The notes under the pieces were generated by a model that did not search any database, was not told the origin of the DNA, and saw only the letters and a list, made by a program, of their open reading frames with translations. Shown piece after piece: positions 1 to 64,000 of a DNA stretch of 64,000 bases (the first letter of the stretch is position 1; each line of letters opens with the position of its first letter). The stretch is from a virus, in IMG/VR virus record IMGVR_UViG_3300005527_000052, positions 19,387 to 83,386 of that record. One strand, written 5' to 3'. The position numbers and the translations under genes are program-made.

Positions 1-427
1 AAGAATGCTCAACTTCTACTTTTGAAGCAGAAGCTATTTTATTATTAAATATAACACGATTTAACGAATAATCAAAATAATATCCGTTTCCTATTACGGT
101 ACTACCGTTAGGATAAAAAACATCGTTAACATAAATACCAGATATTCCTATAGGAGATGTTAAACCCGTTGGCTTTAAATTAACTCCTGTTTCCCAGATA
201 ACATTATGTTTTAAACCCTCCCATACTTTGCCAACTTCAATACCGGGTTGATCAACTGTTCTATATCGAGATACATTATTGCCTAAATAATCAGTTTGAC
301 CTTTAAAGATATTAAAATAAGCACCTAATTCCAGTAATCCATAATCGATAAAGGAAACAATATTTTGGACGATTTGATCCTCGACACTGTTTTGCCCATA
401 ATATTGATAATAATCTAGATTACTCAT
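1..427 (-). CDS. Virion-associated protein, partial at left edge
   Basis: The minus-strand frame is open from the ATG at 427 to the window edge, giving at least 142 residues. It begins MSNLDYYQYYGQN and continues with glycine- and tyrosine-rich sequence, without a motif I recognise. Its ATG overlaps the TGA of the upstream gene (ATGA overlap at 424-427), so it belongs to the same late operon as the neck genes. Its position after the connector and neck genes suggests a neck or tail protein. That role is an inference from gene order only. Confidence 0.6.
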   Translation of the reverse strand, partial: MSNLDYYQYYGQNSVEDQIVQNIVSFIDYGLLELGAYFNIFKGQTDYLGNNVSRYRTVDQPGIEVGKVWEGLKHNVIWETGVNLKPTGLTSPIGISGIYVNDVFYPNGSTVIGNGYYFDYSLNRVIFNNKIASASKVEVEHS

Positions 428-1107
428 GAATTATTATACTCTTTTATCGCTTTATTAAATTCTTCAATAACAGCGGAATTAATTTCTTTTTGAACTTTCT
501 TATCGCTTAAAACTTGAATTATAAAATTAGGATTTTTATCAAATGAATGATCGTTTAATGACCAGCTTTTTCCCGGCGATTTTATCATAAAAGCACGACC
601 TGATCTAGAAACGCCGTCTTTAATATCATCTATATTAAAAGTTATAAAAGCACCATCAACAGAACCTTGACCGTCTAATAACCATTTAAGCCAAGGAACA
701 ATGTATTCATTTGAGGAATAAAAAGACTGTTCATCAGATAACAAAGATTTTTTGATTTTATCTGGATCATAGGTAATACTTAATGTACTATCGCCTTCTC
801 TGGCTCTTTGAACGACAATAGATTTAACAACTACATCAACTATCCATTCACTAACTTGATCCGCATCTCCATTCGATAAACCAACAATAGCCGCTATATC
901 TCTATCTTCATCACCGGGATAATCACCTTTTAATCCTCGCCATATTTCATTTCTTCTTAAAGCTTTTTCTATAATAGGAATTATCCGTTCCCTCATTTTA
1001 TCTCTAACAACTCGACTTATTTTGGGAAGTTCGGAAAATTTAACAAAGTCAAATAATTTTTTTTTAATTGAATTTGTATTTGTTATTTTAATTCTTACAT
1101 TAGACAT
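424..1107 (-). CDS. Putative neck/tail-completion protein
   Basis: This 227-residue protein is mostly alpha/beta and basic at the N-terminus (RIKITNTNSIKKKLFDF). I see no catalytic motif. It follows two connector-like genes and precedes the partial structural gene, which is where many myoviruses and siphoviruses carry HK97-gp10-like tail-completion proteins. Length and position fit that role, but sequence similarity is not evident by eye. The ATG overlaps the end of the upstream gene by 8 nt, consistent with translational coupling. Confidence 0.6.
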   Translation of the reverse strand: MSNVRIKITNTNSIKKKLFDFVKFSELPKISRVVRDKMRERIIPIIEKALRRNEIWRGLKGDYPGDEDRDIAAIVGLSNGDADQVSEWIVDVVVKSIVVQRAREGDSTLSITYDPDKIKKSLLSDEQSFYSSNEYIVPWLKWLLDGQGSVDGAFITFNIDDIKDGVSRSGRAFMIKSPGKSWSLNDHSFDKNPNFIIQVLSDKKVQKEINSAVIEEFNKAIKEYNNS

Positions 1108-1603
1108 TTAAAACTTTCCAATAAGATACAGCGTATCTTGTTTTATTTCCTAGTCCGTAAGGAGCAAATGATTTAACTAACACCGCTTTATTCTTAATCA
1201 AAGGATTATCTGAAGATTCAACTTCAATATATTGACCTTGTAAAAATTTAGGAATGTCGGATTTATAACATATCATTTTAAATCCACGATCTTCTATTCT
1301 TATTCCAGTACTTCTATAAAAATTATTGGCGTCTAATTGATAAATTCTAGCTTTAACTAAAGTAGTTTTTGCTATTTCTTTATAATTAGAATTTTCTTGT
1401 TTATTAGAGCTAGACGCGAAATCAGAAATTTGAGAAGGATTACCGAAAATATCTACATCTTTCATTCCTTCAATACCATTATTATTAGATATTGACGCGA
1501 CGTTATTTATAAAATAAATAATTATATCTTTGCCTAGTTCATCGATAAATATTGAACTAGCTTCGTTATACAAATCATAAATGTCATTATTTATTAATGC
1601 CAT
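1100..1603 (-). CDS. Putative head-closure protein
   Basis: This 167-residue protein has a helical N-terminal third, a polar middle (residues about 45-75) and a beta-rich C-terminal half ending in RYAVSYWKVLNV. That arrangement, directly after a connector-like gene, is typical of head-closure or stopper proteins in tailed phages. The call is an inference from order and size. Its start lies 1 nt from the stop of the upstream gene. Confidence 0.5.
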   Translation of the reverse strand: MALINNDIYDLYNEASSIFIDELGKDIIIYFINNVASISNNNGIEGMKDVDIFGNPSQISDFASSSNKQENSNYKEIAKTTLVKARIYQLDANNFYRSTGIRIEDRGFKMICYKSDIPKFLQGQYIEVESSDNPLIKNKAVLVKSFAPYGLGNKTRYAVSYWKVLNV

Positions 1604-1604
1604 A

Positions 1605-2042
1605 TTAAGGAGTGTACGGACCCATAATAGCCTGACCTATATTACCTGCACCTAATTGATACGATTTCTTAGTATCGTCATATTGTTTTTTGTAACCATC
1701 TATTAAATCTTTTAATACATCAAGATATTTTCCACCATCTAAAGACGACCGATCATCTGTAATTTTTATACCTGCACTTCTCGACATACGTTTGTATTCT
1801 TGTCTAAGAACAATTTCTGCGGCTTTTATAACTAAAAGTGGGGCAAATTTTTCCGATGTAGGATCGGGGCTAATAGAAGGTTCTTCTGTGTCAACTACAA
1901 AATTGTTTAAATTTAGATCGGAAAAAACCTGTGTGGCTGCAATAGCAATAAATTTTGATAATCGAATATTATCATAATCTTCCGTATTAGAATCATCTAA
2001 TACATATTTTAGTTGATTCGCTAAAACGGTAGTCCAAGACAT
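1605..2042 (-). CDS. Putative head-tail connector (adaptor) protein
   Basis: This 145-residue, largely alpha-helical protein contains LSKFIAIAATQVFSDLN, then APLLVIKAAEIVLRQEY and a basic segment YKRMSRSAG. This is the pattern seen in gp6/gp15-type adaptor proteins that dock on the portal. It is encoded between the capsid genes and the neck genes. The assignment rests on helical pattern, size and gene order. Confidence 0.5.
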   Translation of the reverse strand: MSWTTVLANQLKYVLDDSNTEDYDNIRLSKFIAIAATQVFSDLNLNNFVVDTEEPSISPDPTSEKFAPLLVIKAAEIVLRQEYKRMSRSAGIKITDDRSSLDGGKYLDVLKDLIDGYKKQYDDTKKSYQLGAGNIGQAIMGPYTP

Positions 2043-2054
2043 TTAAAACCTCTC

Positions 2055-2519
2055 TTATACTGTATTTGGATTATAAGCCCGAATAGCGGATAGTGAAACG
2101 GTAGTAGTTTGACCGTTATTACAGACAGCCCAAATAGAGCGTACTAATGAATTATCTAAATTAACCGATTCTCCGGAGCCGATAGGCATACCACGAGATA
2201 CGTTTATATTGCCGCTATCGTTAATACAATAAAAGAATGCATTATTTCCTCTATTGGCTAATACTACATCTTGAAGAATTCCAGAGCCATCTGTAGAGGC
2301 GTTGTACAAGAAAGCTCCGTTACTATCAATGACGGTACCTGATCCTAAATTAACCGAGCCTCTATAATAATTAATTGAATTAGAATACCCGGTTAAATCG
2401 GTATCGGATGCAAAAGGTTGTCTAATCCACGTTCCATGTAAACCAGAACCATGCCCGGCAACTAAAACCGAATATCCGTTATTATTTACAGGTTGATTAT
2501 TAGAAATCTTGCTATACAT
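2055..2519 (-). CDS. Putative head fibre or surface protein
   Basis: The 154-residue product is rich in Gly, Ser and Asn and looks all-beta, with segments such as GSGLHGTWIRQPF and SVNLGSGTVIDSNG. Such composition is common in phage head fibres and surface beta-barrels. It lies just after the major capsid gene, but a minus-strand terminator (2549-2570) separates them, and it has its own late-type promoter box GTGTATAAATT whose -10 part ends 3 nt before the ATG. The functional call is an inference. Confidence 0.5.
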   Translation of the reverse strand: MYSKISNNQPVNNNGYSVLVAGHGSGLHGTWIRQPFASDTDLTGYSNSINYYRGSVNLGSGTVIDSNGAFLYNASTDGSGILQDVVLANRGNNAFFYCINDSGNINVSRGMPIGSGESVNLDNSLVRSIWAVCNNGQTTTVSLSAIRAYNPNTV

Positions 2520-2522
2520 AAT

Positions 2523-2533
2523 AATTTATACAC
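2523..2533 (-). promoter_or_regulatory. Late-type promoter box GTGTATAAATT
   Basis: The minus strand reads GTGTATAAATT followed by ATT and the ATG at 2519. It resembles the T4 late consensus TATAAATA. The same GTGTATAA core occurs before three other minus-strand virion genes and on the plus strand at 12949. Confidence 0.6.
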
Positions 2534-2548
2534 TTATGAAATAAATAA

Positions 2549-2570
2549 AAACCGGGCGTTAACCCGGTTT
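2549..2570 (-). terminator. Intrinsic terminator after the major capsid gene
   Basis: AAACCGGG and CCCGGTTT form a perfect 8-bp stem with a 6-nt loop. Read on the minus strand the stem is followed by TTTTATTTAT, so it terminates or attenuates transcription coming from the major capsid gene. Confidence 0.8.
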
Positions 2571-2592
2571 ATTATCAAGAGTAAAGTTTTCT

Positions 2593-3609
2593 TTAGAAGC
2601 TGGCTAGGAGAGTGGTTCTAGAGTCTAACTGAGCGAAACCGACTTCCATCCAACCGTACATTTCATTCAAGCCTTGACGATGTTTGGTATTATCTTCAAA
2701 CATTTGTAGATTTTCACGAATAGGCATGACGAAGCTGTTATTTTTGCTCTTATCAATACCGATTGCTAGTTCTACGTCACCAGATGCTAGTGATTTACCT
2801 AAAGTTGAGCTGTAATATAGTTGATATTCTTGACCAACACCAAGTTCATCTAAATCTCTTAGTTCGACACCAAAGATTTTAGTCATTTCACGACCGTTAT
2901 CATCAGTGTAATAGATGTTAGTACGGACTTGATCAGGAATCAAGTTTAGATTCCAAGAACGAATATCATCTAGAGCTTCTGGTGAGAGATAAAGATGAGT
3001 TAGTTTACCGCGATTAACTGAGGTAGAGTTACCACCACCGTTTCTACGCATTACTGTTTTGAGCAATGTGACTAATCTTGGGGTAAATTGACCTGCGGCT
3101 GCATCAGGATCGTAAACTAAGATGTTACGAGATACACCGGCTGATATGATGGTGTTAAAACCGTCATCGTTCAATTTCTTTTTGAAACCAGCTTCGAGAA
3201 CTTCTACCATTCTAGCTAGAACATTCCAGTTTGCATCTCGTAAGAATTTACGAGTACAACCAATAGAGTTGCCTATCATATAGGTAGGAATTTCTATGAT
3301 ACTATCGGATGTTACGAGCTTGGTAGGTATACCACCGTGATCTGGTAGTGTAAAAGCGTAAAATTCTTTTTCAGTACCCGGTTTGATCAAGTCGGTTGGA
3401 TATTTAACGGGTGATCCGTCAGTGTAATCTTCAACCGTAAAGATATCGCCAAGTATATCGCCAGTCAAAACTGTTTGGCGAATAGGTGTTTCTAGTGCTT
3501 TAGAAACTTCAACACCGGCTTCTCTCGATTTGGAAGGATCGTTTGATCCCCAATCGTTTAACTTGGCTTTAATCTGTAGTTTTTCTTCGTTGCTAAATTC
3601 AAATGGCAT
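2593..3609 (-). CDS. Major capsid protein
   Basis: This 338-residue protein begins MPFEFSNEEKLQIKAKLNDW and lies directly downstream of the decoration protein and protease-scaffold genes, which is the standard order for phage head genes. It contains long alternating beta/alpha sequence, including LEAGFKKKLNDDGFNTII (a probable spine helix) and a beta-rich C-terminal axial-domain-like part. It has the size of an HK97-fold capsid protein. It lacks its own promoter box and is probably transcribed from the box at 4117. The terminator at 2549-2570 follows. Confidence 0.85.
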   Translation of the reverse strand: MPFEFSNEEKLQIKAKLNDWGSNDPSKSREAGVEVSKALETPIRQTVLTGDILGDIFTVEDYTDGSPVKYPTDLIKPGTEKEFYAFTLPDHGGIPTKLVTSDSIIEIPTYMIGNSIGCTRKFLRDANWNVLARMVEVLEAGFKKKLNDDGFNTIISAGVSRNILVYDPDAAAGQFTPRLVTLLKTVMRRNGGGNSTSVNRGKLTHLYLSPEALDDIRSWNLNLIPDQVRTNIYYTDDNGREMTKIFGVELRDLDELGVGQEYQLYYSSTLGKSLASGDVELAIGIDKSKNNSFVMPIRENLQMFEDNTKHRQGLNEMYGWMEVGFAQLDSRTTLLASF

Positions 3610-3631
3610 TTTTTTACCCTTTATTTATCGA

Positions 3632-4099
3632 TTAAAAATCAACGCGAACTTTAACATAACCGTCTTCATCAGGACGAGAACGGAATTGTCCTATAGCTGG
3701 GGCACCCTGAGCCTGTACTGAACTAATTAATCCGCTAGCACCTAGATAGGCAGGCTGACCAATTAATACAGACGCGGCTGTATTTGGTACGATTGAGTTG
3801 GTTGTAACTTCACCGGCACGAATAATAGAAGCTCTGTTACCAACTTGTACTTCGAGTCTTTCTGAGAGTAAACGATTACGAGTTAAATCGATGTTTACAA
3901 ATTCATTATTTAGTACGCCAAGCGGATATCGGCCTGAAGGATTAACTGCAACATCAGCTAGTTGGTTAAAACTATCCATAGCTGCACCTGAACCGGGGGC
4001 ACCGGTAGTTGCTACTAGGAAAGTGCCACGGGCGGCGGTTTGGTTAAGGAAAAATTCTGTTTCCCAACTTCTAACATTCATATCTGGTTTAAGTGCCAT
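3632..4099 (-). CDS. Putative capsid decoration/stabilising protein
   Basis: This 155-residue protein is rich in Gly, Ala, Val and Ser and appears beta-rich, with segments like FLVATTGAPGSGAAMD and ASVLIGQPAYLGASG. It sits 22 nt upstream of the major capsid gene in the same direction, the usual place for gpD-like or trimeric capsid-stabilising proteins. It has a Shine-Dalgarno GAGGT before the ATG and a late promoter box GTGTATAAAAA at 4117-4127. The role is an inference from context and composition. Confidence 0.65.
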   Translation of the reverse strand: MALKPDMNVRSWETEFFLNQTAARGTFLVATTGAPGSGAAMDSFNQLADVAVNPSGRYPLGVLNNEFVNIDLTRNRLLSERLEVQVGNRASIIRAGEVTTNSIVPNTAASVLIGQPAYLGASGLISSVQAQGAPAIGQFRSRPDEDGYVKVRVDF

Positions 4100-4116
4100 T
4101 TGTTAATTACCTCTTA

Positions 4117-4127
4117 TTTTTATACAC
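4117..4127 (-). promoter_or_regulatory. Late-type promoter box GTGTATAAAAA
   Basis: The minus strand reads GTGTATAAAAATAAGAGG, then the leader of the decoration gene. Unlike the boxes at 2523 and 5572, it leaves room for a leader containing a ribosome binding site. Confidence 0.6.
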
Positions 4128-4130
4128 TAA

Positions 4131-4772
4131 TTATCGACGACCTTGTTTCTTATCAAGAACACTTTTTACAAATTTTTCTAAAGTTGCATTACTAACAGTG
4201 GTTTTAGTAGCTGCTACTTCAATATTAACATCATTTTTCGCTTCTACTTTTTCTAATTCTTCAGCAGCTTTTGTTGAAGGCGTAAAATTAGTTACGGTAT
4301 TATCAGTTGATTTTGTATTGCTTGTTACTGTTTGTTCTGTTGCTTTTTTGAACATAGTAGCTGCAACAGTTTTTGCGGCATTATAAGCATCATCGCTCAT
4401 AGCTTTATATAGTTCAAGAGCTTTAACTTCATCTTGATCAACAGCACCGAATGATTTCATTTCGGTTAATCTGACTTGTGCTTTATAATCAACTACTTCA
4501 GCTTTAGCTTTATCAAAAGCTTCAGCGACTTGTTTTGCACTATCTTTTGCTTCGGCGAGTGCTTTTTCTGCACATTCCTTATCTTCTTTCATTTTAGCCA
4601 TTTGCTTTTCAGCTTCGGCTTTTTCTGAAGCATAGCTATCTTCCATAGATTTAATTTTAGCATTTGCTTCAGCTAGTGCTTTTTCAGCTACTTCTTTAGC
4701 TGAATTTAGTTCTGCGAGCTGTGCTTCGTAATTAACGGTTGCTGATTCTTTGGCAGTATTTGCTTCTGACAT
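4131..4772 (-). CDS. Nested scaffold protein from internal start
   Basis: Inside the protease-scaffold gene an in-frame ATG at 4772 is preceded by GAGG with an 8-nt spacer. Initiation there would give a 213-residue product beginning MSEANTAKES that contains only the coiled-coil scaffold part. This matches the C/Nu3 type arrangement of lambda-like phages, in which a scaffold is translated independently from within the protease gene. Seen directly: the Shine-Dalgarno, the ATG and the domain boundary. Independent expression is an inference. Confidence 0.6.
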   Translation of the reverse strand: MSEANTAKESATVNYEAQLAELNSAKEVAEKALAEANAKIKSMEDSYASEKAEAEKQMAKMKEDKECAEKALAEAKDSAKQVAEAFDKAKAEVVDYKAQVRLTEMKSFGAVDQDEVKALELYKAMSDDAYNAAKTVAATMFKKATEQTVTSNTKSTDNTVTNFTPSTKAAEELEKVEAKNDVNIEVAATKTTVSNATLEKFVKSVLDKKQGRR

Positions 4773-5567
4773 ATTTTGTACCTCGATATTATTTAATACA
4801 CTATTTTTAGCTACAAGCTTAAAAAGATCACTATTATTACTGTCTTCAAATTCGGAATTCTGAGAAATAACTTCAGGTATTATAATAGATTCTTTATTTG
4901 CTGGTTTATTTACAAAACCAATACCTGAAAAAACAATATTTTTTAACCATTTGCCGACCAAATAATTTTGACCATCAAGGTTAATTTTTCCTGTACCTTT
5001 ATTTTTTCTAAGATAATTATCTAATCTAGATGTATTTTCAGTTTTATCTATTAAAGTAATTGAATCTGAACCTTCTTTTCTTAAAGCGTATCCGTAATTT
5101 TTAGACAAACATTCCATAGAAACAAAAAGAACATTATCGCTGATTTGTTCAGCTATTTTTTCAGCATAAGTAGGAAAATACTTATCCCAAACCAACATAC
5201 CTACTAAAATATGGTATTTATTTTTAGAGGAAGTTTCGCTAATAGGTAAATAATTTTCATCTAATACTAAATAATTGGTTATTACGCCAATCGTTTCATT
5301 ATCTTCTTCTTCACCGTTATGCTGCCAATTTACCGGTTTATTTAAAACTGTAATTGCCGCTTTTAACGTTTCTTCTGGCGAAAAAACATCATCATTAGCG
5401 TTCCAATTACTTGTTACCATAATAGCAGGTATCCAAGTAGAACCTAAATCAACATAATCGGGTTTTATTTTTTCAACCGATAAACGTAAGTTTGATCTTA
5501 AAATATCATCAATAGATGCTATAGTCTTTTCGCTAGAGTCAATAATAGATTTAAGATCATTCGTCAT
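4131..5567 (-). CDS. Prohead maturation protease fused to scaffold
   Basis: The 478-residue protein has an N-terminal serine protease domain, roughly residues 1-240. The likely catalytic His83 lies in NWQHNG and Ser150 in FVSMECL, the H...S arrangement of phage prohead proteases. The C-terminal half (about 265-380) is a long Ala/Glu/Lys coiled coil typical of scaffolds. A GTG at 5582 could extend the frame, but that GTG is part of the late promoter box GTGTATAAATT. I therefore start at the ATG at 5567. The gene precedes the decoration and major capsid genes. Confidence 0.88.
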   Translation of the reverse strand: MTNDLKSIIDSSEKTIASIDDILRSNLRLSVEKIKPDYVDLGSTWIPAIMVTSNWNANDDVFSPEETLKAAITVLNKPVNWQHNGEEEDNETIGVITNYLVLDENYLPISETSSKNKYHILVGMLVWDKYFPTYAEKIAEQISDNVLFVSMECLSKNYGYALRKEGSDSITLIDKTENTSRLDNYLRKNKGTGKINLDGQNYLVGKWLKNIVFSGIGFVNKPANKESIIIPEVISQNSEFEDSNNSDLFKLVAKNSVLNNIEVQNMSEANTAKESATVNYEAQLAELNSAKEVAEKALAEANAKIKSMEDSYASEKAEAEKQMAKMKEDKECAEKALAEAKDSAKQVAEAFDKAKAEVVDYKAQVRLTEMKSFGAVDQDEVKALELYKAMSDDAYNAAKTVAATMFKKATEQTVTSNTKSTDNTVTNFTPSTKAAEELEKVEAKNDVNIEVAATKTTVSNATLEKFVKSVLDKKQGRR

Positions 5568-5571
5568 TATT

Positions 5572-5582
5572 AATTTATACAC
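5572..5582 (-). promoter_or_regulatory. Late-type promoter box GTGTATAAATT
   Basis: The minus strand reads GTGTATAAATTAATA directly before the ATG at 5567, leaving a 4-nt gap after TATAAATT. The box overlaps the stop codon of the portal gene. Confidence 0.6.
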
Positions 5583-7551
5583 CTTGACTTAACAAAAACG
5601 CCTCTATCTTTAATGTGTCTTTGTCTTCTTTAGATACTTTATCGGTTTTTAAATCCGATAAAAGTTCTCTAAAAATATTATTAAATTTATTATATTTATC
5701 ATAATTAATACTAGCGATTATTTTTTCTGGATCATTTGAATCGTTTAGACTGGCATTAGCAAACGTATGATCAATTAAATTCTCTAGTTGATCCTTTTGG
5801 TCTTGTGTTAATTTCTTAACATTACTCACTTCATAATGTTCAATAATAATAGAAGTTATCTTTTCTTCTATTTCTTGATAGATGTTTTTAGCTAATATTA
5901 TTTCTGACGCTTTTCGTTTTCTTGGTTCTTTATCTTTTGATCCAGATGGTCTTCCCGGTCTTTGATTATATGAATCTTGTATAGACATATTACTAGAATT
6001 GTCTTTACTGTTCATTTTTTGAACTTTTAGTTCATGTTCTTGCTGATATTTTAAGTCAGGATTATGATAAGGACTAGCTTTAGGAGGTAATTCATCCTTA
6101 TCTCTTTTTTCTTCTTGTTTTTGAATTCTCAATCTTTCCAAGAAGGGGTTTTCGCCTAAATATTCAATAACTTTATCTTCTGATAAGATATTTCTATCGG
6201 CCAAATCCATTAATACTTTGACGTGTACATTATCATCAGTAAAATTAGGTATTCTAAATTTTACTAAAGGTTTATCACTAAAACCCATATTATTATGTAT
6301 AATGTTAATTTCAAAATTAAGCCATTCTAGTAACCGATCTCTTACTATCGCTAATTTTGTTACTAATGATTTAGTACGCATAGCCGGATTATTACCGGTC
6401 ATGCTTTTGGTAGGACCACCAATAAGTTCTTCAGGAAAACCAAATACTAAATATATATTAGTGTTATCATCCGTTAATTGAGACAACTTTTCAATCGGTG
6501 GATAATACTCAGAATATTCTAACAGAGTATCCCATATTAAATCAAATGGACCGGCAGATGTATTATTATCTAATAATCCCGCAAGCTTATTAGCAACGGC
6601 TGGACTTGGCAAAATCCCTTCTTTGTGATCCCCTAATTTCCATATTCTTAAAGGATGGGCGTAAGCATCTAACGCAAAACTTTTAGCGGCATTTAAACGT
6701 TGATTATAAACTATATCAGGCAATACCGGTTTAATTAAAGGTATGCCCCAAGGTTCTAAATCTTCTTTTTTATACCAAGAAACATAAATATCTTTTTCAG
6801 GTAGAGGGTAATAAATAAATCTTTCTGAAATGTTTTCTTTTAAAGACTTTTTAATTACTTCAGGTATATCATCTAAAACTTGTTTTTCTAATGTAGTCTT
6901 AGCATTATTTAATTTTAACAGATATTCTCTGTTTAAACGTAAACCGTAAATTTTCTTTTCAGAAAACGCACCGGCTACATCTCCGACGATTTCAATATTT
7001 CTCGGTTGATAAAAACGATATTTAATTGGTATTCTTTTAGATTTCTTTTTTGGCGGTTGATTTAAATTTTCCGCAATTGATTTATCGTCTCTCTTCATTT
7101 GTGCGATATCTTGTGGCTGTAAATCCACATAATATCTTTGTAATACAACATTACATTCTCTAAAAAGATGGGTAGCAAATTGCTGGCACCGTTCTTTTAA
7201 TCCAACTTTATCCATCCAAACACGATAAAAATTATTAATACCTTGATCGCTGTGGTAAATATCTAATCCGTCAATAACTAATTCAACCATCGAATCAACT
7301 ACACTCCGTAAAACGGATGATCCGTAATACGCTGCGTAACACTGAGTAAATAAATCATAGTGAGTCTTAGGAGATTCCAAAGATAACCGTAGACCAAAAA
7401 AATCGCTATAGTTTGATTCTGATCTTACTCTAACGTTGTCCTCGATAGACTCGTATGCTTTAGTTTTTGTAACACCGCCTCCAAAAGAATTATTAGAAGC
7501 AACGGTTTTTTGATGAGTATCAAGTCTTTTTGGTGTAATTTTCTTTTTCAT
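5575..7551 (-). CDS. Portal protein
   Basis: The 658-residue protein lies between the large terminase and the protease-scaffold, the canonical portal position, and has a typical portal length. Recognisable portal features include the N-terminal YGSSVLRSVVDSMVELV helix region, a central RFYQPRNIEIVGD strand and a tunnel/clip-like region LPDIVYNQRLNAAKSFAL. The C-terminal 130 residues are highly charged and Lys/Glu-rich. A TTG at 7572 would add seven residues, but it lies in a perfect inverted repeat. The ATG at 7551 (MKKKITPKRLD) is preferred. Confidence 0.85.
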   Translation of the reverse strand: MKKKITPKRLDTHQKTVASNNSFGGGVTKTKAYESIEDNVRVRSESNYSDFFGLRLSLESPKTHYDLFTQCYAAYYGSSVLRSVVDSMVELVIDGLDIYHSDQGINNFYRVWMDKVGLKERCQQFATHLFRECNVVLQRYYVDLQPQDIAQMKRDDKSIAENLNQPPKKKSKRIPIKYRFYQPRNIEIVGDVAGAFSEKKIYGLRLNREYLLKLNNAKTTLEKQVLDDIPEVIKKSLKENISERFIYYPLPEKDIYVSWYKKEDLEPWGIPLIKPVLPDIVYNQRLNAAKSFALDAYAHPLRIWKLGDHKEGILPSPAVANKLAGLLDNNTSAGPFDLIWDTLLEYSEYYPPIEKLSQLTDDNTNIYLVFGFPEELIGGPTKSMTGNNPAMRTKSLVTKLAIVRDRLLEWLNFEINIIHNNMGFSDKPLVKFRIPNFTDDNVHVKVLMDLADRNILSEDKVIEYLGENPFLERLRIQKQEEKRDKDELPPKASPYHNPDLKYQQEHELKVQKMNSKDNSSNMSIQDSYNQRPGRPSGSKDKEPRKRKASEIILAKNIYQEIEEKITSIIIEHYEVSNVKKLTQDQKDQLENLIDHTFANASLNDSNDPEKIIASINYDKYNKFNNIFRELLSDLKTDKVSKEDKDTLKIEAFLLSQGV

Positions 7552-7554
7552 AAT

Positions 7555-7573
7555 ATTGCGATTAAATCGCAAT
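7555..7573. repeat. 8-bp inverted repeat before the portal start
   Basis: ATTGCGAT and ATCGCAAT flank TAA, giving a perfect 8-bp palindrome between the late box at 7575-7585 and the portal ATG at 7551. It could be an operator or a 5' mRNA hairpin. Confidence 0.6.
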
Positions 7574-7574
7574 G

Positions 7575-7585
7575 TTATTATACAC
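7575..7585 (-). promoter_or_regulatory. Late-type promoter box GTGTATAATAA
   Basis: A variant of the GTGTATAAA box on the minus strand, between the terminase and portal genes. Confidence 0.5.
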
Positions 7586-7590
7586 GAGTA

Positions 7591-9645
7591 CTATAATCGA
7601 TCAACCAACTGAGAGGTTACAATTCTCATTTTTTTGCCATTTGTCGTGATATAGGCGGGTTGATTGGTGCCACTATTACTTTTAGTATTTCGAGTAGCAC
7701 CAATAGCAGAGTAGTTTATGTGATTTGACAATTCATTATGCATAACTCGAATACCATAATTAGCCAATAATATAGAAGTAAATCGGTCTTTTTTGAGTTT
7801 TTCTTTAGTATTATCATTAGAAATTAATGATATTTTAGGAACATCCCATCTTTCTTGCCCGCCGCCGGTTTCAGTTCTTTTAATACAAATAGTCTCTTGT
7901 TTAGCACTTTCTATTTCAAGATAGCAATCTTCAAGAGATTCGTATTTTCTTTTATAGTTGACGTTATCCATTTGTGCTACAGCTACAGAATCAAATTCTG
8001 GAAATAAAAATCTTCTATCTTCTAAATCTTTCTTTAAACCATAATGAGATTCTTTTCTCCAGTCAGAATTTTGGAAATTAATCATAGTTAAAATATGAAG
8101 TCCCGGCATATGAATAAAGTTTTCATCGTCTTTATCGTATATCGGTAAATCTCCCGACTCCATTTTATCAGGATCGTGTAAACCTTCTTTAAGGGAAATA
8201 CCTCCACCGCCAGCATCACAAATAATAGATTCAATATTAAATCGGCGAATTAACGATCTTATATGTTTAATTATAAAAGTATTATAATCTTTAATAGATT
8301 CGTCTATAATCCCGTCATTTTTCATTTGATTAAATTTCTTTCTATTAGTAGACCAAGTATATACCAAAACTCGATAATTACCATGATCTTCAACTATAGA
8401 AATTGCAAAATTATCATCTTCTGAGGCGGGGTCGATACCCATAACGTATTTAAATTCTTTTTCGCCTGATATTTTAGCACTATGTCTAATAACCTGACCC
8501 AAACCTTTAATTGGGCAAGTGCAATCAAATAATAATCTGGCTGGATAAAATCCGTCTGAATCTGACGGAAAAACGCATCCGTATTCTTGCTGGAAAATTT
8601 GTTTAACCATTGTTGCCTTACCTTGTTCTAGAATGTCTTGATCTAACATTCCTTTTGGAGCAAGAGTATAAGGCAGTCTCATAATAGCATACTGACTAGT
8701 ATCTAATTTAGTAATATCTAATTCTAGTTCCGGATAATTTTGATCGATAAACCTTTGATCGCCACCGGATTCGATAATAGCTTTGTATCTTTTAAAATAC
8801 TTATAAAAAGATCCAAATTGAAAGGTAGCGGTTCCTTGAATTATAATTTGGTTTCCGCCTAAACTGGTTTGTGTAGGTATTTTAGGATTTAATATTTGAT
8901 TATCGTCAGTAATACCTAATTTACGCATTTCATCTGTTCTATATGCGTTTTTAATATTTTGAATAAAATTAGTAGTCTTAACTGCAGCGAAACCTCGAAT
9001 AACTGTTTCAAAAACCTCAGTACTAATACTGCCGAATTCTTCAGCACATATTATTTCAGCACGTTCACCACGGATAGTTTCGCCGTCACCAAGCGGTAGG
9101 AATTTAATTACACTTTCGCCACAATGCCAATATGCATTAGTTACGCCTCTTTTTGGTGCATTTTTCTTTCCTACTATATCTTGAAGAACAGGTGCGTTAT
9201 TCCATATATTTGTTATATAGTTAAAAACTATCAAAGCTTGACGAAAAGCGGCACCGACAACTGCTATTCTAATTCCCGGATTTAACAACGCTCGGATCAT
9301 TAAATACCAAGCGGTAGTAAAACTTTTAGCATAACCACGAGACGCAATCAACATAGGAAATTGTTTTTTCCATAACATTTGCACAATAGCCATATGTTCT
9401 GGAGTGGTATCTAAATTAAGTATTTCTTTAGCTATAAAATGTAGGTAATTTGGATCACGCATGAATTGAACCAAAGAATCTATATAGGTGTTTTTATTAT
9501 AAAATTCCGGTTTAAAAAACGGATTCATGACCGACATCTGCGAAACATCTCCTAATTGGAGATAAGCTAAATCTAAAGTTTCGCTATTAATACGTTTATG
9601 ATCGCTATGTATAGAAAGCAGGTTATCGGTAATTTTATTACTCAT
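7591..9645 (-). CDS. terL: Terminase large subunit
   Basis: This 684-residue protein carries the packaging motor signature. A Walker A-like ASRGYAKSFT lies near residue 100, followed by IRIAVVGAAFRQA. The Walker B region is AEIICAEEFG. The nuclease domain starts near residue 400 with VMGIDPASEDDNFAI, containing the first RNase H-like catalytic Asp, and continues with IICDAGGGG. It would cut and translocate concatemeric DNA through the portal, whose gene lies directly downstream. The start overlaps the upstream nuclease gene by 8 nt. Confidence 0.93.
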   Translation of the reverse strand: MSNKITDNLLSIHSDHKRINSETLDLAYLQLGDVSQMSVMNPFFKPEFYNKNTYIDSLVQFMRDPNYLHFIAKEILNLDTTPEHMAIVQMLWKKQFPMLIASRGYAKSFTTAWYLMIRALLNPGIRIAVVGAAFRQALIVFNYITNIWNNAPVLQDIVGKKNAPKRGVTNAYWHCGESVIKFLPLGDGETIRGERAEIICAEEFGSISTEVFETVIRGFAAVKTTNFIQNIKNAYRTDEMRKLGITDDNQILNPKIPTQTSLGGNQIIIQGTATFQFGSFYKYFKRYKAIIESGGDQRFIDQNYPELELDITKLDTSQYAIMRLPYTLAPKGMLDQDILEQGKATMVKQIFQQEYGCVFPSDSDGFYPARLLFDCTCPIKGLGQVIRHSAKISGEKEFKYVMGIDPASEDDNFAISIVEDHGNYRVLVYTWSTNRKKFNQMKNDGIIDESIKDYNTFIIKHIRSLIRRFNIESIICDAGGGGISLKEGLHDPDKMESGDLPIYDKDDENFIHMPGLHILTMINFQNSDWRKESHYGLKKDLEDRRFLFPEFDSVAVAQMDNVNYKRKYESLEDCYLEIESAKQETICIKRTETGGGQERWDVPKISLISNDNTKEKLKKDRFTSILLANYGIRVMHNELSNHINYSAIGATRNTKSNSGTNQPAYITTNGKKMRIVTSQLVDRL

Positions 9646-10087
9646 CTAATTTTCTTTCTATTTCCTTGAATAAACGATAAACGTAGTTTTCAGCTTCTTC
9701 TATATTTGGAAAAAATAATATATCTACATTATAATTAACTTGTAAATAAGCTAATTGTTTATAAATAAAATTTAAACTTAATTTTGTTAATCCTCTGTCA
9801 ACTAGATATGAAAAATTATTTGGACCACAAACTATAATTTGTTTATGTTTATATTTTTGTAATCCGTCCATTTCTCTGCAAAAACGCTCAAATTCACTTC
9901 CTAAATTATTAATTAATTCTCGACAATTTTTTTTACGCTCAATAATAACTGATTCGTCAAAATCAGGATGGTCGCAAATAGCTAAAGTATAATCCCCGTA
10001 CTTTAAAGAATCATTACTAATTTTTACATCAGTATAATCTTTAAAATTAAATCCGTCTTTTTCTTTAGTATCTTTAATCACCAACAT
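9638..10087 (-). CDS. ERCC4-type nuclease
   Basis: This 149-residue protein contains LKYGDYTLAICDHPDFDESVIIERK, split as a GD motif, an acidic strand and IIERKKNCRELINNL. That is the GD...ERKxxxxL core of ERCC4/XPF-family nucleases acting on branched or flapped DNA. It overlaps the terminase start by 8 nt and the upstream HNH gene by 14 nt, so the three form a packaging-linked operon. A role in resolving branched DNA before packaging is an inference. Confidence 0.75.
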   Translation of the reverse strand: MLVIKDTKEKDGFNFKDYTDVKISNDSLKYGDYTLAICDHPDFDESVIIERKKNCRELINNLGSEFERFCREMDGLQKYKHKQIIVCGPNNFSYLVDRGLTKLSLNFIYKQLAYLQVNYNVDILFFPNIEEAENYVYRLFKEIERKLDE

Positions 10088-10409
10088 TTTTCTTGCGATC
10101 TTTTAATAAAACCTTTTTCAAAAAAACCACTTCAAATCTTTTTTCTTTTCCGTATGTTTTCTGGTGGCATTTTTTACAAAGAGTTATACCATTATACACG
10201 TTGTATCTTAAATGTGGATCGTCGGCCCATTTTTTGATATGATGTATCTGTAAATCTTCTTTAGCCTGACATTTATTAAAACCTTGGCAAGTATGATCGT
10301 CTCTTTCTAAAACTTGATTTCTCCAGTTTTTATATTTAGCAGACCCAATATCTCGTTCTAATTGACGCAATCTTTTGCTGGTTGTATATTTAATTTTTGG
10401 TATAAACAT
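10074..10409 (-). CDS. HNH endonuclease
   Basis: This 111-residue protein has the HNH core: DHTCQGFNKCQ, then LQIHHIKKWADD, NVYNGITLC and CKKCHQK, with paired CxxC-type zinc ligands and the HH catalytic segment. HNH proteins next to large terminases are known packaging co-factors in several phages, and a homing role is the alternative. Operon position between the dehydratase and the ERCC4 nuclease favours a DNA-processing job. Confidence 0.8.
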   Translation of the reverse strand: MFIPKIKYTTSKRLRQLERDIGSAKYKNWRNQVLERDDHTCQGFNKCQAKEDLQIHHIKKWADDPHLRYNVYNGITLCKKCHQKTYGKEKRFEVVFLKKVLLKDRKKNVGD

Positions 10410-11433
10410 ATTTATTTTGCTCTGTATTAATCATCCATTTTACTACTTCGGTAAAACTCATTCCCGCTTCCCACCCTAATATCTTATACGCTTTTTTTGA
10501 ATTACCAACTAGATTAACTGGCTCAATAGGCCGATATAAGTCTTTTTCTATATATATAATTTGATTACCGGTTTTTTTATCTATCCCTTTTGTATTTATA
10601 CCATGACCGACAAATTCTAATTCAATTCCAGCTTCTCGAAAAGCTAATAAACATAATTCTTTAATGGAATACTGTTTTCCGGTAGAAAGTATATAATCAT
10701 CTGGTTTATCTTCTTGTAAAGACAGATACATACCTTCGACATAAGACGGAACATCGCCCCAATCTCTTAAACTATCTAAATTACCAAGAGGAAGTTGAGT
10801 TTTAATTAAACCTAAAGAATATTTTACAGCGTATTCTACAATTTTTTTAGTAACAAAACGGTTAGATCGTCTTGGTGAATCGTGACCATAAGCAATAATA
10901 TTGCTAGCGAATATACCATAAGCCTGTCTATAAATTTTTACCATATTATAAGCAAAAAGTTTAGATGCTCCATACGGTGAGACAGGAATCATATGAGTAT
11001 CTTCATTTTGCGGGCTATCTTTTGATCCAGCAAACATATCAGATGTTCCTATTTGACAAAATTTAGTTAAAGGAGATATTTTTCGGATTAATTCCAGTAT
11101 ATTTAATACTGACTTTCCATTAACATCTAGTGTCGCGTCAGGCTGTGAAAAAGACATTCCCGGATGACTAAAGGCTGCTAAATTATAAAATTCATCTGGT
11201 TTTAATTCTAATAAATTAAATAAAGTTGATTCATCGGTTATATCACCTTTTATAATTGATATCTTATCACGATCTAAATTACAATCATTGATAAAATCAG
11301 TAGAACCGTCATTTGATGATTCTCTTACTAAACCATAAACATGATAACCTTTTTCTATTAACAAAGAAGCTAAATAGGGGCCGCTTTGACCGTTAATCCC
11401 CGTTATTACTGCTGTCTTCCCGCGATTTAGCAT
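10390..11433 (-). CDS. gmd: GDP-mannose 4,6-dehydratase
   Basis: This 347-residue short-chain dehydrogenase/reductase begins with the NAD(P)-binding loop TGINGQSGPYLA and shows YNLAAFSHPGMSF and QIGTSDMFAGS. It has the catalytic YGASK, and substrate-site sequence RRSNRFVTKKI and LGNLDSLRDWG, all typical of GDP-mannose 4,6-dehydratase. It converts GDP-mannose to GDP-4-keto-6-deoxymannose, the precursor of GDP-fucose and GDP-rhamnose. It is embedded in the packaging operon with overlaps on both sides. In phages such enzymes may modify host surface glycans or virion glycans; which applies here is unknown. Confidence 0.85.
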   Translation of the reverse strand: MLNRGKTAVITGINGQSGPYLASLLIEKGYHVYGLVRESSNDGSTDFINDCNLDRDKISIIKGDITDESTLFNLLELKPDEFYNLAAFSHPGMSFSQPDATLDVNGKSVLNILELIRKISPLTKFCQIGTSDMFAGSKDSPQNEDTHMIPVSPYGASKLFAYNMVKIYRQAYGIFASNIIAYGHDSPRRSNRFVTKKIVEYAVKYSLGLIKTQLPLGNLDSLRDWGDVPSYVEGMYLSLQEDKPDDYILSTGKQYSIKELCLLAFREAGIELEFVGHGINTKGIDKKTGNQIIYIEKDLYRPIEPVNLVGNSKKAYKILGWEAGMSFTEVVKWMINTEQNKYVYTKN

Positions 11434-12352
11434 TATCTTCCTTTTCTTTAATTTTCTTTTCTTTAAAAACCGTTCCGTCTAAATATGGTAGATCAACATT
11501 TCCGTCTTCGTATTGAATCGGTTTTTGCCAATCGTCTAATTTTTTACTGGTCGCCATTCTCATTAGTTCTGCAAATCGACCTTCTTTATTCCGGATTTCT
11601 TCTTGGTTAAATTTTTTAATTAAATCGAAAAATGTAGCCGAACCTATCTTTTCTTTACTTTCACGCTGTTTTCTCGTGGTATTCAGATTGTCTTGAATAG
11701 AGGTATATTCTTTATTAAGAGCTACAAACTCTTTATTTAATTCGATTTCTTGACCGTTGTAAGATTCTATTGTTTGTAAAATTTGTAAATCTTTATCGTT
11801 TTCTGGATCAAGCTCGTCTTTTCCGGATAATTCATGTCTTAGCTTTTGTTGAATGCAATGTATTTCTTTTAAATTCTTTTGGTTGTCCAATATTCTAATA
11901 TTTAATATAATCATCTTTTCTAACATATCTTCTTCGGAAGGAGTCATATCTTCCAATTGAATATGATACTGGACCCATTGATCAACAAAAAACAAAAAAT
12001 TATCTTCGGTTAGTATTTTTTCTAATTTTTTTCCTCTTGGGGTAGAAATAAAAGCTGATCCATGTATTTTGGTTTGCTCGTCTTTAAATTTTAGCTTTTT
12101 CTTTTCTTCAAGAATCTGTATTTCTTCGGATTCGGTCGGTTTATAGTTTAATAGATTACCAGCCTGATCTCTCTTTACTCCGAAAATATTAATTCTGTAT
12201 TTTTTAACTACCGGAACTGATCTTTTTATTTCTTCAGCTATTTTTTTATCTGACCATCCTTCATCGATTTTTTCTTTAATGAAAGATATTTCTTTTTCAG
12301 ATAACGGTTGTTTAAACTCTTTTTTAGGCTGATTCGTTTTTTCGTCAGACAT
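11393..12352 (-). CDS. HTH protein, possible small terminase
   Basis: The 319-residue protein has an N-terminal HTH-like segment (about residues 18-55, ISFIKEKIDEGWSDKKIAEE) followed by long charged helices with coiled-coil character (about 160-240). N-terminal DNA binding plus a helical oligomerisation region near the large terminase is the small-terminase plan. Its length is greater than usual and the intervening genes are unusual, so the call stays tentative. It overlaps gmd by 41 nt and abuts the sigma-like gene with a 1-nt overlap. Confidence 0.5.
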   Translation of the reverse strand: MSDEKTNQPKKEFKQPLSEKEISFIKEKIDEGWSDKKIAEEIKRSVPVVKKYRINIFGVKRDQAGNLLNYKPTESEEIQILEEKKKLKFKDEQTKIHGSAFISTPRGKKLEKILTEDNFLFFVDQWVQYHIQLEDMTPSEEDMLEKMIILNIRILDNQKNLKEIHCIQQKLRHELSGKDELDPENDKDLQILQTIESYNGQEIELNKEFVALNKEYTSIQDNLNTTRKQRESKEKIGSATFFDLIKKFNQEEIRNKEGRFAELMRMATSKKLDDWQKPIQYEDGNVDLPYLDGTVFKEKKIKEKEDNAKSREDSSNNGD

Positions 12353-12897
12353 TATTTAACATCCTGTAGTATATTTTTAACTTCTTCACATAATCGACTT
12401 TTATGAAAACTGTTTATATTATCGCCGCTTAATATAGATTCTAATATTTCTATATGTTCTTCATCCAGTCTTTTAGTTATAAATTCTAGTAAATCCAAGC
12501 TTTCAAAATTTTCTTCAAAACTATTTTTAAGATTTTTATCATTTGTTGTATGAACATCTATAGGATTAAGAAGATTAATTCGACGCTGTTTGTCATGCGG
12601 CGATTTATCTGATTTATAAGTTTTGTAATGAATACCTTCGTGATCTCTAAAGAAATTCTTTAATCTATTAGAGACGACTTTATTTAAAAAGTTTTCTAGT
12701 GCTTGTTTAGGTTTTTTAACATTTTGTTTTTGTATGCAAAATTCTGGTATTTTAGAAACGCATATTAAACACGCCTGTTGATATATATCATCCTCGGTAA
12801 AAGACCCGAATACTTTATGCTTATGATTTTCTGCTACTTTTTGTACTATTTCAGTGATTTCTTTTTGCGTTAAAAGATTGGTAATTTTATTATTCAT
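12352..12897 (-). CDS. Sigma-like protein, candidate late transcription factor
   Basis: This 181-residue protein contains SFTEDDIYQQACLICVSKIPEF and ALENFLNKVVSNRLKNFFR, resembling sigma-70 region 2 (DDLxQEA...FxxWLxxxxxNxxxDxxR). The C-terminal part has LDEEHIEILESIL, a region 4-like start. T4 gp55 and related late sigma factors are of similar size and also lack region 1. The gene heads the minus-strand virion operon, whose promoters resemble the T4 late consensus, so a late sigma role is attractive but inferred. Its own upstream box TATAAATA ends 3 nt from the ATG. Confidence 0.6.
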   Translation of the reverse strand: MNNKITNLLTQKEITEIVQKVAENHKHKVFGSFTEDDIYQQACLICVSKIPEFCIQKQNVKKPKQALENFLNKVVSNRLKNFFRDHEGIHYKTYKSDKSPHDKQRRINLLNPIDVHTTNDKNLKNSFEENFESLDLLEFITKRLDEEHIEILESILSGDNINSFHKSRLCEEVKNILQDVK

Positions 12898-12900
12898 ACA

Positions 12901-12908
12901 TATTTATA
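12901..12908 (-). promoter_or_regulatory. TATAAATA late-promoter box
   Basis: The minus strand reads TATAAATA-TGT-ATG. It is an exact match to the T4 late -10 consensus, in front of the sigma-like gene, which suggests autoregulation. Confidence 0.55.
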
Positions 12909-12926
12909 GTTCATATATAGTTATTA

Positions 12927-12943
12927 TACTCAAATTTTGAGTA
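12927..12943. promoter_or_regulatory. Palindromic operator candidate between divergent genes
   Basis: TACTCAAA and TTTGAGTA are perfect 8-bp inverted arms around a single T. They lie midway between the divergent sigma-like gene (start 12897) and the small HTH gene (start 12973). A dimeric regulator, possibly that HTH protein, could bind here. Confidence 0.5.
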
Positions 12944-12972
12944 CTTAGGTGTATATTTTATTAGGAGATTGT

Positions 12973-13230
12973 ATGAGCTATCAACGAAAAAATAGATGGA
13001 CAGAATCGCAAATTATGTTTTTAAAGGATAATCACGAAAAGATGAAGGATGAACAAATAGCGGAAGTTTTAGGCCGTACTTTAAAAGCAGTGCGTCTTAA
13101 AAGAGCTAGATTAAATCTTCCTAAAGCTAGCGGTAGATCGTTATGCGAGTCGTTATCATCTTACAAAGCAAGAACAAAACAGACTCCAAATATTGAATCG
13201 GATAATCCCCCTATACTATCAGAGGTATAA
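12973..13230 (+). CDS. Small HTH (Myb-like) DNA-binding protein
   Basis: The 85-residue protein contains a compact helix-turn-helix: RWTESQIMFLKDN, then DEQIAEVLGRTLKAVRLKRAR. That is the W-x(n)-IA-x-L-G-R-T pattern of Myb/SANT-like domains common in phages. The frame is open from a GTG at 12949, but the ATG at 12973 has the Shine-Dalgarno TTAGGAGATTGT and is the likely start. A GTGTATA late-like box lies at 12949-12955. It could regulate the divergent promoter region. Confidence 0.75.
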   Translation: MSYQRKNRWTESQIMFLKDNHEKMKDEQIAEVLGRTLKAVRLKRARLNLPKASGRSLCESLSSYKARTKQTPNIESDNPPILSEV

Positions 13231-13231
13231 T

Positions 13232-14017
13232 TTGCCTCCAATTGGTACCACCCCTACTTGGGCCTTACATGGAAGTAAGGCAAATTTAGCTAAATGGATA
13301 GTTTCTATACTTCCAGATAATATCAATACGTTTATAGAACCTTTTGCGGGTCGCGGTAATATCACATATCGTTTAAAAACCACGCCTAAAAAGTTTGTCA
13401 ATAAGTACATACTGAATGATTTATATAACTATCATTGGTTTAAAGCTATCCAGAATTATACGGGCGATTGGTCGTTTCTAGAACCGGAAATAACCAATGA
13501 GATTTACCGTAAATGGCGTAATTCGCCTGATAGTATCGAAAGAGACTTAATGGAACCTATAGCCAATTATCAAGGTAATAATTGGAATATGAATTCAGCC
13601 AACAATTATTCGTTAGGTTCTCGTTATGGTAGCCCTAATTTTAAATCTAATCTAGAAAGAAAATACAAATTAACGCAAAATCTTCTTAAAAATTGTGAAA
13701 CCTACGGATATAATTACAAAGAACTGTTCGATCATATCAAAATATCTAGCGGCGACGTTGTTTATTTTGATCCTCCCTACTTAAGTCCATACGATGAAAA
13801 AAGAACGTATCCTAATATAAACCATAATGAATTTCTAGATTTTGTTTTTACTTTAAAATGTAAAGTTTTTATATCGGGATACGAATCAGAATTATATTTT
13901 GATAGATTAAAAAATTGCAAGTGTCATGTTAAAGAAAGATATAGTACCGCCAAACAAAGACAAGGCACAGAAGGTAAAGAAATAAAAAAGGTAGAATATT
14001 TATGGGAAGTCAACTAG
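13232..14017 (+). CDS. D12-class adenine-specific DNA methyltransferase
   Basis: The protein is about 261 residues from a TTG at 13232. It starts just after the previous stop, with AGAGG 5-6 nt upstream; an earlier TTG at 13193 is possible. Near the start it has HGSKANLAKWIVSILP, then SAM motif I FIEPFAGRGN, and motif IV VYFDPPYLSPY, the Dam-like N6-adenine class. It would methylate phage DNA, probably as protection from restriction or as a regulatory mark. The target sequence cannot be read from the gene. Confidence 0.85.
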   Translation: MPPIGTTPTWALHGSKANLAKWIVSILPDNINTFIEPFAGRGNITYRLKTTPKKFVNKYILNDLYNYHWFKAIQNYTGDWSFLEPEITNEIYRKWRNSPDSIERDLMEPIANYQGNNWNMNSANNYSLGSRYGSPNFKSNLERKYKLTQNLLKNCETYGYNYKELFDHIKISSGDVVYFDPPYLSPYDEKRTYPNINHNEFLDFVFTLKCKVFISGYESELYFDRLKNCKCHVKERYSTAKQRQGTEGKEIKKVEYLWEVN

Positions 14018-14283
14018 AAACTGAATTTAAATTACCAACTAATTTAGAAAATTATTTTTCCGCATGGAACGAAGGATATAAACTAGGTATGAGAGATGCA
14101 TATAAAAATGAAGAACCGGCTAATAATTTCTTAGATGAAAAAGACGGGTTTATGGGCGGTTATATACTAGGTTATTCTAATCGTATAGAAAAATCACAAG
14201 GTCTAGATAGAGCCAGAAGTTATCAAAGTGAATTTATTAATAATTGTAAAAATGGCGTGGTTAGATATAATAAAGCGAATTAA
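14002..14283 (+). CDS. Hypothetical protein with GY-rich repeats
   Basis: The 93-residue protein contains two similar segments, AWNEGYKLGMRDAY and GFMGGYILGYSNRI. They recall the GY...A patterns of ribosome modulation factor-like and phage hypothetical proteins. It overlaps the methyltransferase by 16 nt. Its last codons overlap the first 9 nt of the tRNA-Gly gene. Confidence 0.6.
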   Translation: MGSQLETEFKLPTNLENYFSAWNEGYKLGMRDAYKNEEPANNFLDEKDGFMGGYILGYSNRIEKSQGLDRARSYQSEFINNCKNGVVRYNKAN

Positions 14284-14347
14284 GCGTAAAAGGTGACGTA
14301 TTTGATTTCCAATCAAAAGAAGGAGGGTTCGATTCCCCCAATTCGCA
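14275..14347 (+). tRNA. tRNA-Gly (anticodon TCC)
   Basis: Acceptor arms GCGAATT and AATTCGC pair. The anticodon stem TTTGA/TCAAA encloses TTTCCAA, giving TCC. The T-arm GGTTCGATTCC is canonical. No CCA is encoded. The 5' end overlaps the stop of the upstream gene. Confidence 0.85.
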
Positions 14348-14351
14348 TTTT

Positions 14352-14427
14352 GCTAGCATAGCTCCAACCGGCTTAGAGCGTCTGCTTGTCACGCAGAAGG
14401 ATATGGGTTCGAATCCCATTGTTAGCG
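14352..14427 (+). tRNA. tRNA-Asp (anticodon GTC)
   Basis: Acceptor GCTAGCA/TGTTAGC, anticodon stem TCTGC/GCAGA around TTGTCAC (GTC), and a standard T-arm ATGGGTTCGAATCCCAT. It lies 4 nt after tRNA-Gly. No CCA is encoded. Confidence 0.9.
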
Positions 14428-14442
14428 TTTGAGGAAAATTGT

Positions 14443-14775
14443 ATGACTTATAAAGCGGTTGGCACATGCGGTTCTTGTGGGGGTTGTGTATCGGTTCCCT
14501 ATGTATGGAATGGATTACATCCACCGAAACCACAATGTTTACAGTGCGGAAAACATCCTAAAGAAAGTTTCGGGAAAATTATACCTATGGAAGATTCTAC
14601 AAATATTCCTTTACCGCCGCCAAGACCTCCGTTGGAATTAAGTAATAAAGGAGGAAGCGAACATCGTAAGATGATTCAAGAAAAATTAAAAGCAGTCTCT
14701 AAAAAGAGAGAAGAAATAAGAATTAGATATGAAAACAACGGCGGGTTTTTAGGCTTGTATACGTCTCCTTGGTAA
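14443..14775 (+). CDS. Zinc-ribbon-like small protein
   Basis: The 110-residue protein starts at the ATG with GAGG upstream; the longer frame would run through tRNA-Asp. It shows CGSCGGC and CLQCG, a C-x2-C...C-x2-C pair likely to bind zinc, then a proline-rich linker (LPPPRPPLEL) and a charged helix. The function is unknown. Confidence 0.65.
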   Translation: MTYKAVGTCGSCGGCVSVPYVWNGLHPPKPQCLQCGKHPKESFGKIIPMEDSTNIPLPPPRPPLELSNKGGSEHRKMIQEKLKAVSKKREEIRIRYENNGGFLGLYTSPW

Positions 14776-14781
14776 AAATAA

Positions 14782-14855
14782 CAGAGTGTAGGATAATTTG
14801 GTATTCCGTCTGGTTTGGGGCCAGAAAACTGCAGGTTCAAATCCTGTCACTCTGA
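14782..14855 (+). tRNA. tRNA-Pro (anticodon TGG)
   Basis: Acceptor CAGAGTG/CACTCTG. Anticodon stem TCTGG/CCAGA encloses TTTGGGG (TGG). T-arm GCAGGTTCAAATCCTGT. No CCA is encoded. Confidence 0.88.
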
Positions 14856-14863
14856 TTTAAATT

Positions 14864-14964
14864 AATCTAGTAGCTCAGTTGGCTAGAGCAGAGTACCCTT
14901 ATGGTAAAGGACCAAAACACCGGGATTTATACTCAGGCCGTTGGTTCGAGTCCAACCTAGATTA
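14864..14964 (+). tRNA. Aberrant tRNA with about 27 extra nt in the anticodon loop
   Basis: Acceptor AATCTAG/CTAGATT, D-arm GCTC/GAGC and T-arm GTTGGTTCGAGTCCAAC are all canonical. The anticodon stem GAGTA/TACTC is perfect but encloses 34 nt instead of 7. I cannot assign an anticodon, because no simple excision restores a loop with U33. It may carry a small intron-like insertion, or be a degenerate or repurposed tRNA. The next ATG is 2 nt after the discriminator base. Confidence 0.6.
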
Positions 14965-14966
14965 TT

Positions 14967-15146
14967 ATGAATAAATATTATTTTCGCTATTCCATAGATT
15001 ACCAAGATCATTGGGCTGAATATGTAAAAATTATAACAGCTTCGGATGTAGAACAAGCTGAAATTCAAATAGCAAAAATATTAAGAGATAGACCTTTTAA
15101 AATACATCAAATATATAAAATGGAGTTAATAGAAGATAATGGATAA
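14967..15146 (+). CDS. Hypothetical 59-residue protein
   Basis: This frame begins with an ATG 2 nt after the aberrant tRNA and encodes MNKYYFRYSIDYQDHWAEY..., a compact alpha/beta small protein. Its stop overlaps the ATG of the ATP-grasp gene (15139). The sequence KIITASDVEQAEIQIAKIL recalls small phage proteins of the type YxVxASSxxEAxxxA. The function is unknown. Confidence 0.7.
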   Translation: MNKYYFRYSIDYQDHWAEYVKIITASDVEQAEIQIAKILRDRPFKIHQIYKMELIEDNG

Positions 15147-15945
15147 ACCTCTTTTATTAATTGAAAATTACGACGAAGCCACAGAAAAACTAATTCAATT
15201 AGCAAAAGAAAAAAGTTTTCCGGTCGCTATATGTAAACAAGATAAGGTGTTTCAATATGTAGTGGATAACTATAAGCCGGAACTTTCTGATTATAAAACC
15301 TATTTTTTCGGCACTCTTTTTGGATATCGACAAATATCTAAAAATTGTATAGTTAATGATGTTGATTTTAGAAAATACGATTGTTCATCATATTATAATC
15401 ATTTTAATTGGCATTTATTAAATGAAAAATATGTCATGCTTCCATTGAACGATATCATTCGTCAATACGATGATCTATTATCATATTTCAGATGTAATAA
15501 ATTATTTATAAGACCCGATTCTTCACAAAAACCTTTTACCGGCTTTGTAACCGATAAAAACTATAAGAACGAAATCAATTATCATCTTCAACGTCTTAAT
15601 TCAAATCCAATGTGTCTTATAGCACCCGTTAAAAACATTCTAGAAGAATACCGATTAATAATAAATAAAAAATCCGTCCTTACCCGATGCCAATATATTA
15701 AAAACGGCGAGATTGATATAAAAAAAGACGTACCGGACGATATAATAAATCACGTTGAAAAAATTGTTTTATCGCAAGTCTCTTGGTCGCCGGATGATTT
15801 ATATGTACTAGACGTATGCCGGGTAGAAACAGATGGTCCTGAATCTGATATTAAAGTAGTGGAAATAAACGCATTGTCAACAAGCGGTCTTTATGAATGC
15901 GATTTGTCAAAGATATTAGATGCAGTAGAGAAAAATCATGAATGA
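15139..15945 (+). CDS. ATP-grasp protein, R2K type
   Basis: The 268-residue protein has KLFIRPDSSQKPFTGFV in the middle, then EYRLIINKKSVLTRCQY and a C-terminal VVEINALSTSGLYECDL. That is the arrangement of R2K-clade ATP-grasp proteins found in phages and bacterial polyvalent clusters. ATP-grasp enzymes form amide-type bonds using acyl-phosphates, and these members are suspected peptide- or protein-tagging ligases. The Arg/Lys and the terminal Glu/Asn metal ligands are visible. The substrate is unknown. Confidence 0.7.
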   Translation: MDKPLLLIENYDEATEKLIQLAKEKSFPVAICKQDKVFQYVVDNYKPELSDYKTYFFGTLFGYRQISKNCIVNDVDFRKYDCSSYYNHFNWHLLNEKYVMLPLNDIIRQYDDLLSYFRCNKLFIRPDSSQKPFTGFVTDKNYKNEINYHLQRLNSNPMCLIAPVKNILEEYRLIINKKSVLTRCQYIKNGEIDIKKDVPDDIINHVEKIVLSQVSWSPDDLYVLDVCRVETDGPESDIKVVEINALSTSGLYECDLSKILDAVEKNHE

Positions 15946-16408
15946 GAAGATTAAAACATTAGGTGATTTTAAAAATTTAAATGAAACACCGATGGTAACA
16001 CCAAAAGACAGAGTAAAACTGATAGAAGAAGCTAAGAAAATAGAGACTAGGCCCGTTAAAAAATTCGATTCTGGTCTTTTAGAACCTCAAATATATGTCA
16101 ATATTGTTCATATAAACAATCTTTTATTGGATAATTTGGATGAAAAAATTCTAAAACAATCATATAAAATCTATCGTTATGATGAAAACGAAGAGGCGTC
16201 ACAATATATAGAGTGTTGTAAATCTATATGGGAAAAACTTTTAAAAGATTACGCATCTTTAGGATGGAATATTAAATATATTTTTACAGATTATGGGGAC
16301 GGATTATATATAAGAATACAATTTTCATTAAATAAGTTTAATTTATTTGATAAAATATATGAATGGATATCTTCTGGACTAATATGGAAACATATTAATG
16401 GAAAATGA
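15938..16408 (+). CDS. Hypothetical protein, GW-family member
   Basis: The 156-residue protein has a disordered, charged N-terminus and a C-terminal domain containing WEKLLKDYASLGWNIKYIF followed by alternating hydrophobic strands. The pattern helix-(S/N)xGW-strand-strand recurs in the products at 21220, 24980, 26542 and 28589, which suggests a paralogous family. The function is unknown. It overlaps both neighbours. Confidence 0.6.
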   Translation: MNEKIKTLGDFKNLNETPMVTPKDRVKLIEEAKKIETRPVKKFDSGLLEPQIYVNIVHINNLLLDNLDEKILKQSYKIYRYDENEEASQYIECCKSIWEKLLKDYASLGWNIKYIFTDYGDGLYIRIQFSLNKFNLFDKIYEWISSGLIWKHINGK

Positions 16409-16916
16409 ATTAATATATACCGGCATCGGATCACGATCAACTCCCGATCCTATCTTAAAAAAGATGGAAACTATTGGCAGAATCTTAGCTAATAGAGGAT
16501 GGACTTTAAGAAGCGGAGCGGCTGACGGTGCCGATTCAGCTTTTGAAAAGGGATGCGATCAAGTAACCGGACCAAAAGAAATTTATTTACCCGCCAGAAA
16601 ATTTAATAACAGCCGGTCTATTTTATATCACGTTGGAGAAGATGCTTTAGAATTAGCTTCTACAATTCATCCCGCTTGGGATAAATGTTCTTCTTTTGCT
16701 AAACTTTTACATGCCAGAAATTGTTATCAAGTATTAGGGAGAGATTTAAACGCTCCTTCGTTATTTGTTGTTTGTTGGACTGAAAACGGAGAAGCTCTTG
16801 GCGGCACCGCTACTGCTATTAATTTAGCCAAAAAACACAATATACCAGTTTTTAATTTATGCACTATGGATAGTATTAAACAACAAGTATTGGAAATAGA
16901 AAATGCTAATAAATAA
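16398..16916 (+). CDS. SLOG/DprA-like Rossmann-fold protein
   Basis: The 172-residue protein has YTGIGSRSTP near the N-terminus, then LRSGAADGADSAFEKG and a C-terminal ENGEALGGTATAINLAKKHNI. These are the GIGSR, SGGA-xGAD and GGT-x-A elements of the SLOG superfamily (DprA/LOG/TIR-associated). Such proteins bind nucleotides or nucleotide-derived ligands. Phage members are common but their role is undefined. Confidence 0.75.
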   Translation: MENELIYTGIGSRSTPDPILKKMETIGRILANRGWTLRSGAADGADSAFEKGCDQVTGPKEIYLPARKFNNSRSILYHVGEDALELASTIHPAWDKCSSFAKLLHARNCYQVLGRDLNAPSLFVVCWTENGEALGGTATAINLAKKHNIPVFNLCTMDSIKQQVLEIENANK

Positions 16917-17169
16917 TATAAGTGATGAAAATATCAAGCGAAAGATTAGTAAAGTTTTAACGGAACTAGATTCTGTCATAGAAAATTATGTTAACGTAAA
17001 AACGCAACATGATCAAGCGGAAAAAGAATATGATGGTCATTCTTGGGATTACCACGGAGGATCATATATAGAAGAAATGGAAAAAGCTAAAGATGAGGTT
17101 AAAAAACTATTTTTAAATGCCTCTGAATTATATGCGGAATATAAAATATCTATAAAAAATAAAATATGA
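16903..17169 (+). CDS. Hypothetical coiled-coil protein
   Basis: The 88-residue protein is mainly alpha-helical and charged (SKVLTELDSVIENYVNVK, then EEMEKAKDEVKKLF). It overlaps the SLOG gene by 14 nt and the next gene by 4 nt. No family was recognised. Confidence 0.55.
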   Translation: MLINNISDENIKRKISKVLTELDSVIENYVNVKTQHDQAEKEYDGHSWDYHGGSYIEEMEKAKDEVKKLFLNASELYAEYKISIKNKI

Positions 17170-17540
17170 ATCAAAAACTTAAAAAATTACTAAATAAAAT
17201 TTCGGATATTTCACATGAATCAAGATATGTAGATTTGTACCAATTTGGTAGCAGCACAACAGTTGATAATTTTATTAAAATAATTAAAGAAAAATCACAA
17301 GATTTAATTGATCCTGTAATGTCATTTGATAATGATGGATATGAAGATGGATATACTTATCTAAGAATAGAAGGCTATAGAAATAAATCTAAAGAGGAAA
17401 TAGAAAAAGAAAAACAGCAAATTATAGATATACATAATCACGAAATAAAACAAAAGAAAATTTTAGAGCAAGAAAAACAAGAAAATGAATTAAAGCAATT
17501 AGCTAAATTAAAGAGAAAATACGAAAAAAACAAATGTTAA
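17166..17540 (+). CDS. Hypothetical protein with C-terminal coiled coil
   Basis: This 124-residue protein has a globular N-terminal half and a Lys/Glu/Gln-rich coiled coil over about residues 75-124. The pattern of a small globular part followed by a KEKE-type helix also occurs in the product at 62442. The function is unknown. Confidence 0.6.
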   Translation: MNQKLKKLLNKISDISHESRYVDLYQFGSSTTVDNFIKIIKEKSQDLIDPVMSFDNDGYEDGYTYLRIEGYRNKSKEEIEKEKQQIIDIHNHEIKQKKILEQEKQENELKQLAKLKRKYEKNKC

Positions 17541-17689
17541 ACTTACTTTTATTTATAGGCTGGAGTTATCTTTTATATAGATTCGGTCGTAGAATAGAAT
17601 TGGAACAATGGCTATACGTTCCAGATCATAGAATGCAGTATAAATACCGTCTACATTGTCCTCAAATATGGCCCGGAAACGAGAAATAA
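17534..17689 (+). CDS. Small membrane protein, 51 residues
   Basis: The frame starts MLNLLLFIGWSYLLYRFGRR, one N-terminal transmembrane segment followed by arginines, so the C-terminus is probably cytoplasmic. It overlaps the upstream gene by 7 nt, and its TAA is followed directly by the ATG of the phosphatase. The function is unknown. Confidence 0.6.
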   Translation: MLNLLLFIGWSYLLYRFGRRIELEQWLYVPDHRMQYKYRLHCPQIWPGNEK

Positions 17690-18442
17690 ATGTCTAAGCA
17701 TGTTATCGGAGATATCCACGGATGTTATTATACTCTATCTAAATTGATAGATAAAGTATTAGAACAAGACAAAAACCCGGAATTTATTTTTACCGGTGAT
17801 TATATAGATCGTGGCCTTTATTCAAAATCCGTCATATCATTTTTATTAGATTTAGAAAAAAAATATAAATGCACTTTTTTACTAGGTAATCACGATGATG
17901 TTTTTAAATATTTACTAGGTCTGTCTCATGTCACTAATTTAGGTGATTATATTTTTGGAAAAGTTACTACTCAATCAATTTATGACTGGATGCGTGTTCA
18001 CGGAATTAAACAAACAATAGATTCGTTTGGCATAGATAATTTAGAGATGTTGCCCGAGATAGACGATTATTATTTAGATTTCTTCCGTAAACTTGAAATA
18101 GGATATATAGACGATAAGTTTTTCGTATTCCACGGTTTTTATCCTAATCAAGAAGTTCCAAGAGATATCCGGTTTATCAAAGGTTCTCAAAAAGAGGAAT
18201 TAATATGGGGGCGTTTTGACGAACTTTTATCGAATTACAATAAATATTCTCAAAAGTGGGATAGAATAGGGATATTCGGACATACTCCAACTAGATATAT
18301 CACTGGCAAAAACGAACCTCTAGTATTGGATAAAATCGTAATGATAGACACAGAGGCTTATAGGGGTAGTTTTTTGACATCGTATAATACAGAAACCGGC
18401 CAGTTTATACAAGTACCAACGGATAAAAGAGACATTTTATGA
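17690..18442 (+). CDS. Serine/threonine-type metallophosphatase
   Basis: The 250-residue protein has the full PPP-family signature: GDIHGCYY at residues 7-14, GDYIDRG near 37, GNHDDV near 66, and a distal FGHTPTR. These residues coordinate two metal ions. It resembles lambda phosphatase and bacterial PrpA/ApaH-like enzymes and would act on phosphoproteins or dinucleoside polyphosphates. It is translationally coupled to both neighbours. Confidence 0.88.
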   Translation: MSKHVIGDIHGCYYTLSKLIDKVLEQDKNPEFIFTGDYIDRGLYSKSVISFLLDLEKKYKCTFLLGNHDDVFKYLLGLSHVTNLGDYIFGKVTTQSIYDWMRVHGIKQTIDSFGIDNLEMLPEIDDYYLDFFRKLEIGYIDDKFFVFHGFYPNQEVPRDIRFIKGSQKEELIWGRFDELLSNYNKYSQKWDRIGIFGHTPTRYITGKNEPLVLDKIVMIDTEAYRGSFLTSYNTETGQFIQVPTDKRDIL

Positions 18443-18897
18443 AAGATAAATTTTATACTAGTAGAATAGAAAAGTCATATATTTTAAGAATAAAAGAACA
18501 TTTAGAAAATTATCCTATTGTAATTCAAATAACTGATAAATATGATGGTTATTTAACCCTTGTTAATAACTATAAATCATTTTGTAATTTCTTTCTTAAA
18601 AGATTAGAACATATTTTAGGTTATTATATAAGAAAACCGGACGAACCCAAAAAATTAGAATTTGATAAAAGCTTGTTAGATAAGCTTCCTGAAGGAAAAA
18701 TAAAAGATAAATACAAAGATGAATTGCGTCAATATGAAATAGATTATCAAGAATATGAAAATGATTTGGAATTGTATAACGACGCTGAAAACGCCATAAA
18801 AAATAAAAATGGCGAAATTGCATTTTTTATAATTAATCGGCGTAAAGATTATGAATACGAAGGTTTAGAAGTACATTTAATGAAATATTATGAATAA
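18439..18897 (+). CDS. Hypothetical charged protein
   Basis: This 152-residue protein is rich in Lys, Glu and Tyr, with a helical central part (LRQYEIDYQEYENDLELYND). It starts in an ATGA overlap with the phosphatase and is probably co-translated with it. No family was recognised. Confidence 0.55.
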   Translation: MKDKFYTSRIEKSYILRIKEHLENYPIVIQITDKYDGYLTLVNNYKSFCNFFLKRLEHILGYYIRKPDEPKKLEFDKSLLDKLPEGKIKDKYKDELRQYEIDYQEYENDLELYNDAENAIKNKNGEIAFFIINRRKDYEYEGLEVHLMKYYE

Positions 18898-19189
18898 TCT
18901 TAACTTTGACGGTATTAATGTATATGATGTTCTCCATTTAATACGTTTAGACATGGATGAATTATATTGGAATAATGATAAAAATCAAAGTAGACTATAT
19001 CATGATTTAGGTTTTTTGCTTTTGTATGGTATTGAATTACTTGAAAATAATATCAAAATATGGTCTTGGAAATGGTTAAGTAAAAACGGTAAACTGTGTG
19101 ATTACGTTTATAGTCCAGACTTTCATTTTTATGATCAAATAAGAGAAGCTGGATGCACGATTAATGACTATCAAATAAAAAGGAGATAA
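18890..19189 (+). CDS. Hypothetical protein
   Basis: The 99-residue protein begins MNNLNFDGINVYDVLHLIRL and contains several Trp residues (IWSWKWLSKNG). It overlaps the upstream gene by 8 nt. No recognisable motif. Confidence 0.55.
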   Translation: MNNLNFDGINVYDVLHLIRLDMDELYWNNDKNQSRLYHDLGFLLLYGIELLENNIKIWSWKWLSKNGKLCDYVYSPDFHFYDQIREAGCTINDYQIKRR

Positions 19190-19190
19190 T

Positions 19191-19403
19191 ATGGCAAAGA
19201 AAAAGAAACAAGATTTAATGACAGATGAACAAGTAGCGATAGTAGTATCTAACGAAGGTTTAGGTTATGCTATAACAGGCTATATGGGATCGGAAAATTT
19301 TGAGAATAAAGAACTTGCAGAACTTTGGAATCAAGCTAAAGACGTATTAGATAAAATTCAAAATATTCTTGATGAGGCTTGGGTAGAAGGAGACGAGATA
19401 TGA
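19191..19403 (+). CDS. Hypothetical small protein
   Basis: The 70-residue protein starts with the basic MAKKKKQD and continues with an acidic helical part (ELAELWNQAKDVLDKIQNI). A GGAG site precedes the ATG. The function is unknown. Confidence 0.6.
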   Translation: MAKKKKQDLMTDEQVAIVVSNEGLGYAITGYMGSENFENKELAELWNQAKDVLDKIQNILDEAWVEGDEI

Positions 19404-19654
19404 TTATTAAAGTTACCGGACAAGATATTAAAAAAGCAAATAAAAACAGAAAATCTTGTATTTTATCTTCAAATACTTGTCCTGTTGCTCAGTCTTTAAT
19501 GAGAGAATTTCCTAATTTAAGTATATTAGTTGGTTATGAACATACTCATATAGGTTCAAATATAATTGATAATACAATTAGAATGAAGCGATTTATTGAT
19601 AAATTTGATAATCGTAAAAAAGTTAAGCCTTGTAATTTCAGGATTAACGTATGA
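19400..19654 (+). CDS. Hypothetical protein, KVT/RFIxKFD family member 1
   Basis: The 84-residue protein starts at the ATG with AAGGAG upstream. It shares IKVTxxDI at the start, a CPxA in the middle and RFIxKFDxxKK...VKPxxF at the end with the product at 26189. The two are clear paralogs in the same window. The function is unknown. Confidence 0.7.
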   Translation: MIIKVTGQDIKKANKNRKSCILSSNTCPVAQSLMREFPNLSILVGYEHTHIGSNIIDNTIRMKRFIDKFDNRKKVKPCNFRINV

Positions 19655-19836
19655 CAAAAGAAGAAGCAGTAAACTATATTCAAGAAACAAATCGTATGAT
19701 AGAAGATTGTAGACGTAGACAAAGTTATATTAAAGAAATATGCCCTCACGACTGGAGATACGAATATGATCCGGCTGGAGGAACCGATAGCGGTTGTATT
19801 TGTATTATTTGTGATTGCTGGAAAAAGAATATATGA
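19651..19836 (+). CDS. Small zinc-binding-like protein
   Basis: The 61-residue protein has an N-terminal helix and then CPHDWRYEYDPAGG...GCICIICDCW. This resembles small phage zinc ribbons with a CPH...CxxC pattern. It overlaps both neighbours. Confidence 0.6.
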   Translation: MTKEEAVNYIQETNRMIEDCRRRQSYIKEICPHDWRYEYDPAGGTDSGCICIICDCWKKNI

Positions 19837-20153
19837 ATATTTTTACTAAAATAAAAGATTGGTGGAAAACTCATTATAGATATTATGCTAAAGTAGTATC
19901 GGTGTCAGAAGTTCCATATTTTGCATATAATGATTTCGCTAAACAATCTTGTATACGAAGAGATTATATCTATGAATTAAAAATAGTCAGGTATGATAAA
20001 CATTCTAGTCAAGATTATCCTATAGGATCAGTTTTTCGAATAAAATTTATCGACGATCCTATTTTTGAAAGACCGGACGATTATAATAAAAAGCCTAAAT
20101 TATTTGACAAAATTGTATATTACGATTTAAAATATGCTGAAAGAATTGGTTAA
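19833..20153 (+). CDS. Hypothetical protein
   Basis: The 106-residue protein starts at the ATG overlapping the previous stop (MNIFTKIKDWWKTHYRYY). A beta-rich middle and FDKIVYYDLKYAERIG follow. Its N-terminus resembles that of the product at 22118 (MISKFFTKIRDW), hinting at shared ancestry. The function is unknown. Confidence 0.6.
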   Translation: MNIFTKIKDWWKTHYRYYAKVVSVSEVPYFAYNDFAKQSCIRRDYIYELKIVRYDKHSSQDYPIGSVFRIKFIDDPIFERPDDYNKKPKLFDKIVYYDLKYAERIG

Positions 20154-20182
20154 AATTTTAATTTGGTAAAACAGGAGTTAAT

Positions 20183-20560
20183 ATGACGATAAGTATAATG
20201 TTTGTTATGTTTTTGTCTACTTTTTTTCTTTTAGTTTTAATGTATTTTTGTTTTACTATGGGAGTATATGCCGGTATAGATAAGGAATACAAGTATTCTC
20301 TACGAAAGAATCCAATAACAAAAGAAGAATTATGGAATCTAGACGTTACGATTGCGGAATTCATTTATCCAAGATTAAAAGAATTTAGAAATACTGCACA
20401 CGGTATACCTGAAGAACATATAGATGATATGATTTTTGCTTTTGAAACATATGTACAGCAAGGTTATCCTAAATCTATCAATACTAAAACTAGAGAGGGG
20501 CGTAGAATTAGACGCGGTATGTATCTTTTTTATAAGAATTTTCCAGCTCTTTGGAATTAA
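20183..20560 (+). CDS. Membrane-anchored hypothetical protein
   Basis: The 125-residue protein has an N-terminal transmembrane segment (FVMFLSTFFLLVLMYFCF, about residues 7-24) and a soluble charged domain. CAGGAG precedes the ATG. No family was recognised. Confidence 0.6.
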   Translation: MTISIMFVMFLSTFFLLVLMYFCFTMGVYAGIDKEYKYSLRKNPITKEELWNLDVTIAEFIYPRLKEFRNTAHGIPEEHIDDMIFAFETYVQQGYPKSINTKTREGRRIRRGMYLFYKNFPALWN

Positions 20561-20572
20561 TTAGGGATTTAT

Positions 20573-20824
20573 ATGCCTCTTTATACAGCGTTATGTGAAG
20601 TAAATTGTGGTATGGACCCGGATGGTAATTTTGACATATTTGAACAATATGTAACTATAAATGCAAATGATCCTAGAGACTTTTTAGTCTTGTTAGAGGA
20701 AAAATGCGGCTATGGTTATAGCGTCAAAGAATTATATTCTAATCACAGAATTGAAATTATTCCTAGTGACATAAAAATTAAATGGGATAATAAGGTAATA
20801 AATGATAAAATTTCTAAAAATTAA
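20573..20824 (+). CDS. Hypothetical protein
   Basis: The 83-residue protein contains two cysteine-containing segments (ALCEVNCGMDPDG, EEKCGYGY). It overlaps the NADAR gene by 23 nt, suggesting coupling to it. The function is unknown. Confidence 0.55.
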   Translation: MPLYTALCEVNCGMDPDGNFDIFEQYVTINANDPRDFLVLLEEKCGYGYSVKELYSNHRIEIIPSDIKIKWDNKVINDKISKN

Positions 20825-21242
20825 CGAGCCATACGGTTGTTTTTCAAACTTTTCTAGACATAGCGTAAAAACGGCAGACGGTAAGGTATGGCCTAGAAGC
20901 GAACATCTATATCAAGCGTTAAAATTTAACGATGTAGCTGTCCAAGAAGGTATCCGTTCTATTGCGAATCCAAAAGAAGCAAAAGAATACGGTTATCAAT
21001 TTAAAGATAAACTACGGCTAGAGTGGGAAGATGTCAAATATGGCACCATGCTATATGTATGCCGACTAAAATTACTTCAACACAACGATATAATGGACTG
21101 TCTGCTATCTACGGACGATCAAATGATAGTAGAAAACAGTCTTTTTGATTCAACGTGGGGATGCGGTAAAGACGGTAAAGGATTGAATTTGCTAGGTAAA
21201 GTATGGGAAGAATTAAGATATGAAATTACCAAAAATAATTAA
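20802..21242 (+). CDS. NADAR-domain (YbiA-like) protein
   Basis: The 146-residue protein matches the NADAR/YbiA plan. It has PYGCFSNFSRH near the N-terminus, WPRSEHLYQALKF, IANPKEAKEYG, and a terminal STWGCGKDGKGLNLLGKVWEEL. Family members are N-glycosidases acting on ADP-ribose-linked substrates or riboflavin intermediates, and some reverse DNA ADP-ribosylation by DarT-type toxins. In a phage this fits counter-defence or NAD metabolism; the substrate here is inferred only from the family. Confidence 0.85.
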   Translation: MIKFLKINEPYGCFSNFSRHSVKTADGKVWPRSEHLYQALKFNDVAVQEGIRSIANPKEAKEYGYQFKDKLRLEWEDVKYGTMLYVCRLKLLQHNDIMDCLLSTDDQMIVENSLFDSTWGCGKDGKGLNLLGKVWEELRYEITKNN

Positions 21243-21585
21243 AAAATCAGATATTTATATAAATGAAAATATGGGTAAATATTGTAATGAAAAACTTATC
21301 GAGGCAATAAATGAAATTAATAGTAAAGTAAAAAATGCTACAACTTTTCCGGTTCATATTTTTTTTACATTAAATACTTATTCTAATCAACAATTTCTTA
21401 GCGAATTTGACACTTTGTTTCAATTAATTAATCTTATAAATTCAGCCGGATGGCATTGTTCTATTATGAGAGAACCTTGGAGTGATATAGCTATAAGAGT
21501 TTCTATATCTGATATAAAATATATAAAACCGGGCTTTATAAAAAAATATTGGTATGGAGTGGAGGTTTTTAATGCAACTAATTGA
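21220..21585 (+). CDS. Hypothetical protein, GW-family member
   Basis: This 121-residue protein ends with LINLINSAGWHCSIMRE and two short strands, the pattern shared with the products at 15938, 24980, 26542 and 28589. It overlaps the NADAR gene by 23 nt. The function is unknown. Confidence 0.6.
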   Translation: MKLPKIIKKSDIYINENMGKYCNEKLIEAINEINSKVKNATTFPVHIFFTLNTYSNQQFLSEFDTLFQLINLINSAGWHCSIMREPWSDIAIRVSISDIKYIKPGFIKKYWYGVEVFNATN

Positions 21586-21871
21586 ACTTAACGGTTATTG
21601 TAATAGATTAGATACTTTGACTGACAGACTTTCATGTAATGATTTTTATCTTAGTGATATGTTTTATAGCATAAATAATAAAAAAGTAAAATTTATCTAT
21701 CATATAGATCAAGAAAATAATCTCTTTGTGGGCGGAAAAGAGGGTCGAGGTAATTACATTCAAGAAAACGACGAATTACTTAATTATATTTATCAGGTTG
21801 AATCAATAGAAGATATTGAAAAATTTGATAAAATCATCAATATGATAATTTTAAATAAGAAGGAAATATGA
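21572..21871 (+). CDS. Hypothetical protein
   Basis: The 99-residue protein starts at the ATG preceded by GGAGG with a 6-nt spacer, the best Shine-Dalgarno in the neighbourhood. No motif was recognised; the C-terminal part is acidic. Confidence 0.55.
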   Translation: MQLIELNGYCNRLDTLTDRLSCNDFYLSDMFYSINNKKVKFIYHIDQENNLFVGGKEGRGNYIQENDELLNYIYQVESIEDIEKFDKIINMIILNKKEI

Positions 21872-22128
21872 AAAAAGTAGGAACTAAATTTGTATGCGTT
21901 TTTTCTAATATAAATATGAATATGTATTTAATAATCTCAAACAAGAAAATACGATCTTTAGACTTTAAAAAAGCTTTTCAAATTTATGCAAAAGATAATG
22001 AAATGGATGATATAGATGAAATCAATAATTGTTACTACGAAGAAGCTTTAGAATATGGATTAAAAAAGTTAAAATATAAAGCACAAGTTTTTGATTTTGA
22101 TGACGGAGATATTTTATATGATATCTAA
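21868..22128 (+). CDS. Hypothetical protein
   Basis: The 86-residue protein contains CVFSNINMNMYLIISNKK and an acidic C-terminus. An ATGA-type overlap couples it to the upstream gene. The function is unknown. Confidence 0.55.
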   Translation: MKKVGTKFVCVFSNINMNMYLIISNKKIRSLDFKKAFQIYAKDNEMDDIDEINNCYYEEALEYGLKKLKYKAQVFDFDDGDILYDI

Positions 22129-22465
22129 ATTTTTCACAAAAATTCGTGATTGGTCAAATTCTTATGGTGATACCTATCATAAAATAGAGCAATATCACTT
22201 AGACAAGATGCAAAAATATCTTTCCGACTTTTCTAAAGTTGAACAAGAGTATATCATCAATTACGGTGATTGGGGACCGTTTAGTTCGCAGCGTATGGAA
22301 AATGCGGTAAACGAAAAACAATTTAAAACCAAAGAAGAAAAGTCTAAATATAGAATACAATTAGTAACTTGCTCTTTAAGATATCGTGTTATGAAATCTA
22401 GTCTAAAACTAGAACTGACACAATATCAAGATTCTAAAAAATGGTTTAGAACGGAGGTAATATGA
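22118..22465 (+). CDS. Hypothetical protein
   Basis: The 115-residue protein starts MISKFFTKIRDWSNSY with CGGAG upstream. It is mostly helical, with polar residues. Its N-terminus is similar to that of the product at 19833. The function is unknown. Confidence 0.55.
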   Translation: MISKFFTKIRDWSNSYGDTYHKIEQYHLDKMQKYLSDFSKVEQEYIINYGDWGPFSSQRMENAVNEKQFKTKEEKSKYRIQLVTCSLRYRVMKSSLKLELTQYQDSKKWFRTEVI

Positions 22466-22779
22466 TAAAAATACACAAAGAAATCAAAAAGGCTATTTTA
22501 GACCGATACTCACATTACGATAAAAAAGATATTGAACTTGTCTATTACAAAAATATAGTTTCTCCGGATATTACTGTTTATATAGTTAAACGAAGATGGT
22601 ATGATGAAGGGGACGATATTTATAGATATGAAGGTGACATAGACTATAATTATGATGAATCATCAGTAGGTATATCTGGAAATACTCTAAAAGAATGTAA
22701 AGAAAAGATAAAGACTTTACTAAAAGATCATATAAATTATGAACATAATCAAATTAAAAAGTTTATAAGAGAAATATAG
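22462..22779 (+). CDS. Hypothetical protein
   Basis: The 105-residue protein has a helical start (KIHKEIKKAILDRYSHY), an acidic Tyr-rich middle and a Lys-rich end. Preceded by GGAGG. No family was recognised. Confidence 0.55.
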   Translation: MIKIHKEIKKAILDRYSHYDKKDIELVYYKNIVSPDITVYIVKRRWYDEGDDIYRYEGDIDYNYDESSVGISGNTLKECKEKIKTLLKDHINYEHNQIKKFIREI

Positions 22780-22780
22780 C

Positions 22781-22993
22781 ATGACATTAAATCAACTTAT
22801 CAAATATTGCAAAAAGAATAAAATATCGTTTAATAGTGAATTATGTTTAGGACTATCTGATTCTTTTGTTTTACAAGGATTTGAATTCACTAAAGGAGTC
22901 ATTAAAGGAGAAAATATTGAGTGGGATAGCGAATCCAAAAAACAAACAAATATTATTGCTTTTACTAACAAAAGACCAACACATAAACCATAA
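22781..22993 (+). CDS. Hypothetical protein
   Basis: The 70-residue protein begins MTLNQLIKYCKKNKISFNSEL. That opening resembles small phage proteins of the type LxxLI...IxxxxxxP described in many genomes (compare the product at 48470). The function is unknown. Confidence 0.55.
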   Translation: MTLNQLIKYCKKNKISFNSELCLGLSDSFVLQGFEFTKGVIKGENIEWDSESKKQTNIIAFTNKRPTHKP

Positions 22994-23002
22994 AAAAGAT
23001 TT

Positions 23003-23287
23003 ATGATAAAGCACATAAAAACAAAATACAAGACCGTTTTTCAATTAAATTATAGTTTGCATTTGAAAAACGCATATACAGGATGTGGCAAAGGAAAGTG
23101 GGACTATAAAAGAAGACATAGACTCTATCATTTAAATGATAAAATCGCTAAATTAAACATCAAAGAATATTATCAATCTATAGGGAGTATAAAAAGAAAA
23201 ATAAATTCACTCAAAAAAGCAAAAATATACGGAAAACCATTATTTAGAAAATTTAAAATCATAGAAAAAATTATAGAAGTAAGATAA
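23003..23287 (+). CDS. Strongly basic hypothetical protein
   Basis: The 94-residue protein is very rich in Lys and Arg (WDYKRRHRLYHLNDKIAK, KRKINSLKKAKIYG) and could bind nucleic acid. No domain was recognised. Confidence 0.5.
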   Translation: MIKHIKTKYKTVFQLNYSLHLKNAYTGCGKGKWDYKRRHRLYHLNDKIAKLNIKEYYQSIGSIKRKINSLKKAKIYGKPLFRKFKIIEKIIEVR

Positions 23288-23305
23288 TTTAATAAGGATT
23301 CTTTT

Positions 23306-23464
23306 ATGCTTCTTGATGTAATCGCGGTATATTTTTCAATAGGTTTACTTTTTAGTATTATTTATTCTGATACGTTTTTAATTAGACGATACAGGCTTCT
23401 TTTTGCTATTAGTTGTTTATTCATTTGGCCTATATGGTGGTTAATTTACCGATTTAATAAATAA
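23306..23464 (+). CDS. Small membrane protein, 52 residues
   Basis: The frame encodes two hydrophobic segments (AVYFSIGLLFSIIYS and FAISCLFIWPIWWLIY) separated by an Arg-rich turn, consistent with a two-pass membrane peptide. AAGGA precedes the ATG. The function is unknown. Confidence 0.6.
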   Translation: MLLDVIAVYFSIGLLFSIIYSDTFLIRRYRLLFAISCLFIWPIWWLIYRFNK

Positions 23465-23470
23465 TATTCT

Positions 23471-23710
23471 ATGATAAATTTACCAGAAGGTTTTAAAAAT
23501 AAGATTGTATTAGACACCAATATAGTTGATCTGCCTATAGACGTATATTCGGAAATTGCATACGATTTATGGTCTGATAAGGAACTTGGTAACGATGTTT
23601 GTTATTATACTTTTAAAGTAGATAGTGAATATTGTATAAAATATTCTTTATTAAATAATTATCTTAAGAATCTTGGAATAAAAGAATGTTTAATACATCA
23701 TTCTTGGTAA
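23471..23710 (+). CDS. Hypothetical protein, LPxGF family member 1
   Basis: This 79-residue protein shares LPxGFKN...VLDT, a CYY/CFYKF core and a final GxxECxIHxxW with the product at 25937, so the two are paralogs. The function is unknown. Confidence 0.65.
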   Translation: MINLPEGFKNKIVLDTNIVDLPIDVYSEIAYDLWSDKELGNDVCYYTFKVDSEYCIKYSLLNNYLKNLGIKECLIHHSW

Positions 23711-23739
23711 AGCCGACTAAAAAACTGTAGACCGAGCGA

Positions 23740-23745
23740 TATAAT
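23740..23745 (+). promoter_or_regulatory. TATAAT promoter with a leader
   Basis: GATATAATA lies 44 nt before the ATG at 23790, leaving a leader with a GGAGAG ribosome binding site. It differs from the leaderless promoters further right. Confidence 0.5.
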
Positions 23746-23789
23746 AACGTCGGATCAATATTGGTTTCATGGTAATTCTGGAGAGATTA

Positions 23790-24101
23790 ATGAGGTTAGA
23801 AATTAAACAAAATGGAATATCGCAAGAAGATTTAAACCTTATAGTTGATAAAAGGATTAATATTTTTATAAAAAAAGTAGCGGATATGTCAAATGATCCT
23901 AGAGCAAGTTTTGTTAAAGCGTATTTATTTGATGTACAAGATTCATATACTAAATTTAGATTTGATAGTATTATGGTGCCATTAGTTGAAAGCAAGGGAT
24001 ATTATTTTTATAGACGCGGAAGTTGGGTTTTTGTAACAAGAAATAGACTTAATATATTACAAAGATTGTTTTTGTTTTTAGAATGTGCTTATGGTTATTA
24101 A
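23790..24101 (+). CDS. Hypothetical protein
   Basis: The 103-residue protein starts at the ATG after GGAGAG; a longer frame from 23769 is less likely. It has a helical N-terminal half and a basic, hydrophobic C-terminus (RLNILQRLFLFLECAYGY). The function is unknown. Confidence 0.55.
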   Translation: MRLEIKQNGISQEDLNLIVDKRINIFIKKVADMSNDPRASFVKAYLFDVQDSYTKFRFDSIMVPLVESKGYYFYRRGSWVFVTRNRLNILQRLFLFLECAYGY

Positions 24102-24121
24102 TACCAAACAATGATTAGATT

Positions 24122-24463
24122 ATGAGAAAATTAAATACTAAATTTAAAATTTCAGATATGCTACATAACAGAATACGTTGGTTATATAAATTTAGCACCG
24201 AATTTCCTATTGAATATTGGATTAAAAAATATCCAAATATTACTTTAAAAGAGTACGGTGAATATAGAAAATTTGCAGGCAATCTATATGAGTTTATCTA
24301 TGATATAGAGGAACATGATGAGGTCAAACAGGAAGAAATATACAAAAGAAGGTTGATTTTTTTCTTGCAAAAACATTATGGAACTAAACACTGGAAAATG
24401 CTAGGTTATAAAATATATACTCCTTTATATGATATATTAGAACAGTCGGGAGTGTTTATATGA
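24122..24463 (+). CDS. Hypothetical protein
   Basis: The 113-residue, mainly helical protein is rich in Tyr, Trp and Lys. It overlaps the small membrane protein gene downstream by 4 nt. No family was recognised. Confidence 0.55.
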   Translation: MRKLNTKFKISDMLHNRIRWLYKFSTEFPIEYWIKKYPNITLKEYGEYRKFAGNLYEFIYDIEEHDEVKQEEIYKRRLIFFLQKHYGTKHWKMLGYKIYTPLYDILEQSGVFI

Positions 24464-24609
24464 ATATCGAAGATTTTTTAATTATAATTTTTCTATCTAT
24501 AGCTGGCGTAATATTCGCTTTACTTATGGGATTATTATTTAGCTTGCCTTATCGTAGAGAAAGTATCGGACCCGTGCCTTTTATTCCTTCCAAGAAAGAA
24601 AACAAATGA
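24460..24609 (+). CDS. Small membrane protein, 49 residues
   Basis: The product MNIEDFLIIIFLSIAGVIF... has one long transmembrane segment (residues about 6-28) and a basic tail. It is linked to both neighbours by ATGA overlaps. The function is unknown. Confidence 0.65.
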   Translation: MNIEDFLIIIFLSIAGVIFALLMGLLFSLPYRRESIGPVPFIPSKKENK

Positions 24610-24983
24610 ACTTTCCTAATTCCATCGAAAAATTTGAAAAGCCCGATTTATTATCAGTTTTATTAGCTGTTCATCTTACGGTAGACGGAGACAAAGGAAG
24701 GCCGGTAGAGGATCAACAGAAAGATGTTGAAACTCTTGAATACGCATTAGCACACTGGAACTATCATCCAAATAATGATTTTTCTTTTTGCGTCAAAAAT
24801 CTTATCCAATGCACACTAGAACAATATTATAATTCTGAGTGGCACAAAGAAGATATGATGCTTAATATAGAGGGTAAGTTTTTTAGGTGCCGTTGTGGAT
24901 GTAATTGTTTTAGAAAATCTAAATTTAATTCTTTTAGATATAAGTGTAATGCTTGTCAAGAAACCTATACGAGCGAAGAATGA
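24606..24983 (+). CDS. Hypothetical protein with C-terminal zinc ribbon
   Basis: The 125-residue protein has an N-terminal alpha-helical domain (ALAHWNYHPNNDFSF) and a C-terminal FRCRCGCNCFRK...YKCNACQETY. The latter is a four-cysteine zinc ribbon. It probably binds nucleic acid or protein. Confidence 0.65.
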   Translation: MNFPNSIEKFEKPDLLSVLLAVHLTVDGDKGRPVEDQQKDVETLEYALAHWNYHPNNDFSFCVKNLIQCTLEQYYNSEWHKEDMMLNIEGKFFRCRCGCNCFRKSKFNSFRYKCNACQETYTSEE

Positions 24984-25519
24984 AACCAAAAACATTACAA
25001 GAAGGTAGAAACACCGGACAAATGGTAAACGATTATGCTAAATATACTCGCGGCGAGATATCTTATGATCAACTACATTCTAACATAAGTAAAAGCATGA
25101 ATTTTGATAAATATAAAATCGATAATTTAATCACTCCAACACAAGTTGCTTTAAATATTCATAAACAACAAAATCAAAAATTTGAAATAACCGATAATCA
25201 AAAGAAAGATGTAGAAAAACAAGTAAAAACAATAATAGATTATATTAATACATCTCTTGGTAGTGCTACTCATTTACCAAAATGCATTGCGGAATTTTCT
25301 ACTACATCTAACCAAGGCGATGTTGAATATTTTCAGTTTACACAGATTAATAGATATTTTGAGCAAGAATGGTTAAAGGCTATAAAACAATTTACCGATG
25401 CAGGGTGGTATGTAGCGTATCAGATATATGATACCGACACTATATTATTTTATGTTCAGGCCGATCAGTTCCCTTGGATAAATAGAAAAATTTTTAAAAA
25501 TGGATGGAAATATTTATGA
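24980..25519 (+). CDS. Hypothetical protein, GW-family member
   Basis: The 179-residue protein starts at the ATG overlapping the previous stop. A polar N-terminal half precedes a domain with WLKAIKQFTDAGWYVAYQI and FYVQADQF, the helix-GW-strand pattern of the family at 15938, 21220, 26542 and 28589. The function is unknown. Confidence 0.6.
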   Translation: MKPKTLQEGRNTGQMVNDYAKYTRGEISYDQLHSNISKSMNFDKYKIDNLITPTQVALNIHKQQNQKFEITDNQKKDVEKQVKTIIDYINTSLGSATHLPKCIAEFSTTSNQGDVEYFQFTQINRYFEQEWLKAIKQFTDAGWYVAYQIYDTDTILFYVQADQFPWINRKIFKNGWKYL

Positions 25520-25950
25520 ATAATCGAAAAAAAATGCCTAAAGTCGCAAATATGACTAGTTTAGATATGACGTGTTTTTATTTTTTAGATGCTGTATCAA
25601 AATATTCATACACAGAACAAGAAGAGTGTTATCATAACGGTTCTATTTATAATGAATATCATACTGACTATTTTGATAATAAAGATGAAAATGTTCTTAC
25701 TACACGAAATTGCGGATGGTCTGATAGATATGATATTGATTATATTTTAAGAAGTATTCCTAAAAATTATTACTGGACTAAGACTTATAATAAAAAAAGA
25801 AATAAACATTATTTAGTTTTGATGTCTAATCAAGAAAGACAAAAGTTTCAAGTTAAAATAGAAAAAAATATATCTATGTATGATTTAGAACAAAGTCTTT
25901 TAAGATTACTATGTATGAAAAAAGAAAGCGAAATAAATGCCAAAAAATAA
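25516..25950 (+). CDS. Hypothetical protein
   Basis: The 144-residue protein is Tyr- and Asn-rich with basic ends. It contains SEIPK-like polar linkers but no known motif. It is coupled to both neighbours by overlaps. Confidence 0.5.
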   Translation: MNNRKKMPKVANMTSLDMTCFYFLDAVSKYSYTEQEECYHNGSIYNEYHTDYFDNKDENVLTTRNCGWSDRYDIDYILRSIPKNYYWTKTYNKKRNKHYLVLMSNQERQKFQVKIEKNISMYDLEQSLLRLLCMKKESEINAKK

Positions 25951-26176
25951 AAAATTACCAAAAGGATTTAAAAACGTATTAGTGTTAGATACAATAGAAG
26001 CTAAATTACCAAAAAAAATAAATGATGAAATTTTTGATATATGGCAATACCATTGCTTAATTAACGATTATTGTTTTTATAAATTTACAGAATATGATGC
26101 TGAAGCATATCCTAACACATGGAAATATTTACAAGAAAACGGAGTTTCGGAATGTTATATACATAATTGGTGGTAA
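25937..26176 (+). CDS. Hypothetical protein, LPxGF family member 2
   Basis: This 79-residue protein is a paralog of the product at 23471. Both have LPxGFKN, VLDT, a Cys-Tyr/Phe-rich core and a terminal GVSECYIHNWW-like end. The function is unknown. Confidence 0.65.
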   Translation: MPKNKKLPKGFKNVLVLDTIEAKLPKKINDEIFDIWQYHCLINDYCFYKFTEYDAEAYPNTWKYLQENGVSECYIHNWW

Positions 26177-26188
26177 ACAGGAGTACTT

Positions 26189-26461
26189 ATGATAAAGATA
26201 AAAGTTACACAAGAAGATATTAATTTAGGAGTAGTTAATTTTTCTCATTGCCCAATAGCTAGAGCCATTAATAAAAGTGGCGTATATAGAACTTTGTGTA
26301 CTGGATTAGAATTTATTGTTGTAGAAGAAATTATGACAACTAGACCCGTTATCTATAAAACACCAGAAAGAGCAAGGCGTTTTATAAGAAAATTTGATAA
26401 AGATAAAAAGTCTGTAAAACCTCAGACCTTTAAATTAACAAAAATTCTTAAGGCAATGTAA
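26189..26461 (+). CDS. Hypothetical protein, KVT/RFIxKFD family member 2
   Basis: This 90-residue protein is a paralog of the product at 19400. It begins with IKIKVTQEDI, has CPIARAI in the middle and ends RRFIRKFDKDKKSVKPQTF. CAGGAG precedes the ATG. The function is unknown. Confidence 0.7.
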   Translation: MIKIKVTQEDINLGVVNFSHCPIARAINKSGVYRTLCTGLEFIVVEEIMTTRPVIYKTPERARRFIRKFDKDKKSVKPQTFKLTKILKAM

Positions 26462-26466
26462 TATGA

Positions 26467-26538
26467 GGCTCGTTCGTATAGCGGTTATTATCACCGGCTT
26501 TGAACCGGTAGAGCAAAGTTCGAGTCTTTGACGGGCTA
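26467..26538 (+). tRNA. tRNA-Gln (anticodon TTG)
   Basis: Acceptor GGCTCGT/ACGGGCT (with wobbles). Anticodon stem ACCGG/CCGGT encloses CTTTGAA (TTG). T-arm CAAAGTTCGAGTCTTTG. No CCA is encoded, and the next ATG (26542) is 3 nt after the discriminator. Confidence 0.85.
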
Positions 26539-26541
26539 TTT

Positions 26542-26898
26542 ATGCAATATACAAAAGAAAAAATATTAGACAAGTCTCGTTTTAATCCAATGAAAAACAA
26601 AGCAAACTATAATCGTAAAAAATATTATACGACATATAATGATTTAGTATTAAGTTTTAACGATGAAGTAAAAACTTCAAGAGAAGATTTAATAGGATTA
26701 ATTCTTTGTTATGACGACTGTCGAGGCTGTAATACCGCCGTAGATGATTTTGTGAATGATTTAAATAATTTAGGATATAACGTTCAATTAGATGGTTATA
26801 ATTATATGACGGTCAGCACTAAACCTTTTAATGATCCTACATTCCTCGATAGATTATTTGTTAAAAATAGAAAAATATACAATGCAAATACTAATTAA
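26542..26898 (+). CDS. Hypothetical protein, GW/GY-family member
   Basis: This 118-residue protein begins 3 nt after tRNA-Gln. It includes CRGCNTAVDDFVNDLNNLGY and a following beta hairpin, related to the helix-GW-strand family. There is no Shine-Dalgarno between tRNA and ATG. Confidence 0.6.
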   Translation: MQYTKEKILDKSRFNPMKNKANYNRKKYYTTYNDLVLSFNDEVKTSREDLIGLILCYDDCRGCNTAVDDFVNDLNNLGYNVQLDGYNYMTVSTKPFNDPTFLDRLFVKNRKIYNANTN

Positions 26899-27088
26899 AT
26901 ATTTTTATTGCGATTGTGGATATTCTGACGATTCTCATTGTGGTGAAACTGAAGGTTCGTTTACATTTCCGGATGATATAGATCTGTCTAAAATAGAAGA
27001 TTATTGGTATGAAAAATATTGTCCTTTTGATAGTAGTTTTATCTCCGCGAATTTTGCGGTGAATAATAAGGATAATCTCCGCAGATGA
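26882..27088 (+). CDS. Hypothetical Cys-containing protein
   Basis: The 68-residue protein starts MQILIKYFYCDCGYSDDSHCG, a probable metal site, followed by an acidic and aromatic stretch. It overlaps its neighbours by 17 nt and 4 nt. The start is chosen because the longer frame would run through most of the upstream gene. Confidence 0.5.
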   Translation: MQILIKYFYCDCGYSDDSHCGETEGSFTFPDDIDLSKIEDYWYEKYCPFDSSFISANFAVNNKDNLRR

Positions 27089-27303
27089 ATAATTGTCCAA
27101 TGTGTAGAGGTTTAGGACATTTAGAGCCTTTTATTTTTTACGGCGTAAAAGCACAGTCTTATTGTACGCTGTGTAACGGAAGCGGAGAATATAAAGAACA
27201 GACAACGCTTGTTCAACAAGAAAATGATAAAGTATCTAGTATTAAATTAAGTTCTTGGAACTCGCTAAGAATGAATGTTATTGAACCGCCGGACTTAGTA
27301 TAA
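27085..27303 (+). CDS. CxxCxGxG zinc-finger small protein
   Basis: The 72-residue protein has CPMCRGLGH and CTLCNGSGEY, two CxxCxGxG repeats as in the DnaJ zinc domain. Its last five codons overlap the 5' end of tRNA-Trp. Similar proteins occur at 29897 and 36454. Confidence 0.7.
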   Translation: MNNCPMCRGLGHLEPFIFYGVKAQSYCTLCNGSGEYKEQTTLVQQENDKVSSIKLSSWNSLRMNVIEPPDLV

Positions 27304-27359
27304 TGGTAGTATAATTGATTCCAAATCAATAGGTGTAGGTTCGATTCCTCCAGTCCGGA
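27289..27359 (+). tRNA. tRNA-Trp (anticodon CCA)
   Basis: Acceptor CCGGACT/AGTCCGG. Anticodon stem ATTGA/TCAAT encloses TTCCAAA (CCA). T-arm AGGTTCGATTCCT. Its first 15 nt lie inside the upstream coding region. The next ATG is 2 nt after the discriminator A. Confidence 0.85.
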
Positions 27360-27361
27360 TT

Positions 27362-27604
27362 ATGAAAATTATTCAACTTTATGACATAGGAAAAGAAGAC
27401 AGAGCTACTACCGCGTTATATATAGATTCACAATTAGTTATGTTTGGTGATTACTATCATGATAAAATACATTATAAAATTGCTGGATTTACTATAGCTT
27501 TAAAATACATGAAAGTAGAATTTTCATTTAAAGAATATAAATACGAAGAAGAATCTGAAGACGGTATTCCTCCAGATGTTTTACCGGAAAAATATAATAA
27601 ATAA
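27362..27604 (+). CDS. Hypothetical protein starting at a tRNA 3' end
   Basis: The 80-residue protein begins 2 nt after tRNA-Trp (A-TT-ATG) and has no ribosome binding site. N-terminal MKIIQLYDIGKEDRATTA and an acidic C-terminus are visible. The function is unknown. Confidence 0.65.
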   Translation: MKIIQLYDIGKEDRATTALYIDSQLVMFGDYYHDKIHYKIAGFTIALKYMKVEFSFKEYKYEEESEDGIPPDVLPEKYNK

Positions 27605-27605
27605 T

Positions 27606-27893
27606 ATGCCAAAATTCATAGAAAAACCTAAACAAGTAATTGCTCATCAATGGTTTCCGCCGGGACATGAAAAGCATGATCCTTCTATATTAAGTGAATA
27701 CGGATATGAAGTAGGAAAAGTATATACGTCGTGGTCTGATTTATATTGCGTTGATCTCGGTGAGGGGGAGACTGAAATTTTACCGGGATATTGGATTGTA
27801 GAGTCATACGACTATTATGAAGGTATAAATCGTTATGTTCTTTTAAGAGACGCTCAATTTAAAGAAATGTATGAACGGGTTACGGAAAAATGA
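27606..27893 (+). CDS. Hypothetical protein
   Basis: The 95-residue protein begins MPKFIEKPKQVIAHQWFPPG and contains LPGYWIVES. That resembles a widespread phage family with the layout KP...VxAxQW...G.Y....PGDWIV. The ATG at 27606 is chosen because it aligns with that N-terminus. Confidence 0.6.
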   Translation: MPKFIEKPKQVIAHQWFPPGHEKHDPSILSEYGYEVGKVYTSWSDLYCVDLGEGETEILPGYWIVESYDYYEGINRYVLLRDAQFKEMYERVTEK

Positions 27894-28366
27894 ATAAAGA
27901 AAAACTAAAAAACCGAGACGACGTTGTAAGAGATACTTTTAATCATATTAAAAGAGTTGGTACATTATTAATGGAGATAGTTACGGATTTACAAAAAAGA
28001 GCTATTAACCACGATACATCTAAATTTTCTGAATCAGAATTTCCTTACTTTGCCGAGGAAACCCCAAAGCTAAAGAATCTTGTATATGATTCTGACGAAT
28101 ATAAACAGTCCATAAAAAATCTTGGACCTGCATTAGAACATCATTATTCTTGGAACGATCATCATCCAGAGTATCATAAAAATGGTATTAAGGATATGAA
28201 TTTAATTCAATTACTAGAACTATTATCTGATTGGCGGGCGGCTAGCGAAAGACATGCGGGAGGAAGTTTAAATTCATCTATTGATAAAAACGCGGCACGC
28301 TTTGGATATGATGATAATATGATTAATCTGCTTAAAAATACCGCTAAGTATTTGGGGTGGATTTAG
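27890..28366 (+). CDS. DUF5662-like protein
   Basis: The 158-residue protein has AINHDTSKFSESEFPYF, then HHYSWNDHHPEYHKNG, DMNLIQLLELLSDW and ASERHAGG. This His/Asp-rich helical pattern is characteristic of the DUF5662 family found in phages and bacteria. The histidine pattern resembles HD-type metal sites. The biochemical role is unknown. Confidence 0.75.
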   Translation: MNKEKLKNRDDVVRDTFNHIKRVGTLLMEIVTDLQKRAINHDTSKFSESEFPYFAEETPKLKNLVYDSDEYKQSIKNLGPALEHHYSWNDHHPEYHKNGIKDMNLIQLLELLSDWRAASERHAGGSLNSSIDKNAARFGYDDNMINLLKNTAKYLGWI

Positions 28367-28374
28367 GATAACAA

Positions 28375-28605
28375 ATGGCAGAAATTAAACAACGTCTTAT
28401 GGATATATCCGCTAACTGTAGAGCAAAAGGAATGACTCATGCAGAAAACGCAATACTTGACGGTTTAGATTATATTAGACTTTTAGAATTAATAATAATC
28501 CGTACAGACGCATTAAATAAAATTAAAGATGAATCATCGGAAGATATATTAACTCTTCCCCATCTTTGTAAATTAATTAAAGGATATAATGAAAAAGCCA
28601 AATGA
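28375..28605 (+). CDS. Hypothetical helical protein
   Basis: The 76-residue protein is helical (HAENAILDGLDYIRLLELI). It overlaps the next gene by 17 nt. The function is unknown. Confidence 0.55.
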   Translation: MAEIKQRLMDISANCRAKGMTHAENAILDGLDYIRLLELIIIRTDALNKIKDESSEDILTLPHLCKLIKGYNEKAK

Positions 28606-28957
28606 AGTAGATATTAATAAAAATAAAAACGAGATTCTACGATATAGATTAAATAATATAGAATATGATTTTAATTATCGTCTTAAGGAGATTTTAAAAT
28701 ATCCATTTGAATATTCTATCGCTCATCATAGAGATGGTACAGACTTACCAGTTATCTCTTTATTTTTAGAAAGACTAAAAGAAAACGGATGGTTCGCAAA
28801 AGAACTACGTTCATCTTATATCACTATTCTCCTAATCTCTGATAAAGAGAGTGATATCTTAGAAACTGAAACAGATAAAAAACCAAAACCTGCTAAAAAA
28901 TCATTTGTCGAAAAATGTATGGAATATTGTTTTGGACCGCACCATCATGGTTATTAA
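28589..28957 (+). CDS. Hypothetical protein, GW-family member
   Basis: The 122-residue protein has SLFLERLKENGWFAKELRS followed by ITILLIS, the helix-GW-strand pattern. It ends with a His-rich tail (FGPHHHGY). The function is unknown. Confidence 0.6.
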   Translation: MKKPNEVDINKNKNEILRYRLNNIEYDFNYRLKEILKYPFEYSIAHHRDGTDLPVISLFLERLKENGWFAKELRSSYITILLISDKESDILETETDKKPKPAKKSFVEKCMEYCFGPHHHGY

Positions 28958-28966
28958 CGGGAATTA

Positions 28967-28985
28967 TTTCACCGGGGCGGTGAAA
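28967..28985 (+). promoter_or_regulatory. Hairpin before the 29005 gene
   Basis: TTTCACC and GGTGAAA form a perfect 7-bp stem with loop GGGGC, followed by a leader with AAGGAG. There is no T-tract, so it is more likely a leader structure than a terminator. Confidence 0.5.
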
Positions 28986-29004
28986 CTGAGGTAAGGAGTA
29001 AATA

Positions 29005-29262
29005 ATGGCGACCGGCGACTGGTACATAGACTCACTACGAAAATCCGGTAAGAGTGAAAGTACTTATAATTTAATTGAAACAATTCGACAAATGAATGAG
29101 TATATTATTCGCCTTGAAGTAGAGAATAAAGCTTTACGAAAGGCGTGCGAAAAAATTAGAAACGAGTGGACATCAAAGCATATTGCAAAGACCGCTTTGG
29201 ATTTTGCGGTTGTAGAAGCTATTTTAGCTCTTGGTGATTTTCCTAGTCGCGATCGCCTATAG
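29005..29262 (+). CDS. Hypothetical coiled-coil protein
   Basis: The 85-residue protein includes IRQMNEYIIRLEVENKALRKAC, a leucine-heptad coiled coil. A strong AAGGAG precedes the ATG. The function is unknown. Confidence 0.6.
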   Translation: MATGDWYIDSLRKSGKSESTYNLIETIRQMNEYIIRLEVENKALRKACEKIRNEWTSKHIAKTALDFAVVEAILALGDFPSRDRL

Positions 29263-29284
29263 AGAAACTTCATTAAGTGCCAGA

Positions 29285-29371
29285 TTTGTCACGATTCTTG
29301 TCGCGATTCATTTTTTACAACAGTTATAGGACTATAATTGCGACACTTTGTCGCGATTTCTGTCGCGATTC
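29285..29371 (+). repeat. Tandem GTCGCGATT repeats (iteron-like)
   Basis: Two 25-nt units, TTTGTCACGATTCTTGTCGC and so on at 29285-29309 and TTTGTCGCGATTTCTGTCGC and so on at 29347-29371, each hold two copies of GTC(A/G)CGATT. A related GTCGCGATCG occurs at 29246. They lie between coding regions and may be protein-binding iterons or an origin element. Confidence 0.6.
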
Positions 29372-29401
29372 GATTTGGGAAAATATGAAAGAAAGTTTAA
29401 T

Positions 29402-29779
29402 ATGAAATTGATCGTTGGTAAAAAATATTATTTTCAAACGGATAGTGGCCCTCCGTCTGGTAATTTACACAGCGGAATTCTCTCTGATTTTAGAAAGCTG
29501 ACGAGGGGAGAAATAAATCGTTTTAAATTACCCATATACGAAACCTGTTTGCCGGGCGATATTATAATGAAATGGAAAAATATAAAAGGTTTATTAGACA
29601 AAACCGATCCAGATATAGAAGCAAACGAGTGGTGTCACGAAGAGGACTTAATTATTTATAAATCTTTGAGTCACGCCAAGAATAAATTAAAAAAAGAATA
29701 TAAACGAGAAATAAAAGAAGCTAAGGAAGATATTGATAAACGAATTATATTATTAGACAAACTTAATTCCATAATATAG
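29402..29779 (+). CDS. Hypothetical protein
   Basis: The 125-residue protein starts MKLIVGKKYYF at 29402. A TTG at 29348 in the repeat region is an alternative start, less likely because it would translate the iterons. The N-terminal half is beta-rich with RGEINRFKLPIYETC; the C-terminus is a Lys/Glu coiled coil. The function is unknown. Confidence 0.6.
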   Translation: MKLIVGKKYYFQTDSGPPSGNLHSGILSDFRKLTRGEINRFKLPIYETCLPGDIIMKWKNIKGLLDKTDPDIEANEWCHEEDLIIYKSLSHAKNKLKKEYKREIKEAKEDIDKRIILLDKLNSII

Positions 29780-29896
29780 TTTATTTCTATAAGTCCTCTT
29801 TTGCTTGATCCGACCCAACCCCAAAAGCCCTTTAAACCGCCCCTAATAAATTTTTAAAGTCAAACGGTGGCGTGCACGTTTTAGAGGCAAACATTT

Positions 29897-30109
29897 ATGG
29901 TAGACAAATGTAGTCAATGTCAGGGGACGGGTTGTAATCGTTCTTTGCCTCCAATGACAAAATATATGTGGCGAGCTTGTTCTAAATGTGACGGGTCGGG
30001 ATTTTTACCGATATTATCAGGATGGGTTCCGGGTAAAACGTCGGCTATATATCAAAGACAAAAAGACGGATCAATTATTTGGGCGGGTAAAATCAAGGTT
30101 TATGTTTAA
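29897..30109 (+). CDS. CxxCxGxG zinc-finger small protein
   Basis: The 70-residue protein has CSQCQGTGC and CSKCDGSGF, two DnaJ-type zinc repeats, then a basic beta-rich tail. It is related in pattern to the products at 27085 and 36454. It lies at the left border of the GC-rich island. Confidence 0.7.
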   Translation: MVDKCSQCQGTGCNRSLPPMTKYMWRACSKCDGSGFLPILSGWVPGKTSAIYQRQKDGSIIWAGKIKVYV

Positions 30110-30232
30110 ATTGTTCTGTAATTAAGTCCTCTAATTTTTATCGCTATCAACCTTATTTTAAAAAATACATAGAGTAAAAGATAGAGATAGAGAGATAGTA
30201 GTTTAAGTACTCTAATTTTATAGGAGGGGTTA

Positions 30233-30448
30233 ATGTGCGTATCAGCATCCCACCCCCGGTTTCGCACCCCGAAAGGCATTACCGATCCACCCAACAATAC
30301 CCGTACACCCTACCGAATAGTTCGTAAGTGTAGTAGTAGCAAGGGTTTACAGATTTTTTCGTCGATTCGTTCCGTTTTCTTGTTTCTTTCCTTGCATCGT
30401 TCCGATATATCGGGTAGACTTGTGTATCGGGTTGGGATTGACAAGTGA
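30233..30448 (+). CDS. Possible small basic protein
   Basis: A 71-codon frame follows TAGGAGGGGTTA, one of the best ribosome binding sites in the window. The product is basic and Ser/Arg-rich, with no motif. Three other frames are open here because of the GC-rich composition, so the gene is doubtful. The Shine-Dalgarno is the main support. Confidence 0.35.
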   Translation: MCVSASHPRFRTPKGITDPPNNTRTPYRIVRKCSSSKGLQIFSSIRSVFLFLSLHRSDISGRLVYRVGIDK

Positions 30449-30569
30449 ATATCAAGGAAAGGATTCGGATGCGATCCAATCGGGTACGCTCTAGAATCTT
30501 TCCGGTATACGTTTGGGCGGGTTTTCACCTTCAACCAAACGATATACAAACAACAAACGACTATCGACG

Positions 30570-30589
30570 TATAGGTAGAAATACCTATA
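30570..30589 (+). repeat. GGTA-GAAA-TACC hairpin
   Basis: TATAGGTA-GAAA-TACCTATA forms a perfect 8-bp stem with a GAAA tetraloop. It belongs to a recurring hairpin family in the window, but here no T-tract follows. Confidence 0.6.
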
Positions 30590-30652
30590 TGTCTGTTCCG
30601 AGTTTGTACCCTTCTCGATTCTAAGGGTACGGTAGTCTGTTAGGAGATTGTT

Positions 30653-31276
30653 ATGCTTCTTGAATCCTTCATCGCGTCGTTTGGTAAGAAGTCGGGATTT
30701 GATCGGGTTGTGGCCGATGCTAGTCGTCGGGCTTGTGTTCGTGCTAACATTATGCGTTCGTCGCCGATTTCGGACGAATGTCTGGAAGAAGTTATTGCTG
30801 ATTGTTCGGCTGACGTTCGGCTCCGCATCGTTGAACGTTTCGACTATGATTCATCCAAGGGTTCGGGTTCTACTTGGGTCAATGCTATCGCATGGTTTAT
30901 CGGTTCGAATCTTGTTCGGGATGCGGTCGGGGAGTCAGCCTCTACCGTCCGGAATGTCCATTCCGATTCAGAATGCCGTCCGGGACAAGCTTGGGACCGA
31001 TTGATTCACGATCACGGTATCAAGGATACCCGATCGGGCACCGATCCGGACATGGCGGATCGTCAGATCGATACGATCTCGGATTCCGTCCGAGACAATC
31101 CGAGAATGTCCGAGTTTGTTCGGATCGCTCGCGAAGAGTACACCAAAGACTCTAGTGCAGGCGTCAAGGGTAGAATTGCGGAGCGTTTGGGGGTTTCCAA
31201 CGCCCAAGTCAGCCACTATCTGAACGGATTGGCTGAAATGATTGATTCGACTACGCTTGCCGAATCGGTAGCGTAA
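30653..31276 (+). CDS. Sigma-factor-like protein in GC-rich island
   Basis: The 207-residue protein has a region resembling sigma-70 region 2: IVERFDYDSSKGSGSTWVNA, then IAWFIGSNLVRDAV, with the FD...KG...T/W...NLxRD pattern. It ends with a region 4-like HTH, IAERLGVSNAQVSHYLNGL. It may direct RNA polymerase to the unusual GATATAATA promoters that begin just downstream; that link is an inference. The start has TTAGGAGATTGTT upstream, almost identical to the site of the HTH gene at 12973. The coding sequence is much richer in GC than its neighbours. Confidence 0.6.
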   Translation: MLLESFIASFGKKSGFDRVVADASRRACVRANIMRSSPISDECLEEVIADCSADVRLRIVERFDYDSSKGSGSTWVNAIAWFIGSNLVRDAVGESASTVRNVHSDSECRPGQAWDRLIHDHGIKDTRSGTDPDMADRQIDTISDSVRDNPRMSEFVRIAREEYTKDSSAGVKGRIAERLGVSNAQVSHYLNGLAEMIDSTTLAESVA

Positions 31277-31359
31277 ACAAATAGGATAGGCTAACCGAAG
31301 GGTTAGTCTAGCCTTTCCCGTAGTTTGCAATAGGGTAGACTATGGTAGGAGTTTGGATT

Positions 31360-31716
31360 ATGAAGGATCGTTATACTAACGTCGATACCATTATCTCGGA
31401 TTCCGAAACCTATAACGGTTTCAAGTATTCTGACAAGAAAGTGAAGTTTGTTAAGTCGCGATTCTTGGGGGCATCCCAAGAAGAATGTATGGATTCGGTT
31501 TATCGTCGGCTGATTCTTTCCGTACCGATCGGTGAAACCGATAAGTCTATCCGGTCAATCGGGCGAACATTAGGGTTTGTTGTGGATGGTCGCTCGTGTC
31601 GGCATGAACATGATTGTTGCGGGTGCTATTTCGGCGGACCCGCTACCATTGTCCGGAATCGTGCGGGTGATAAGGATATCGTTATCCTTGAAGAAGGTTT
31701 TTCTCGGAATGTCTAG
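31360..31716 (+). CDS. Hypothetical Cys-rich protein
   Basis: The 118-residue protein starts at the ATG after TAGGAG; the frame is open from 31342. It contains CRHEHDCCGCYFGG, a likely metal site. The DNA is GC-rich like its island neighbours. The function is unknown. Confidence 0.6.
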   Translation: MKDRYTNVDTIISDSETYNGFKYSDKKVKFVKSRFLGASQEECMDSVYRRLILSVPIGETDKSIRSIGRTLGFVVDGRSCRHEHDCCGCYFGGPATIVRNRAGDKDIVILEEGFSRNV

Positions 31717-31765
31717 TCTTTTCGCTATTCTTGTCCGAAGGGACGGGAATAGTTTTCAACCCCGA

Positions 31766-31771
31766 TACAAT
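31766..31771 (+). promoter_or_regulatory. GATACAATA promoter with a leader
   Basis: A TACAAT variant of the array promoter lies 26 nt before the ATG at 31798. The leader includes TTAGGAG. Confidence 0.45.
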
Positions 31772-31797
31772 AGGGTGTCGGCTTAGGAGTTTGTGCC

Positions 31798-32046
31798 ATG
31801 CGGGTTATTCACGTCGCGTATTATAAGGACGGACACTACGGTTTGTGGTCCGATATGAAGGTATCCATTTCCGATAATGGGGAATACCGAACCAAGTCGG
31901 CACCCGATGAAGTCTATCCTGATTTGCATCAGGCTATCCTAGTCGCCGAAGGCTACGATTCCCCTGAATGTCCGGTTATCGTCGAATTGTCCGACCCTTG
32001 CCAGATTCTTGCGTTTGGACTCGATCTTTCCGATATCAAGGAGTGA
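31798..32046 (+). CDS. Hypothetical protein
   Basis: The 82-residue protein begins MRVIHVAYYKDGHYGLWSDM and is acidic in its second half. It has a strong TTAGGAG site. It is part of the GC-rich island, and the next gene follows within 4 nt. Confidence 0.65.
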   Translation: MRVIHVAYYKDGHYGLWSDMKVSISDNGEYRTKSAPDEVYPDLHQAILVAEGYDSPECPVIVELSDPCQILAFGLDLSDIKE

Positions 32047-32050
32047 TGCG

Positions 32051-32203
32051 ATGCATATCAAGATTCTACCGTCTTCCGTTTGTTTCAACTCGTTCGGCGG
32101 ACGTTTCCGGTTTTCGGATTTGCCCGCATCGACCCGAAAGGCAATCCGGTATTGGTATCGTACCGCAGGCTATCATCCTACTTGGTCGGTCGTTACCCTC
32201 TAA
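32051..32203 (+). CDS. Hypothetical 50-residue protein
   Basis: The start at 32051 is chosen because AAGGAG lies 7 nt upstream. The product MHIKILPSSVCFNSFGGRF... is basic and ends YHPTWSVVTL. It resembles a small phage protein with the pattern RxAxRYWYRTAG. A terminator follows at once. Confidence 0.6.
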   Translation: MHIKILPSSVCFNSFGGRFRFSDLPASTRKAIRYWYRTAGYHPTWSVVTL

Positions 32204-32214
32204 CAAATACCTAA

Positions 32215-32239
32215 CCCTCGCAACGTGCGGGGGTTTTTT
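32215..32239 (+). terminator. Intrinsic terminator closing the GC-rich island
   Basis: CCCTCGCA and TGCGGGGG form an 8-bp stem with an ACG loop, followed by TTTTTT. Confidence 0.85.
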
Positions 32240-32248
32240 CGTTTCTAT

Positions 32249-32340
32249 AGTCCTCATTTTTACGCTTTTTTAAGCAATAATACGAAATTAAAATAAATAG
32301 TCAGCCGCTCTAAAAATGTGGCAATCCCCGATATAATCTT
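32249..32340 (+). promoter_or_regulatory. AGTCCTC box and upstream promoter P1
   Basis: AGTCCTCATTTTT at 32249 is followed by TTTAAGCAATAAT, AATAGTCAGC, TCTAAA and TATAAT (32332-32337), 83 nt from box to -10. P1 continues TATAATCTTATGACC. The block recurs at 33273, 35600, 40757 and 43293. Confidence 0.6.
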
Positions 32341-32427
32341 ATGACCGCTTACAGCGTGAAACTACTTTAGCTACTTTGTAAAAAATATATTTATTTGCCC
32401 AACAACTTAAAATAAAAAAATTGCCGA

Positions 32428-32433
32428 TATAAT
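32428..32433 (+). promoter_or_regulatory. Leaderless promoter P2 (TATAAT)
   Basis: GATATAATA lies 5 nt before the ATG at 32439, about 96 nt downstream of P1, with a CTTAAA-like -35. Confidence 0.65.
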
Positions 32434-32438
32434 AAAGC

Positions 32439-32723
32439 ATGGAACCGCAAGTTGACGACATTATCCGAATCGCGGATCGGCCAATTTCCGAAAAACTTCT
32501 TCCGGGCGATGATTTCTCGGATAGTGGTTATCCGGGTAGTCAATTCCGGATTCTTGCAAACGGAGGATTGGGTCCGATTATATCCGTGGCGGTCAATGTT
32601 AAGATAACCGGAAAAAAGACGGTTATGTATAACGGAGCCTGCTGGCTGCGTTGTCAAATTGAGTTTGTGGGGGATTGTGAACCCTCTACATTCTGTCACG
32701 GTTTCATTAAACAACGATTCTAA
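32439..32723 (+). CDS. Hypothetical protein from leaderless promoter
   Basis: The 94-residue protein starts 5 nt after TATAAT. It reads MEPQVDDIIRIADRPISEKL, then LPGDDFSD, SQFRILANG and beta strands. The layout recalls the PGT family but is not a clear member. The function is unknown. Confidence 0.65.
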   Translation: MEPQVDDIIRIADRPISEKLLPGDDFSDSGYPGSQFRILANGGLGPIISVAVNVKITGKKTVMYNGACWLRCQIEFVGDCEPSTFCHGFIKQRF

Positions 32724-32738
32724 TAGGATAGAATAAGT

Positions 32739-33083
32739 ATGGGATATTCTTATACCGTTAAGGCTGGACATTCCTACGATTACATGCTTTCAATCCTGCG
32801 GGCGAATGAGCCTTCCGATGGTCCGTGTAACCAATGGACGTACAAAGGGCAGAAGTATTTTGAGGAGTCTAGTCGCCGCGAACATGCAGACGGTAGGATT
32901 ACGTCAACGGTATACCGAACCGATGCTAATAATCTCTGCCAAAAGGTCGGCGGTATTCTGATTTCGGCGGATGGTACGGTAGTCCGTTGGCCGACAAGTT
33001 CTGCGGGGCTACGAAAAGCTGCTAAAGATTTCTCGGACGCTAAAACTCAACTTCATCTTCCTATGAAACGGTTTGTTGGTTAA
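32739..33083 (+). CDS. Hypothetical protein
   Basis: The 114-residue protein is preceded by GATAGAATA whose hexamer ends 4 nt before the ATG, so the mRNA is probably leaderless. It contains QWTYKGQKYFEESSRR and a C-terminal basic helix. The function is unknown. Confidence 0.65.
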   Translation: MGYSYTVKAGHSYDYMLSILRANEPSDGPCNQWTYKGQKYFEESSRREHADGRITSTVYRTDANNLCQKVGGILISADGTVVRWPTSSAGLRKAAKDFSDAKTQLHLPMKRFVG

Positions 33084-33100
33084 GAACTTTCTTTGTAAGA

Positions 33101-33268
33101 TATAATAACGTAATGGTGGTTTCAAGGTTTAGACCATAATCGGGGACGTAGCTGCTCTACCGACAAAAACCGAAAAAAGATAGGACACAATAGGGTTCGA
33201 TTCCCGTGCTGGTAGCTGAGTGTTCTATAACTTTTCGGGTGCCGCGTTCCCTGCGGTGCCCGTTTTTT
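33101..33268 (+). ncRNA. Candidate orphan RNA with T-arm-like element
   Basis: TATAAT at 33101 starts a transcript with no ORF longer than 8 codons, and a strong terminator ends it at 33268. Inside, GCTCTACC pairs with GGTAGC around an A-rich loop and GGGTTCGATTCCC, a sequence like a tRNA T-arm. No acceptor or anticodon arm can be drawn, so it is not a normal tRNA. It could be a regulatory or tRNA-mimic RNA. Confidence 0.5.
33236..33268 (+). terminator. Intrinsic terminator
   Basis: CGGGTGCCGC and GCGGTGCCCG form a 10-bp stem (two G-T pairs) with a 7-nt loop, followed by TTTTTT. Confidence 0.9.
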
Positions 33269-33272
33269 ATTT

Positions 33273-33377
33273 AGTCCTCATTCTTACAAATTTTAAGCAA
33301 TAATAGAAAATAGTTTTTCGTAGTCAGTGGATTAAATAATACGGGCGGCAAGATATAATATAGTGACTATGGCGTGA
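33273..33377 (+). promoter_or_regulatory. AGTCCTC box and upstream promoter P1
   Basis: AGTCCTC at 33273 lies 81 nt before TATAAT (33354-33359), which continues TATAATATAGTGAC. A second TATAAT follows at 33378 and a third (P2) at 33451. Confidence 0.6.
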
Positions 33378-33489
33378 TATAATCTATTTAACTTATTTTG
33401 TAAAATATATTTTTATTGTTGCAATGAATTAAAAAGAAACCCCGTGAGGATATAATAGAGAGTACCCAACCTCAACTCGAAAGGTTATC

Positions 33490-33660
33490 ATGGACGAATT
33501 TGATTGTACGGACGAAATTCAGTGTGAGGAATTTTACGATGATTCAACCCTTGATGATTGGGAGGACGATCGAGAGGATAGTTTTCCGGATTGGTCCGAT
33601 GCTGAATTCGATGAAACCGATCCGCACGATGATTATGATCCGTCCGATGGTAACTTTTAG
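33490..33660 (+). CDS. Very acidic small protein
   Basis: The 56-residue product MDEFDCTDEIQCEEFYDDST... contains about 40 percent Asp and Glu and almost no basic residues. Such composition is known from DNA-mimic inhibitors such as Ocr. A GATATAATA promoter (33451) gives a leader of about 30 nt with GAAAGG. Function as a mimic is an inference from composition only. Compare the product at 57344. Confidence 0.65.
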   Translation: MDEFDCTDEIQCEEFYDDSTLDDWEDDREDSFPDWSDAEFDETDPHDDYDPSDGNF

Positions 33661-33765
33661 TGTCGTCACTTAAATTGGTCCGGAATTGGGTAAGATAGAG
33701 AAAATATAGCTGACATAAGAAAACAGCCGAAGGCTCCTCTACGCCAATTTAAGTTCATTCCTTGG

Positions 33766-33792
33766 AAATCCCGGTGTATGCCGGGATTTTCG
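33766..33792 (+). terminator. Intrinsic terminator
   Basis: AAATCCCGG and CCGGGATTT form a perfect 9-bp stem with a 6-nt loop and a short T-run. Confidence 0.8.
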
Positions 33793-33832
33793 TTTACTGA
33801 TTAAATTTCTCAATCGACGGATATAATAAAGT

Positions 33833-34147
33833 ATGGAAAACTACGATGCTGTTCTGGCTGAATTCTTGATTGTTCATCAGAAAAAGATTGGCGATTACTA
33901 CGCTGAACACTTTAAGAATTTGACGCCGGAAAATTTGGAAATTCGTAGCGGCAGCCGATATGATAGGATTGTGAGAGTTGGTAACGGTGCTGGAAACGGT
34001 TCAGCTTGGGCTTTTATCGACCGAACAAACGGCGATATTCTGAAGCCTGCTAGCTATAAGGCTCCCGCCAAACATGCCCGAGGAAACCTTTTTAACCGCG
34101 AATCTTGGGAAAAGATTACCGCATACGGTCCTCCATATCTAAAGTAA
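33833..34147 (+). CDS. Hypothetical protein from leaderless promoter
   Basis: The 104-residue protein starts 5 nt after TATAAT (33822-33827). It includes a helical N-terminus and GNGAGNGSAWAFIDRTNGDIL. That resembles a phage family with the pattern GSAWAFID...GD(I/V)LK and a final NLF...GPxYL. The function is unknown. Confidence 0.7.
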   Translation: MENYDAVLAEFLIVHQKKIGDYYAEHFKNLTPENLEIRSGSRYDRIVRVGNGAGNGSAWAFIDRTNGDILKPASYKAPAKHARGNLFNRESWEKITAYGPPYLK

Positions 34148-34150
34148 TTT

Positions 34151-34172
34151 AAGGGGTTTAATCCCCTTTTTT
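34151..34172 (+). terminator. Intrinsic terminator
   Basis: AAGGGG and CCCCTT pair around TTTAAT, followed by TTTT. Confidence 0.8.
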
Positions 34173-34248
34173 ATTTGCATAATCTAATCAAATATATTTT
34201 ATCGTTCCAATGAATTAAAAAATAACATACATAAGGATAGAATATAGC

Positions 34249-34485
34249 ATGTTTATTATCTTTCGCAAAGTTACTAGCGTTAAAGATCACTATTCTAGAT
34301 CAATTAACGTTGGTCCCTGTAGTATCGAATTTAAGAAAATGATTTACACTGTCAAAGATAATAATTTGGCAGTCGGTATTTTTCCTGAAGAAACCGATCG
34401 TATGCCGATTATTGTTTTTAATCCAACTGTTGATTTTGAAATCTCAGAAACTTGTCCCGACGATATCGGTTTGGTTAATTTCTAG
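34249..34485 (+). CDS. Hypothetical beta-rich protein
   Basis: The 78-residue protein starts 5 nt after GATAGAAT. It has alternating hydrophobic strands (CSIEFKKMIYTVKD, MPIIVFNPTVDFEI). It may be related to the small beta-rich families of this array. The function is unknown. Confidence 0.6.
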   Translation: MFIIFRKVTSVKDHYSRSINVGPCSIEFKKMIYTVKDNNLAVGIFPEETDRMPIIVFNPTVDFEISETCPDDIGLVNF

Positions 34486-34507
34486 GCATCCAAGGATATA
34501 ATAGGAC

Positions 34508-34684
34508 ATGGAAAAGATCAAAACTCAAGAAGAAATTATCCAAGAAGGATATCAGGCTTTCGTGGATGCTTTGAATATTGATGATTGTCCGTATAAAACT
34601 AATGAAAATATGTCGGCTTGGAAAAAGGGTTATACCGAAGCCGAAAATGATTATTTCGATGCTTTGGACCAAGATTACGCTTAA
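34508..34684 (+). CDS. Ribosome modulation factor-like protein
   Basis: The 58-residue protein begins MEKIKTQEEIIQEGYQAFVD and continues with DDCPYKTNENMSAWKKGYTEA. The positions of GYQA, CPY and W-x2-G(W/Y)-x-E-A match bacterial ribosome modulation factor, which dimerises 70S ribosomes into inactive 100S particles. The length (55 residues in E. coli) also agrees. It is transcribed from a leaderless promoter (TATAAT 34497-34502). A phage could use it to alter host ribosomes; this is an inference from sequence resemblance. Confidence 0.65.
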   Translation: MEKIKTQEEIIQEGYQAFVDALNIDDCPYKTNENMSAWKKGYTEAENDYFDALDQDYA

Positions 34685-34712
34685 ATATGCCATAGGCAGG
34701 ATATAATAGACT

Positions 34713-34928
34713 ATGCCAAAAGCACTTGAATTGAAGCCGGGAACGAAGTTTCGACTTAAGATGCCCGGTATTAGGGATGTTGTTTACATCCGCCCGGAAG
34801 TAGTTTCTGATGGTCCGGTATTGTGGGTGGATAATGGAAAACTTTACTGTTCTTGTATGGGCAACTTTCAGACATACTTTTCCGACAATCCCGAAGTGAT
34901 TGTAACCGACGAAAAAATCACGATCTAG
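34713..34928 (+). CDS. Small protein, PGT-IVG family (family A)
   Basis: The 71-residue protein starts 5 nt after TATAAT (34702-34707). It reads ALELKPGTKFRLKMPG, a VYIRPE strand and a later beta hairpin. The LxPGTxxxL element is shared with the products at 41081, 46524, 46773 and 47546. The function is unknown. Confidence 0.65.
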   Translation: MPKALELKPGTKFRLKMPGIRDVVYIRPEVVSDGPVLWVDNGKLYCSCMGNFQTYFSDNPEVIVTDEKITI

Positions 34929-34932
34929 ACGA

Positions 34933-35084
34933 TACAATAATGTAGTACCGGGTCTGCATCCTGAACAAAATAAAGGAAACCAAAACCCGACTGAATAGTT
35001 ATTGGCGGTTTTCTCTGGTCCGCCGTTATATCACCAAAACCGGGAATCCATGTCTGCTCGGTATGAAAATACCGGGCGGATTTT
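34933..35084 (+). ncRNA. Candidate orphan RNA
   Basis: GATACAATA at 34931 leads into 150 nt without a convincing ORF (the first ATG is followed by TAG). Stem-loops include GGCGG...CCGCC near 35010-35030 and GCTCGGTA...TACCGGGC at 35056-35077 with TTTT after it, which may be the terminator. A 60-codon frame at 35002 has no initiation signal. The interval has no other gene. Confidence 0.4.
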
Positions 35085-35137
35085 AGACGGTCGCCCAATA
35101 CGTCGTAAAAATCTACCATCTAAGGATACAATAAACC

Positions 35138-35410
35138 ATGCCAAAGAATCCCCAACCATCCGCAATTATTATCTACAAATCTAGTGAAGTGTTTGAGGAT
35201 GCTCATTCTTCTGATATGGACTTGGAGAATCCACACAACATTTTTGGTCAATTAAATAGGGACGGAGGATATAATTGGGGAGGGAATGATAAAACTCTTG
35301 TGGCTGTGCATTGGGTAGAAAATTACATTAACGCGAATGATCTTTCAACGAACGATCGGCAGCGTTTGCGTAGTTTGCCAGAATCGGCCTACATTGATCT
35401 TGAAAATTAG
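35138..35410 (+). CDS. Hypothetical protein from leaderless promoter
   Basis: The 90-residue protein starts 5 nt after TACAAT (35127-35132). It is acidic with a helical C-terminus (TNDRQRLRSLPESAYIDLEN). The function is unknown. Confidence 0.65.
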   Translation: MPKNPQPSAIIIYKSSEVFEDAHSSDMDLENPHNIFGQLNRDGGYNWGGNDKTLVAVHWVENYINANDLSTNDRQRLRSLPESAYIDLEN

Positions 35411-35433
35411 CCTACGGCAGGATATAATAGATT

Positions 35434-35583
35434 ATGAAAGTTATTATCTATACATTCTTTGGTAAGGTTCTAAAGGAATTCCCCGTTCCTGATAATCAAA
35501 CGCACCATGCAACATTTGAGGAAGCTAGAGAGTGGGCACTTTCTAATTTAGATTTCAATAAGTGGTGGATTCGAGTAGACTGA
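35434..35583 (+). CDS. Hypothetical 49-residue protein
   Basis: The frame starts 5 nt after TATAAT (35423-35428), with GCCTACGGC just upstream. The product MKVIIYTFFGKVLKEFPVP... ends NKWWIRVD. The exact promoter spacing supports a real gene although it is short. Confidence 0.65.
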   Translation: MKVIIYTFFGKVLKEFPVPDNQTHHATFEEAREWALSNLDFNKWWIRVD

Positions 35584-35599
35584 GGGGCTTTAATTCCAA

Positions 35600-35749
35600 A
35601 GTCCTCATTTTTGCATTTTTTAGCATAAATTAGTAATTACTTTTTGACAGTCGGCAACTTAAATAATTGCGGCGGCGGATATAATATATTGACTGTTGTT
35701 GTAAAAAACAAAGCAAAATAAAAAGCGTATCGCTACGCCTTTGTTTTTT
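35600..35749 (+). promoter_or_regulatory. AGTCCTC box, P1 and a hairpin terminator
   Basis: AGTCCTC at 35600 lies 80 nt before TATAAT (35680-35685; TATAATATATTGACT). Only about 60 nt later AAAAAACAAAG and CTTTGTTTTTT (35703-35713, 35739-35749) enclose the inner hairpin GCGTA-TCGC-TACGC. The structure can terminate in both directions, so P1 would make only a tiny RNA. Confidence 0.6.
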
Positions 35750-35915
35750 AAGTAACTTCTTTCACCGAGAGAACTTTAATCAAATTTGGATCACAACGCA
35801 ACATAAAGAAAATTTGATAAAAAGCACGCTTGCTGAATAATTCGGCATTACTAGACATTCCCTCCACATCGTAAACTTTGCGGCCTTTTTGAACTTGTGC
35901 GATGAATTTCTTCAT
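35748..35915 (-). CDS. Hypothetical 55-residue protein, minus strand
   Basis: On the minus strand TATAAT lies 5 nt before the ATG at 35915, in a palindromic CGATATAATCG context. The product MKKFIAQVQKGRKVYDVEGM... has a basic N-terminus and a helical core. The identical 5-nt promoter spacing argues for a genuine leaderless gene opposing its neighbours. The bidirectional hairpin at 35703-35749 ends it. Confidence 0.6.
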   Translation of the reverse strand: MKKFIAQVQKGRKVYDVEGMSSNAELFSKRAFYQIFFMLRCDPNLIKVLSVKEVT

Positions 35916-36008
35916 ACGCGATTATATCGCAAGCAATCGGTAATTTTATTAGACTGTCTTTTCTTTCCTATTGAATAAAACTGTGCCGTAGGCACGATAT
36001 AATGATCT

Positions 36009-36347
36009 ATGAAAGAAACCTTCACTATCGAACGAAATGGTTTCCGAATCACTGGCGAAATTAAGCCCGCTCGGAATAGTTATATTCGCACCCATGTAAC
36101 GATTCTTGATGATCGTTATGGAAACAATTCAAATTCGGCGTGGGCGGATGCCTGCGATGAAGTTTACAAGATTTACGGTGCAAGTGTAACCGAAGATAAC
36201 ACTGTCGGTCAAATTGTGCAAACGTCCGGTAATGCCAATCAATACGCTAATACTCCTGTTCGTGGTCGATCATTCCAAATGTCGTGTAACCTGTGGGGAA
36301 AGAAGGTACGCGAATTGCATAAGCGTATCACCGATGCTATCAAGTGA
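36009..36347 (+). CDS. Hypothetical protein from leaderless promoter
   Basis: The 112-residue protein starts 5 nt after TATAAT (35998-36003), with GCCGTAGGC upstream. It has a beta-rich N-terminus (TIERNGFRITGEI), then WADACDEVYKIYG and a basic C-terminal helix. The function is unknown. Confidence 0.65.
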   Translation: MKETFTIERNGFRITGEIKPARNSYIRTHVTILDDRYGNNSNSAWADACDEVYKIYGASVTEDNTVGQIVQTSGNANQYANTPVRGRSFQMSCNLWGKKVRELHKRITDAIK

Positions 36348-36350
36348 CTT

Positions 36351-36376
36351 AAAGGGGATTTAATCCCCCTTTTTAT
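36351..36376 (+). terminator. Intrinsic terminator
   Basis: GGGGA and TCCCC pair around TTTAA, flanked by AAA and TTTTT. Confidence 0.75.
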
Positions 36377-36430
36377 TATTTTAATTTTCCTTGCTACTGG
36401 CGTCACCCGTCATTGTATTCTATCATTGTT

Positions 36431-36450
36431 GCGGGATAATTTTCCCGCTT
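36431..36450 (+). terminator. GCGGGA hairpin
   Basis: GCGGGA and TCCCGC form a 6-bp stem, followed on the plus strand by TTTT. It lies just past the 3' end of the minus-strand zinc microprotein gene. Confidence 0.55.
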
Positions 36451-36453
36451 TTC

Positions 36454-36555
36454 TTATCGCTTAACGTGGCCTTTTCCGTTACAATGTTTACAAGTTTGAA
36501 CGCCGTGAGGATAATAATACTTTCGTCCAATACCTTTGCAATGTTGGCATTTCAT
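36454..36555 (-). CDS. 33-residue CxxCxGxG zinc microprotein
   Basis: The minus-strand frame encodes MKCQHCKGIGRKYYYPHG followed by CKHCNGKGHVKR. These are two CxxCxGxG repeats that together form a minimal DnaJ-type zinc domain. TATAAT lies 5 nt before the ATG, the same leaderless spacing as on the plus strand. The intact metal motif and the promoter together make it a convincing gene despite its size. Relatives: 27085 and 29897. Confidence 0.7.
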   Translation of the reverse strand: MKCQHCKGIGRKYYYPHGVQTCKHCNGKGHVKR

Positions 36556-36622
36556 GGATGATTATATCATCCAAATAGAGTTTTTAACTATGTAATATTC
36601 TTAAATCTCAGCCGGTAGGCGA

Positions 36623-36666
36623 TATAATATATGACTAGCTACTTATCTAATAGTAATATTTATTGA
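36623..36666 (+). promoter_or_regulatory. Upstream promoter P1
   Basis: GCCGGTAGGC then TATAATATATGACTAGC. The hexamer is 36623-36628, about 72 nt before the TAGAAT of the downstream promoter. Confidence 0.5.
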
Positions 36667-36704
36667 AACAAATTAAAAACTAACCATAAGCCGATAGAAT
36701 AGGC

Positions 36705-36920
36705 ATGAACGAAAAGATTAACACCAAAAACGATGGCGACTTGGGATATTTAGCGTTCTATACTAAAAAGGGAAAACGAGGCGAAGTTTGGGCAAAAACA
36801 TCGGCGGATGCTCAAAAAATTGCGGCGGCTTTTTGGAAGGTTAAAAAGTCCTACGAAGTTAGTGTCTATCTTTGTGTGCGATCTGAGGGATCGGAAGTCG
36901 TCCATACGTCGGTGGATTAA
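36705..36920 (+). CDS. Hypothetical protein
   Basis: The 71-residue protein starts 4 nt after TAGAAT (36695-36700). It reads GYLAFYTKKGKRGEVWAKTS, followed by a helix and strands, a pattern recalling small alpha/beta phage proteins. The function is unknown. Confidence 0.65.
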   Translation: MNEKINTKNDGDLGYLAFYTKKGKRGEVWAKTSADAQKIAAAFWKVKKSYEVSVYLCVRSEGSEVVHTSVD

Positions 36921-37025
36921 CTTGACGGTGCCTGATATTATCTAAACAATAATAATTCTATTTAAATCAACTTAAAAAATCCGCTGGCAACGATATAATG
37001 TTGTGTAACCACAAGGAATTAACCG

Positions 37026-37205
37026 ATGCGAATTGATCCCGACGAATTTTTTAATGTTCTTTCTCGTTATATTGAAGAAGTTGCAAAGGATAAGATTCGA
37101 GATAAATTTAATGAGAATCACGGATATAGTAACTACGGCACCCGCGACAACCTTCATGAATCTGAAAGAGAATTGAAGGCTATGATTGAAAATATGATGC
37201 GTTAA
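37026..37205 (+). CDS. Hypothetical 59-residue helical protein
   Basis: TATAAT (36994-36999) is followed by a short leader with AAGGAA and the ATG at 37026. The product MRIDPDEFFNVLSRYIEEV... is helical and charged, ending in ELKAMIENMMR. The function is unknown. Confidence 0.6.
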   Translation: MRIDPDEFFNVLSRYIEEVAKDKIRDKFNENHGYSNYGTRDNLHESERELKAMIENMMR

Positions 37206-37207
37206 GG

Positions 37208-37545
37208 ATAGAATCGGCACTGCCGATTTGTTGTAGGGTTTACCCTACCGTCAATACTGAGGCTGTTACCCGACGTTAAACGTAACCAGCCTTCCTTTCG
37301 GCGGACGCTGAATAAAGGATAGACTAATCCTTGATAAAATAAAAAGTAGCCTATGGCATGTCGAAAGATTGCCAACGGCTTTAACAATATAGTCTAGAAA
37401 ACCGTTAAGGGTTAGTATAGGCTACCGATTGGTGCCTCTTAACAGGCTCGCTAAAATAACCAAAAGGGACCGTTATTCTCCGGTTAGGGCTTTGACCCAA
37501 CAGCCAAGAGAAATCTTGGATAATCGGAAATAACACTATTTCTAT
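37208..37545 (+). ncRNA. Candidate long structured RNA
   Basis: About 340 nt between genes contain no credible ORF. GATAGAATC at 37207 could start the RNA. GTAGCCTAT and ATAGGCTAC form a 9-bp closing stem (about 37348 with 37419) around GGCA...TGCC and AACGG...CCGTT helices. Further helices include CCAAGA-GAAA-TCTTGG near 37502. This degree of pairing suggests one or more functional RNAs. Boundaries are uncertain. Confidence 0.45.
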
Positions 37546-37547
37546 GA

Positions 37548-37574
37548 TATAATATAATGACGGTAACTTTGTAA
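37548..37574 (+). promoter_or_regulatory. Upstream promoter P1
   Basis: TATAATATAATGACGG with hexamer 37548-37553, 72 nt before the P2 start of the gene at 37636. Confidence 0.55.
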
Positions 37575-37635
37575 AAGTAACATAAAAAATTTTGCCATGT
37601 AATAAAATAATCCCATAGGGATGATATAATACATT

Positions 37636-37818
37636 GTGAAACACCTAGACAAACTTATTCAAGAATACGGCACGGATGGTATTTCTTACCTTCTTGAATC
37701 CGTTATCCATAAAATTCCCGATGAGGATAAAAACAAAAACGGTTGGGAAAAAGAATTAAAAAAGGTGTCGGATGATCTTAAACTCTCACTAAAGGAATAC
37801 CGTGAGTCACAAGGTTAA
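37636..37818 (+). CDS. Hypothetical protein with GTG start
   Basis: The 60-residue protein starts at a GTG 5 nt after TATAAT (37625-37630). It is helical and charged (WEKELKKVSDDLKLSLKEY). The next gene starts inside its 3' end. The function is unknown. Confidence 0.6.
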   Translation: MKHLDKLIQEYGTDGISYLLESVIHKIPDEDKNKNGWEKELKKVSDDLKLSLKEYRESQG

Positions 37819-38041
37819 ATTTTACGCAATTGATAGCGGCGAACCTTCGGCGGGCATCCTTCCTTCTTTCGAGGAAATCGAAATTAATTTTGTCCATAGT
37901 GGTCCTATGGATTTTGAGAAGGAAGATTTGGAAAACATCGCTAGTTTTTTTAGCGATTTCTACAATGGTGCCCGAATTTTGTCGGAAAAGCAATATAATG
38001 ATATGATCGAAGCGGAAAATAATTTGCCCGAGTTGGATTAA
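37802..38041 (+). CDS. Hypothetical protein
   Basis: The 79-residue acidic protein starts with GTG after AAAGGAA, overlapping the upstream gene by 17 nt. It is one of the few co-transcribed pairs in this array. The function is unknown. Confidence 0.6.
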   Translation: MSHKVKFYAIDSGEPSAGILPSFEEIEINFVHSGPMDFEKEDLENIASFFSDFYNGARILSEKQYNDMIEAENNLPELD

Positions 38042-38069
38042 AACGCCATAGGCGAGGATATAATAGAGT

Positions 38070-38300
38070 ATGAACATCGAAATCGTCCCGATTATCCGAA
38101 AGCTTAACGAATGCCGATATGGAGATATTGTAAAGTTTGTGCCTTCAGATGGTAAAACTCATACTTGTTTGGTAATGTATCAAGGCATGGTATCTTTTAA
38201 TGATCCCGAATCTACTTGGACTTATTCTTCGCAAGGCGAAGAAAATATAGTCGGAAATTATGAAGTCGAATTGGTCGGACAACTTAAACTTTCATCGTAA
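38070..38300 (+). CDS. Small protein, PGT-IVG family (family A)
   Basis: The 76-residue protein starts 5 nt after TATAAT (38059-38064), with GCCATAGGC upstream. It has YGDIVKFVPSDG, a CLVMYQGMV strand and a final YEVELVGQLKLS, matching the family ending Y-x-I/L-V-G-x-(I/L). The function is unknown. Confidence 0.65.
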   Translation: MNIEIVPIIRKLNECRYGDIVKFVPSDGKTHTCLVMYQGMVSFNDPESTWTYSSQGEENIVGNYEVELVGQLKLSS

Positions 38301-38378
38301 CACGATAGAATAGAGCGTAGCAACTAAGCTACAAACCTACCGGTGGTTTACCGGGGAATTCCTAAAAAGGAATTAAAC

Positions 38379-38597
38379 ATGCAGAAGCGTTTTGTTCGTA
38401 AGATGGTTTTTGTTGGCGGGCAGTATCGCGGTTGGGGCGTTATGGATACTCGATGCTGGAATACGCCGCATTGGGTTCGGGATGTGTACGGTAATATCAT
38501 CGCGGTCGAGGACGAGGATAACGCGGCGATGGTCGCAGATAATCTTAACTACGATTTTCGACTGGATTTGAATCGTGATTTGATGCCGATTATGTAA
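38379..38597 (+). CDS. Hypothetical basic protein with structured leader
   Basis: The 72-residue protein begins MQKRFVRKMVFVGGQYRGWG; the longer frame from 38343 is not favoured. GATAGAATA at 38288 gives a leader of about 80 nt with hairpins GTAGC...GCTAC and AATTCC...GGAATT, then AAGG before the ATG. The coding region is GC-rich, unlike its neighbours. Confidence 0.65.
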   Translation: MQKRFVRKMVFVGGQYRGWGVMDTRCWNTPHWVRDVYGNIIAVEDEDNAAMVADNLNYDFRLDLNRDLMPIM

Positions 38598-38615
38598 TTT
38601 CTACGAAAGATAAAA

Positions 38616-38849
38616 ATGTTTAAGATTGAATCTCGTTTTCCGGAACAATTAACTTTGGGTCAGGCTGTTAAGAGGGGAGGAAGTTTTATTTTTAAAGATA
38701 GCGAAAAAGAGGATGCTCTTGCTATCTTTGAAAACGGAAACGTCGTAGCTATTTTTAATGACGGGACTTTTACTACCGATATCTCTATTCTTCGCCACCG
38801 AGACTTCTATCCGTGTTCGGTTGAAATTAAGGCTCTTTTGACAAATTAA
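38616..38849 (+). CDS. Small protein, RFFP-like family (family B)
   Basis: The 77-residue protein has LTLGQAVKRGGSFIF, then ALAIFENGNVVAIFNDG and HRDFYPCSVEIKAL. This pattern of GG-S/Y-x-F strand, G turn, R/D-F-x-P and terminal strand is shared with 39950, 43387, 47105, 51478 and 58073. The function is unknown. Confidence 0.65.
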   Translation: MFKIESRFPEQLTLGQAVKRGGSFIFKDSEKEDALAIFENGNVVAIFNDGTFTTDISILRHRDFYPCSVEIKALLTN

Positions 38850-38868
38850 TGAAAGTGGCTAGAAAGTG

Positions 38869-38890
38869 GCTAGGTAGAAATACCTAGCTT
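38869..38890 (+). terminator. GAAA-tetraloop terminator
   Basis: GCTAGGTA-GAAA-TACCTAGC forms a perfect 8-bp stem, followed by TTCTTATTTT. Confidence 0.75.
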
Positions 38891-38953
38891 CTTATTTTGC
38901 ACTAATCAAATTAGCCTGCTTTAAAAACGCCGTAGGCGGGGATATAATATCTT

Positions 38954-39235
38954 ATGATTATCCAAGACAGCCGAACGCCGGAAGAAAAGAAAAACACCAT
39001 CGGTTATGTTGTGGGAACGGATAAATTTTTGTCGGGTTGGGGATCAGCCCGAGGAGGATCATCGTTTTTTGCAGTCTCTATCACGAATCACGAGCATTTA
39101 GATAGCGTTATGAAAAAGATGAATAATCATAGCGATTTTAAAAACGTTCGATTTAATTTGCGTTCGTGGCGTCCAAAGGGTGAAGGACACACTCACATTG
39201 TTGGACCAACTAAATCAAATTGCTGGTACAAGTGA
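38954..39235 (+). CDS. Hypothetical protein from leaderless promoter
   Basis: The 93-residue protein starts 5 nt after TATAAT (38943-38948) with a perfect GCCGTAGGC upstream. It contains GWGSARGGSSFFAVSITNHE and a basic C-terminal part. The next promoter overlaps its 3' end. Confidence 0.65.
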   Translation: MIIQDSRTPEEKKNTIGYVVGTDKFLSGWGSARGGSSFFAVSITNHEHLDSVMKKMNNHSDFKNVRFNLRSWRPKGEGHTHIVGPTKSNCWYK

Positions 39236-39246
39236 TATAATAGCCT

Positions 39247-39684
39247 ATGGCATATAAGAATAAATCTTTGATTGCAGCCTGTCTACTTTTTATTCCATCG
39301 CTCGGTGCGGGAACCGCTGGCTTCGATTGGGATAGATTCCTTGCGGCTTTGCAAAAAGTTGAATCCGGCGGGGTAAAAAATCCCGATACTGCTGTAGGCG
39401 ATAACGGAAAGGCTTTAGGTCGCTATCAATTGCACCAAAACTACGTTTTGGATGCAAAGGCATACGACGGGACTTTGGTAGGCTCTTATAGGGATATAGC
39501 TACCCATCCGGTAGACTCAGGTAGGGCAGTGACAGCCTATCTAACACGGTACGGACGTGCCGATATTGAGGCGGGAAATATCGAGAATCTAGCTAAAAAG
39601 CACAATGGAGGACCGACCGGCCATAAGAAAAAGGCAACAGAAAAGTATTGGAAGAAGTTTAAAAGCATCTATGATGCGATATAA
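39247..39684 (+). CDS. Secreted lysozyme-like endolysin
   Basis: The 145-residue protein has a signal peptide or signal-anchor (residues 1-25, basic start then LIAACLLFIPSLGAG). A lysozyme/transglycosylase core follows: FLAALQKVESGG with the likely catalytic Glu, then GDNGKALGRYQL, AVTAYLTRYG and LAKKHNGG. It should cleave peptidoglycan after export and release. It has its own leaderless promoter (TATAAT 39236-39241). No holin is obvious next to it. Confidence 0.8.
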   Translation: MAYKNKSLIAACLLFIPSLGAGTAGFDWDRFLAALQKVESGGVKNPDTAVGDNGKALGRYQLHQNYVLDAKAYDGTLVGSYRDIATHPVDSGRAVTAYLTRYGRADIEAGNIENLAKKHNGGPTGHKKKATEKYWKKFKSIYDAI

Positions 39685-39690
39685 TCAGTT

Positions 39691-39855
39691 ATGAAAAAGA
39701 TCGATCACGAAAATGATGACAAACTTTTTCTGAAAAATTCCACGGATCGGAGAATCCATTGGACAAATTGTTATCCGAAGCGTGGGCAGAGATATAAGAA
39801 GGTTGGTTGGGCTTTTGAGTGGCGGAATAACGGAATTCGCCGACCGAATAATTAA
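39691..39855 (+). CDS. Hypothetical basic 54-residue protein
   Basis: TATAAT (39680-39685), which overlaps the stop of the lysin gene, ends 5 nt before the ATG. The product MKKIDHENDDKLFLKN... is basic and Arg/Asn-rich, ending WRNNGIRRPNN. The function is unknown. Confidence 0.6.
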   Translation: MKKIDHENDDKLFLKNSTDRRIHWTNCYPKRGQRYKKVGWAFEWRNNGIRRPNN

Positions 39856-39857
39856 AG

Positions 39858-39929
39858 TTTGCTGTCGTCTAATGGTCGGACGCCGTAGCGGAACCTACGG
39901 AAATGTAAGTTCGAATCTTACCGGCAACA
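39858..39929 (+). tRNA. tRNA-like element with atypical anticodon loop
   Basis: The acceptor (TTTGCTG with CGGCAAC, first pair mismatched), D-arm GTCT/GGAC and T-arm GTAAGTTCGAATCTTAC are tRNA-like. The anticodon stem CCGTA/TACGG encloses 8 nt (GCGGAACC) without U33. The identity is uncertain; it may be a degenerate or divergent tRNA. Confidence 0.5.
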
Positions 39930-39949
39930 TTTAACAGAAAGGATATCGA

Positions 39950-40216
39950 ATGAAGATTTCTGCATCAGAGGTTAATCAGAATAACGGTTTTTCGTGGACG
40001 GACGCCACTGTACGTGGAGGCAGTTATGTTTTCTTTCGTACTATAATGAACGAAAAGGTTCTTTCCATTGGACATTTTGAAAAAGGGGTTCGGGCGTGGT
40101 TTATCAGTCAGAATGAACCGTCCTACGGTATCGGTCTTGTTAGTGCTAACGATTCATCCTACCGCGATCTTCGCTTCTTCCCGATTCAGGAAATGAATGT
40201 TACTTATAGTAAATAA
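39950..40216 (+). CDS. Small protein, RFFP family (family B)
   Basis: The 88-residue protein follows the tRNA-like element with GAAAGGA before the ATG. It shows ATVRGGSYVFF, IGHFEKGVRAWF and YRDLRFFPIQEMNVTY, a prototype for family B. The function is unknown. Confidence 0.7.
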   Translation: MKISASEVNQNNGFSWTDATVRGGSYVFFRTIMNEKVLSIGHFEKGVRAWFISQNEPSYGIGLVSANDSSYRDLRFFPIQEMNVTYSK

Positions 40217-40300
40217 CCAAGTTTGATTAACTTGGCGTAAAGAAGCCTCTCCCAAAGGGGCTTTTTTTATTTTTAATCTGCCTTAATAAGTGCCGCTTGC
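40217..40300 (+). terminator. Terminator region
   Basis: A CCAAGTT...AACTTGG hairpin is followed by AAGCCTCT and AGGGGCTT (40243-40250, 40256-40263) with TTTTTT after the stem. Confidence 0.75.
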
Positions 40301-40304
40301 AGGA

Positions 40305-40376
40305 TATAATATAGTGACAGCCTACAGCGTAAAATTATTTAACTTATTTTTAAAAAATATTTTTTCTTTCCTCTAG
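40305..40376 (+). promoter_or_regulatory. Upstream promoter P1
   Basis: TATAATATAGTGACAGCC with hexamer 40305-40310. The sequence after it, ACAGCCTACAGCGTAAAA, is nearly the same as after P1 at 32332. P2 follows at 40402. Confidence 0.6.
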
Positions 40377-40401
40377 CAATTAAATCCTAACCCCGTAGGG
40401 A

Positions 40402-40755
40402 TATAATAGGGTGTAAGCGGTTGTGCTAGCCAATTGACTTACTAGCGTGCGGCGGCTTCGATCACGACGTAACGCGAATCCATGTATCGAATAGTGGTCT
40501 TTCGTCGATGTTTACCACGATAAAAAATAATCCGAGAGTGAAAGAGTTGGAGAACTCTGACCGTACTCTGACGTAAAGTTAAACTCATGCCGCAACGTAG
40601 CAACGGCTAAAAATAAGGGCGACGGCTTAGGGATTAGTGTAGGCTCCTAAGTTTGTATTGATAATCCGATCTAATCAATCGGGCGATAAGATTGTGTGAT
40701 TAACAATTTTATAACGCACTTGGACAGCACTCCCCGAGGGTGCTGTCTGTTTTTA
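40402..40755 (+). ncRNA. Candidate 340-nt orphan RNA
   Basis: CCCCGTAGG-GATATAATA (hexamer 40402-40407) drives a transcript with no plausible ORF. It ends at GACAGCAC...GTGCTGTC plus a T-rich tail (40723-40755). The interior is GC-balanced and unlike coding DNA here. I see no tRNA, tmRNA, RNase P or group I intron signature. It is the longest apparent untranslated transcript in the window. Confidence 0.55.
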
Positions 40756-40756
40756 T

Positions 40757-40862
40757 AGTCCTCATTTTACCGCGTTTATTTAAGCAATAATTATAAATAA
40801 ATTTCGATCAGTCAAAAAGAATAAAGTGAATTAAATACGCCGTAGGCAAGATATAATATCTT
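40757..40862 (+). promoter_or_regulatory. AGTCCTC box and leaderless promoter
   Basis: AGTCCTCATTTT at 40757, TTTAAGCAATAAT, then GCCGTAGGC and TATAAT (40852-40857) 5 nt before the ATG at 40863. Confidence 0.6.
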
Positions 40863-41069
40863 ATGTACCATTATTATGAACCCCGATTTTCTGTCGATCA
40901 ACTTCATAATATGTATAAAGAAACGGGTGAAAAGTTCGTAGGATTTATTCATACTCAAAACAGTAATAAAGAAACTGTCAAGGTTTCTGATTTAATTACT
41001 GAAATTCGCCGTATGTATAAAGAGATTGCCGTTTATAAGGAAAGAGATCAAAAAACTGCCGTAGGCTGA
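40863..41069 (+). CDS. Hypothetical protein from leaderless promoter
   Basis: The 68-residue protein is helical and basic at the end (LITEIRRMYKEIAVYKERD). Its last codons contain the GCCGTAGGC element of the next promoter. The function is unknown. Confidence 0.65.
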   Translation: MYHYYEPRFSVDQLHNMYKETGEKFVGFIHTQNSNKETVKVSDLITEIRRMYKEIAVYKERDQKTAVG

Positions 41070-41080
41070 TATAATACATT

Positions 41081-41314
41081 ATGAAAATCACATTTACCAA
41101 AAATCCTAAGAATATTCCCATTCGCCATTTGGAGCCGGGCACTATTATTAAAGTGAATTGCGGTGCGGTTTATATTGTGCCAGAAGAGAGTTATATGTTT
41201 GCTCTAATTCTAGAAAACGGATGTATTGTCGGCACCGTTTATAATATGGAAAATTTCCTATTCATTGACGATCGTGATTACGAAATTCTTGGTAAAGTTT
41301 CGGTAGTGATGTGA
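41081..41314 (+). CDS. Small protein, PGT-IVG family (family A)
   Basis: The 77-residue protein starts 5 nt after TATAAT (41070-41075). It has RHLEPGTIIKVN, AVYIVPEES, a central strand and YEILGKVSVVM. It is a clear family A member with the products at 46524, 46773 and 47546. Confidence 0.7.
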   Translation: MKITFTKNPKNIPIRHLEPGTIIKVNCGAVYIVPEESYMFALILENGCIVGTVYNMENFLFIDDRDYEILGKVSVVM

Positions 41315-41320
41315 TATAAT
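41315..41320 (+). promoter_or_regulatory. TATAAT promoter of tRNA-Lys
   Basis: TGATATAATTGC lies 21 nt upstream of the tRNA 5' end. Confidence 0.55.
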
Positions 41321-41341
41321 TGCTATCGCAAATAAAATAGA

Positions 41342-41414
41342 GCGTCTGTAACTCAGTTGGCAGAGTAGAGGACTTTTAATCCTTTTGTCGTAGGTTCGAT
41401 CCCTACCAGACGCA
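41342..41414 (+). tRNA. tRNA-Lys (anticodon TTT)
   Basis: Acceptor GCGTCTG/CAGACGC. Anticodon stem GAGGA/TCCTT encloses CTTTTAA (TTT). T-arm GTAGGTTCGATCCCTAC. No CCA is encoded; the next ATG is 2 nt after the discriminator A. Confidence 0.92.
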
Positions 41415-41416
41415 TT

Positions 41417-41665
41417 ATGATTAAAATTAACAGACCGAGACTTCGTATGTTTGTTCCTTTTGATGAAGCAATTGGCAGAGATGCTTACGTTTTTCTAGAG
41501 TGTGAAAAATATCCTTCCAATGTTTATCTCTGGAATGCAGGTAATCGAATTTTAATTGAATTTGGACACGGCGTTGCTGCTATGAACGAAATTCAGTCTA
41601 TTCCTTATCGTGAATTAAATTACCGAAAAATTGAGCGTCCAGAAATTGTTATCAATTGTAAGTAA
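41417..41665 (+). CDS. Small protein, probable family B, starting at a tRNA 3' end
   Basis: The 82-residue protein begins 2 nt after tRNA-Lys, without a ribosome binding site. It has PFDEAIGRDAYVFLE, then LWNAGNRILIEFG and SIPYRELNY. The layout resembles family B with a degenerate FP motif. The function is unknown. Confidence 0.65.
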   Translation: MIKINRPRLRMFVPFDEAIGRDAYVFLECEKYPSNVYLWNAGNRILIEFGHGVAAMNEIQSIPYRELNYRKIERPEIVINCK

Positions 41666-41749
41666 TTTTGCGTAGCAAAAATCTATGTTGTCGGTTAAAA
41701 GATTTAAAGAGACGGATATCTAGAAAAGCAATTTTGTAGGCTGGAGCAT

Positions 41750-41780
41750 CCTGCTAGTAGAAATACTGGCGGGATTTTAT
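41750..41780 (+). terminator. GAAA-tetraloop terminator
   Basis: CCTGCTAGTA-GAAA-TACTGGCGGG forms a 10-bp stem with three G-T pairs, followed by ATTTTATTTTTT. Confidence 0.8.
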
Positions 41781-41815
41781 TTTTTGATCTTTCTTAATTA
41801 CTACCGTAGGCTCGA

Positions 41816-41821
41816 TATGAT
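41816..41821 (+). promoter_or_regulatory. Promoter of P1 type
   Basis: ACCGTAGGCTC-GATATGATATAGTGAC. It is the same P1 layout, but a longer ORF follows directly. Confidence 0.5.
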
Positions 41822-41824
41822 ATA

Positions 41825-42028
41825 GTGACTGTTACTTTTAAAAAAAGTAACACAAAAAAGAAAACGGATATTTTACTATCCGTTTCTGCCTATACTCCAT
41901 ATGTATACCGTCCTTATAGGCTTAAGGGATATACCGACTTTAATTTTAATTCGCAGTCGAGCGAATACCGAGCCGATTTTACTCTCCCGGTGCGAAGTAT
42001 ATTATATCTTGCCACAAACGAATTTTAA
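41825..42028 (+). CDS. Hypothetical protein read from a P1-type start
   Basis: The 67-residue frame starts at a GTG only 3 nt after the -10 hexamer: MTVTFKKSNTKKK, then a Tyr-rich part. The spacing differs from the 5 nt of the other leaderless genes, so either the start is downstream or this is a leader that became a gene. The codons GTTACTTTT...AAAAGTAAC also form an inverted repeat. Confidence 0.45.
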   Translation: MTVTFKKSNTKKKTDILLSVSAYTPYVYRPYRLKGYTDFNFNSQSSEYRADFTLPVRSILYLATNEF

Positions 42029-42096
42029 CCAATCACCAAATTTTATTCCGCACATTATCTAATTAAATTTTCACCCCGTAGGGATATAATAGATCA

Positions 42097-42348
42097 ATGC
42101 AAGAGATTAAAAAAGTTCTAGACTACGAAAATTCTTTGAAAACCGGCGATAAAGTTATTGTAAAATGGACGAATAGTTTTAATATCTATTCGGCACCAGC
42201 TATTGTTTCTAAGATTAATTCTAAAAGTTTTAGAGTTAAACTGACTGGTGGAATTAAGGGACTTTACCCTGTTGGGCAAGAATTTCCTGTTCCTCGATTT
42301 TTGGGTTCTGGTTGGTCGGATAACAATAGGGTGTTTCCTCTAGGTTAG
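42097..42348 (+). CDS. Hypothetical beta-rich protein
   Basis: The 83-residue protein starts 6 nt after TATAAT (42085-42090), with CCCCGTAGG upstream. It has LKTGDKVIVKWTN, IVSKINSKSFRVKLTG and a Gly/Pro-rich end, like a small SH3-type barrel (KxGDKVxV). The function is unknown. Confidence 0.65.
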   Translation: MQEIKKVLDYENSLKTGDKVIVKWTNSFNIYSAPAIVSKINSKSFRVKLTGGIKGLYPVGQEFPVPRFLGSGWSDNNRVFPLG

Positions 42349-42397
42349 AAAGATTCGCAAAAAAGTTTCAAACGTTAAAAAGACAACGAAGGCTGGA

Positions 42398-42483
42398 TAG
42401 AATAGGGTGTGGCGAGCGACGATAAGGGTGTTCCGAATCCTAGCCGCCGAAATGGGGAATGTTTCCCCGAAAGGATTTGAGTT
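42398..42483 (+). promoter_or_regulatory. GATAGAATA promoter with structured leader
   Basis: TAGAAT (42398-42403) is followed by a leader of about 75 nt containing GGGGAATGTTTCCCC and then GAAAGGA 8 nt before the ATG. Confidence 0.5.
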
Positions 42484-42795
42484 ATGCGTATTGTTGAGAA
42501 TTTTCCGTCGATCGTTCGTGCAGGTGCAGGTGGCAAGGGCCGTGTTGCTGGTCCGGTAACGCAGGGGCTTCGTACCCTTCAGCCGGGTCAGACCGCTCAG
42601 TTTGTTCTTGGGGAGTCGCCGTTTGATAACGTCTCGGATTTTGAGACTATGGCCGCTAAGGTTCGTCAGGCTGCGAATGTTAAGAATCTCGGATTCCCGG
42701 TGGCTACTCGCGTGATCGCATCGGAGCAGTCGGTGTATGTTCGGCGAAAGCTGGATAACGAAGTTCCCGATCTCGCGGTCGTCCCCGCTCGGTAA
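42484..42795 (+). CDS. Hypothetical GC-rich-coded protein
   Basis: The 103-residue protein contains VRAGAGGKGRVAGPVTQGL, LGESPFDNVSDFETMAAKVR and a basic C-terminus. Codon usage is GC-rich, like the 30-32 kb island. That combination, with a leader and Shine-Dalgarno, sets it apart from its leaderless neighbours. Confidence 0.65.
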   Translation: MRIVENFPSIVRAGAGGKGRVAGPVTQGLRTLQPGQTAQFVLGESPFDNVSDFETMAAKVRQAANVKNLGFPVATRVIASEQSVYVRRKLDNEVPDLAVVPAR

Positions 42796-42822
42796 AAATA
42801 CCGAACGTCACACTCAATAATT

Positions 42823-42850
42823 CCCGGTAGAAATATCGGGATTTTATTTT
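42823..42850 (+). terminator. GAAA-tetraloop terminator
   Basis: CCCGGTA-GAAA-TATCGGG followed by ATTTTATTTT. A second CGGTA-AAAA-TACCG hairpin lies at 42790-42803. Confidence 0.8.
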
Positions 42851-42865
42851 ATCTACGGAGTAAAC

Positions 42866-43240
42866 ATGGCGACAAGAATTGTTTATCGTGTAGAAAACAA
42901 GAAAACTGGTAAAGGTCCGTATACTTGGATGCATAAAGATAGTTCAGAATGTTTTGTAAAACCTAGCGATCATACTAAAACTATTTTTGGTACTACGTCA
43001 CTTAAAAATATTATTTATTGGATCGATGAGCATATGAGGGAAGAAACAACTCTAAAAGGTTGTCATGTTGCTGCCTATCGCGTAAAACGTGCTAAAATGC
43101 TGCTGCAACCTCGATTGAAGTTGCCGCGAAAAGAATATGAAAAAATTTCTCGATATGAATTTCGGGAATGTGTTTTCGATATTTCTGCGGCGGAAAAAAT
43201 CAGCGGAATGTCATTTAAAAAAGCACGACAATTAGCTTAA
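42866..43240 (+). CDS. Hypothetical protein
   Basis: The 124-residue protein has RIVYRVENKKTGKGPYTWMH at its start and FRECVFDISAAEKI near the end. That resembles phage proteins with the pattern VYRVE...GxGPY. Preceded by CGGAG. The function is unknown. Confidence 0.65.
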   Translation: MATRIVYRVENKKTGKGPYTWMHKDSSECFVKPSDHTKTIFGTTSLKNIIYWIDEHMREETTLKGCHVAAYRVKRAKMLLQPRLKLPRKEYEKISRYEFRECVFDISAAEKISGMSFKKARQLA

Positions 43241-43247
43241 AAAATTT

Positions 43248-43269
43248 ACCCGGTATCATCCGGGTTTTA
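43248..43269 (+). terminator. Intrinsic terminator
   Basis: ACCCGG and CCGGGT pair around TATCAT, followed by TTT. Confidence 0.75.
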
Positions 43270-43292
43270 TCATTTGTTAATCATTATTCTAA

Positions 43293-43386
43293 AGTCCTCA
43301 TTTTAGCAAAATTTAAGCAATAATTAGAAACAAAAAATAAATAGTCGGCAGTCTAAAAAATTACCACAAATAGGATATAATATCAC
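43293..43386 (+). promoter_or_regulatory. AGTCCTC box and leaderless promoter
   Basis: AGTCCTCATTTT at 43293, TTTAAGCAATAAT, AATAGTCGGC and TATAAT (43376-43381) 83 nt from the box and 5 nt before the ATG. Confidence 0.6.
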
Positions 43387-43632
43387 ATGAAATATACCGT
43401 TAAGAGTAATCGTTGTAAAGGTTGGACTCGTGATCAGCTTGTTAGCGGTCTTTATGTCGCCAAGCTAAATAGTAATCGTAGTTTGGCTGAGCATCTTGTT
43501 ATGTATAGCGGAGGTAAATTTGCTATTTACAATTCTGTAAGTTCACAAATCGATACTATCGGCGGAACAACTTTTAACGAGGACTATCGTTTCTTTCCTG
43601 TTGTGTCTTTGAATGTTGAAATTGAGGAGTAA
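43387..43632 (+). CDS. Small protein, RFFP family (family B)
   Basis: The 81-residue protein has QLVSGLYVAKLN, LVMYSGGKFAIYN and a final EDYRFFPVVSLNVEIEE, a clear family B pattern. The promoter is leaderless. Confidence 0.7.
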   Translation: MKYTVKSNRCKGWTRDQLVSGLYVAKLNSNRSLAEHLVMYSGGKFAIYNSVSSQIDTIGGTTFNEDYRFFPVVSLNVEIEE

Positions 43633-43640
43633 TTTAGATA

Positions 43641-43664
43641 ATCGCCTACCGGCGATTTTTTTTG
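43641..43664 (+). terminator. Intrinsic terminator
   Basis: ATCGCC-TACC-GGCGAT followed by TTTTTTT. Confidence 0.85.
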
Positions 43665-43695
43665 TTTTTCAATTAAAATATGTCGCGTAACATGA

Positions 43696-43728
43696 TATAA
43701 TATAATGACGACGCCTATTATAAAATAA
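43696..43728 (+). promoter_or_regulatory. Upstream promoter P1
   Basis: TATAATATAATGACGACG with hexamer 43696-43701, 77 nt before the P2 hexamer (43773-43778). Confidence 0.55.
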
Positions 43729-43783
43729 TAAAAATTATTTTTTACCGTTGATTAAAAACACCGTAGGTACGATATAATAAGAT

Positions 43784-44284
43784 ATGAACCAACTCTCTAT
43801 TAATATTTATCCAGCTCCATCGGTCCAGCCGGTTTATGAGTCTCTTGATTATACTAGTAAGCGTGGTATTTATAAAATTGAGGGTGATGCTGAATATCCT
43901 TATTATGTTTTTCTAGGTAACTCTACTTATCATGTCGCACAGCGTAATAATCTGCACCATTCTCAGAATATGGAAGGTCTGAATAAGGGAGGTTTTAAAT
44001 ATACCTTTATTACCGATGAATATTCGGTGAAGGATAATAAAATCTCGTTTGAGATTCCCCAAAGTAAACCGCTAAATTTGAAAGATAATCCCCCAAGTCC
44101 GGGAACGATGATTCAGGTAAACATAAGTGGTGATTACAATACTGATATTTTTATTGTTCCTAATTTTAAAACCGACCATCCTGCAGTAGTTCGTGGTAAT
44201 AGAATTGTTTATTCTGTTTGTACGTTCGAAGAGTGGATGAGTGCAGCATATGAATATCGAATTGTTGGTAAAAATTCCAATTAA
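43784..44284 (+). CDS. Two-domain protein combining families B and A
   Basis: The 166-residue protein is about twice the usual length. The N-terminal part (about 1-95) has SKRGIYKIEG, YYVFLGNSTY and an FITDEYSVKDNKISFEI strand, like family B. The C-terminal part (about 100-166) has PPSPGTMIQVN, DIFIVPNF and YEYRIVGK, like family A. It starts 5 nt after TATAAT (43773-43778). A fusion of the two array families suggests they act together. Confidence 0.65.
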   Translation: MNQLSINIYPAPSVQPVYESLDYTSKRGIYKIEGDAEYPYYVFLGNSTYHVAQRNNLHHSQNMEGLNKGGFKYTFITDEYSVKDNKISFEIPQSKPLNLKDNPPSPGTMIQVNISGDYNTDIFIVPNFKTDHPAVVRGNRIVYSVCTFEEWMSAAYEYRIVGKNSN

Positions 44285-44300
44285 TTAGATATAATACTAC

Positions 44301-44543
44301 ATGGAAATTAACCCTGTAGATTATCAAGAACATATTGATATTGGTTATGATGTTATTTCGTGGCATATTGCCGCGTATAATGATAATCCAGAATCTATCG
44401 CTAGGCCGGGTAAAATTACCGGTCTAGTTGATATGCTGATGGATACTTTGTCGGACGGTGTAGAAAATCGTAATGATGTTCGTCAGTATTTTATTGAAAT
44501 GTTTACAAATCGCCTAAAGGAACGCGGATATATTTTTGTTTAA
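44301..44543 (+). CDS. Hypothetical helical protein
   Basis: The 80-residue protein starts 5 nt after TATAAT (44290-44295). It is acidic and helical, ending with YFIEMFTNRLKERGYIFV. The function is unknown. Confidence 0.65.
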   Translation: MEINPVDYQEHIDIGYDVISWHIAAYNDNPESIARPGKITGLVDMLMDTLSDGVENRNDVRQYFIEMFTNRLKERGYIFV

Positions 44544-44566
44544 AAATATCCAAATAAGGATTGATA

Positions 44567-44809
44567 ATGGAAATTAAAGTTAAAAAAATATCTCTTAAAA
44601 AAGTTGATGATACCAAGTTTGTTGTTGGGCAAATTGTAAGATTGTTTTTTAATAATAACAGCTACTACGCTATTATTCCGTATGTATTGGATGATACATT
44701 GTCTATTTATGATCCAAGAAGTAAAGAATGGAGATGTGAAACTTGGACAATGATTAGAAAACACTATCTCTATGAGATTATAGACACTCTTACGTTTGTA
44801 GAAGAGTAA
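44567..44809 (+). CDS. Small protein, probable family A
   Basis: The 80-residue protein starts at the ATG after AAGGA. It has DDTKFVVGQIVRLFFN, YYAIIPYV and YLYEIIDTLTFV, a family A layout with G instead of PGT. The function is unknown. Confidence 0.6.
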   Translation: MEIKVKKISLKKVDDTKFVVGQIVRLFFNNNSYYAIIPYVLDDTLSIYDPRSKEWRCETWTMIRKHYLYEIIDTLTFVEE

Positions 44810-44866
44810 TTTATTTATTGCGGGTCGGTATAAATACCGAAGTCTTGCGTACTTAAAGGAGTTAGT

Positions 44867-44992
44867 ATGTCCTCAGAATCCGATAATTTAGACAACGATT
44901 CTCTATCTAGTATCCTCTACGATCCTTCCTTCTATCTTGGCTGTATCTGTGGCTTTGTTGTTTCTTTTCTTTTTATTGTGGTTTTCTTCTAA
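44867..44992 (+). CDS. Small tail-anchored membrane protein, 41 residues
   Basis: AAAGGAG precedes the ATG. The product MSSESDNLDNDSLSS... is acidic at first and ends with a single hydrophobic segment (YLGCICGFVVSFLFIVVFF). The topology is that of a tail-anchored peptide; a holin-type role is possible but unsupported. Confidence 0.6.
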   Translation: MSSESDNLDNDSLSSILYDPSFYLGCICGFVVSFLFIVVFF

Positions 44993-45040
44993 TAAAAATA
45001 TACTCATAACTGTAGTAAAAAATATACTCAAAGGATACAT

Positions 45041-45508
45041 ATGTCAAGTGTTACGTTAGAGCAAACAAATAATTCAAAAAAAGTTATTCCTCATTTAGAA
45101 GTGTCTAAGACTGACGGTATTTATATTGGATTTGATAATAATAGGTATTTATCTATTGGTGGTAATATTTTTACTTTAGATGAGGATAATAAAATTAATT
45201 CATCTCAAAGTGGTAGACAAGGATCGTGTTTCCATACTCTTTTAACTACTGAGTTTACTATTGAAAATGGTATTGCTGTTTATATTGAAAATCAAACTAG
45301 TTTTAAACCTTATACTATTTATGAATTAATTGGCGGCGACAAATTTGGTGCTGTTTTTATTACCGGAAATACCATACATCATCTAGTATTTTATATATTT
45401 AGTTCCTTTGGTGGCGATAAATATTCATTTGATCAAATAAATAAATACTATTGTAAACAGCTTGGTTATTCTATTAAAGAATTAGGTTCTATTAAATATA
45501 CGCCGTAA
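45041..45508 (+). CDS. Family B-like two-domain protein
   Basis: The 155-residue protein has VSKTDGIYIGFDNNRYLSI and EFTIENGIAVYIE, which parallel the N-terminal half of the product at 43784. A second domain follows with GAVFITGNTIHHLVFYIF. AAAGGA precedes the ATG. The function is unknown. Confidence 0.65.
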   Translation: MSSVTLEQTNNSKKVIPHLEVSKTDGIYIGFDNNRYLSIGGNIFTLDEDNKINSSQSGRQGSCFHTLLTTEFTIENGIAVYIENQTSFKPYTIYELIGGDKFGAVFITGNTIHHLVFYIFSSFGGDKYSFDQINKYYCKQLGYSIKELGSIKYTP

Positions 45509-45524
45509 AGTGATATAATATATT

Positions 45525-45794
45525 ATGGGAACATACGATTGTTTTAACGTGGTTGATTATACCGGTAAATATCCTTATAAGTCTTTTACTAATATGGAGG
45601 AATGGCGTAATCATAACGTCTATATTGATGTTGAGGATATTTATGGTATTAAGATTAGTATAGGCGATCCCGCTCCTATTAATCGCCGCGAATTGTCTTT
45701 TGCTGAGTCCTTTTGTCTTTGGGCGGATTTGATTAGTTATATTCTGGCGGTTAGTGCTATTCTTTTGTTTTGTGTTATCTTGGCGACTATTTAA
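45525..45794 (+). CDS. Hypothetical protein with C-terminal membrane segment
   Basis: The 89-residue protein starts 5 nt after TATAAT (45514-45519). It has a polar N-terminal domain and a final transmembrane segment (ADLISYILAVSAILLFCVI). The function is unknown. Confidence 0.65.
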   Translation: MGTYDCFNVVDYTGKYPYKSFTNMEEWRNHNVYIDVEDIYGIKISIGDPAPINRRELSFAESFCLWADLISYILAVSAILLFCVILATI

Positions 45795-45829
45795 TAGTCC
45801 TCAAAAATACACTCCATTAACTACTCTAA

Positions 45830-46018
45830 ATGCAACCAAAAAAGAAACAGTCAGATAAAAAAGAAAAACATGGAACTAAGTATATATATAACTTAGGATG
45901 CCGATGTAAACCTTGTTTAGAGTGGCGTAAAAAGCGTCACGCTAAATATTCTGCTAAGCAAAAATTTAGATTATACTACTTATCGGATATAAACAAAAAA
46001 GACGAGAAGAGTAGTTAA
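45830..46018 (+). CDS. Basic zinc-finger-like protein (GCRCxxC)
   Basis: The 62-residue protein has HGTKYIYNLGCRCKPCLEWR, the HGT...Y..GCRC..C pattern seen in many phage small proteins, and is strongly basic. An AGTCCTC box lies about 30 nt upstream. It probably binds nucleic acid. Confidence 0.65.
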   Translation: MQPKKKQSDKKEKHGTKYIYNLGCRCKPCLEWRKKRHAKYSAKQKFRLYYLSDINKKDEKSS

Positions 46019-46086
46019 TATATAATACTTTGCCTTAAATTTGTTCCACGTTGGATACAATGTATCTAAGGTAGATATAATAAAAA

Positions 46087-46500
46087 ATGAAAAAAATAAT
46101 TAAATATGAAGCGTTTAATGGTAAATTATTTGACAATGAAAACGATTGTCATAATTATGAATATATAACAAAAGCAATTACAGAACTTAAAGAATCTTCT
46201 GGCTTGTACAATATTGATTCTAGTGGCTATATTCCTAATTCTGGTAAATGGTATACTCTCGCTTATCGTTTAGGTATTGATATTTTGAGTACATATTATA
46301 AAGACAAAACTGATTGGATAGAAATGTGGAAGAATAATCCGTCTGGTATAATTGGAAGATTTTTGGAAGATTCAAGCAATCCAGTATCCACTTTGTATAG
46401 TTTTATTATTTGTTTTGATAAATATGGAAATCTTTGGCGTCAGCCTTATTACGCAAATCTGTCTGATACTAAAGGTATCGAATATGCCTCTAAAAATTGA
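46087..46500 (+). CDS. Hypothetical protein
   Basis: The 137-residue protein starts 5 nt after TATAAT (46076-46081). Its N-terminus KYEAFNGKLFDNENDCHNYE matches a common phage pattern (YEAxDGxxFDxxxxCxxYE). The function is unknown. Confidence 0.65.
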   Translation: MKKIIKYEAFNGKLFDNENDCHNYEYITKAITELKESSGLYNIDSSGYIPNSGKWYTLAYRLGIDILSTYYKDKTDWIEMWKNNPSGIIGRFLEDSSNPVSTLYSFIICFDKYGNLWRQPYYANLSDTKGIEYASKN

Positions 46501-46523
46501 AGAGTTGTGGGATATAATAATTT

Positions 46524-46763
46524 ATGATTCAAGAAATTAAAATAACTTTTCAGCCTCTTCCGGCTAACAAACTTCTTCCCGGAACCGCTGTAAAATTCCA
46601 TGAAGATGGAAAAATTTTCGTTATCCCTAACCAAAAAGGTTTTAGGGGTGTTTGGATTGAAGAAGATGGATCATTGGTTGGTTCTGATTATTTATGGATC
46701 GAGTCGCCTCATTATAATAAAACAGAATATGCTATTGTTGGTTATATTAATGTTCAAATTTAA
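46524..46763 (+). CDS. Small protein, PGT-IVG family (family A)
   Basis: The 79-residue protein starts 5 nt after TATAAT (46513-46518). It has NKLLPGTAVKFHEDG, IFVIPNQKG, GVWIEEDG and YAIVGYINVQI. It is directly followed by a close paralog. Confidence 0.75.
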   Translation: MIQEIKITFQPLPANKLLPGTAVKFHEDGKIFVIPNQKGFRGVWIEEDGSLVGSDYLWIESPHYNKTEYAIVGYINVQI

Positions 46764-46772
46764 GGAGTCGTT

Positions 46773-47009
46773 ATGAAGATCAGTGTTCTACCCCATAGTT
46801 GTAAAAAAGAAGCTCGATATCTGCCTCCAAATACTATTGTAAAGTTTCCAAATAACGCGGCTTATTTCGTTGTACCTAGCGGGGATGATTTGCCGGGTGT
46901 ATGGCTGTCTGACGGAACTACTCATGGTGCAATTGACGTTTGGGGTGATTCTAGATATTACGACGATACCAATTATACCATTGTTGGTATGCTAAAGATT
47001 GAAATTTAA
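46773..47009 (+). CDS. Small protein, PGT-IVG family (family A)
   Basis: This 78-residue tandem paralog of the preceding gene has RYLPPNTIVKFPNN, YFVVPSGDD, GVWLSDG and YTIVGMLKIEI. It uses AAGGAG rather than its own promoter. Confidence 0.75.
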   Translation: MKISVLPHSCKKEARYLPPNTIVKFPNNAAYFVVPSGDDLPGVWLSDGTTHGAIDVWGDSRYYDDTNYTIVGMLKIEI

Positions 47010-47029
47010 GATAAGTCTTTAGTAGAACT

Positions 47030-47102
47030 GGACATATATGCTAATTGGATAGGCAAGCTCCCTTTCAAGGAGTTGGTCCGGGTTCGAGTCCCGGTATGTT
47101 CA
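47030..47102 (+). tRNA. tRNA-Glu (anticodon TTC)
   Basis: Acceptor GGACATA/TATGTTC. Anticodon stem GCTCC/GGAGT encloses CTTTCAA (TTC). T-arm CCGGGTTCGAGTCCCGG. No CCA is encoded; the next ATG is 2 nt downstream. Confidence 0.92.
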
Positions 47103-47104
47103 TT

Positions 47105-47347
47105 ATGAAAATTAAAATTAAAAAAATTATTGATCGTGATATCAACGACTTAACTTTTAAACAAGCTATTAAGAAAGATGGTGTTTATTATATTCGAGGA
47201 TACCACAATGAAAGATTGATTGTTTTAAACGGTCAAGCTATTAATTGGAGGATTTTTGACGTGTGTGTAGACGGCAAGCATTTAAATTCTGTCTCATATT
47301 CTTTTTTCCCATCGGAAGAAAAAATAGAAATGATATTTGACGAATGA
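47105..47347 (+). CDS. Small protein, family B, starting at a tRNA 3' end
   Basis: The 80-residue protein starts 2 nt after tRNA-Glu; a longer frame through the tRNA is rejected. It has LTFKQAIKKDGVYYIRG, LIVLNGQAINWRIF and SYSFFPSEEKIEMIF, a clear family B layout. Confidence 0.7.
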   Translation: MKIKIKKIIDRDINDLTFKQAIKKDGVYYIRGYHNERLIVLNGQAINWRIFDVCVDGKHLNSVSYSFFPSEEKIEMIFDE

Positions 47348-47556
47348 ATAGTTTTAAATATAATCCTGAATTAGATACTTATCTTTGGGGTGATCTCAAT
47401 AATGGTATTGGTTTATATTTTGACAAACTTACGTCAAAATGGATAGCAAATGCTGTTGTTAACAACGATATTCATTGTATTGGTGATTTTGATTCGTATT
47501 GTTTGGCAGAAAATGCCGCTATAAACGCATATAAGGAATTAAAAGATGGAAATTAA
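47344..47556 (+). CDS. Hypothetical protein
   Basis: The 70-residue protein overlaps both neighbours. It has YLWGDLNNGIGLYFDKLTSK and a C-terminal helix AENAAINAYKEL. The function is unknown. Confidence 0.6.
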   Translation: MNSFKYNPELDTYLWGDLNNGIGLYFDKLTSKWIANAVVNNDIHCIGDFDSYCLAENAAINAYKELKDGN

Positions 47557-47794
47557 TATTGTAAAGAATCCGCCTTCTAAAAAGTGTAAAGACCTGCCTC
47601 CCGGTACTATTGTAAGGATTAAAGCAGGTTATCATTGGCTTGCTATTATTCCTAGTTGTTCTTCTAGTTTTTATGCTATTATTAATGAGGGATGTTCAGG
47701 CAATATTACAGGTTCAAATTGTATTTTTAATCATTCAAGTTTTTATCACGAAGTTCCTTATGAAATTGTTGGTCAAATTTCTTTGAAAATTTGA
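47546..47794 (+). CDS. Small protein, PGT-IVG family (family A)
   Basis: The 82-residue protein has CKDLPPGTIVRIKAG, WLAIIPSCSS, FYAIINEG and YEIVGQISLKI. It forms an operon with the two preceding genes, so families A and B are co-transcribed here. Confidence 0.75.
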   Translation: MEINIVKNPPSKKCKDLPPGTIVRIKAGYHWLAIIPSCSSSFYAIINEGCSGNITGSNCIFNHSSFYHEVPYEIVGQISLKI

Positions 47795-47850
47795 TAATTG
47801 AAATTCTCTAAAGCGGGCTAAAAAACCAAACAATAGGGATATAATAGAGT

Positions 47851-48123
47851 ATGAGACTTGAATTATGCGGTCCTAATACTCATAAATATTATTATCGCAC
47901 AGATAATGGTAAAAAGGTTTTAGAATATTATCCTGATGCTTGGTCTGATCTTCCGTTTAAGAGTAAATACTGTGATTTAGTGTCTACTTATTTTGATTTA
48001 GATTGGACCCCTCAGTCTAAATATCAAAGCAATCTTGTTTGTAAAAGAATGAATAAAGAAAACGGTAATGTATTTTTTGTTTGTAATGGTCATCTTGTTA
48101 GAGAAAATGTAGAATTCGCTTAA
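47851..48123 (+). CDS. Hypothetical protein
   Basis: The 90-residue protein starts 5 nt after TATAAT (47840-47845). It is Tyr- and Lys-rich with three Cys. The function is unknown. Confidence 0.65.
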   Translation: MRLELCGPNTHKYYYRTDNGKKVLEYYPDAWSDLPFKSKYCDLVSTYFDLDWTPQSKYQSNLVCKRMNKENGNVFFVCNGHLVRENVEFA

Positions 48124-48139
48124 AAAATACGCAAGGTTG

Positions 48140-48145
48140 ATATAA
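48140..48145 (+). promoter_or_regulatory. TATAAT promoter of tRNA-Ile
   Basis: GATATAATAG lies 10 nt before the tRNA 5' end, so the primary transcript would begin only a few bases before the tRNA. Confidence 0.6.
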
Positions 48146-48155
48146 TAGAATGTAC

Positions 48156-48228
48156 CGGCTTATAGCTCAGTGGTTAGAGCAATCCCCTTATAAGGGATAG
48201 GTCGATGGTTCGAGTCCATCTAGGCCGA
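48156..48228 (+). tRNA. tRNA-Ile (anticodon TAT)
   Basis: Acceptor CGGCTTA/TAGGCCG. Anticodon stem ATCCC/GGGAT encloses CTTATAA (TAT). T-arm GATGGTTCGAGTCCATC. It reads the rare codon ATA. The next ATG is 2 nt after the discriminator A. Confidence 0.9.
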
Positions 48229-48230
48229 TT

Positions 48231-48419
48231 ATGAAATCCAATATTTTAAATATTTTGCTTGTCGCCGCGTATTCTGTGATTGTAACGGGCCTTATTGTTT
48301 TCTCTGGATTTTCTGTGCTTTCGACACCTATCTATATTTGTTGTTTAATTCTATTTTTTATTCTAGGTTACAATTTTGACACTTTGTTTTGGAATCCTTT
48401 GTGTAGCTTGACCAAATAA
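48231..48419 (+). CDS. Small two-pass membrane protein
   Basis: The 62-residue protein has two hydrophobic segments (ILLVAAYSVIVTGLIVFSG and YICCLILFFILGYN). It starts 2 nt after tRNA-Ile with no ribosome binding site. The function is unknown. Confidence 0.65.
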   Translation: MKSNILNILLVAAYSVIVTGLIVFSGFSVLSTPIYICCLILFFILGYNFDTLFWNPLCSLTK

Positions 48420-48469
48420 TATTCCAATCTATCTATGATAGAATGTAATCTATTGAAAGGATTTTTAAT

Positions 48470-48658
48470 ATGACTGTAAAAGAATTTATTCAATTTATTA
48501 TAAATAACCATAAAGGTTTTGATTCAAAACTAAAATTTGATATGATTTATAATGGTCATTCTGATTTTATGGAAACGTTTAAAGCGTCTGAAATCTCTGT
48601 TGAAAAAGACGTAGACGGTAAAGAATATATTCTTTTAAATCATCCGAAAGAAAGTTAA
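48470..48658 (+). CDS. Hypothetical protein
   Basis: TAGAAT (48439-48444) gives a leader with GAAAGGA before the ATG. The 62-residue product starts MTVKEFIQFIINN and ends with VEKDVDGKEYILLN, a common layout in phage small proteins. The function is unknown. Confidence 0.65.
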   Translation: MTVKEFIQFIINNHKGFDSKLKFDMIYNGHSDFMETFKASEISVEKDVDGKEYILLNHPKES

Positions 48659-48660
48659 TT

Positions 48661-49046
48661 ATGACACGCCCAACTAAACGCCCAGATAAGCCTTATACAA
48701 ATAAAGAAATTCTAGAAAGAGTGCATCAACACTTTATTGTTGAAAAGAACCCGAAGTCAGTACTTGTACTTAGCGACGGCATAAATAAATGCGTTTACGG
48801 AAAAACCGGTTGTGCAGTGGGCTGTCTTATGACTCTGGAAGATGCTCACTATTAGATCATGTTAATGGTTTTGATTGGGGTTCAAGTATTAAAACTGTAA
48901 AGACAGACAACAACAATATTTACCAAATTTATTTTGGGGATGGTTCGCTTGAATTGCTACAATATCTTCAAAATGCTCATGATTATAGTTTTGATATTTT
49001 TGAAGTTCAATTCAACAATATTAAAGAATCTTTTAATATTACTTAA
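48661..49046 (+). pseudogene. Frameshifted paralog of the 49695 gene
   Basis: The first frame (48661-48855) encodes TRPTKRPDKPYTNKEILERV, then CVYGKTGCAVGCLMTLEDAH and a stop. The similarity to the product at 49695 then continues in the -1 frame (LLDHVNGFDWG..., IYQIYFGDGSLELLQYLQN) up to 49046. A single-base indel near 48850 explains this. No obvious slippery heptamer is present. Either the gene is broken, or the base is a sequencing error, or a recoding event occurs. Confidence 0.65.
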
Positions 49047-49064
49047 AATATTGAATTGAGATGA

Positions 49065-49070
49065 TATAAT
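49065..49070 (+). promoter_or_regulatory. TATAAT promoter of tRNA-Arg
   Basis: GATGATATAATATA lies 9 nt upstream of the tRNA. Confidence 0.6.
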
Positions 49071-49079
49071 ATATTATAA

Positions 49080-49153
49080 GACTCCGTAGCTTAGCTGGAT
49101 AGAGCGGTCGGTTTCTACCCGACAGGTCGGGGGTTCGAATCCCTCCGGGGTTG
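49080..49153 (+). tRNA. tRNA-Arg (anticodon TCT)
   Basis: Acceptor GACTCCG/CGGGGTT. Anticodon stem GTCGG/CCGAC encloses TTTCTAC (TCT). T-arm GGGGGTTCGAATCCCTC. The next ATG is 7 nt downstream. Confidence 0.9.
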
Positions 49154-49160
49154 TTTTATT

Positions 49161-49466
49161 ATGGATATTTCCTTTCACCTTTTTCAAACATGGATTGAAT
49201 CATTACCAGATGATACGGTCTTTGATTATGGTAGCCCCGTATTTTCTTTAGAAGCTCGTTTTCTGGCTTCATTAGTCGGAAAGAATATGAGTGTTTATAT
49301 TCCTCCGATTGGTAGGGGGCTGGTTCATTCTGGTCATGTAGATATTGTCTGGCCTGACGATCATTGGTTTTCTCAATTGGCCCGTTTTTCATACGGTAAT
49401 AGAGTTAAGACTTTAGCACAGGCTAAGGGTTTTTTAGGATTTGCTGCTAGAAAGGATATTAGATAA
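49161..49466 (+). CDS. Hypothetical protein
   Basis: The 101-residue protein begins MDISFHLFQTWIESLPDD and has a basic C-terminus. It follows tRNA-Arg closely, with no Shine-Dalgarno. The function is unknown. Confidence 0.65.
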   Translation: MDISFHLFQTWIESLPDDTVFDYGSPVFSLEARFLASLVGKNMSVYIPPIGRGLVHSGHVDIVWPDDHWFSQLARFSYGNRVKTLAQAKGFLGFAARKDIR

Positions 49467-49467
49467 A

Positions 49468-49686
49468 ATGGGAAATAATAAAAATAAAACTCCGCTGTTT
49501 CCTCATGTTAAAGTAAGTCTCGTTGGAAAAGAGGGTAATGCTTTTTCTATTCTTGGAGCAGTTAAGAAAGAGATGAAGAAAAATCAAGTTCCACAGGAAG
49601 ATATAGATAATTTCTTTAATGAGGCTATGAGCGGTGATTATGATAATGTTTTGCGTACAGTTATGAAATACGTTAATGTCAACTAG
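49468..49686 (+). CDS. Hypothetical protein
   Basis: The 72-residue protein reads NAFSILGAVKKEMKKNQVPQ and EDIDNFFNEAMSGDYDNVL. This closely follows a phage family with the pattern GNAFAIxGxxxxALxxAG...F..EA.SGDYDHLL. The ATG at 49468 is preceded by AAAGGA at a longer distance. Confidence 0.65.
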   Translation: MGNNKNKTPLFPHVKVSLVGKEGNAFSILGAVKKEMKKNQVPQEDIDNFFNEAMSGDYDNVLRTVMKYVNVN

Positions 49687-49694
49687 GAATAATT

Positions 49695-50084
49695 ATGTCT
49701 AGACCAATGAATCGTCCAGAAAAGCCTTATACTCGCCAAGAGATTTTAGATAGAATAAAACAGCATTTTATTATTGAAAAAAATCCAAGATGTACAAATA
49801 AAGGCGAGTGTGTTTATGGTCTAACCGGTTGTGCTGTTGGATGTTTAATGACTGATGAAGACGCGAATAGATGGGATAATATCTATAGAAAAAGTGATTC
49901 TGATATTACTACTATGTCTGAAAAATCGTATATTTATGATTTTTATTTTAATAAAAATGATATTGCTTTTCTTAGAGAACTACAACGTATTCATGATAAT
50001 TTAGATGAATTTAATGATCTAGAAAATAATTTGATTGAACTGACGGAAGAATACAAGTTAAATTATACTAGATATACGATATAA
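49695..50084 (+). CDS. Hypothetical protein, intact paralog of 48661
   Basis: The 129-residue protein has RPMNRPEKPYTRQEILDRI, then CVYGLTGCAVGCLMTDEDA and IYDFYFNKNDIAFLRELQR. The G-C-A-x-G-C-L segment resembles phage proteins of the YCCLGVL type. Together with the frameshifted copy at 48661 it marks a local duplication. Confidence 0.65.
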   Translation: MSRPMNRPEKPYTRQEILDRIKQHFIIEKNPRCTNKGECVYGLTGCAVGCLMTDEDANRWDNIYRKSDSDITTMSEKSYIYDFYFNKNDIAFLRELQRIHDNLDEFNDLENNLIELTEEYKLNYTRYTI

Positions 50085-50090
50085 TAATCT

Positions 50091-50321
50091 ATGAATAAGA
50101 ATCGCAAGCCCGCAACAAGCTTTTCGGCGGATTTTATCAGTCGTATTAATGTAATTGAAAACGCTGTCGCTATTAGCGATGATGATCTTTTATCGCTGGT
50201 TGGATGGTATGATACTATGGTACAGTATTATACTAATCGTAAAGATTCTACTATGCGTTTTGACGCCTATATGAAGTATGATCGATATCACGCTATGATG
50301 ATTCGTAGAATGGAGAAGTAA
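50091..50321 (+). CDS. Hypothetical protein
   Basis: The 76-residue protein starts 5 nt after TATAAT (50080-50085). It is helical with many Met and Tyr (FDAYMKYDRYHAMMIRRMEK). It ends in a 1-nt overlap with the next gene. Confidence 0.65.
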   Translation: MNKNRKPATSFSADFISRINVIENAVAISDDDLLSLVGWYDTMVQYYTNRKDSTMRFDAYMKYDRYHAMMIRRMEK

Positions 50322-50536
50322 TGACTATTTATAATCCAAAAGCAAAAACTCATAACGTAACTATTTCAGCACAAGAAGTTATTAATCTTTTGCAAAAATG
50401 TATTAATGAGTCAAGAGATTGTGATGTAAGAATCTGTGTTCCTTATGCGGATGGAATAGGATTCCAATTGCTTCCTATTGTTGATATTCATGCCTGTGAG
50501 GGAAGAATTGATATTGTTACTACAAAGTTTGAGTAA
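50321..50536 (+). CDS. Hypothetical protein
   Basis: The 71-residue protein has ISAQEVINLLQKCINESRDC and VRICVPYADGIGFQLLPIVD, like small phage proteins with the pattern DLxVxVxDxxxxx...I. The function is unknown. Confidence 0.6.
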   Translation: MTIYNPKAKTHNVTISAQEVINLLQKCINESRDCDVRICVPYADGIGFQLLPIVDIHACEGRIDIVTTKFE

Positions 50537-50603
50537 AATTTTAATTATCTAGATATTAAGAATACCGTCGAGTTTATCATTGGTAAGATTAAGGAATTTT
50601 CAA

Positions 50604-50864
50604 ATGAAAATTGAACATACAGATTTTGGTAACAGAAAATATTTAACGGCTTTGACGATTAGAGAAAAACGACAGAAATTTTATAAATATTATAATAAAA
50701 AGAGTGTAAACGATCCATCAGCAAAAGAGATGGGGTTCTGTGTAGTTGATAGTAGTGGAAATATTTTAGATGTAAATTCTGATTTTGAAAATATTAGTAT
50801 TGATATTTGGAAAGAGTATGTTTTTACAGAATTTCACGGAAAACTTATCATCCAAACGGATTAA
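50604..50864 (+). CDS. Small protein, probable family B
   Basis: The 86-residue protein starts at the ATG after AAGGAA. It has LTALTIREKRQKFYKYY, GFCVVDSSGNILDVN and FTEFHGKLIIQ, a family B-like layout without FFP. The function is unknown. Confidence 0.6.
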   Translation: MKIEHTDFGNRKYLTALTIREKRQKFYKYYNKKSVNDPSAKEMGFCVVDSSGNILDVNSDFENISIDIWKEYVFTEFHGKLIIQTD

Positions 50865-50882
50865 AAAATAGAACGAGACGGA

Positions 50883-50888
50883 TATAAT
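50883..50888 (+). promoter_or_regulatory. TATAAT promoter of tRNA-Leu
   Basis: GATATAATAG lies 11 nt before the tRNA 5' end. Confidence 0.6.
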
Positions 50889-50899
50889 AGATTGTAAAC

Positions 50900-50986
50900 C
50901 CCCGTGTGGTGAAATTGGCAAACACTGCGGACTTAAAATCCGCCGCCGTTAATAGCGGCTTGTCGGTTCGACTCCGACCACGGGGA
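50900..50986 (+). tRNA. tRNA-Leu (anticodon TAA)
   Basis: A class II tRNA with acceptor CCCCGTG/CACGGGG. Anticodon stem GCGGA/TCCGC encloses CTTAAAA (TAA). A long variable arm (GCCGTTAATAGCGGC) and T-arm GTCGGTTCGACTCCGAC follow. It reads TTA. Confidence 0.92.
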
Positions 50987-51003
50987 CTTTGAAAGGAAAA
51001 TAT

Positions 51004-51249
51004 ATGGATCGTCTAGCTAATATTGGATGTGTCGGTATTTTGTTTGTCTATGGTGTTTATTTTACAGTCGTAGGAGCTTTGATTAGTCTTCTAGCTTTTT
51101 GGACGCAGAATAATCTTGCTTTTTGGGTAAGTCATTCTAAGGGTACTCCAACAGACGTTCCTTATTGGCTAGCTTGGGTAGCTTCAATTCCAGTACCGTT
51201 TACTTTTATTGCTAATATTGTTTCACAAATTGCTCGTTTGTTTGTATAG
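51004..51249 (+). CDS. Small membrane protein
   Basis: The 81-residue protein starts at the ATG after GAAAGGA. It has two to three hydrophobic segments (GILFVYGVYFTVVGALISLL, WLAWVASIPVPFTFIANIV). Its stop codon lies inside the closing stem of the structured RNA that follows. Confidence 0.65.
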   Translation: MDRLANIGCVGILFVYGVYFTVVGALISLLAFWTQNNLAFWVSHSKGTPTDVPYWLAWVASIPVPFTFIANIVSQIARLFV

Positions 51250-51341
51250 TATGAAAGGTTATAACAAAGCTACGGCGGCACGCCCAAACGCCGTAAGTGA
51301 GACTAGAGAGATCGGGCTTAAGGGTTCTCGTTTTCATACTA
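51247..51341 (+). ncRNA. Structured RNA element 1
   Basis: TAGTATGAAA (51247-51256) pairs with TTTCATACTA to close a domain of about 95 nt. Inside, TACGGCG and CGCCGTA form a 7-bp hairpin and GAGA...TCTC a second arm. It lies directly before another closed domain. I do not recognise a known class. Confidence 0.55.
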
Positions 51342-51353
51342 TACATTAAATAT

Positions 51354-51474
51354 AACACAGATGCCTAATAATAGGCGGTTAAAACTATCTTGCGGTTTTC
51401 TCCCGTAAGCTAAGGCACCTTTCCCTGTTGATAGTTACCCGAACGGAAATCTTGGTGAAAAACCAAGCTGTGTT
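51354..51474 (+). ncRNA. Structured RNA element 2, riboswitch- or ribozyme-like
   Basis: AACACAG (51354-51360) pairs with CTGTGTT (51468-51474) three nt before the ATG at 51478. Inside are GCCT-AATAAT-AGGC, a longer arm AACTATC...GATAGTT carrying TTGCGG...CCGTAA, and CTTGG-TGAAAAA-CCAAG. This multi-helix junction abutting a start codon has the form of a cis-regulatory RNA or self-cleaving RNA. No known class is recognised. Confidence 0.55.
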
Positions 51475-51477
51475 TTT

Positions 51478-51720
51478 ATGAATATTGAAATTAAAGAAAA
51501 ACAACTTCTACCATATCGTCCTTTTAACGATATTTCTTATCGCTATAATCAATGGTTTTACTATTCAAAGTGCGGTAAAGAAGATCACGGTCTTTGTTAT
51601 GTTACAGAAAAAGGTGTTTTTTCTGTTGATGTTCTAGGAATTAGTTTGATTAACGATAGAACATGGCAAGATTTTAAATTTCGTTCTTTTAATGGTGAGA
51701 TTACTATTAAGGTGAATTAA
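51478..51720 (+). CDS. Small protein, probable family B, behind structured RNA
   Basis: The 80-residue protein has PFNDISYRYNQWFYYSKCG, CYVTEKGVFSV and FKFRSFNGEITIKVN, a family B layout. There is no Shine-Dalgarno; the closing helix of the upstream RNA ends 3 nt before the ATG. Confidence 0.65.
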   Translation: MNIEIKEKQLLPYRPFNDISYRYNQWFYYSKCGKEDHGLCYVTEKGVFSVDVLGISLINDRTWQDFKFRSFNGEITIKVN

Positions 51721-51722
51721 AT

Positions 51723-52166
51723 ATGCTGCCTGTAGATAAAATCTTAGATTATCATCTCAAAGAGCATAGAGAAGAAATGTCTCTGCTGGCGGCGTTACTT
51801 GGTAACGATAAAGAAGATTTAGCTGGTATGTGTGCTATTTCTACATTGGAATTAGGTAAAATTTTTGAATCATATGGATATAATCCGTTATATTGCACTA
51901 CGGGTAATCATTGTTTTTTAATTGTAGATGATTTTATAGTAGATGCTACGGCGTCTCAATTTGGTTTTGACGATTGCTTATTTGACCTTCCGGATGAAGA
52001 ATTTGGTTATGAATTTTTTCATGCAGATTCTAAATATTTTGAATCGCAAGAAAAGTTTATTCACGCTTTATATCAGTGGCCTACAACTCAGCATCCTATT
52101 AATTATAAAGAGTGTTTGAAATCGAAAAGTTCCCGAATAAATCAGGATTCTATGATCGGCGTATAG
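51723..52166 (+). CDS. Putative papain/transglutaminase-fold cysteine enzyme
   Basis: The 147-residue protein has AGMCAISTLELG (Cys37), GNHCFLIVDDFIVDATASQFG (His63 and Asp74; written in pieces the motif is NHCFLIV and VDATASQF). This is the Cys-His-Asp order of papain-like and transglutaminase-like enzymes, with the typical VDxTxxQF ending. It may cleave or modify a host protein. The call is from motif spacing only. Confidence 0.55.
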   Translation: MLPVDKILDYHLKEHREEMSLLAALLGNDKEDLAGMCAISTLELGKIFESYGYNPLYCTTGNHCFLIVDDFIVDATASQFGFDDCLFDLPDEEFGYEFFHADSKYFESQEKFIHALYQWPTTQHPINYKECLKSKSSRINQDSMIGV

Positions 52167-52336
52167 CTGAGATTATTCATATCGCTACCCAGCGAAATAT
52201 AGAACGCGGCACATATGAATACGGATATGAATTTGACGTGGGTTTATATTGTACCGACAACGAAATCTCGGAAATTGCATTAATTTCTTCCCGTGCTAGG
52301 ATAGAATTAGCTAATGAAAATCATCTCTCCGTTTAA
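52112..52336 (+). CDS. Hypothetical protein
   Basis: The 74-residue frame overlaps the upstream gene by 55 nt and starts with GTG. It includes RIAEIIHIATQRNIERGTYE and an acidic C-terminal half. Start and reality are uncertain because no ATG or clear Shine-Dalgarno is present. Confidence 0.45.
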   Translation: MFEIEKFPNKSGFYDRRIAEIIHIATQRNIERGTYEYGYEFDVGLYCTDNEISEIALISSRARIELANENHLSV

Positions 52337-52913
52337 AGATTATTATGATAATGCCTCCAGTCGCAAGATTGATGATGGTATTAAGTATTATCGTAAAACT
52401 ACTACTGATACTATTAATGATAAAAATATTCCCCGTAGTTCTACTCGAAATGGATATTGGTCTAATGGATTTGATTTGAATTTTATTGGTTTTGCGGGAG
52501 TTGTTTTTCCTTATCTTTCTTTTTATGAAAATGATAAAGTGATTCGGATTGATTTTGATCGGGATCGTATCCTTAATAATTATAATTACAAAACTTGGGA
52601 AAACAAATCCTTTGTTGACAGGCTTCATAAATTTATCGATGATACTTCTTTGTTTGAAAAATATGGTGCTATTTTTGAAATACGTTCCGAACCTTATCAT
52701 TATTCATGGACTCATCAGCTTACTATTAATGGTAAACTTCCATTTGGTTTTGTAAAAGTCCTTGGTCCTACCGAGGCAAATGAAATGCTTTTTAAATATC
52801 TTTGTAATAAAAGTTCTAGCGGTCCAAATATTCCCGAAATGAAAAACGATGATAAGATTGTACTGGCGGGATTTAATACAAAGTACTCATTTAGAAAAGA
52901 AAAGCAAAATTGA
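52314..52913 (+). CDS. Conserved phage protein of unknown function
   Basis: The 199-residue protein begins MKIISPFKDYYDNASSRKID and contains FIGFAGVVFPYLSF. The opening MKIIS-x-FxDYYD is a widespread phage hypothetical family. TAGAAT (52302-52307) lies 6 nt before the ATG. The function is unknown. Confidence 0.7.
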   Translation: MKIISPFKDYYDNASSRKIDDGIKYYRKTTTDTINDKNIPRSSTRNGYWSNGFDLNFIGFAGVVFPYLSFYENDKVIRIDFDRDRILNNYNYKTWENKSFVDRLHKFIDDTSLFEKYGAIFEIRSEPYHYSWTHQLTINGKLPFGFVKVLGPTEANEMLFKYLCNKSSSGPNIPEMKNDDKIVLAGFNTKYSFRKEKQN

Positions 52914-52951
52914 TCTATCTAAAAAATCTAGCTTATAGGATATAATAGCAT

Positions 52952-53200
52952 ATGAAAAATAATTCTTGGCTTGAATGTTTTACGGCGATTCGAGAAAATA
53001 TGGCGGTTAATTTGTTCGCTGCTTTATTTCTCCTTTGGTGTAATCACCAAATTGGTGTGTGGGCAGTAACTATTGTCTCATCCTTCATTCTATTTAACAC
53101 TGTTGCTAGTATTGTTTATAAAATTGAAATTGGTTACTATAAATTTTTGCTGGCCGGTTTTGCTGCGACGTGGTATCTCCATCTTTTTGGCGTGATCTAA
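52952..53200 (+). CDS. Membrane protein
   Basis: The 82-residue protein starts 5 nt after TATAAT (52941-52946). It has two to three membrane segments (NLFAALFLLWCNHQIGVWAV, FLLAGFAATWYLHLFGV). The function is unknown. Confidence 0.65.
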   Translation: MKNNSWLECFTAIRENMAVNLFAALFLLWCNHQIGVWAVTIVSSFILFNTVASIVYKIEIGYYKFLLAGFAATWYLHLFGVI

Positions 53201-53230
53201 ATTTTTGCTGCAAATTATTGAAAGAATAAA

Positions 53231-53797
53231 ATGATTAATACTCATAAGTTAAGTGAAATTTATAGCTTTGTTCGATACGTTCACGGTAATCAATTTAGAG
53301 ATGACGACAGTTATTATCTAAATCATCTCACTTGGGTAGCAGATAGTTCTTCTCAATTTATGGGTGTTCATAATAAATATTACTCTTTTGAGCAATATCT
53401 TTACGCTTCCGCTGTGGGTTATCTCCATGATTTTTTTGAAGACTGCCCTCATCATTTGCTTCAGCATATTGAATTAGATGATTTTATCTTGGAAAATATG
53501 AGGATTTTAACTAACGATAAACACAAATCGCTAGAAGAGAGAACTTTAGAGTTTGGGCGGATCGCGGTTGTTGTAAAGGTTTTTGACCGTATACATAATC
53601 TTCAATCCTGCGTAGGAGTTTGGAAGCCGTCTCGTATCAGAAAGTATCTAGACAAATCCTATAGCTTCCTAGAGGCTTTAAAGAAACGGAATCAAGACTT
53701 TTTTCCCGAACAAGAGTTGCTTCTTCTTTTTCAATGGCAGCTAGATGTTGCTGAATTAGCCTTGGCTAAAATTAATTTAGAAAATTCTGTAAAATAG
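53231..53797 (+). CDS. SpoT/Mesh1-like HD-domain hydrolase
   Basis: The 188-residue protein has an early His in YVHGNQFRDDDSYYLNHL, the central HD pair in YASAVGYLHDFFED, and a distal VVVKVFDRIHNLQS. This is the R...H...HD...D-R-x-H-N layout of RelA/SpoT hydrolase domains that degrade (p)ppGpp. It has no synthetase or regulatory domain, so it resembles single-domain Mesh1-type enzymes. Stringent-response suppression during infection is a reasonable inference. Confidence 0.7.
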   Translation: MINTHKLSEIYSFVRYVHGNQFRDDDSYYLNHLTWVADSSSQFMGVHNKYYSFEQYLYASAVGYLHDFFEDCPHHLLQHIELDDFILENMRILTNDKHKSLEERTLEFGRIAVVVKVFDRIHNLQSCVGVWKPSRIRKYLDKSYSFLEALKKRNQDFFPEQELLLLFQWQLDVAELALAKINLENSVK

Positions 53798-54003
53798 TCA
53801 AATTATTATAAGATATATAGACTACTGATTTAGAAAACGATTATCAAGGCAAAAGACATTTATCAATATAAGTTTATTATATAATTGTTAATTAAATAGT
53901 ATGAATATACTAAATAATTACTAATAATATACAAATACATTTATATCTGTTCCGTCTAACGGAACACAGATTAAAAATTCCTAAGTCTTAGATATAATTT
54001 CTT
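53798..54003 (+). other. AT-rich intergenic stretch
   Basis: About 200 nt of very AT-rich DNA without an ORF. Near its end TCTGTTCCGT...ACGGAACACAGA (about 53946-53970) forms an imperfect hairpin that may terminate transcription of the HD gene. The promoter TATAAT (53993-53998) of the next gene follows. Confidence 0.55.
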
Positions 54004-54294
54004 ATGGAAAAGAAGTACAGAATAAATACTGATATTTCCATTACTTATGAATTAGTTAATGGTGATATGATAGAATTGAATATACCTATAATTGGTAATA
54101 TCTATATTGATCAAGGAAGTTGGGATGATCCGCCGGAAAGCGAAGTGGAAGTAGTATATAATGGGACAGTAGAAGAATTAAACGATCTTATTTCCTCTGA
54201 AATTGATAACGTTGGTCAGGAAGTAAGTATTGATAAAATTAATCAAATTATCCATGATTATGTTTGTGAAAATTGGGAAGATGTAATTGAATAA
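54004..54294 (+). CDS. Hypothetical acidic protein
   Basis: The 96-residue protein starts 5 nt after TATAAT. It has alternating strands (SITYELVNGDMIELNIPI, ESEVEVVYNG) and an acidic helical C-terminus. The function is unknown. Confidence 0.65.
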   Translation: MEKKYRINTDISITYELVNGDMIELNIPIIGNIYIDQGSWDDPPESEVEVVYNGTVEELNDLISSEIDNVGQEVSIDKINQIIHDYVCENWEDVIE

Positions 54295-54577
54295 TTGCAG
54301 TAACCATAAACTAGTTTCTGCAGGAGAAGATATAGAAATAAAGGTTCTATGTCAAAAAACCACTCATGAATGTATAGTAACTTTTATTTATAAAGATTAT
54401 ACTATAATCAAAAAAATTAAATACGATTTATATATGTTCTATTCTGAAATAGTTGATGTAAAAATCACAACAAAAATTACATATAAAGAATGCCCGTCAG
54501 AATATTCATCTGAAAAAGATGTAGAGACGATTAACAGAATTATTTCCGATATAATTAATAACTATTACACTCCATGA
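54287..54577 (+). CDS. Hypothetical protein
   Basis: The 96-residue protein overlaps both neighbours. It has beta strands (CIVTFIYKDYTIIKKIKY) and an acidic helix before DIINNYYTP. Its C-terminus resembles that of the upstream product (I-x-x-I-I-x-D), so the pair may be diverged duplicates. Confidence 0.6.
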   Translation: MNNCSNHKLVSAGEDIEIKVLCQKTTHECIVTFIYKDYTIIKKIKYDLYMFYSEIVDVKITTKITYKECPSEYSSEKDVETINRIISDIINNYYTP

Positions 54578-55122
54578 TTTACCAAGAAACAAAAAATAAT
54601 AGCGTCCTTACGATTGATTTTGATAAGAATCCATTACATCCAAGAAAAGATCAAGATAATATTGGCGTAATTTATCAAATTGGATTAGATAGATACAACA
54701 TTGGTGATAAAAAGATAACTTCCGAAGAGATGGAAGAAATAGCCAATAATCCAGATAATTATAGACTTCCGATATATTGCTATATTCATAGTGGTATCAC
54801 TATCTCTCACCGCCCTTTTAATGATAATTGGGATAGCGGAATGCTTGGATACATTGTTATCTCAAAAGAAATTTGCGAAAAAGAGGGTATTCCGTTTTCT
54901 GATAAGGATAGACTCGGAAAAATATGCTTAAATGAAATTAAAGAATATAATGCTTATTTAATCGGTATGGTATATCAATGGACAATTAAAGACAATAACG
55001 ACTGGATTGATAGTTGTGGAAGTTATACTTTCGAAGGTGACGCTATAACAGAAGGTGCCGATAGTTTTAATCGTTATCTAGAAGATAAAAGAGATGAAAT
55101 TCTAGGCTATAAAGCAAATTAA
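54574..55122 (+). CDS. Conserved phage protein of unknown function
   Basis: The 182-residue protein has LDRYNIGDKKITSEEMEEI, LPIYCYIHSGITISHRPF, WDSGMLGYIV and YLIGMVYQWTI. The combination of YxLGD, LxxYxHSGxTIS and WDSGxxGxI is a widespread phage hypothetical family. The function is unknown. Confidence 0.75.
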   Translation: MIYQETKNNSVLTIDFDKNPLHPRKDQDNIGVIYQIGLDRYNIGDKKITSEEMEEIANNPDNYRLPIYCYIHSGITISHRPFNDNWDSGMLGYIVISKEICEKEGIPFSDKDRLGKICLNEIKEYNAYLIGMVYQWTIKDNNDWIDSCGSYTFEGDAITEGADSFNRYLEDKRDEILGYKAN

Positions 55123-55151
55123 AAAATCAAATTGTGTCGATATAATACGAC

Positions 55152-55559
55152 ATGAACAACAATATGATTAACATTGTGTCTCATGGCGGCATTCGTTTTA
55201 GCGATCGGTTTTTTGATATCCGTCGTTTTGCAGATACTTTCAATAATCTAAAGGAAGTATCGGGTCCGAAATCTACCGAAAATTCTCCGGAATATATTTA
55301 CTTTTGGTATCTTCGAAATTCTGGTATTGTTAATTTTCTTGAAGACGGAACTCTTTTTTTTAACTTTAATGTTAATAGCGGTGCTTTTACCGGTGATTCT
55401 CTTATGAATACGGTTAAGTATCTGAGCCGTTTTTGCAAGGAAAATTGTTTCCATGAAATGACGGTCGCCGGTTTGTCTGGTTCTCTTATGAAGGAAAATC
55501 GTATTCGTATTACCTTTGATCCGAATTCAAAGAAGTCCGGATATATTATTAAGAGGTAA
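55152..55559 (+). CDS. Hypothetical protein from leaderless promoter
   Basis: The 135-residue protein starts 5 nt after TATAAT (55141-55146). It has RFSDRFFDIRRFADTF, YFWYLRNSG and beta strands near the end. The function is unknown. Confidence 0.65.
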   Translation: MNNNMINIVSHGGIRFSDRFFDIRRFADTFNNLKEVSGPKSTENSPEYIYFWYLRNSGIVNFLEDGTLFFNFNVNSGAFTGDSLMNTVKYLSRFCKENCFHEMTVAGLSGSLMKENRIRITFDPNSKKSGYIIKR

Positions 55560-55566
55560 ATTTTTT

Positions 55567-55716
55567 ATGCGTCCAATTAATGATCCAGTTACTGTAGAAG
55601 AACTAAGAAAATACAAAGAAGAAGTTCGTGACGCTATTAAATTTCTTACAAAAGCAATGATTCTTTTAGCTGAAAAGGTTGAATATTTAGAGTCCATTAC
55701 GGGAGCAGATAGATAA
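55567..55716 (+). CDS. Hypothetical 49-residue helical protein
   Basis: The ATG at 55567 begins MRPINDPVTVEELRKYKEEV, followed by a long helix. AAGAGGTAAA lies upstream. The longer frame would run into the previous gene. The function is unknown. Confidence 0.6.
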   Translation: MRPINDPVTVEELRKYKEEVRDAIKFLTKAMILLAEKVEYLESITGADR

Positions 55717-56219
55717 TGCTAGTACCTATTCCAATCGAAGTACACCCAAAGGTTAGACCTTATTCTGATCTTAAAGATATCTTTACTCCAGAAGAATACC
55801 AACAAGAAATAAAAGAATCTTTTACTTCAAATCCTATAGATGGTTATACTGGCTATTATTGGGATAATATGTCTTATCAGAATCGTGACGATTTAGAATA
55901 TTTTGGTTTTTTGAATTTTTCTATAAAAGACCCTGAAAAACGGAATTCTCATTTTAATTTCTTTGGTAAATTAGGACGCGGTTACGGCTCCGTAGATTCT
56001 ATCGAACAATTTGATAAAAAGTTTCGAAATATTTTAGAAAAATCAGATCGTAAACTTATTGTTACATTCAGAGAAATAGATAAAAAAGAAGATGGTTACT
56101 ATCGTTTCCATAAAAACGGTCCTTATCTTGGCGATTGTATTCGTGAAGAATGGGAATATCTTAAAGACGAACCAAATCTAGGTAATATATTCCAATTTAA
56201 TATTTATATAGTAAAATGA
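55716..56219 (+). CDS. Hypothetical protein
   Basis: The 167-residue protein overlaps its neighbours by 1-4 nt. It is rich in Tyr and Phe, with a Lys/Asp-rich C-terminal half. No motif was recognised. Confidence 0.6.
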   Translation: MLVPIPIEVHPKVRPYSDLKDIFTPEEYQQEIKESFTSNPIDGYTGYYWDNMSYQNRDDLEYFGFLNFSIKDPEKRNSHFNFFGKLGRGYGSVDSIEQFDKKFRNILEKSDRKLIVTFREIDKKEDGYYRFHKNGPYLGDCIREEWEYLKDEPNLGNIFQFNIYIVK

Positions 56220-56371
56220 GTAGAACAAATAAAAACTCCTCAAATAGAGACGAATACTGGTCGCCTAGACCAAATAAATATTTCTCTAAGCCGGGAAAGA
56301 AAACTAAAAAATACACACATAAAATAGAACGAAGAAAAGGTAAAATTAATGATAAATCCAATTACGATTAA
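56216..56371 (+). CDS. Hypothetical basic 51-residue protein
   Basis: An ATGA overlap starts MSRTNKNSSNRDEYWSPRP, a very basic and probably disordered peptide (KPGKKTKKYTHKIERRKGK). It overlaps the next gene by 23 nt. Confidence 0.5.
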   Translation: MSRTNKNSSNRDEYWSPRPNKYFSKPGKKTKKYTHKIERRKGKINDKSNYD

Positions 56372-56576
56372 TAATAAATCCACCGATCATGATTTTATCA
56401 GATACGGATATTTTGACGCTATTTTAGGATTAGGTCAGGCCACGGTTGAAAAACTTCGTTTTAATCCTACAAATAGACAGCGTAAAGCTTATACATTAGG
56501 ATATCTTCAAGCGGATACTATGATTACCGGTTTAGTATCGAAAATAGGACTAGAGTTAGTTAACAATGAAGACTAA
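56349..56576 (+). CDS. Hypothetical protein, GY-type
   Basis: The 75-residue protein has FIRYGYFDAILGLGQAT and NRQRKAYTLGYLQAD. This layout recalls that of the RMF-like product at 34508 (GYxA...Y-x-x-G-Y), but CPY is missing. A distant relation is possible. Confidence 0.55.
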   Translation: MINPITINNKSTDHDFIRYGYFDAILGLGQATVEKLRFNPTNRQRKAYTLGYLQADTMITGLVSKIGLELVNNED

Positions 56577-56793
56577 TATCGAAAAAGCTGTTTGGTATTA
56601 TACCTATTGGATTATAGATTCATATTTAGCTGATATAACTATTGAAGTTATTTCTATTGAAAATGAATTAAAAGTGGGAGATAAGATAACTCTCTCTAGA
56701 GGCGAACGCTTTATTCGTAAAATTATTTACGATGACGATAATCATCCGCCGATTGTAGTTACTAAATTTAAGGATACTAAAAATGGGTTATAA
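56566..56793 (+). CDS. Hypothetical beta-rich protein
   Basis: The 75-residue protein has ITIEVISIENELKVGDKITL, an SH3-like KVGDKI element. It overlaps both neighbours by about 11 nt. The function is unknown. Confidence 0.6.
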   Translation: MKTNIEKAVWYYTYWIIDSYLADITIEVISIENELKVGDKITLSRGERFIRKIIYDDDNHPPIVVTKFKDTKNGL

Positions 56794-57115
56794 TAGTCTT
56801 GTTTTAATTCAAAATGATTATGTCCACCAGCTTTCCCATTCTGCGGAAGATTTTGTGGATAGACTTCAAGTGAAATTAAGCGGCGGTTTTAATTACGAGT
56901 CCCAAAATCAAGTATGCCAAGGTGTTTATGTAGTCCATTGCGATCATATGGATATGCATAAAGCATACATTGTTGGGTCAAATGATTGTGTAGGTATTCC
57001 GGGCGGTCTGATGCATGTAGGAAGAACTAGTAAAACTGATGAAGAGTTAAATATTGAAATGCTAAAATCAATGGCAGACGCGATAGGATATCGAATTGTA
57101 AAAAAGAGCAAGTAA
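56783..57115 (+). CDS. Conserved phage protein of unknown function
   Basis: The 110-residue protein has YNSLVLIQNDYVHQLS, then VYVVHCDHMDMHKAYIVGSN. The pattern NDxxxxIxxDxxxF...VxxxxHADxxxVxxVxGN is common in phage genomes. The function is unknown. Confidence 0.65.
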   Translation: MGYNSLVLIQNDYVHQLSHSAEDFVDRLQVKLSGGFNYESQNQVCQGVYVVHCDHMDMHKAYIVGSNDCVGIPGGLMHVGRTSKTDEELNIEMLKSMADAIGYRIVKKSK

Positions 57116-57120
57116 TTACT

Positions 57121-57351
57121 ATGTCAATTCTAATTGATTATCATAAGAACGGCGTTTATACTGCTTTTGACGATAGATCAAAAAAATATGAAGTTGTTTC
57201 AAGTAATTTATATGAAATACCTAAAATTTTACGCCAAAAAGGATATAATAGCATAGAGTATTCTCCGTTAGTAATTGAATTACTCTTTGGTGAATGGCAA
57301 TTTATAAAAGGAAAAAGAGTTTTAATAGATCAGGAGTTAAACCATGTTTGA
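57121..57351 (+). CDS. Hypothetical protein
   Basis: The 76-residue protein has KNGVYTAFDDRSKKYEVVSS and a hydrophobic C-terminal half. An internal GGATATAATAG at 57239-57249 is a chance or silent promoter match. The function is unknown. Confidence 0.6.
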   Translation: MSILIDYHKNGVYTAFDDRSKKYEVVSSNLYEIPKILRQKGYNSIEYSPLVIELLFGEWQFIKGKRVLIDQELNHV

Positions 57352-57535
57352 AAAAGATCGTGATTATAACGCAGACTATGATGATAGTATTCCAGATCCG
57401 CTTGAAGAAGAAAATCCCATAGAAGATGATGATTACGATGATGATCTAGACGAAGATTATGATGATTACTTAGAAGATTACGAAGATGACGATTATGATG
57501 ATGAAGATGACGACGAAGAACTAGAAACAAAATAA
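57344..57535 (+). CDS. Extremely acidic protein
   Basis: The 63-residue product is more than half Asp and Glu, interspersed with Tyr (DDDYDDDLDEDYDDYLEDY). CAGGAG precedes the ATG. Like the product at 33490 it could mimic DNA or bind cations or basic proteins. The low-complexity sequence makes homology assignment impossible by eye. Confidence 0.65.
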   Translation: MFEKDRDYNADYDDSIPDPLEEENPIEDDDYDDDLDEDYDDYLEDYEDDDYDDEDDDEELETK

Positions 57536-57540
57536 ATAAT

Positions 57541-57723
57541 ATGCACTTATTTTTATCGTTTTTATTTGCGTTTTTTGCTTTTATTTGTCACGTTTTTTGT
57601 AAAAAAACAGAAAATGATAATGACTATTTAACTGCGGTTCCATATGTATTTTGTTGGTGGTTTAGATTTGGCTTTGCGGTTCTGTCGATTATAGCTTTAG
57701 GAGTAGTTCTTTTTGGAACGTAA
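57541..57723 (+). CDS. Two-pass membrane protein
   Basis: The 60-residue protein has FLSFLFAFFAFICHVFC and FRFGFAVLSIIALGVVLF as membrane segments. Its stop overlaps the start of the MazG-like gene. The function is unknown. Confidence 0.6.
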   Translation: MHLFLSFLFAFFAFICHVFCKKTENDNDYLTAVPYVFCWWFRFGFAVLSIIALGVVLFGT

Positions 57724-57982
57724 TAAAATCACAAAACCTTGTTTTGCATTAGCTATGAAAATCTTTGAACTAAGATTTATCGAAGCATTTAATAAACACG
57801 GTTTTGATACTCATGTTTCTTTTCATGAGACTCTAGGTGATCTTACAGAAGAATATCATGAATTCGTGGAAGCTGTTAAAGGTAAAAGCGAAAGAGATAA
57901 GATTTATGAGTTAGCCGATGTTGCTATTGCTGCCATTTGGGGCATAGCAAGTGCTTATCAAAATATAGAAGATCAAGAATAA
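57713..57982 (+). CDS. MazG-like nucleotide pyrophosphohydrolase
   Basis: The protein is about 89 residues from a TTG; an internal ATG at residue 16 is an alternative. It contains LTEEYHEFVEAVK and DKIYELADVAIAAIW, the ExxE...ExxD metal-binding pattern of MazG/dUTPase-type all-alpha NTP pyrophosphatases. Such phage enzymes may hydrolyse (d)NTPs or lower alarmone levels. Confidence 0.65.
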   Translation: MERNKITKPCFALAMKIFELRFIEAFNKHGFDTHVSFHETLGDLTEEYHEFVEAVKGKSERDKIYELADVAIAAIWGIASAYQNIEDQE

Positions 57983-57997
57983 CGTTTTAACAAAATT

Positions 57998-58070
57998 TGC
58001 GGGAGGCTAGGCCGGGTGGTCTGGTGAGTCTCATAAACTTGCAACTTGGGTTCGAGTCCCAATCCCGCTA
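57998..58070 (+). tRNA. tRNA-Met (anticodon CAT)
   Basis: Acceptor TGCGGGA/TCCCGCT with a mismatched first pair, as in initiator tRNAs. The D-arm pairs CTAG/CTGG. The anticodon loop CTCATAA gives CAT. T-arm TTGGGTTCGAGTCCCAA. The CAT identity could be elongator, initiator or Ile2 (lysidine). The next ATG is 2 nt after the discriminator A. Confidence 0.8.
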
Positions 58071-58072
58071 TT

Positions 58073-58351
58073 ATGGATATTAATGTAAAAATAGAACCAA
58101 GTGAAGGTGTAAAAAAATATTCTTTTGAAGATATTCTTAAAGAACCCGGTATTTACCAACAAATAGTTTTTGCAGGATCTGCTGGAATTTTTATTAATGC
58201 TGGCAACTGCATATATTATACTGATAGCTGTAAAAACAAATTTTACTCTATTGATGGCAGAAGCTATATGAAAGAGATTTGGGATAAACCGGATATATTT
58301 TTTGAGAAATTAAATTCAAAAACACTCACGGTCACTTTTAAATTCGATTAA
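58073..58351 (+). CDS. Small protein, family B-like, starting at a tRNA 3' end
   Basis: The 92-residue protein starts 2 nt after tRNA-Met; a longer frame through the tRNA is rejected. It has YSFEDILKEPGIYQQIVF, GNCIYYTDS and a final LTVTFKFD, a family B-like layout. The function is unknown. Confidence 0.65.
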   Translation: MDINVKIEPSEGVKKYSFEDILKEPGIYQQIVFAGSAGIFINAGNCIYYTDSCKNKFYSIDGRSYMKEIWDKPDIFFEKLNSKTLTVTFKFD

Positions 58352-58396
58352 AAAACCAATCGACGGCGATATAATATATTATCAAGGAGATATTAC

Positions 58397-59398
58397 ATGG
58401 CTCACGGAATTGAATACTTTGATAAAGTGGTATCGCGTCACGGGACAGAATGGCACGGTAAAGCTATCCATGTTAACGAAGATATGGATGTGCATCGTGC
58501 CGCTAAGGAAATTAGGCTTGATCAGTGGTCTATTCTAGAAGAACCTATTGAATATAAAGGTAAGAAAGTTGATGGACATAAACTTCTAGTCTGCTCAGAT
58601 AATAATCATGTTATTTCTGTTGTAGGTGCAAAGTATCGCCCCGTTCAGCCTAAAGAAATTATTGATTTCATTAGTGATTTGACTGTGGATAAAAATGTCG
58701 CTAAGGTTACTTCGGCTGGTACTTTTTGGAATCGTGAGGACGTTGTTTTTAGCGTCGAAATTCCCCGTGAATATAGGGTTAATAATGACGAAATGCGTCC
58801 TTATCTTTTGGTTTCAAACAATAATGCTGCGAAGCGTAAGTTTGTTGTAGGTTTTACCGCTACTCGTGTAATCTGTAATAATACTCACAAGATTGCTCTG
58901 AGAGAACTGAAGGGTAGCAGGTATTATTCTATGAAGCATACTGAGGGTCTTGGTAGTCGAATTCAGGACGTTCGATTGGCTTTGGAACTTGGTATTAAGG
59001 CTTTTGATAACATGGATGAAGAAATGCATAAGATGATTTCCGTCGTCGATCCTACGGTAATCAAATCTTATTATGATGAAGTGGTTCCCCTGCCAAATAA
59101 GCCAGCTAATGCTAGCGGAACTAGTTTAAAGAGATGGGAAACCAAAGTGGAAAAGGCTCGTGAATCACGAGTTAAAATGAATCAACGAATGATGTACGAA
59201 AGCGATACTCTAAAGCAGAAGCCTAATCTTTGGCTTGCGTATAACAGTGTAAATTGGTACAACGAGAATCATTCTCGTATTAATCAAGAAGATGATTACA
59301 GTCTCAATCGTCCGTTTAGTATTGCTCTTGGTCGTATTGGCGAACTTAATATCGATGCTTATGATGCTGCGTATGACATGATGTTAGCTAACGCTTAA
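58397..59398 (+). CDS. DUF932 (phage/plasmid-like) protein
   Basis: The 333-residue protein begins MAHGIEYFDKVVSRHGTEWHG and contains VGAKYRPVQPKEIIDFISDL, NREDVVFSVEIP, RVICNNTHKIAL and a C-terminal WLAYNSVNWYNENHSRIN. These are the hallmarks of DUF932/TIGR03299 proteins, common in phages and plasmids and related to LGT-type or Sak-like annotation. The role is unknown. GATATAATA (58370-58375) gives a short leader with AAGGAG. The coding sequence is GC-richer than its neighbours. Confidence 0.85.
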   Translation: MAHGIEYFDKVVSRHGTEWHGKAIHVNEDMDVHRAAKEIRLDQWSILEEPIEYKGKKVDGHKLLVCSDNNHVISVVGAKYRPVQPKEIIDFISDLTVDKNVAKVTSAGTFWNREDVVFSVEIPREYRVNNDEMRPYLLVSNNNAAKRKFVVGFTATRVICNNTHKIALRELKGSRYYSMKHTEGLGSRIQDVRLALELGIKAFDNMDEEMHKMISVVDPTVIKSYYDEVVPLPNKPANASGTSLKRWETKVEKARESRVKMNQRMMYESDTLKQKPNLWLAYNSVNWYNENHSRINQEDDYSLNRPFSIALGRIGELNIDAYDAAYDMMLANA

Positions 59399-59402
59399 AC
59401 CG

Positions 59403-59434
59403 ATAGTCTAGATAGAAATATCTAGACTATTTTT
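59403..59434 (+). terminator. 12-bp GAAA-tetraloop terminator
   Basis: ATAGTCTAGATA-GAAA-TATCTAGACTAT is a perfect 12-bp hairpin followed by TTTT. The next ATG (59435) begins at the end of the T-tract. Confidence 0.85.
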
Positions 59435-59626
59435 ATGCAATATCCAACTCTAGATGAAGTAAACAATGCTTCTCATGAACAAATTTGTAGATTGTATAGA
59501 TTTTTACCAACCCCAGCGTTTTATTCGCAAGAATCTTTCGATATACTAACTAGAGTTTGCGAAAGGCTTAAAGAATTTGGTGGTTTTACTCCCGAAATTT
59601 CTAAGAAAATTGGATTTCAATTATGA
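59435..59626 (+). CDS. Hypothetical protein directly after a terminator
   Basis: The 63-residue protein has NNASHEQICRLYRFLPTP and FDILTRVCERLKEFGGFTPE. This closely matches a widespread phage family (the pattern LxxA...QLCRWxRFLP...E...I...RxxxxGGxxPxxSKxIGW). There is no own ribosome binding site; the ATG follows the terminator T-tract. Confidence 0.7.
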   Translation: MQYPTLDEVNNASHEQICRLYRFLPTPAFYSQESFDILTRVCERLKEFGGFTPEISKKIGFQL

Positions 59627-59670
59627 ATTGATAATTGCCTTAAAAAATTACAATCTTAGATATAATATTT

Positions 59671-60288
59671 ATGAGCCGCAGTCTATACTATTTTGAAACT
59701 CTCGTTAAAACTAAATCATCTGCTGATTGGCTAGCGTGGGGACTTTTCCCTAATGCTAAAGAAATCACAGAATCTTTAGGCTGTTTTGAGGCCGTTGCTC
59801 AAAATATTGATGAAGATTTTAATAATGACAAAGTTAATTTGGTAGTCATTGGCGACGGTAGCACCCCTAGAACCGCCGCTGTATTTGCTACTAGAACAAA
59901 GTGGAATTGTTATAGTGTTGATCCTGAAATGAGGGATCGACCTTGGGATTCTATGATCGGTCGTCTTAAAACGTTTAAATCAAAGATACAGGATGTTCCT
60001 CTAGATTTAAACGGTCCTACTATCTTAGTGTTTCCTCATAGCCATGTTAAAATTAATGACGCTATTAAAAATTTGAAAGTTAATGGTCCATTGCATATAA
60101 TGGCTATGCCGTGTTGTCTGCCTTTATATCTAAAAGGCTTTCCACACCATATCGAATATAACGATAATATGATTTGGTCCGAGAAGAATCTTATTAAAAT
60201 TTGGAAGAATCTCAGCTTACAAGAAATAAAGGAAAAGAAACATGAAATTAACCCAAAAAGCAAGAAAGTTTCTAAGGCAGTGGATTAA
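59671..60288 (+). CDS. Rossmann-fold protein, SAM-methyltransferase-like
   Basis: The 205-residue protein has VNLVVIGDGSTPRTAAVFAT and CYSVDPEM, a motif I-like glycine loop plus acidic strand end as in Rossmann SAM-binding proteins. The later part is LVFPHSHVKIND and CCLPLYLKG. It starts 4 nt after TATAAT (59661-59666). Enzymatic activity is not certain. Confidence 0.6.
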   Translation: MSRSLYYFETLVKTKSSADWLAWGLFPNAKEITESLGCFEAVAQNIDEDFNNDKVNLVVIGDGSTPRTAAVFATRTKWNCYSVDPEMRDRPWDSMIGRLKTFKSKIQDVPLDLNGPTILVFPHSHVKINDAIKNLKVNGPLHIMAMPCCLPLYLKGFPHHIEYNDNMIWSEKNLIKIWKNLSLQEIKEKKHEINPKSKKVSKAVD

Positions 60289-60625
60289 AGATTTAGAGAG
60301 TGGCAATTTTAGACAGGCAAGATGTAAACTTAAAGATCAAAGAAATAAAGGTTATAATTATTGTTGTATTGGTGTAGCTGAAGTTTCGGCTAAAAAATGT
60401 GATCTAGTTAATGATGTTACTCATAATGTGAGCGGTGATTTACTTTCAGTACTTGCTGAAGAACCAGACGGTTATGATATCGTAAAGCATTTTTTGAATA
60501 CTAAAAATCCAGAAATATCTATCAATAATATTGATACAAATTGTATTTCAGCTAATGATAGATATCTTTGCAATTTCAAGCAAATAGCACAAGGTTTGCG
60601 GGATAAATACAATGTTCGAGGTTAA
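60242..60625 (+). CDS. Conserved phage protein of the YCCxGVA type
   Basis: The 127-residue protein has FLRQWIKDLESGNFRQARCK and YNYCCIGVAEVS, the W...LxSGxYxQ...YCCLGVA pattern frequent in phage and mobile-element proteins. It overlaps the upstream gene by 47 nt. The function is unknown. Confidence 0.7.
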   Translation: MKLTQKARKFLRQWIKDLESGNFRQARCKLKDQRNKGYNYCCIGVAEVSAKKCDLVNDVTHNVSGDLLSVLAEEPDGYDIVKHFLNTKNPEISINNIDTNCISANDRYLCNFKQIAQGLRDKYNVRG

Positions 60626-61631
60626 AAACTATCGTCTGCGGCTAGTAGAACCATTAGTTAATTCAGACTTTCTTGATATAGCGTGGGTTAATGATTGGCC
60701 CTGCGTCGTAAAACGATCGCAGTATAAAACTGGTGATCTTGTTACTTATATTCCCTCCGATTCTATAGTTCCGGATGAATTGCTGGAACAAATTGGTCTT
60801 AAAGGGAAATTAAGTGGTAGCCGTAAAAACCGGGTAAAAGCTGTTAGACTAAGAGGCCAGTTTAGCTGCGGTTTGATTGTAGATGTTCCTAACGGAACAG
60901 AAGAAGGCCAAGACGTAGCCGAGATTTTAGGTATTACAAAATACGAAGAACCTATTCCTGCTCAGCTTAGAGGAGTAGCAAGAAAACATCCTCCGTATTG
61001 GTTACATTATGATATCGAAAATATTAGAATGTATAATAGCTGGTTTGAAGAAGGTGAAAGCGTTGTTATAACTGAAAAAGTTCACGGATGTAATTGCTCG
61101 TTCTCTATTCATCTTTCAGATGAAAATGAAATCGTTTTTAGTGTATCATCTAGAAATATAACCTTAGAAGAATCTGATTCGAATACATATTGGTCTGTTG
61201 CTAGAAAATATAACATTAAAGATTTCATGATGAAATCGTTTTCGCACCTTTTAAATAAAGGAGACGCGATATATTTGTATTGCGAAATTCTTAATACTCA
61301 GGATTTAAAGTATGGAATTCCAAATGGCGAGTTTGAAATCAGGTTCTTTGATCTCCGATTTAATTATAATTGGAGGTCTTTCTATGATCTTGCTTCATTT
61401 CTTGGAAATGATTATAAAACGGTTCCTGTTCTCTACGAAGGGCCGTTCTCAAAAGAAAAAGTATTAGAATATACTAATGGCACTGAATTGATTAGCGGGC
61501 AACAACTTCATATCCGAGAAGGCTGTGTGGTTCGTCCGGTATTAGAAAGATATTGTGGACGCAATAGAGTCATAGCTAAATCAATTAGCGAGGACTATCT
61601 AACCAGACAAAATGGTACGGAGATGCATTAA
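60612..61631 (+). CDS. RNA ligase, DRB0094-like
   Basis: The 339-residue protein has an N-terminal OB-like domain (LVTYIPSDSIVPDELL, VRLRGQFSCGLIVD) and then the ligase motif I EKVHGCNCS with the nucleotide-accepting Lys. Motif III/IIIa-like YLYCEILN and a C-terminal EGCVVRP (motif IV) follow. This matches the DRB0094/Rnl-type RNA ligase family, which seals nicked RNA. With the many phage tRNAs, repair of cleaved tRNAs is plausible, but no kinase-phosphatase partner is seen here. Confidence 0.85.
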   Translation: MFEVKNYRLRLVEPLVNSDFLDIAWVNDWPCVVKRSQYKTGDLVTYIPSDSIVPDELLEQIGLKGKLSGSRKNRVKAVRLRGQFSCGLIVDVPNGTEEGQDVAEILGITKYEEPIPAQLRGVARKHPPYWLHYDIENIRMYNSWFEEGESVVITEKVHGCNCSFSIHLSDENEIVFSVSSRNITLEESDSNTYWSVARKYNIKDFMMKSFSHLLNKGDAIYLYCEILNTQDLKYGIPNGEFEIRFFDLRFNYNWRSFYDLASFLGNDYKTVPVLYEGPFSKEKVLEYTNGTELISGQQLHIREGCVVRPVLERYCGRNRVIAKSISEDYLTRQNGTEMH

Positions 61632-61915
61632 TGGGATTTCTCGTAGATATAGATGATGATCTAGGAATAGAGCTTCGTAGAACATCTGTTATAATAAGTG
61701 ATCTTTTTGATGAGTTAGAGGATAATCGCACTGCTAATATTTTTGCTTTTAGTAAATATAAAGTCGAAAATATAAATTCTCAAACAGTAGAAATAGGGGC
61801 ATCAACTCTACTAAAATTAGTAGAGTATTTTTCTCTTGATATAAACTTGCAAGATTTAAAAAAGCGTGCAGAAAGAGATAGAATTGAAACAAAAAATAAC
61901 TCTAAAACAAATTAA
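61631..61915 (+). CDS. Hypothetical protein
   Basis: The 94-residue protein starts in a 1-nt overlap with the ligase. It has an acidic N-terminus and helical segments (TLLKLVEYFSLDINLQDL). The function is unknown. Confidence 0.6.
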   Translation: MGFLVDIDDDLGIELRRTSVIISDLFDELEDNRTANIFAFSKYKVENINSQTVEIGASTLLKLVEYFSLDINLQDLKKRAERDRIETKNNSKTN

Positions 61916-62120
61916 ATCTAATTTAGGATGGATTAAAAGAAAAGCGGAATTACACGAAATTAGATTTAAAGAAGAAGTAGAAAATTTAAACAATATTGTG
62001 AAAAATTCAGGTGCTAAGCCTATTAATTTAGATATGAATATTCGCCATATTTGTGCGTTATATAATAATTATCATGCATTACTAGCGTCTGCTGCTATAA
62101 TAGAAGGGAAAATGCTTTAA
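61884..62120 (+). CDS. Hypothetical helical protein
   Basis: The protein is about 78 residues from a TTG at 61884 (a GTG at 61866 is the alternative). It contains KQIKSNLGWIKRKAEL and HALLASAAIIEGKML. It overlaps the upstream gene by about 30 nt. Confidence 0.55.
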   Translation: MKQKITLKQIKSNLGWIKRKAELHEIRFKEEVENLNNIVKNSGAKPINLDMNIRHICALYNNYHALLASAAIIEGKML

Positions 62121-62455
62121 TGTATATTAACGAATCAAAATTAAAAAAGATTGGGGAAGTAGGAGTTGATGCAGGTTGTGTTTGGATTGGCGATCCTTGT
62201 TATGTTCTTCATAAAGACGAACCTTATCCAGCAATAGGTAAAAACTGGTCTGATTTTTGTGAAATTCTTGACAAGGATAATTTTTATAATAAAGGTTATT
62301 TATCTTTTGGTAATTTAGGTGCGTGTATCAGCACTGCATATGGAGATGGATCATACCCGATTTATATTCAATTTAATAGGGATGGTAGACCTAGCAAAAT
62401 TGTAATTGATTTTGAACCAACAGACGAAGATGAGGAAATCTATGACAGCAGATAA
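62120..62455 (+). CDS. Conserved phage protein of unknown function
   Basis: The 111-residue protein has VGVDAGCVWIGDPCYVLH and STAYGDGSYPIYIQFNRDGR. The GDPCYVL and YGDGxYPV signatures are widespread in phage and bacterial hypothetical proteins. The function is unknown. Confidence 0.7.
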   Translation: MYINESKLKKIGEVGVDAGCVWIGDPCYVLHKDEPYPAIGKNWSDFCEILDKDNFYNKGYLSFGNLGACISTAYGDGSYPIYIQFNRDGRPSKIVIDFEPTDEDEEIYDSR

Positions 62456-63410
62456 AAAATTAATAAGCGATTTATCGTCTATAGTAAGTAACGTAAACAG
62501 AGTCCAAGATCATATAGATGATTTAATGAAGCAAAATACAGCACTTAGATTTCCTAAGTCTATAATTAAATTAGAACTGTATGAGGACGTAAAATATCCA
62601 GAACGTCGCTACGATAGTTATAATAGAACATATTATGATGATTTTACAACAGTAGAATTATGCGATAATATGATAACAAAACTTGGCGAAAATCACGCCA
62701 TTATGTTAGAAAGAAAAGACAAAAACGCGGCGGCTATTAAAAATAATCTAGAAGTTCTAGATAATGCTGTTAAATTTATGACATCATTAGGTTTAACTAC
62801 AACTTATGGCGAATATAAAGGTTCCGGTAATCGTAGAAAATATGTCAGTTTAACATCTCCTTGGTATTCCTCTATACTTCAACAAATTCCAACTGTTGAT
62901 GGTTGGTATAGCTATGAATCAGCATATAAAATTAGAATGAAAGATATGCAAGATAAAAAAGAAAATATTATAAAGCAACAAAAAGAAAAAGAAGAAAAAG
63001 AAAAACGCGAAAAAGACACAAAAGAAAAAGAATTTGAATTAGCTAAATTAAAAGTAAAATATAATTTAGATGCGGAGGCGAATGCTGATGATTTGTTAGA
63101 TTCTATTTTATCTAAAAATAAATATCTATGTCTAGCTCATTATTTAGAGCTTAATAGAGAAGATTGGAATGACGGCTATGATTATGCTCAAATGGGTATA
63201 GATAATTTTACAATTGATTCTGATTTAGATCAAAAAATATACAATAATATAACCTCTTATTTTGATGATTTTAGCGATGGTCGCGTTTTTAGAGATTGTG
63301 AATATAACTATAGTTTCTTGTATGGAATAGTAAAAGAACAAAATCAAGAATTGTATAATGATTATAAAACAGCTTTTGAACTTTTAAATTTTTTCAATCC
63401 GAGGTATTAA
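62442..63410 (+). CDS. Hypothetical protein with coiled coil
   Basis: The 322-residue protein starts at the ATG after GAGG (6-nt spacer). A helical N-terminus, a Lys/Glu-rich coiled coil (about residues 175-205) and an acidic Tyr/Asp-rich C-terminal domain are visible. The function is unknown. Confidence 0.65.
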   Translation: MTADKKLISDLSSIVSNVNRVQDHIDDLMKQNTALRFPKSIIKLELYEDVKYPERRYDSYNRTYYDDFTTVELCDNMITKLGENHAIMLERKDKNAAAIKNNLEVLDNAVKFMTSLGLTTTYGEYKGSGNRRKYVSLTSPWYSSILQQIPTVDGWYSYESAYKIRMKDMQDKKENIIKQQKEKEEKEKREKDTKEKEFELAKLKVKYNLDAEANADDLLDSILSKNKYLCLAHYLELNREDWNDGYDYAQMGIDNFTIDSDLDQKIYNNITSYFDDFSDGRVFRDCEYNYSFLYGIVKEQNQELYNDYKTAFELLNFFNPRY

Positions 63411-63734
63411 ATGGCAGGAAAAGGTGATACATATAGACCTGTAAACAAAAAAGTCTATAACGAAAACTACGATCATATATTTCGTAAAACTACTCTTTTA
63501 GTTACCGAAGCTAATGTGGATGCTATTTTAAAATTTTTGAAAATTAATTTTAATTATACCACAATAGTTCGTTATAACGATAAGGATCAAATAGAAGCGG
63601 GGATAGAAAGACCAGATAAATCATTAGTTGTAGGATACGGTATATCAACTAAAGAAAAAACGGGCACAAAAATTTTAATTGAATCATGTCAAAACGCCGT
63701 AAATGAATTAGGATTAAAAGATGAGGAATCTTGA
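63411..63734 (+). CDS. Hypothetical protein
   Basis: The 107-residue protein begins MAGKGDTYRPVNKKVYNENY. The opening GKGDxxRPVxxxxYxxNYDxIF is a common phage motif, followed by an alpha/beta part. It overlaps the next gene by 14 nt. Confidence 0.65.
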   Translation: MAGKGDTYRPVNKKVYNENYDHIFRKTTLLVTEANVDAILKFLKINFNYTTIVRYNDKDQIEAGIERPDKSLVVGYGISTKEKTGTKILIESCQNAVNELGLKDEES

Positions 63735-64000
63735 ACTTGCTGTTTTGATATTCGAAAAATATAAAATAAATCAATACCTGTCAAGATGGAACGGGATAGA
63801 TTTAGTAATGAAAGACAGTAAATATTATTTTGGTTTTGATAAACAATTTCTATTACCTATTCCTTATGAAACCGCCGAAGCCTATAGCACCGGTATGCTA
63901 ACCGGCGAATTAATAGGAAGAGGATATCATTCATTTGAATGGGATTATGATTTCAATAGAGAGCTATTATTTTTAGATTTATACTCAAAAAAAAATAGTC
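63721..64000 (+). CDS. Hypothetical protein, partial at right edge
   Basis: The frame starts MRNLELAVLIFEKYKINQYL and stays open to the window end (93 codons). It contains YETAEAYSTGMLTGELIGRGY, a helical segment. No motif was recognised. Confidence 0.6.
   Translation, partial: MRNLELAVLIFEKYKINQYLSRWNGIDLVMKDSKYYFGFDKQFLLPIPYETAEAYSTGMLTGELIGRGYHSFEWDYDFNRELLFLDLYSKKNS

Follow-up and report, generated by a model that had tools for sequence, protein, structure and literature searches.

The 80-aa open reading frame (ORF) starting at ATG 51478 is directly preceded by an RNA domain, hereafter domain 2, whose arms have the order, sizes, and spacing of those of a tRNA. The domain, 121 nt long, lies on the + strand of the window, that is, the whole stretch of 64,000 nucleotides analyzed in this work, which is part of a phage record of 83,386 bases. 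It is its architecture, with tRNA dimensions, and not its stability, that sets domain 2 apart. In our judgement, there is about an even chance that it represents a non-decoding, tRNA-like punctuation element, the excision of which by RNase P and RNase Z would free a near-leaderless mRNA for ORF 51478-51720. The case is built on one sequence. The features of the locus, in window coordinates, are the following.

50881-50888, + strand: promoter-like motif GATATAAT, the nearest one upstream of domain 2, before tRNA-Leu 50900-50987
51243-51345, + strand: domain 1, with a closing helix of 14-15 bp and two hairpins; it begins where ORF 50989-51249 has its stop codon
51354-51360, + strand: acceptor-position stem, 5' strand AACACAG, forming 7 bp with 51468-51474 (sequence, folding)
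51363-51376, + strand: D-position hairpin GCCUA-AUAA-UAGGC, 2 nt 3' of the acceptor strand, loop without the tRNA GG (folding)
51377-51439, + strand: enlarged branched arm at the anticodon position, outer stem ACUAUC/GAUAGU, inner hairpin UUGCGG-UUUUCUC-CCGUAA (folding)
51440-51450, + strand: mostly unpaired stretch at the variable-region position (folding)
51451-51467, + strand: T-position hairpin CUUGG-UGAAAAA-CCAAG, with either 5 bp and a 7-nt loop or 6 bp and a 5-nt loop, abutting the acceptor 3' strand
51468-51474, + strand: acceptor-position stem, 3' strand CTGTGTT (sequence, folding)
51475-51477, + strand: U at the discriminator position, then UU before AUG; junction as in seven phage tRNAs, RNase Z cut predicted after 51475
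51478-51720, + strand: 80-aa ORF with no assigned function and no Shine-Dalgarno sequence before its ATG
51723-52166, + strand: following ORF of 147 aa, which has AAGG as a Shine-Dalgarno-like sequence and probably shares the transcript

The tRNA-like architecture of domain 2

From 5' to 3', domain 2 consists of a 7-bp helix, followed after a 2-nt linker by a hairpin, then by a large arm with branches, by 11 nucleotides that are mostly unpaired, and by a last hairpin. In position and size, these elements correspond to the acceptor, D, anticodon, variable, and T parts of a tRNA, the arm at the anticodon position being enlarged. The closing helix is perfectly paired and comprises exactly 7 bp (the next pair would be U-U), and the trinucleotide TTT (51475-51477) separates it from the ATG. 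These data confirm what a sequence-only reading of this DNA had claimed, namely, a domain closed by AACACAG/CTGTGTT, with at least three internal arms and with ATG 51478 lying 3 nt past the closing helix; the arms are located at 51363-51376, about 51377-51439, and 51451-51467. By virtue of its 7-bp acceptor, 2-nt linker, D hairpin, and T arm of 5 bp and 7 nt abutting the acceptor, domain 2 has the geometry of a tRNA, and it can be described as a tRNA-like structure at an mRNA end.

The comparison with the bacterial tRNA family of Rfam (RF00005) reveals, besides these shared dimensions and the common D-anticodon-T order of the arms, differences: domain 2 is 121 nt long, has no usable anticodon loop, and does not match the model. 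Neither the D-loop GG nor the T-loop TTCRA is present in its sequence or in its alignment with the phage tRNAs, and the enlarged arm does not contain an anticodon loop of the tRNA type (7 nt, U33, purine at 37), its only 7-nt loop, UUUUCUC, having a U at position 37. A canonical tRNA was rejected on these grounds and for the lack of both a covariance-model and an ARAGORN match, the latter also in intron mode. Rfam, at curated as well as weak thresholds, gave no credible match to domain 2: a THF-II match on the opposite strand (E-value 3.5; 12.8 bits, where the cut-off is 41) was discounted as too weak, and a tmRNA was discarded in the absence of an ARAGORN or Rfam match with a tag frame. A GCGGTTTTCTC motif that recurs at position 35005 is near chance.

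No homologue of domain 2 or of ORF 51478 was retrieved from viral contigs and phage records, whether by DNA, protein, neighbouring proteins, or patterns. For the terminase, just two close relatives came up, each a short contig that does not extend to the domain 2 locus; no terminase relative was found in genome contigs, and a promoter-motif scan for relatives retrieved a single, unrelated contig.

The rarity of this architecture was evaluated through a strict scan for tRNA geometry on both strands of the window, which recovered four true tRNAs and domain 2, and nothing else; the criteria were set post hoc, after the resemblance had been noticed, and correspond to standard tRNA dimensions. The same scan on 120 shuffled windows yielded six matches in all, none with an ATG at +2 to +4, so that about 0.05 geometric matches are expected per window. 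In a wider test on the 399 ATGs of the window that open at least 45 aa, an element directly upstream was found at the four true tRNAs, at domain 2, and at one probably spurious site (with a 9-nt loop and inside another ORF). No tRNA-like element was found before a start in the remaining 19 kb of the phage record.

The stability of domain 2 alone is moderate and would not single the element out. Its MFE is -33.9 kcal/mol (z -2.86), with one of 200 shuffles equally good; in a coarse folding scan of 639 windows of the same phage, it ranked among the bottom 4% for energy and the bottom 7% for z. The joint Boltzmann probability of the acceptor-, D-, and T-position stems is 0.87-0.89 with 0-60 nt of flanking sequence and 0.78 with 120 nt; within the anticodon-position arm, the inner hairpin reaches about 0.95, whereas the value for the outer stem is no more than about 0.5. 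When the flank is extended to 300 nt, the probability of the acceptor helix falls to 0.02, since sequences of the domain itself and of the ORF downstream compete with it; thus, the co-transcriptional folding of domain 2 would matter.

Start codons, tRNA ends, and leaderless promoters

Seven tRNAs of the phage exhibit the same acceptor-N-TT(T)-ATG junction as domain 2. In six of them (Lys-CTT with an insert, Trp, Lys, Glu, Ile, and Met), the sequence after the acceptor reads A-TT-ATG, the start codon of the following gene lying 3 nt past the helix; for tRNA-Gln it reads A-TTT-ATG, and for domain 2 T-TT-ATG. The genes abutting these tRNAs or domain 2 leave no room for a Shine-Dalgarno sequence outside the tRNA or the element. 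As for the tRNAs themselves, the anticodon loop of tRNA-Lys (CTT) at 14863-14965 harbors an insert whose 27 nt would not suffice for a self-splicing intron, and a tRNA at 39858-39929, with an odd anticodon loop, was missed by ARAGORN and matched in Rfam (37.5 bits) only in a smaller scan. The phage also encodes an RNA ligase (phrog_968, 60612-61631), possibly for tRNA repair.

The tRNA-ATTATG-ORF junctions recur, and are enriched, in many unrelated viral contigs: a frame of 40 aa or more starts at 77 of the 123 tRNA-ATTATG sites there, compared with 32% of the other ATTATG sites. This recurrence suggests that phages commonly place start codons against the ends of tRNAs. For the other tRNAs of the same contigs, the offsets 1-3 are only modestly enriched (19 vs. 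7 in the control), which counts against the punctuation reading of domain 2.

The promoter layout of the phage, which is genome-wide, also bears on leaderless starts. Indeed, the GATATAAT motif occurs 59 times, vs. 10 expected, and elsewhere in the genome it lies exactly 5 nt before an ATG in 23 cases, compared with 0-4 at other spacings. Judging from their sequence, these sites appear to form a leaderless promoter family, to which an operator might belong. Between 30000 and 60000 on the + strand of the window, the 23 sites often have a GCCNTAGGC palindrome in front. Two routes to leaderless mRNAs thus seem to exist in this phage, one with a promoter at the start codon and one with a tRNA at the start codon. 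In Deinococcus-Thermus (PMC12340547), leaderless promoters likewise have a -10 motif a short distance upstream of the ATG, a layout that the 23 GATATAAT sites resemble; ORF 51478, in contrast, lacks such a promoter and would get to a leaderless start by RNA processing. Since no GATATAAT is present between the tRNA-Leu promoter (50881-50888) and domain 2, this ORF is probably reached by a longer transcript, although there are weaker promoter-like matches. A phrog_1221 protein (58397-59398) has distant relatives mostly in actinobacteriophages, which is a weak hint at an actinobacterial host.

Domain 1 and other structured stretches

Domain 1, whose fold was confirmed as well, matched no known RNA family in Rfam, and it is possible that it represents the 3'-end structure of the upstream mRNA; it might also contain a GCCC/GGGC pseudoknot. 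The idea that it is a second tRNA-like unit was rejected, given that it has no T-position arm, and for the same reason the tandem position of the two domains, which had been taken to strengthen the case, adds no tRNA-like evidence. Other long structured non-coding stretches without an Rfam match are located at 33108-33270, 34936-35105, 37200-37545, and 40410-40755; a TTAGTRTAGGCTMC motif is common to the last two, a T-loop-like GGGTTCGATTCCC occurs in the first one, and terminators end the stretches 33108-33270 and 40410-40755.

A possible processing mechanism

The spacing of domain 2 is that of the tRNA genes of this phage, and therefore the enzymes that trim tRNAs probably excise it. According to this model, the acceptor/T-position stack of domain 2, presumably descended from a tRNA, would mimic a pre-tRNA inside a phage operon, with the host RNase P cutting its 5' end at about 51353/51354 and the host RNase Z cutting the 3' side after 51475. 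Only UU would then precede the AUG of ORF 51478 in the downstream mRNA, which would be translated as a (near-)leaderless message, while the upstream mRNA would retain domain 1 as its 3'-end structure. In B. subtilis, a U located no more than 2 nt past the discriminator of CCA-less tRNAs increases RNase Z activity about 200-fold (PMC10100781), and UU sits past the discriminator position of domain 2. The D and T loops do not have the elbow consensus, and this may weaken the recognition by both RNase P and RNase Z.

The sequence-only reading had seen in domain 2 either a riboswitch or a self-cleaving RNA liberating a leaderless mRNA. The release of such an mRNA fits well with the 23 GATATAAT-5 nt-ATG sites, the lack of a Shine-Dalgarno sequence, and a 3-nt spacing that copies the tRNA-ATG junctions. 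The proposed means, on the other hand, found no support: no credible Rfam ribozyme or riboswitch match was found at E-values up to 5-10, nor any convincing expression platform, and the tRNA dimensions point to cutting by tRNA-processing enzymes in place of self-cleavage or a riboswitch.

Alternative explanations

Different readings of the same data have to be weighed. Domain 2 might be a decayed or intron-carrying tRNA gene, whose stems persist by recent descent and whose abutting ATG is a leftover, the element having no present function. Its layout and stem sizes are those of the phage's tRNAs, and the insert in tRNA-Lys (CTT) indicates that enlarged anticodon arms occur in this phage; nevertheless, we consider this reading unlikely, both because Rfam and ARAGORN recognized no tRNA, even in intron mode, and because the acceptor- and T-position stems retain Watson-Crick pairing in all 12 of their pairs although neither loop has kept its consensus, a pattern contrary to that expected from mere decay. 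A different type of structured 5' leader (riboswitch, protein-binding leader, or translation regulator), closed by an acceptor-like helix by coincidence, would explain why a stable domain with several arms immediately precedes a start codon; such a leader is unlikely, given the lack of an Rfam riboswitch match and of a Shine-Dalgarno sequence to sequester, and nothing would lead it to reproduce the tRNA-ATG spacing. A new self-cleaving ribozyme, releasing the leaderless mRNA without any protein, agrees with a closed domain of several arms whose end lies 3 nt from the ATG, but it matches no Rfam ribozyme family, and the tRNA dimensions and tRNA-like junction explain the position without self-cleavage, so that we regard it as highly improbable.

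The remaining two readings concern termination and chance. The hairpin 51451-51467 was flagged as terminator-like in a consensus scan and, together with the following U run, might act as an intrinsic terminator or attenuator. This is very unlikely, however, since the hairpin has only 6 bp, three of them G-C (-6.8 kcal/mol), CUGUG is interposed between the stem and the U run, no antiterminator was recognised, and the clear terminators found elsewhere in the phage (e.g., 40710-40745) are far stronger. Finally, a chance fold devoid of RNA function would be in agreement with an energy only in the lowest 4-7% of windows, with the post hoc nature of the geometry test, and with the lack of relatives in the collections searched; the very low number of geometric matches expected per shuffled window (about 0.05), none beside an ATG, makes it quite improbable.

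Comparison with known systems and biological meaning

By analogy, the closest precedents for a tRNA-like punctuation element are the plant mitochondrial t-elements, i.e., tRNA-like sequences at mRNA ends that are not used in translation (PMC11658184), and the mitochondrial tRNA punctuation, in which excised intergenic tRNAs free the flanking mRNAs (PMC8601606). The t-elements are homologues of tRNA genes, whereas domain 2 has no tRNA homology detectable with Rfam and is therefore not filed among them; moreover, unlike them, it has an enlarged anticodon-position arm and sits in a phage before a start codon. The mitochondrial punctuation marks are working tRNAs; in the phage, canonical tRNAs show this layout, and domain 2 is a candidate non-decoding mimic. 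No report of this arrangement in phages was found in the literature covered, which lay mostly outside subscription journals.

More tentatively, and with a probability that we place somewhat below even, we suggest that phages possess tRNA mimics that do not decode and are dedicated to RNA-processing punctuation via the host RNase P and RNase Z, turning operon-internal genes into leaderless mRNAs, in a genome whose promoters and tRNAs are also placed for leaderless starts. If this idea were correct, the tRNA genes of phages and their mimics would gain a second job, that is, RNA punctuation for leaderless mRNAs, as in mitochondria, and this would help to explain why in some phages tRNAs are placed directly against start codons.
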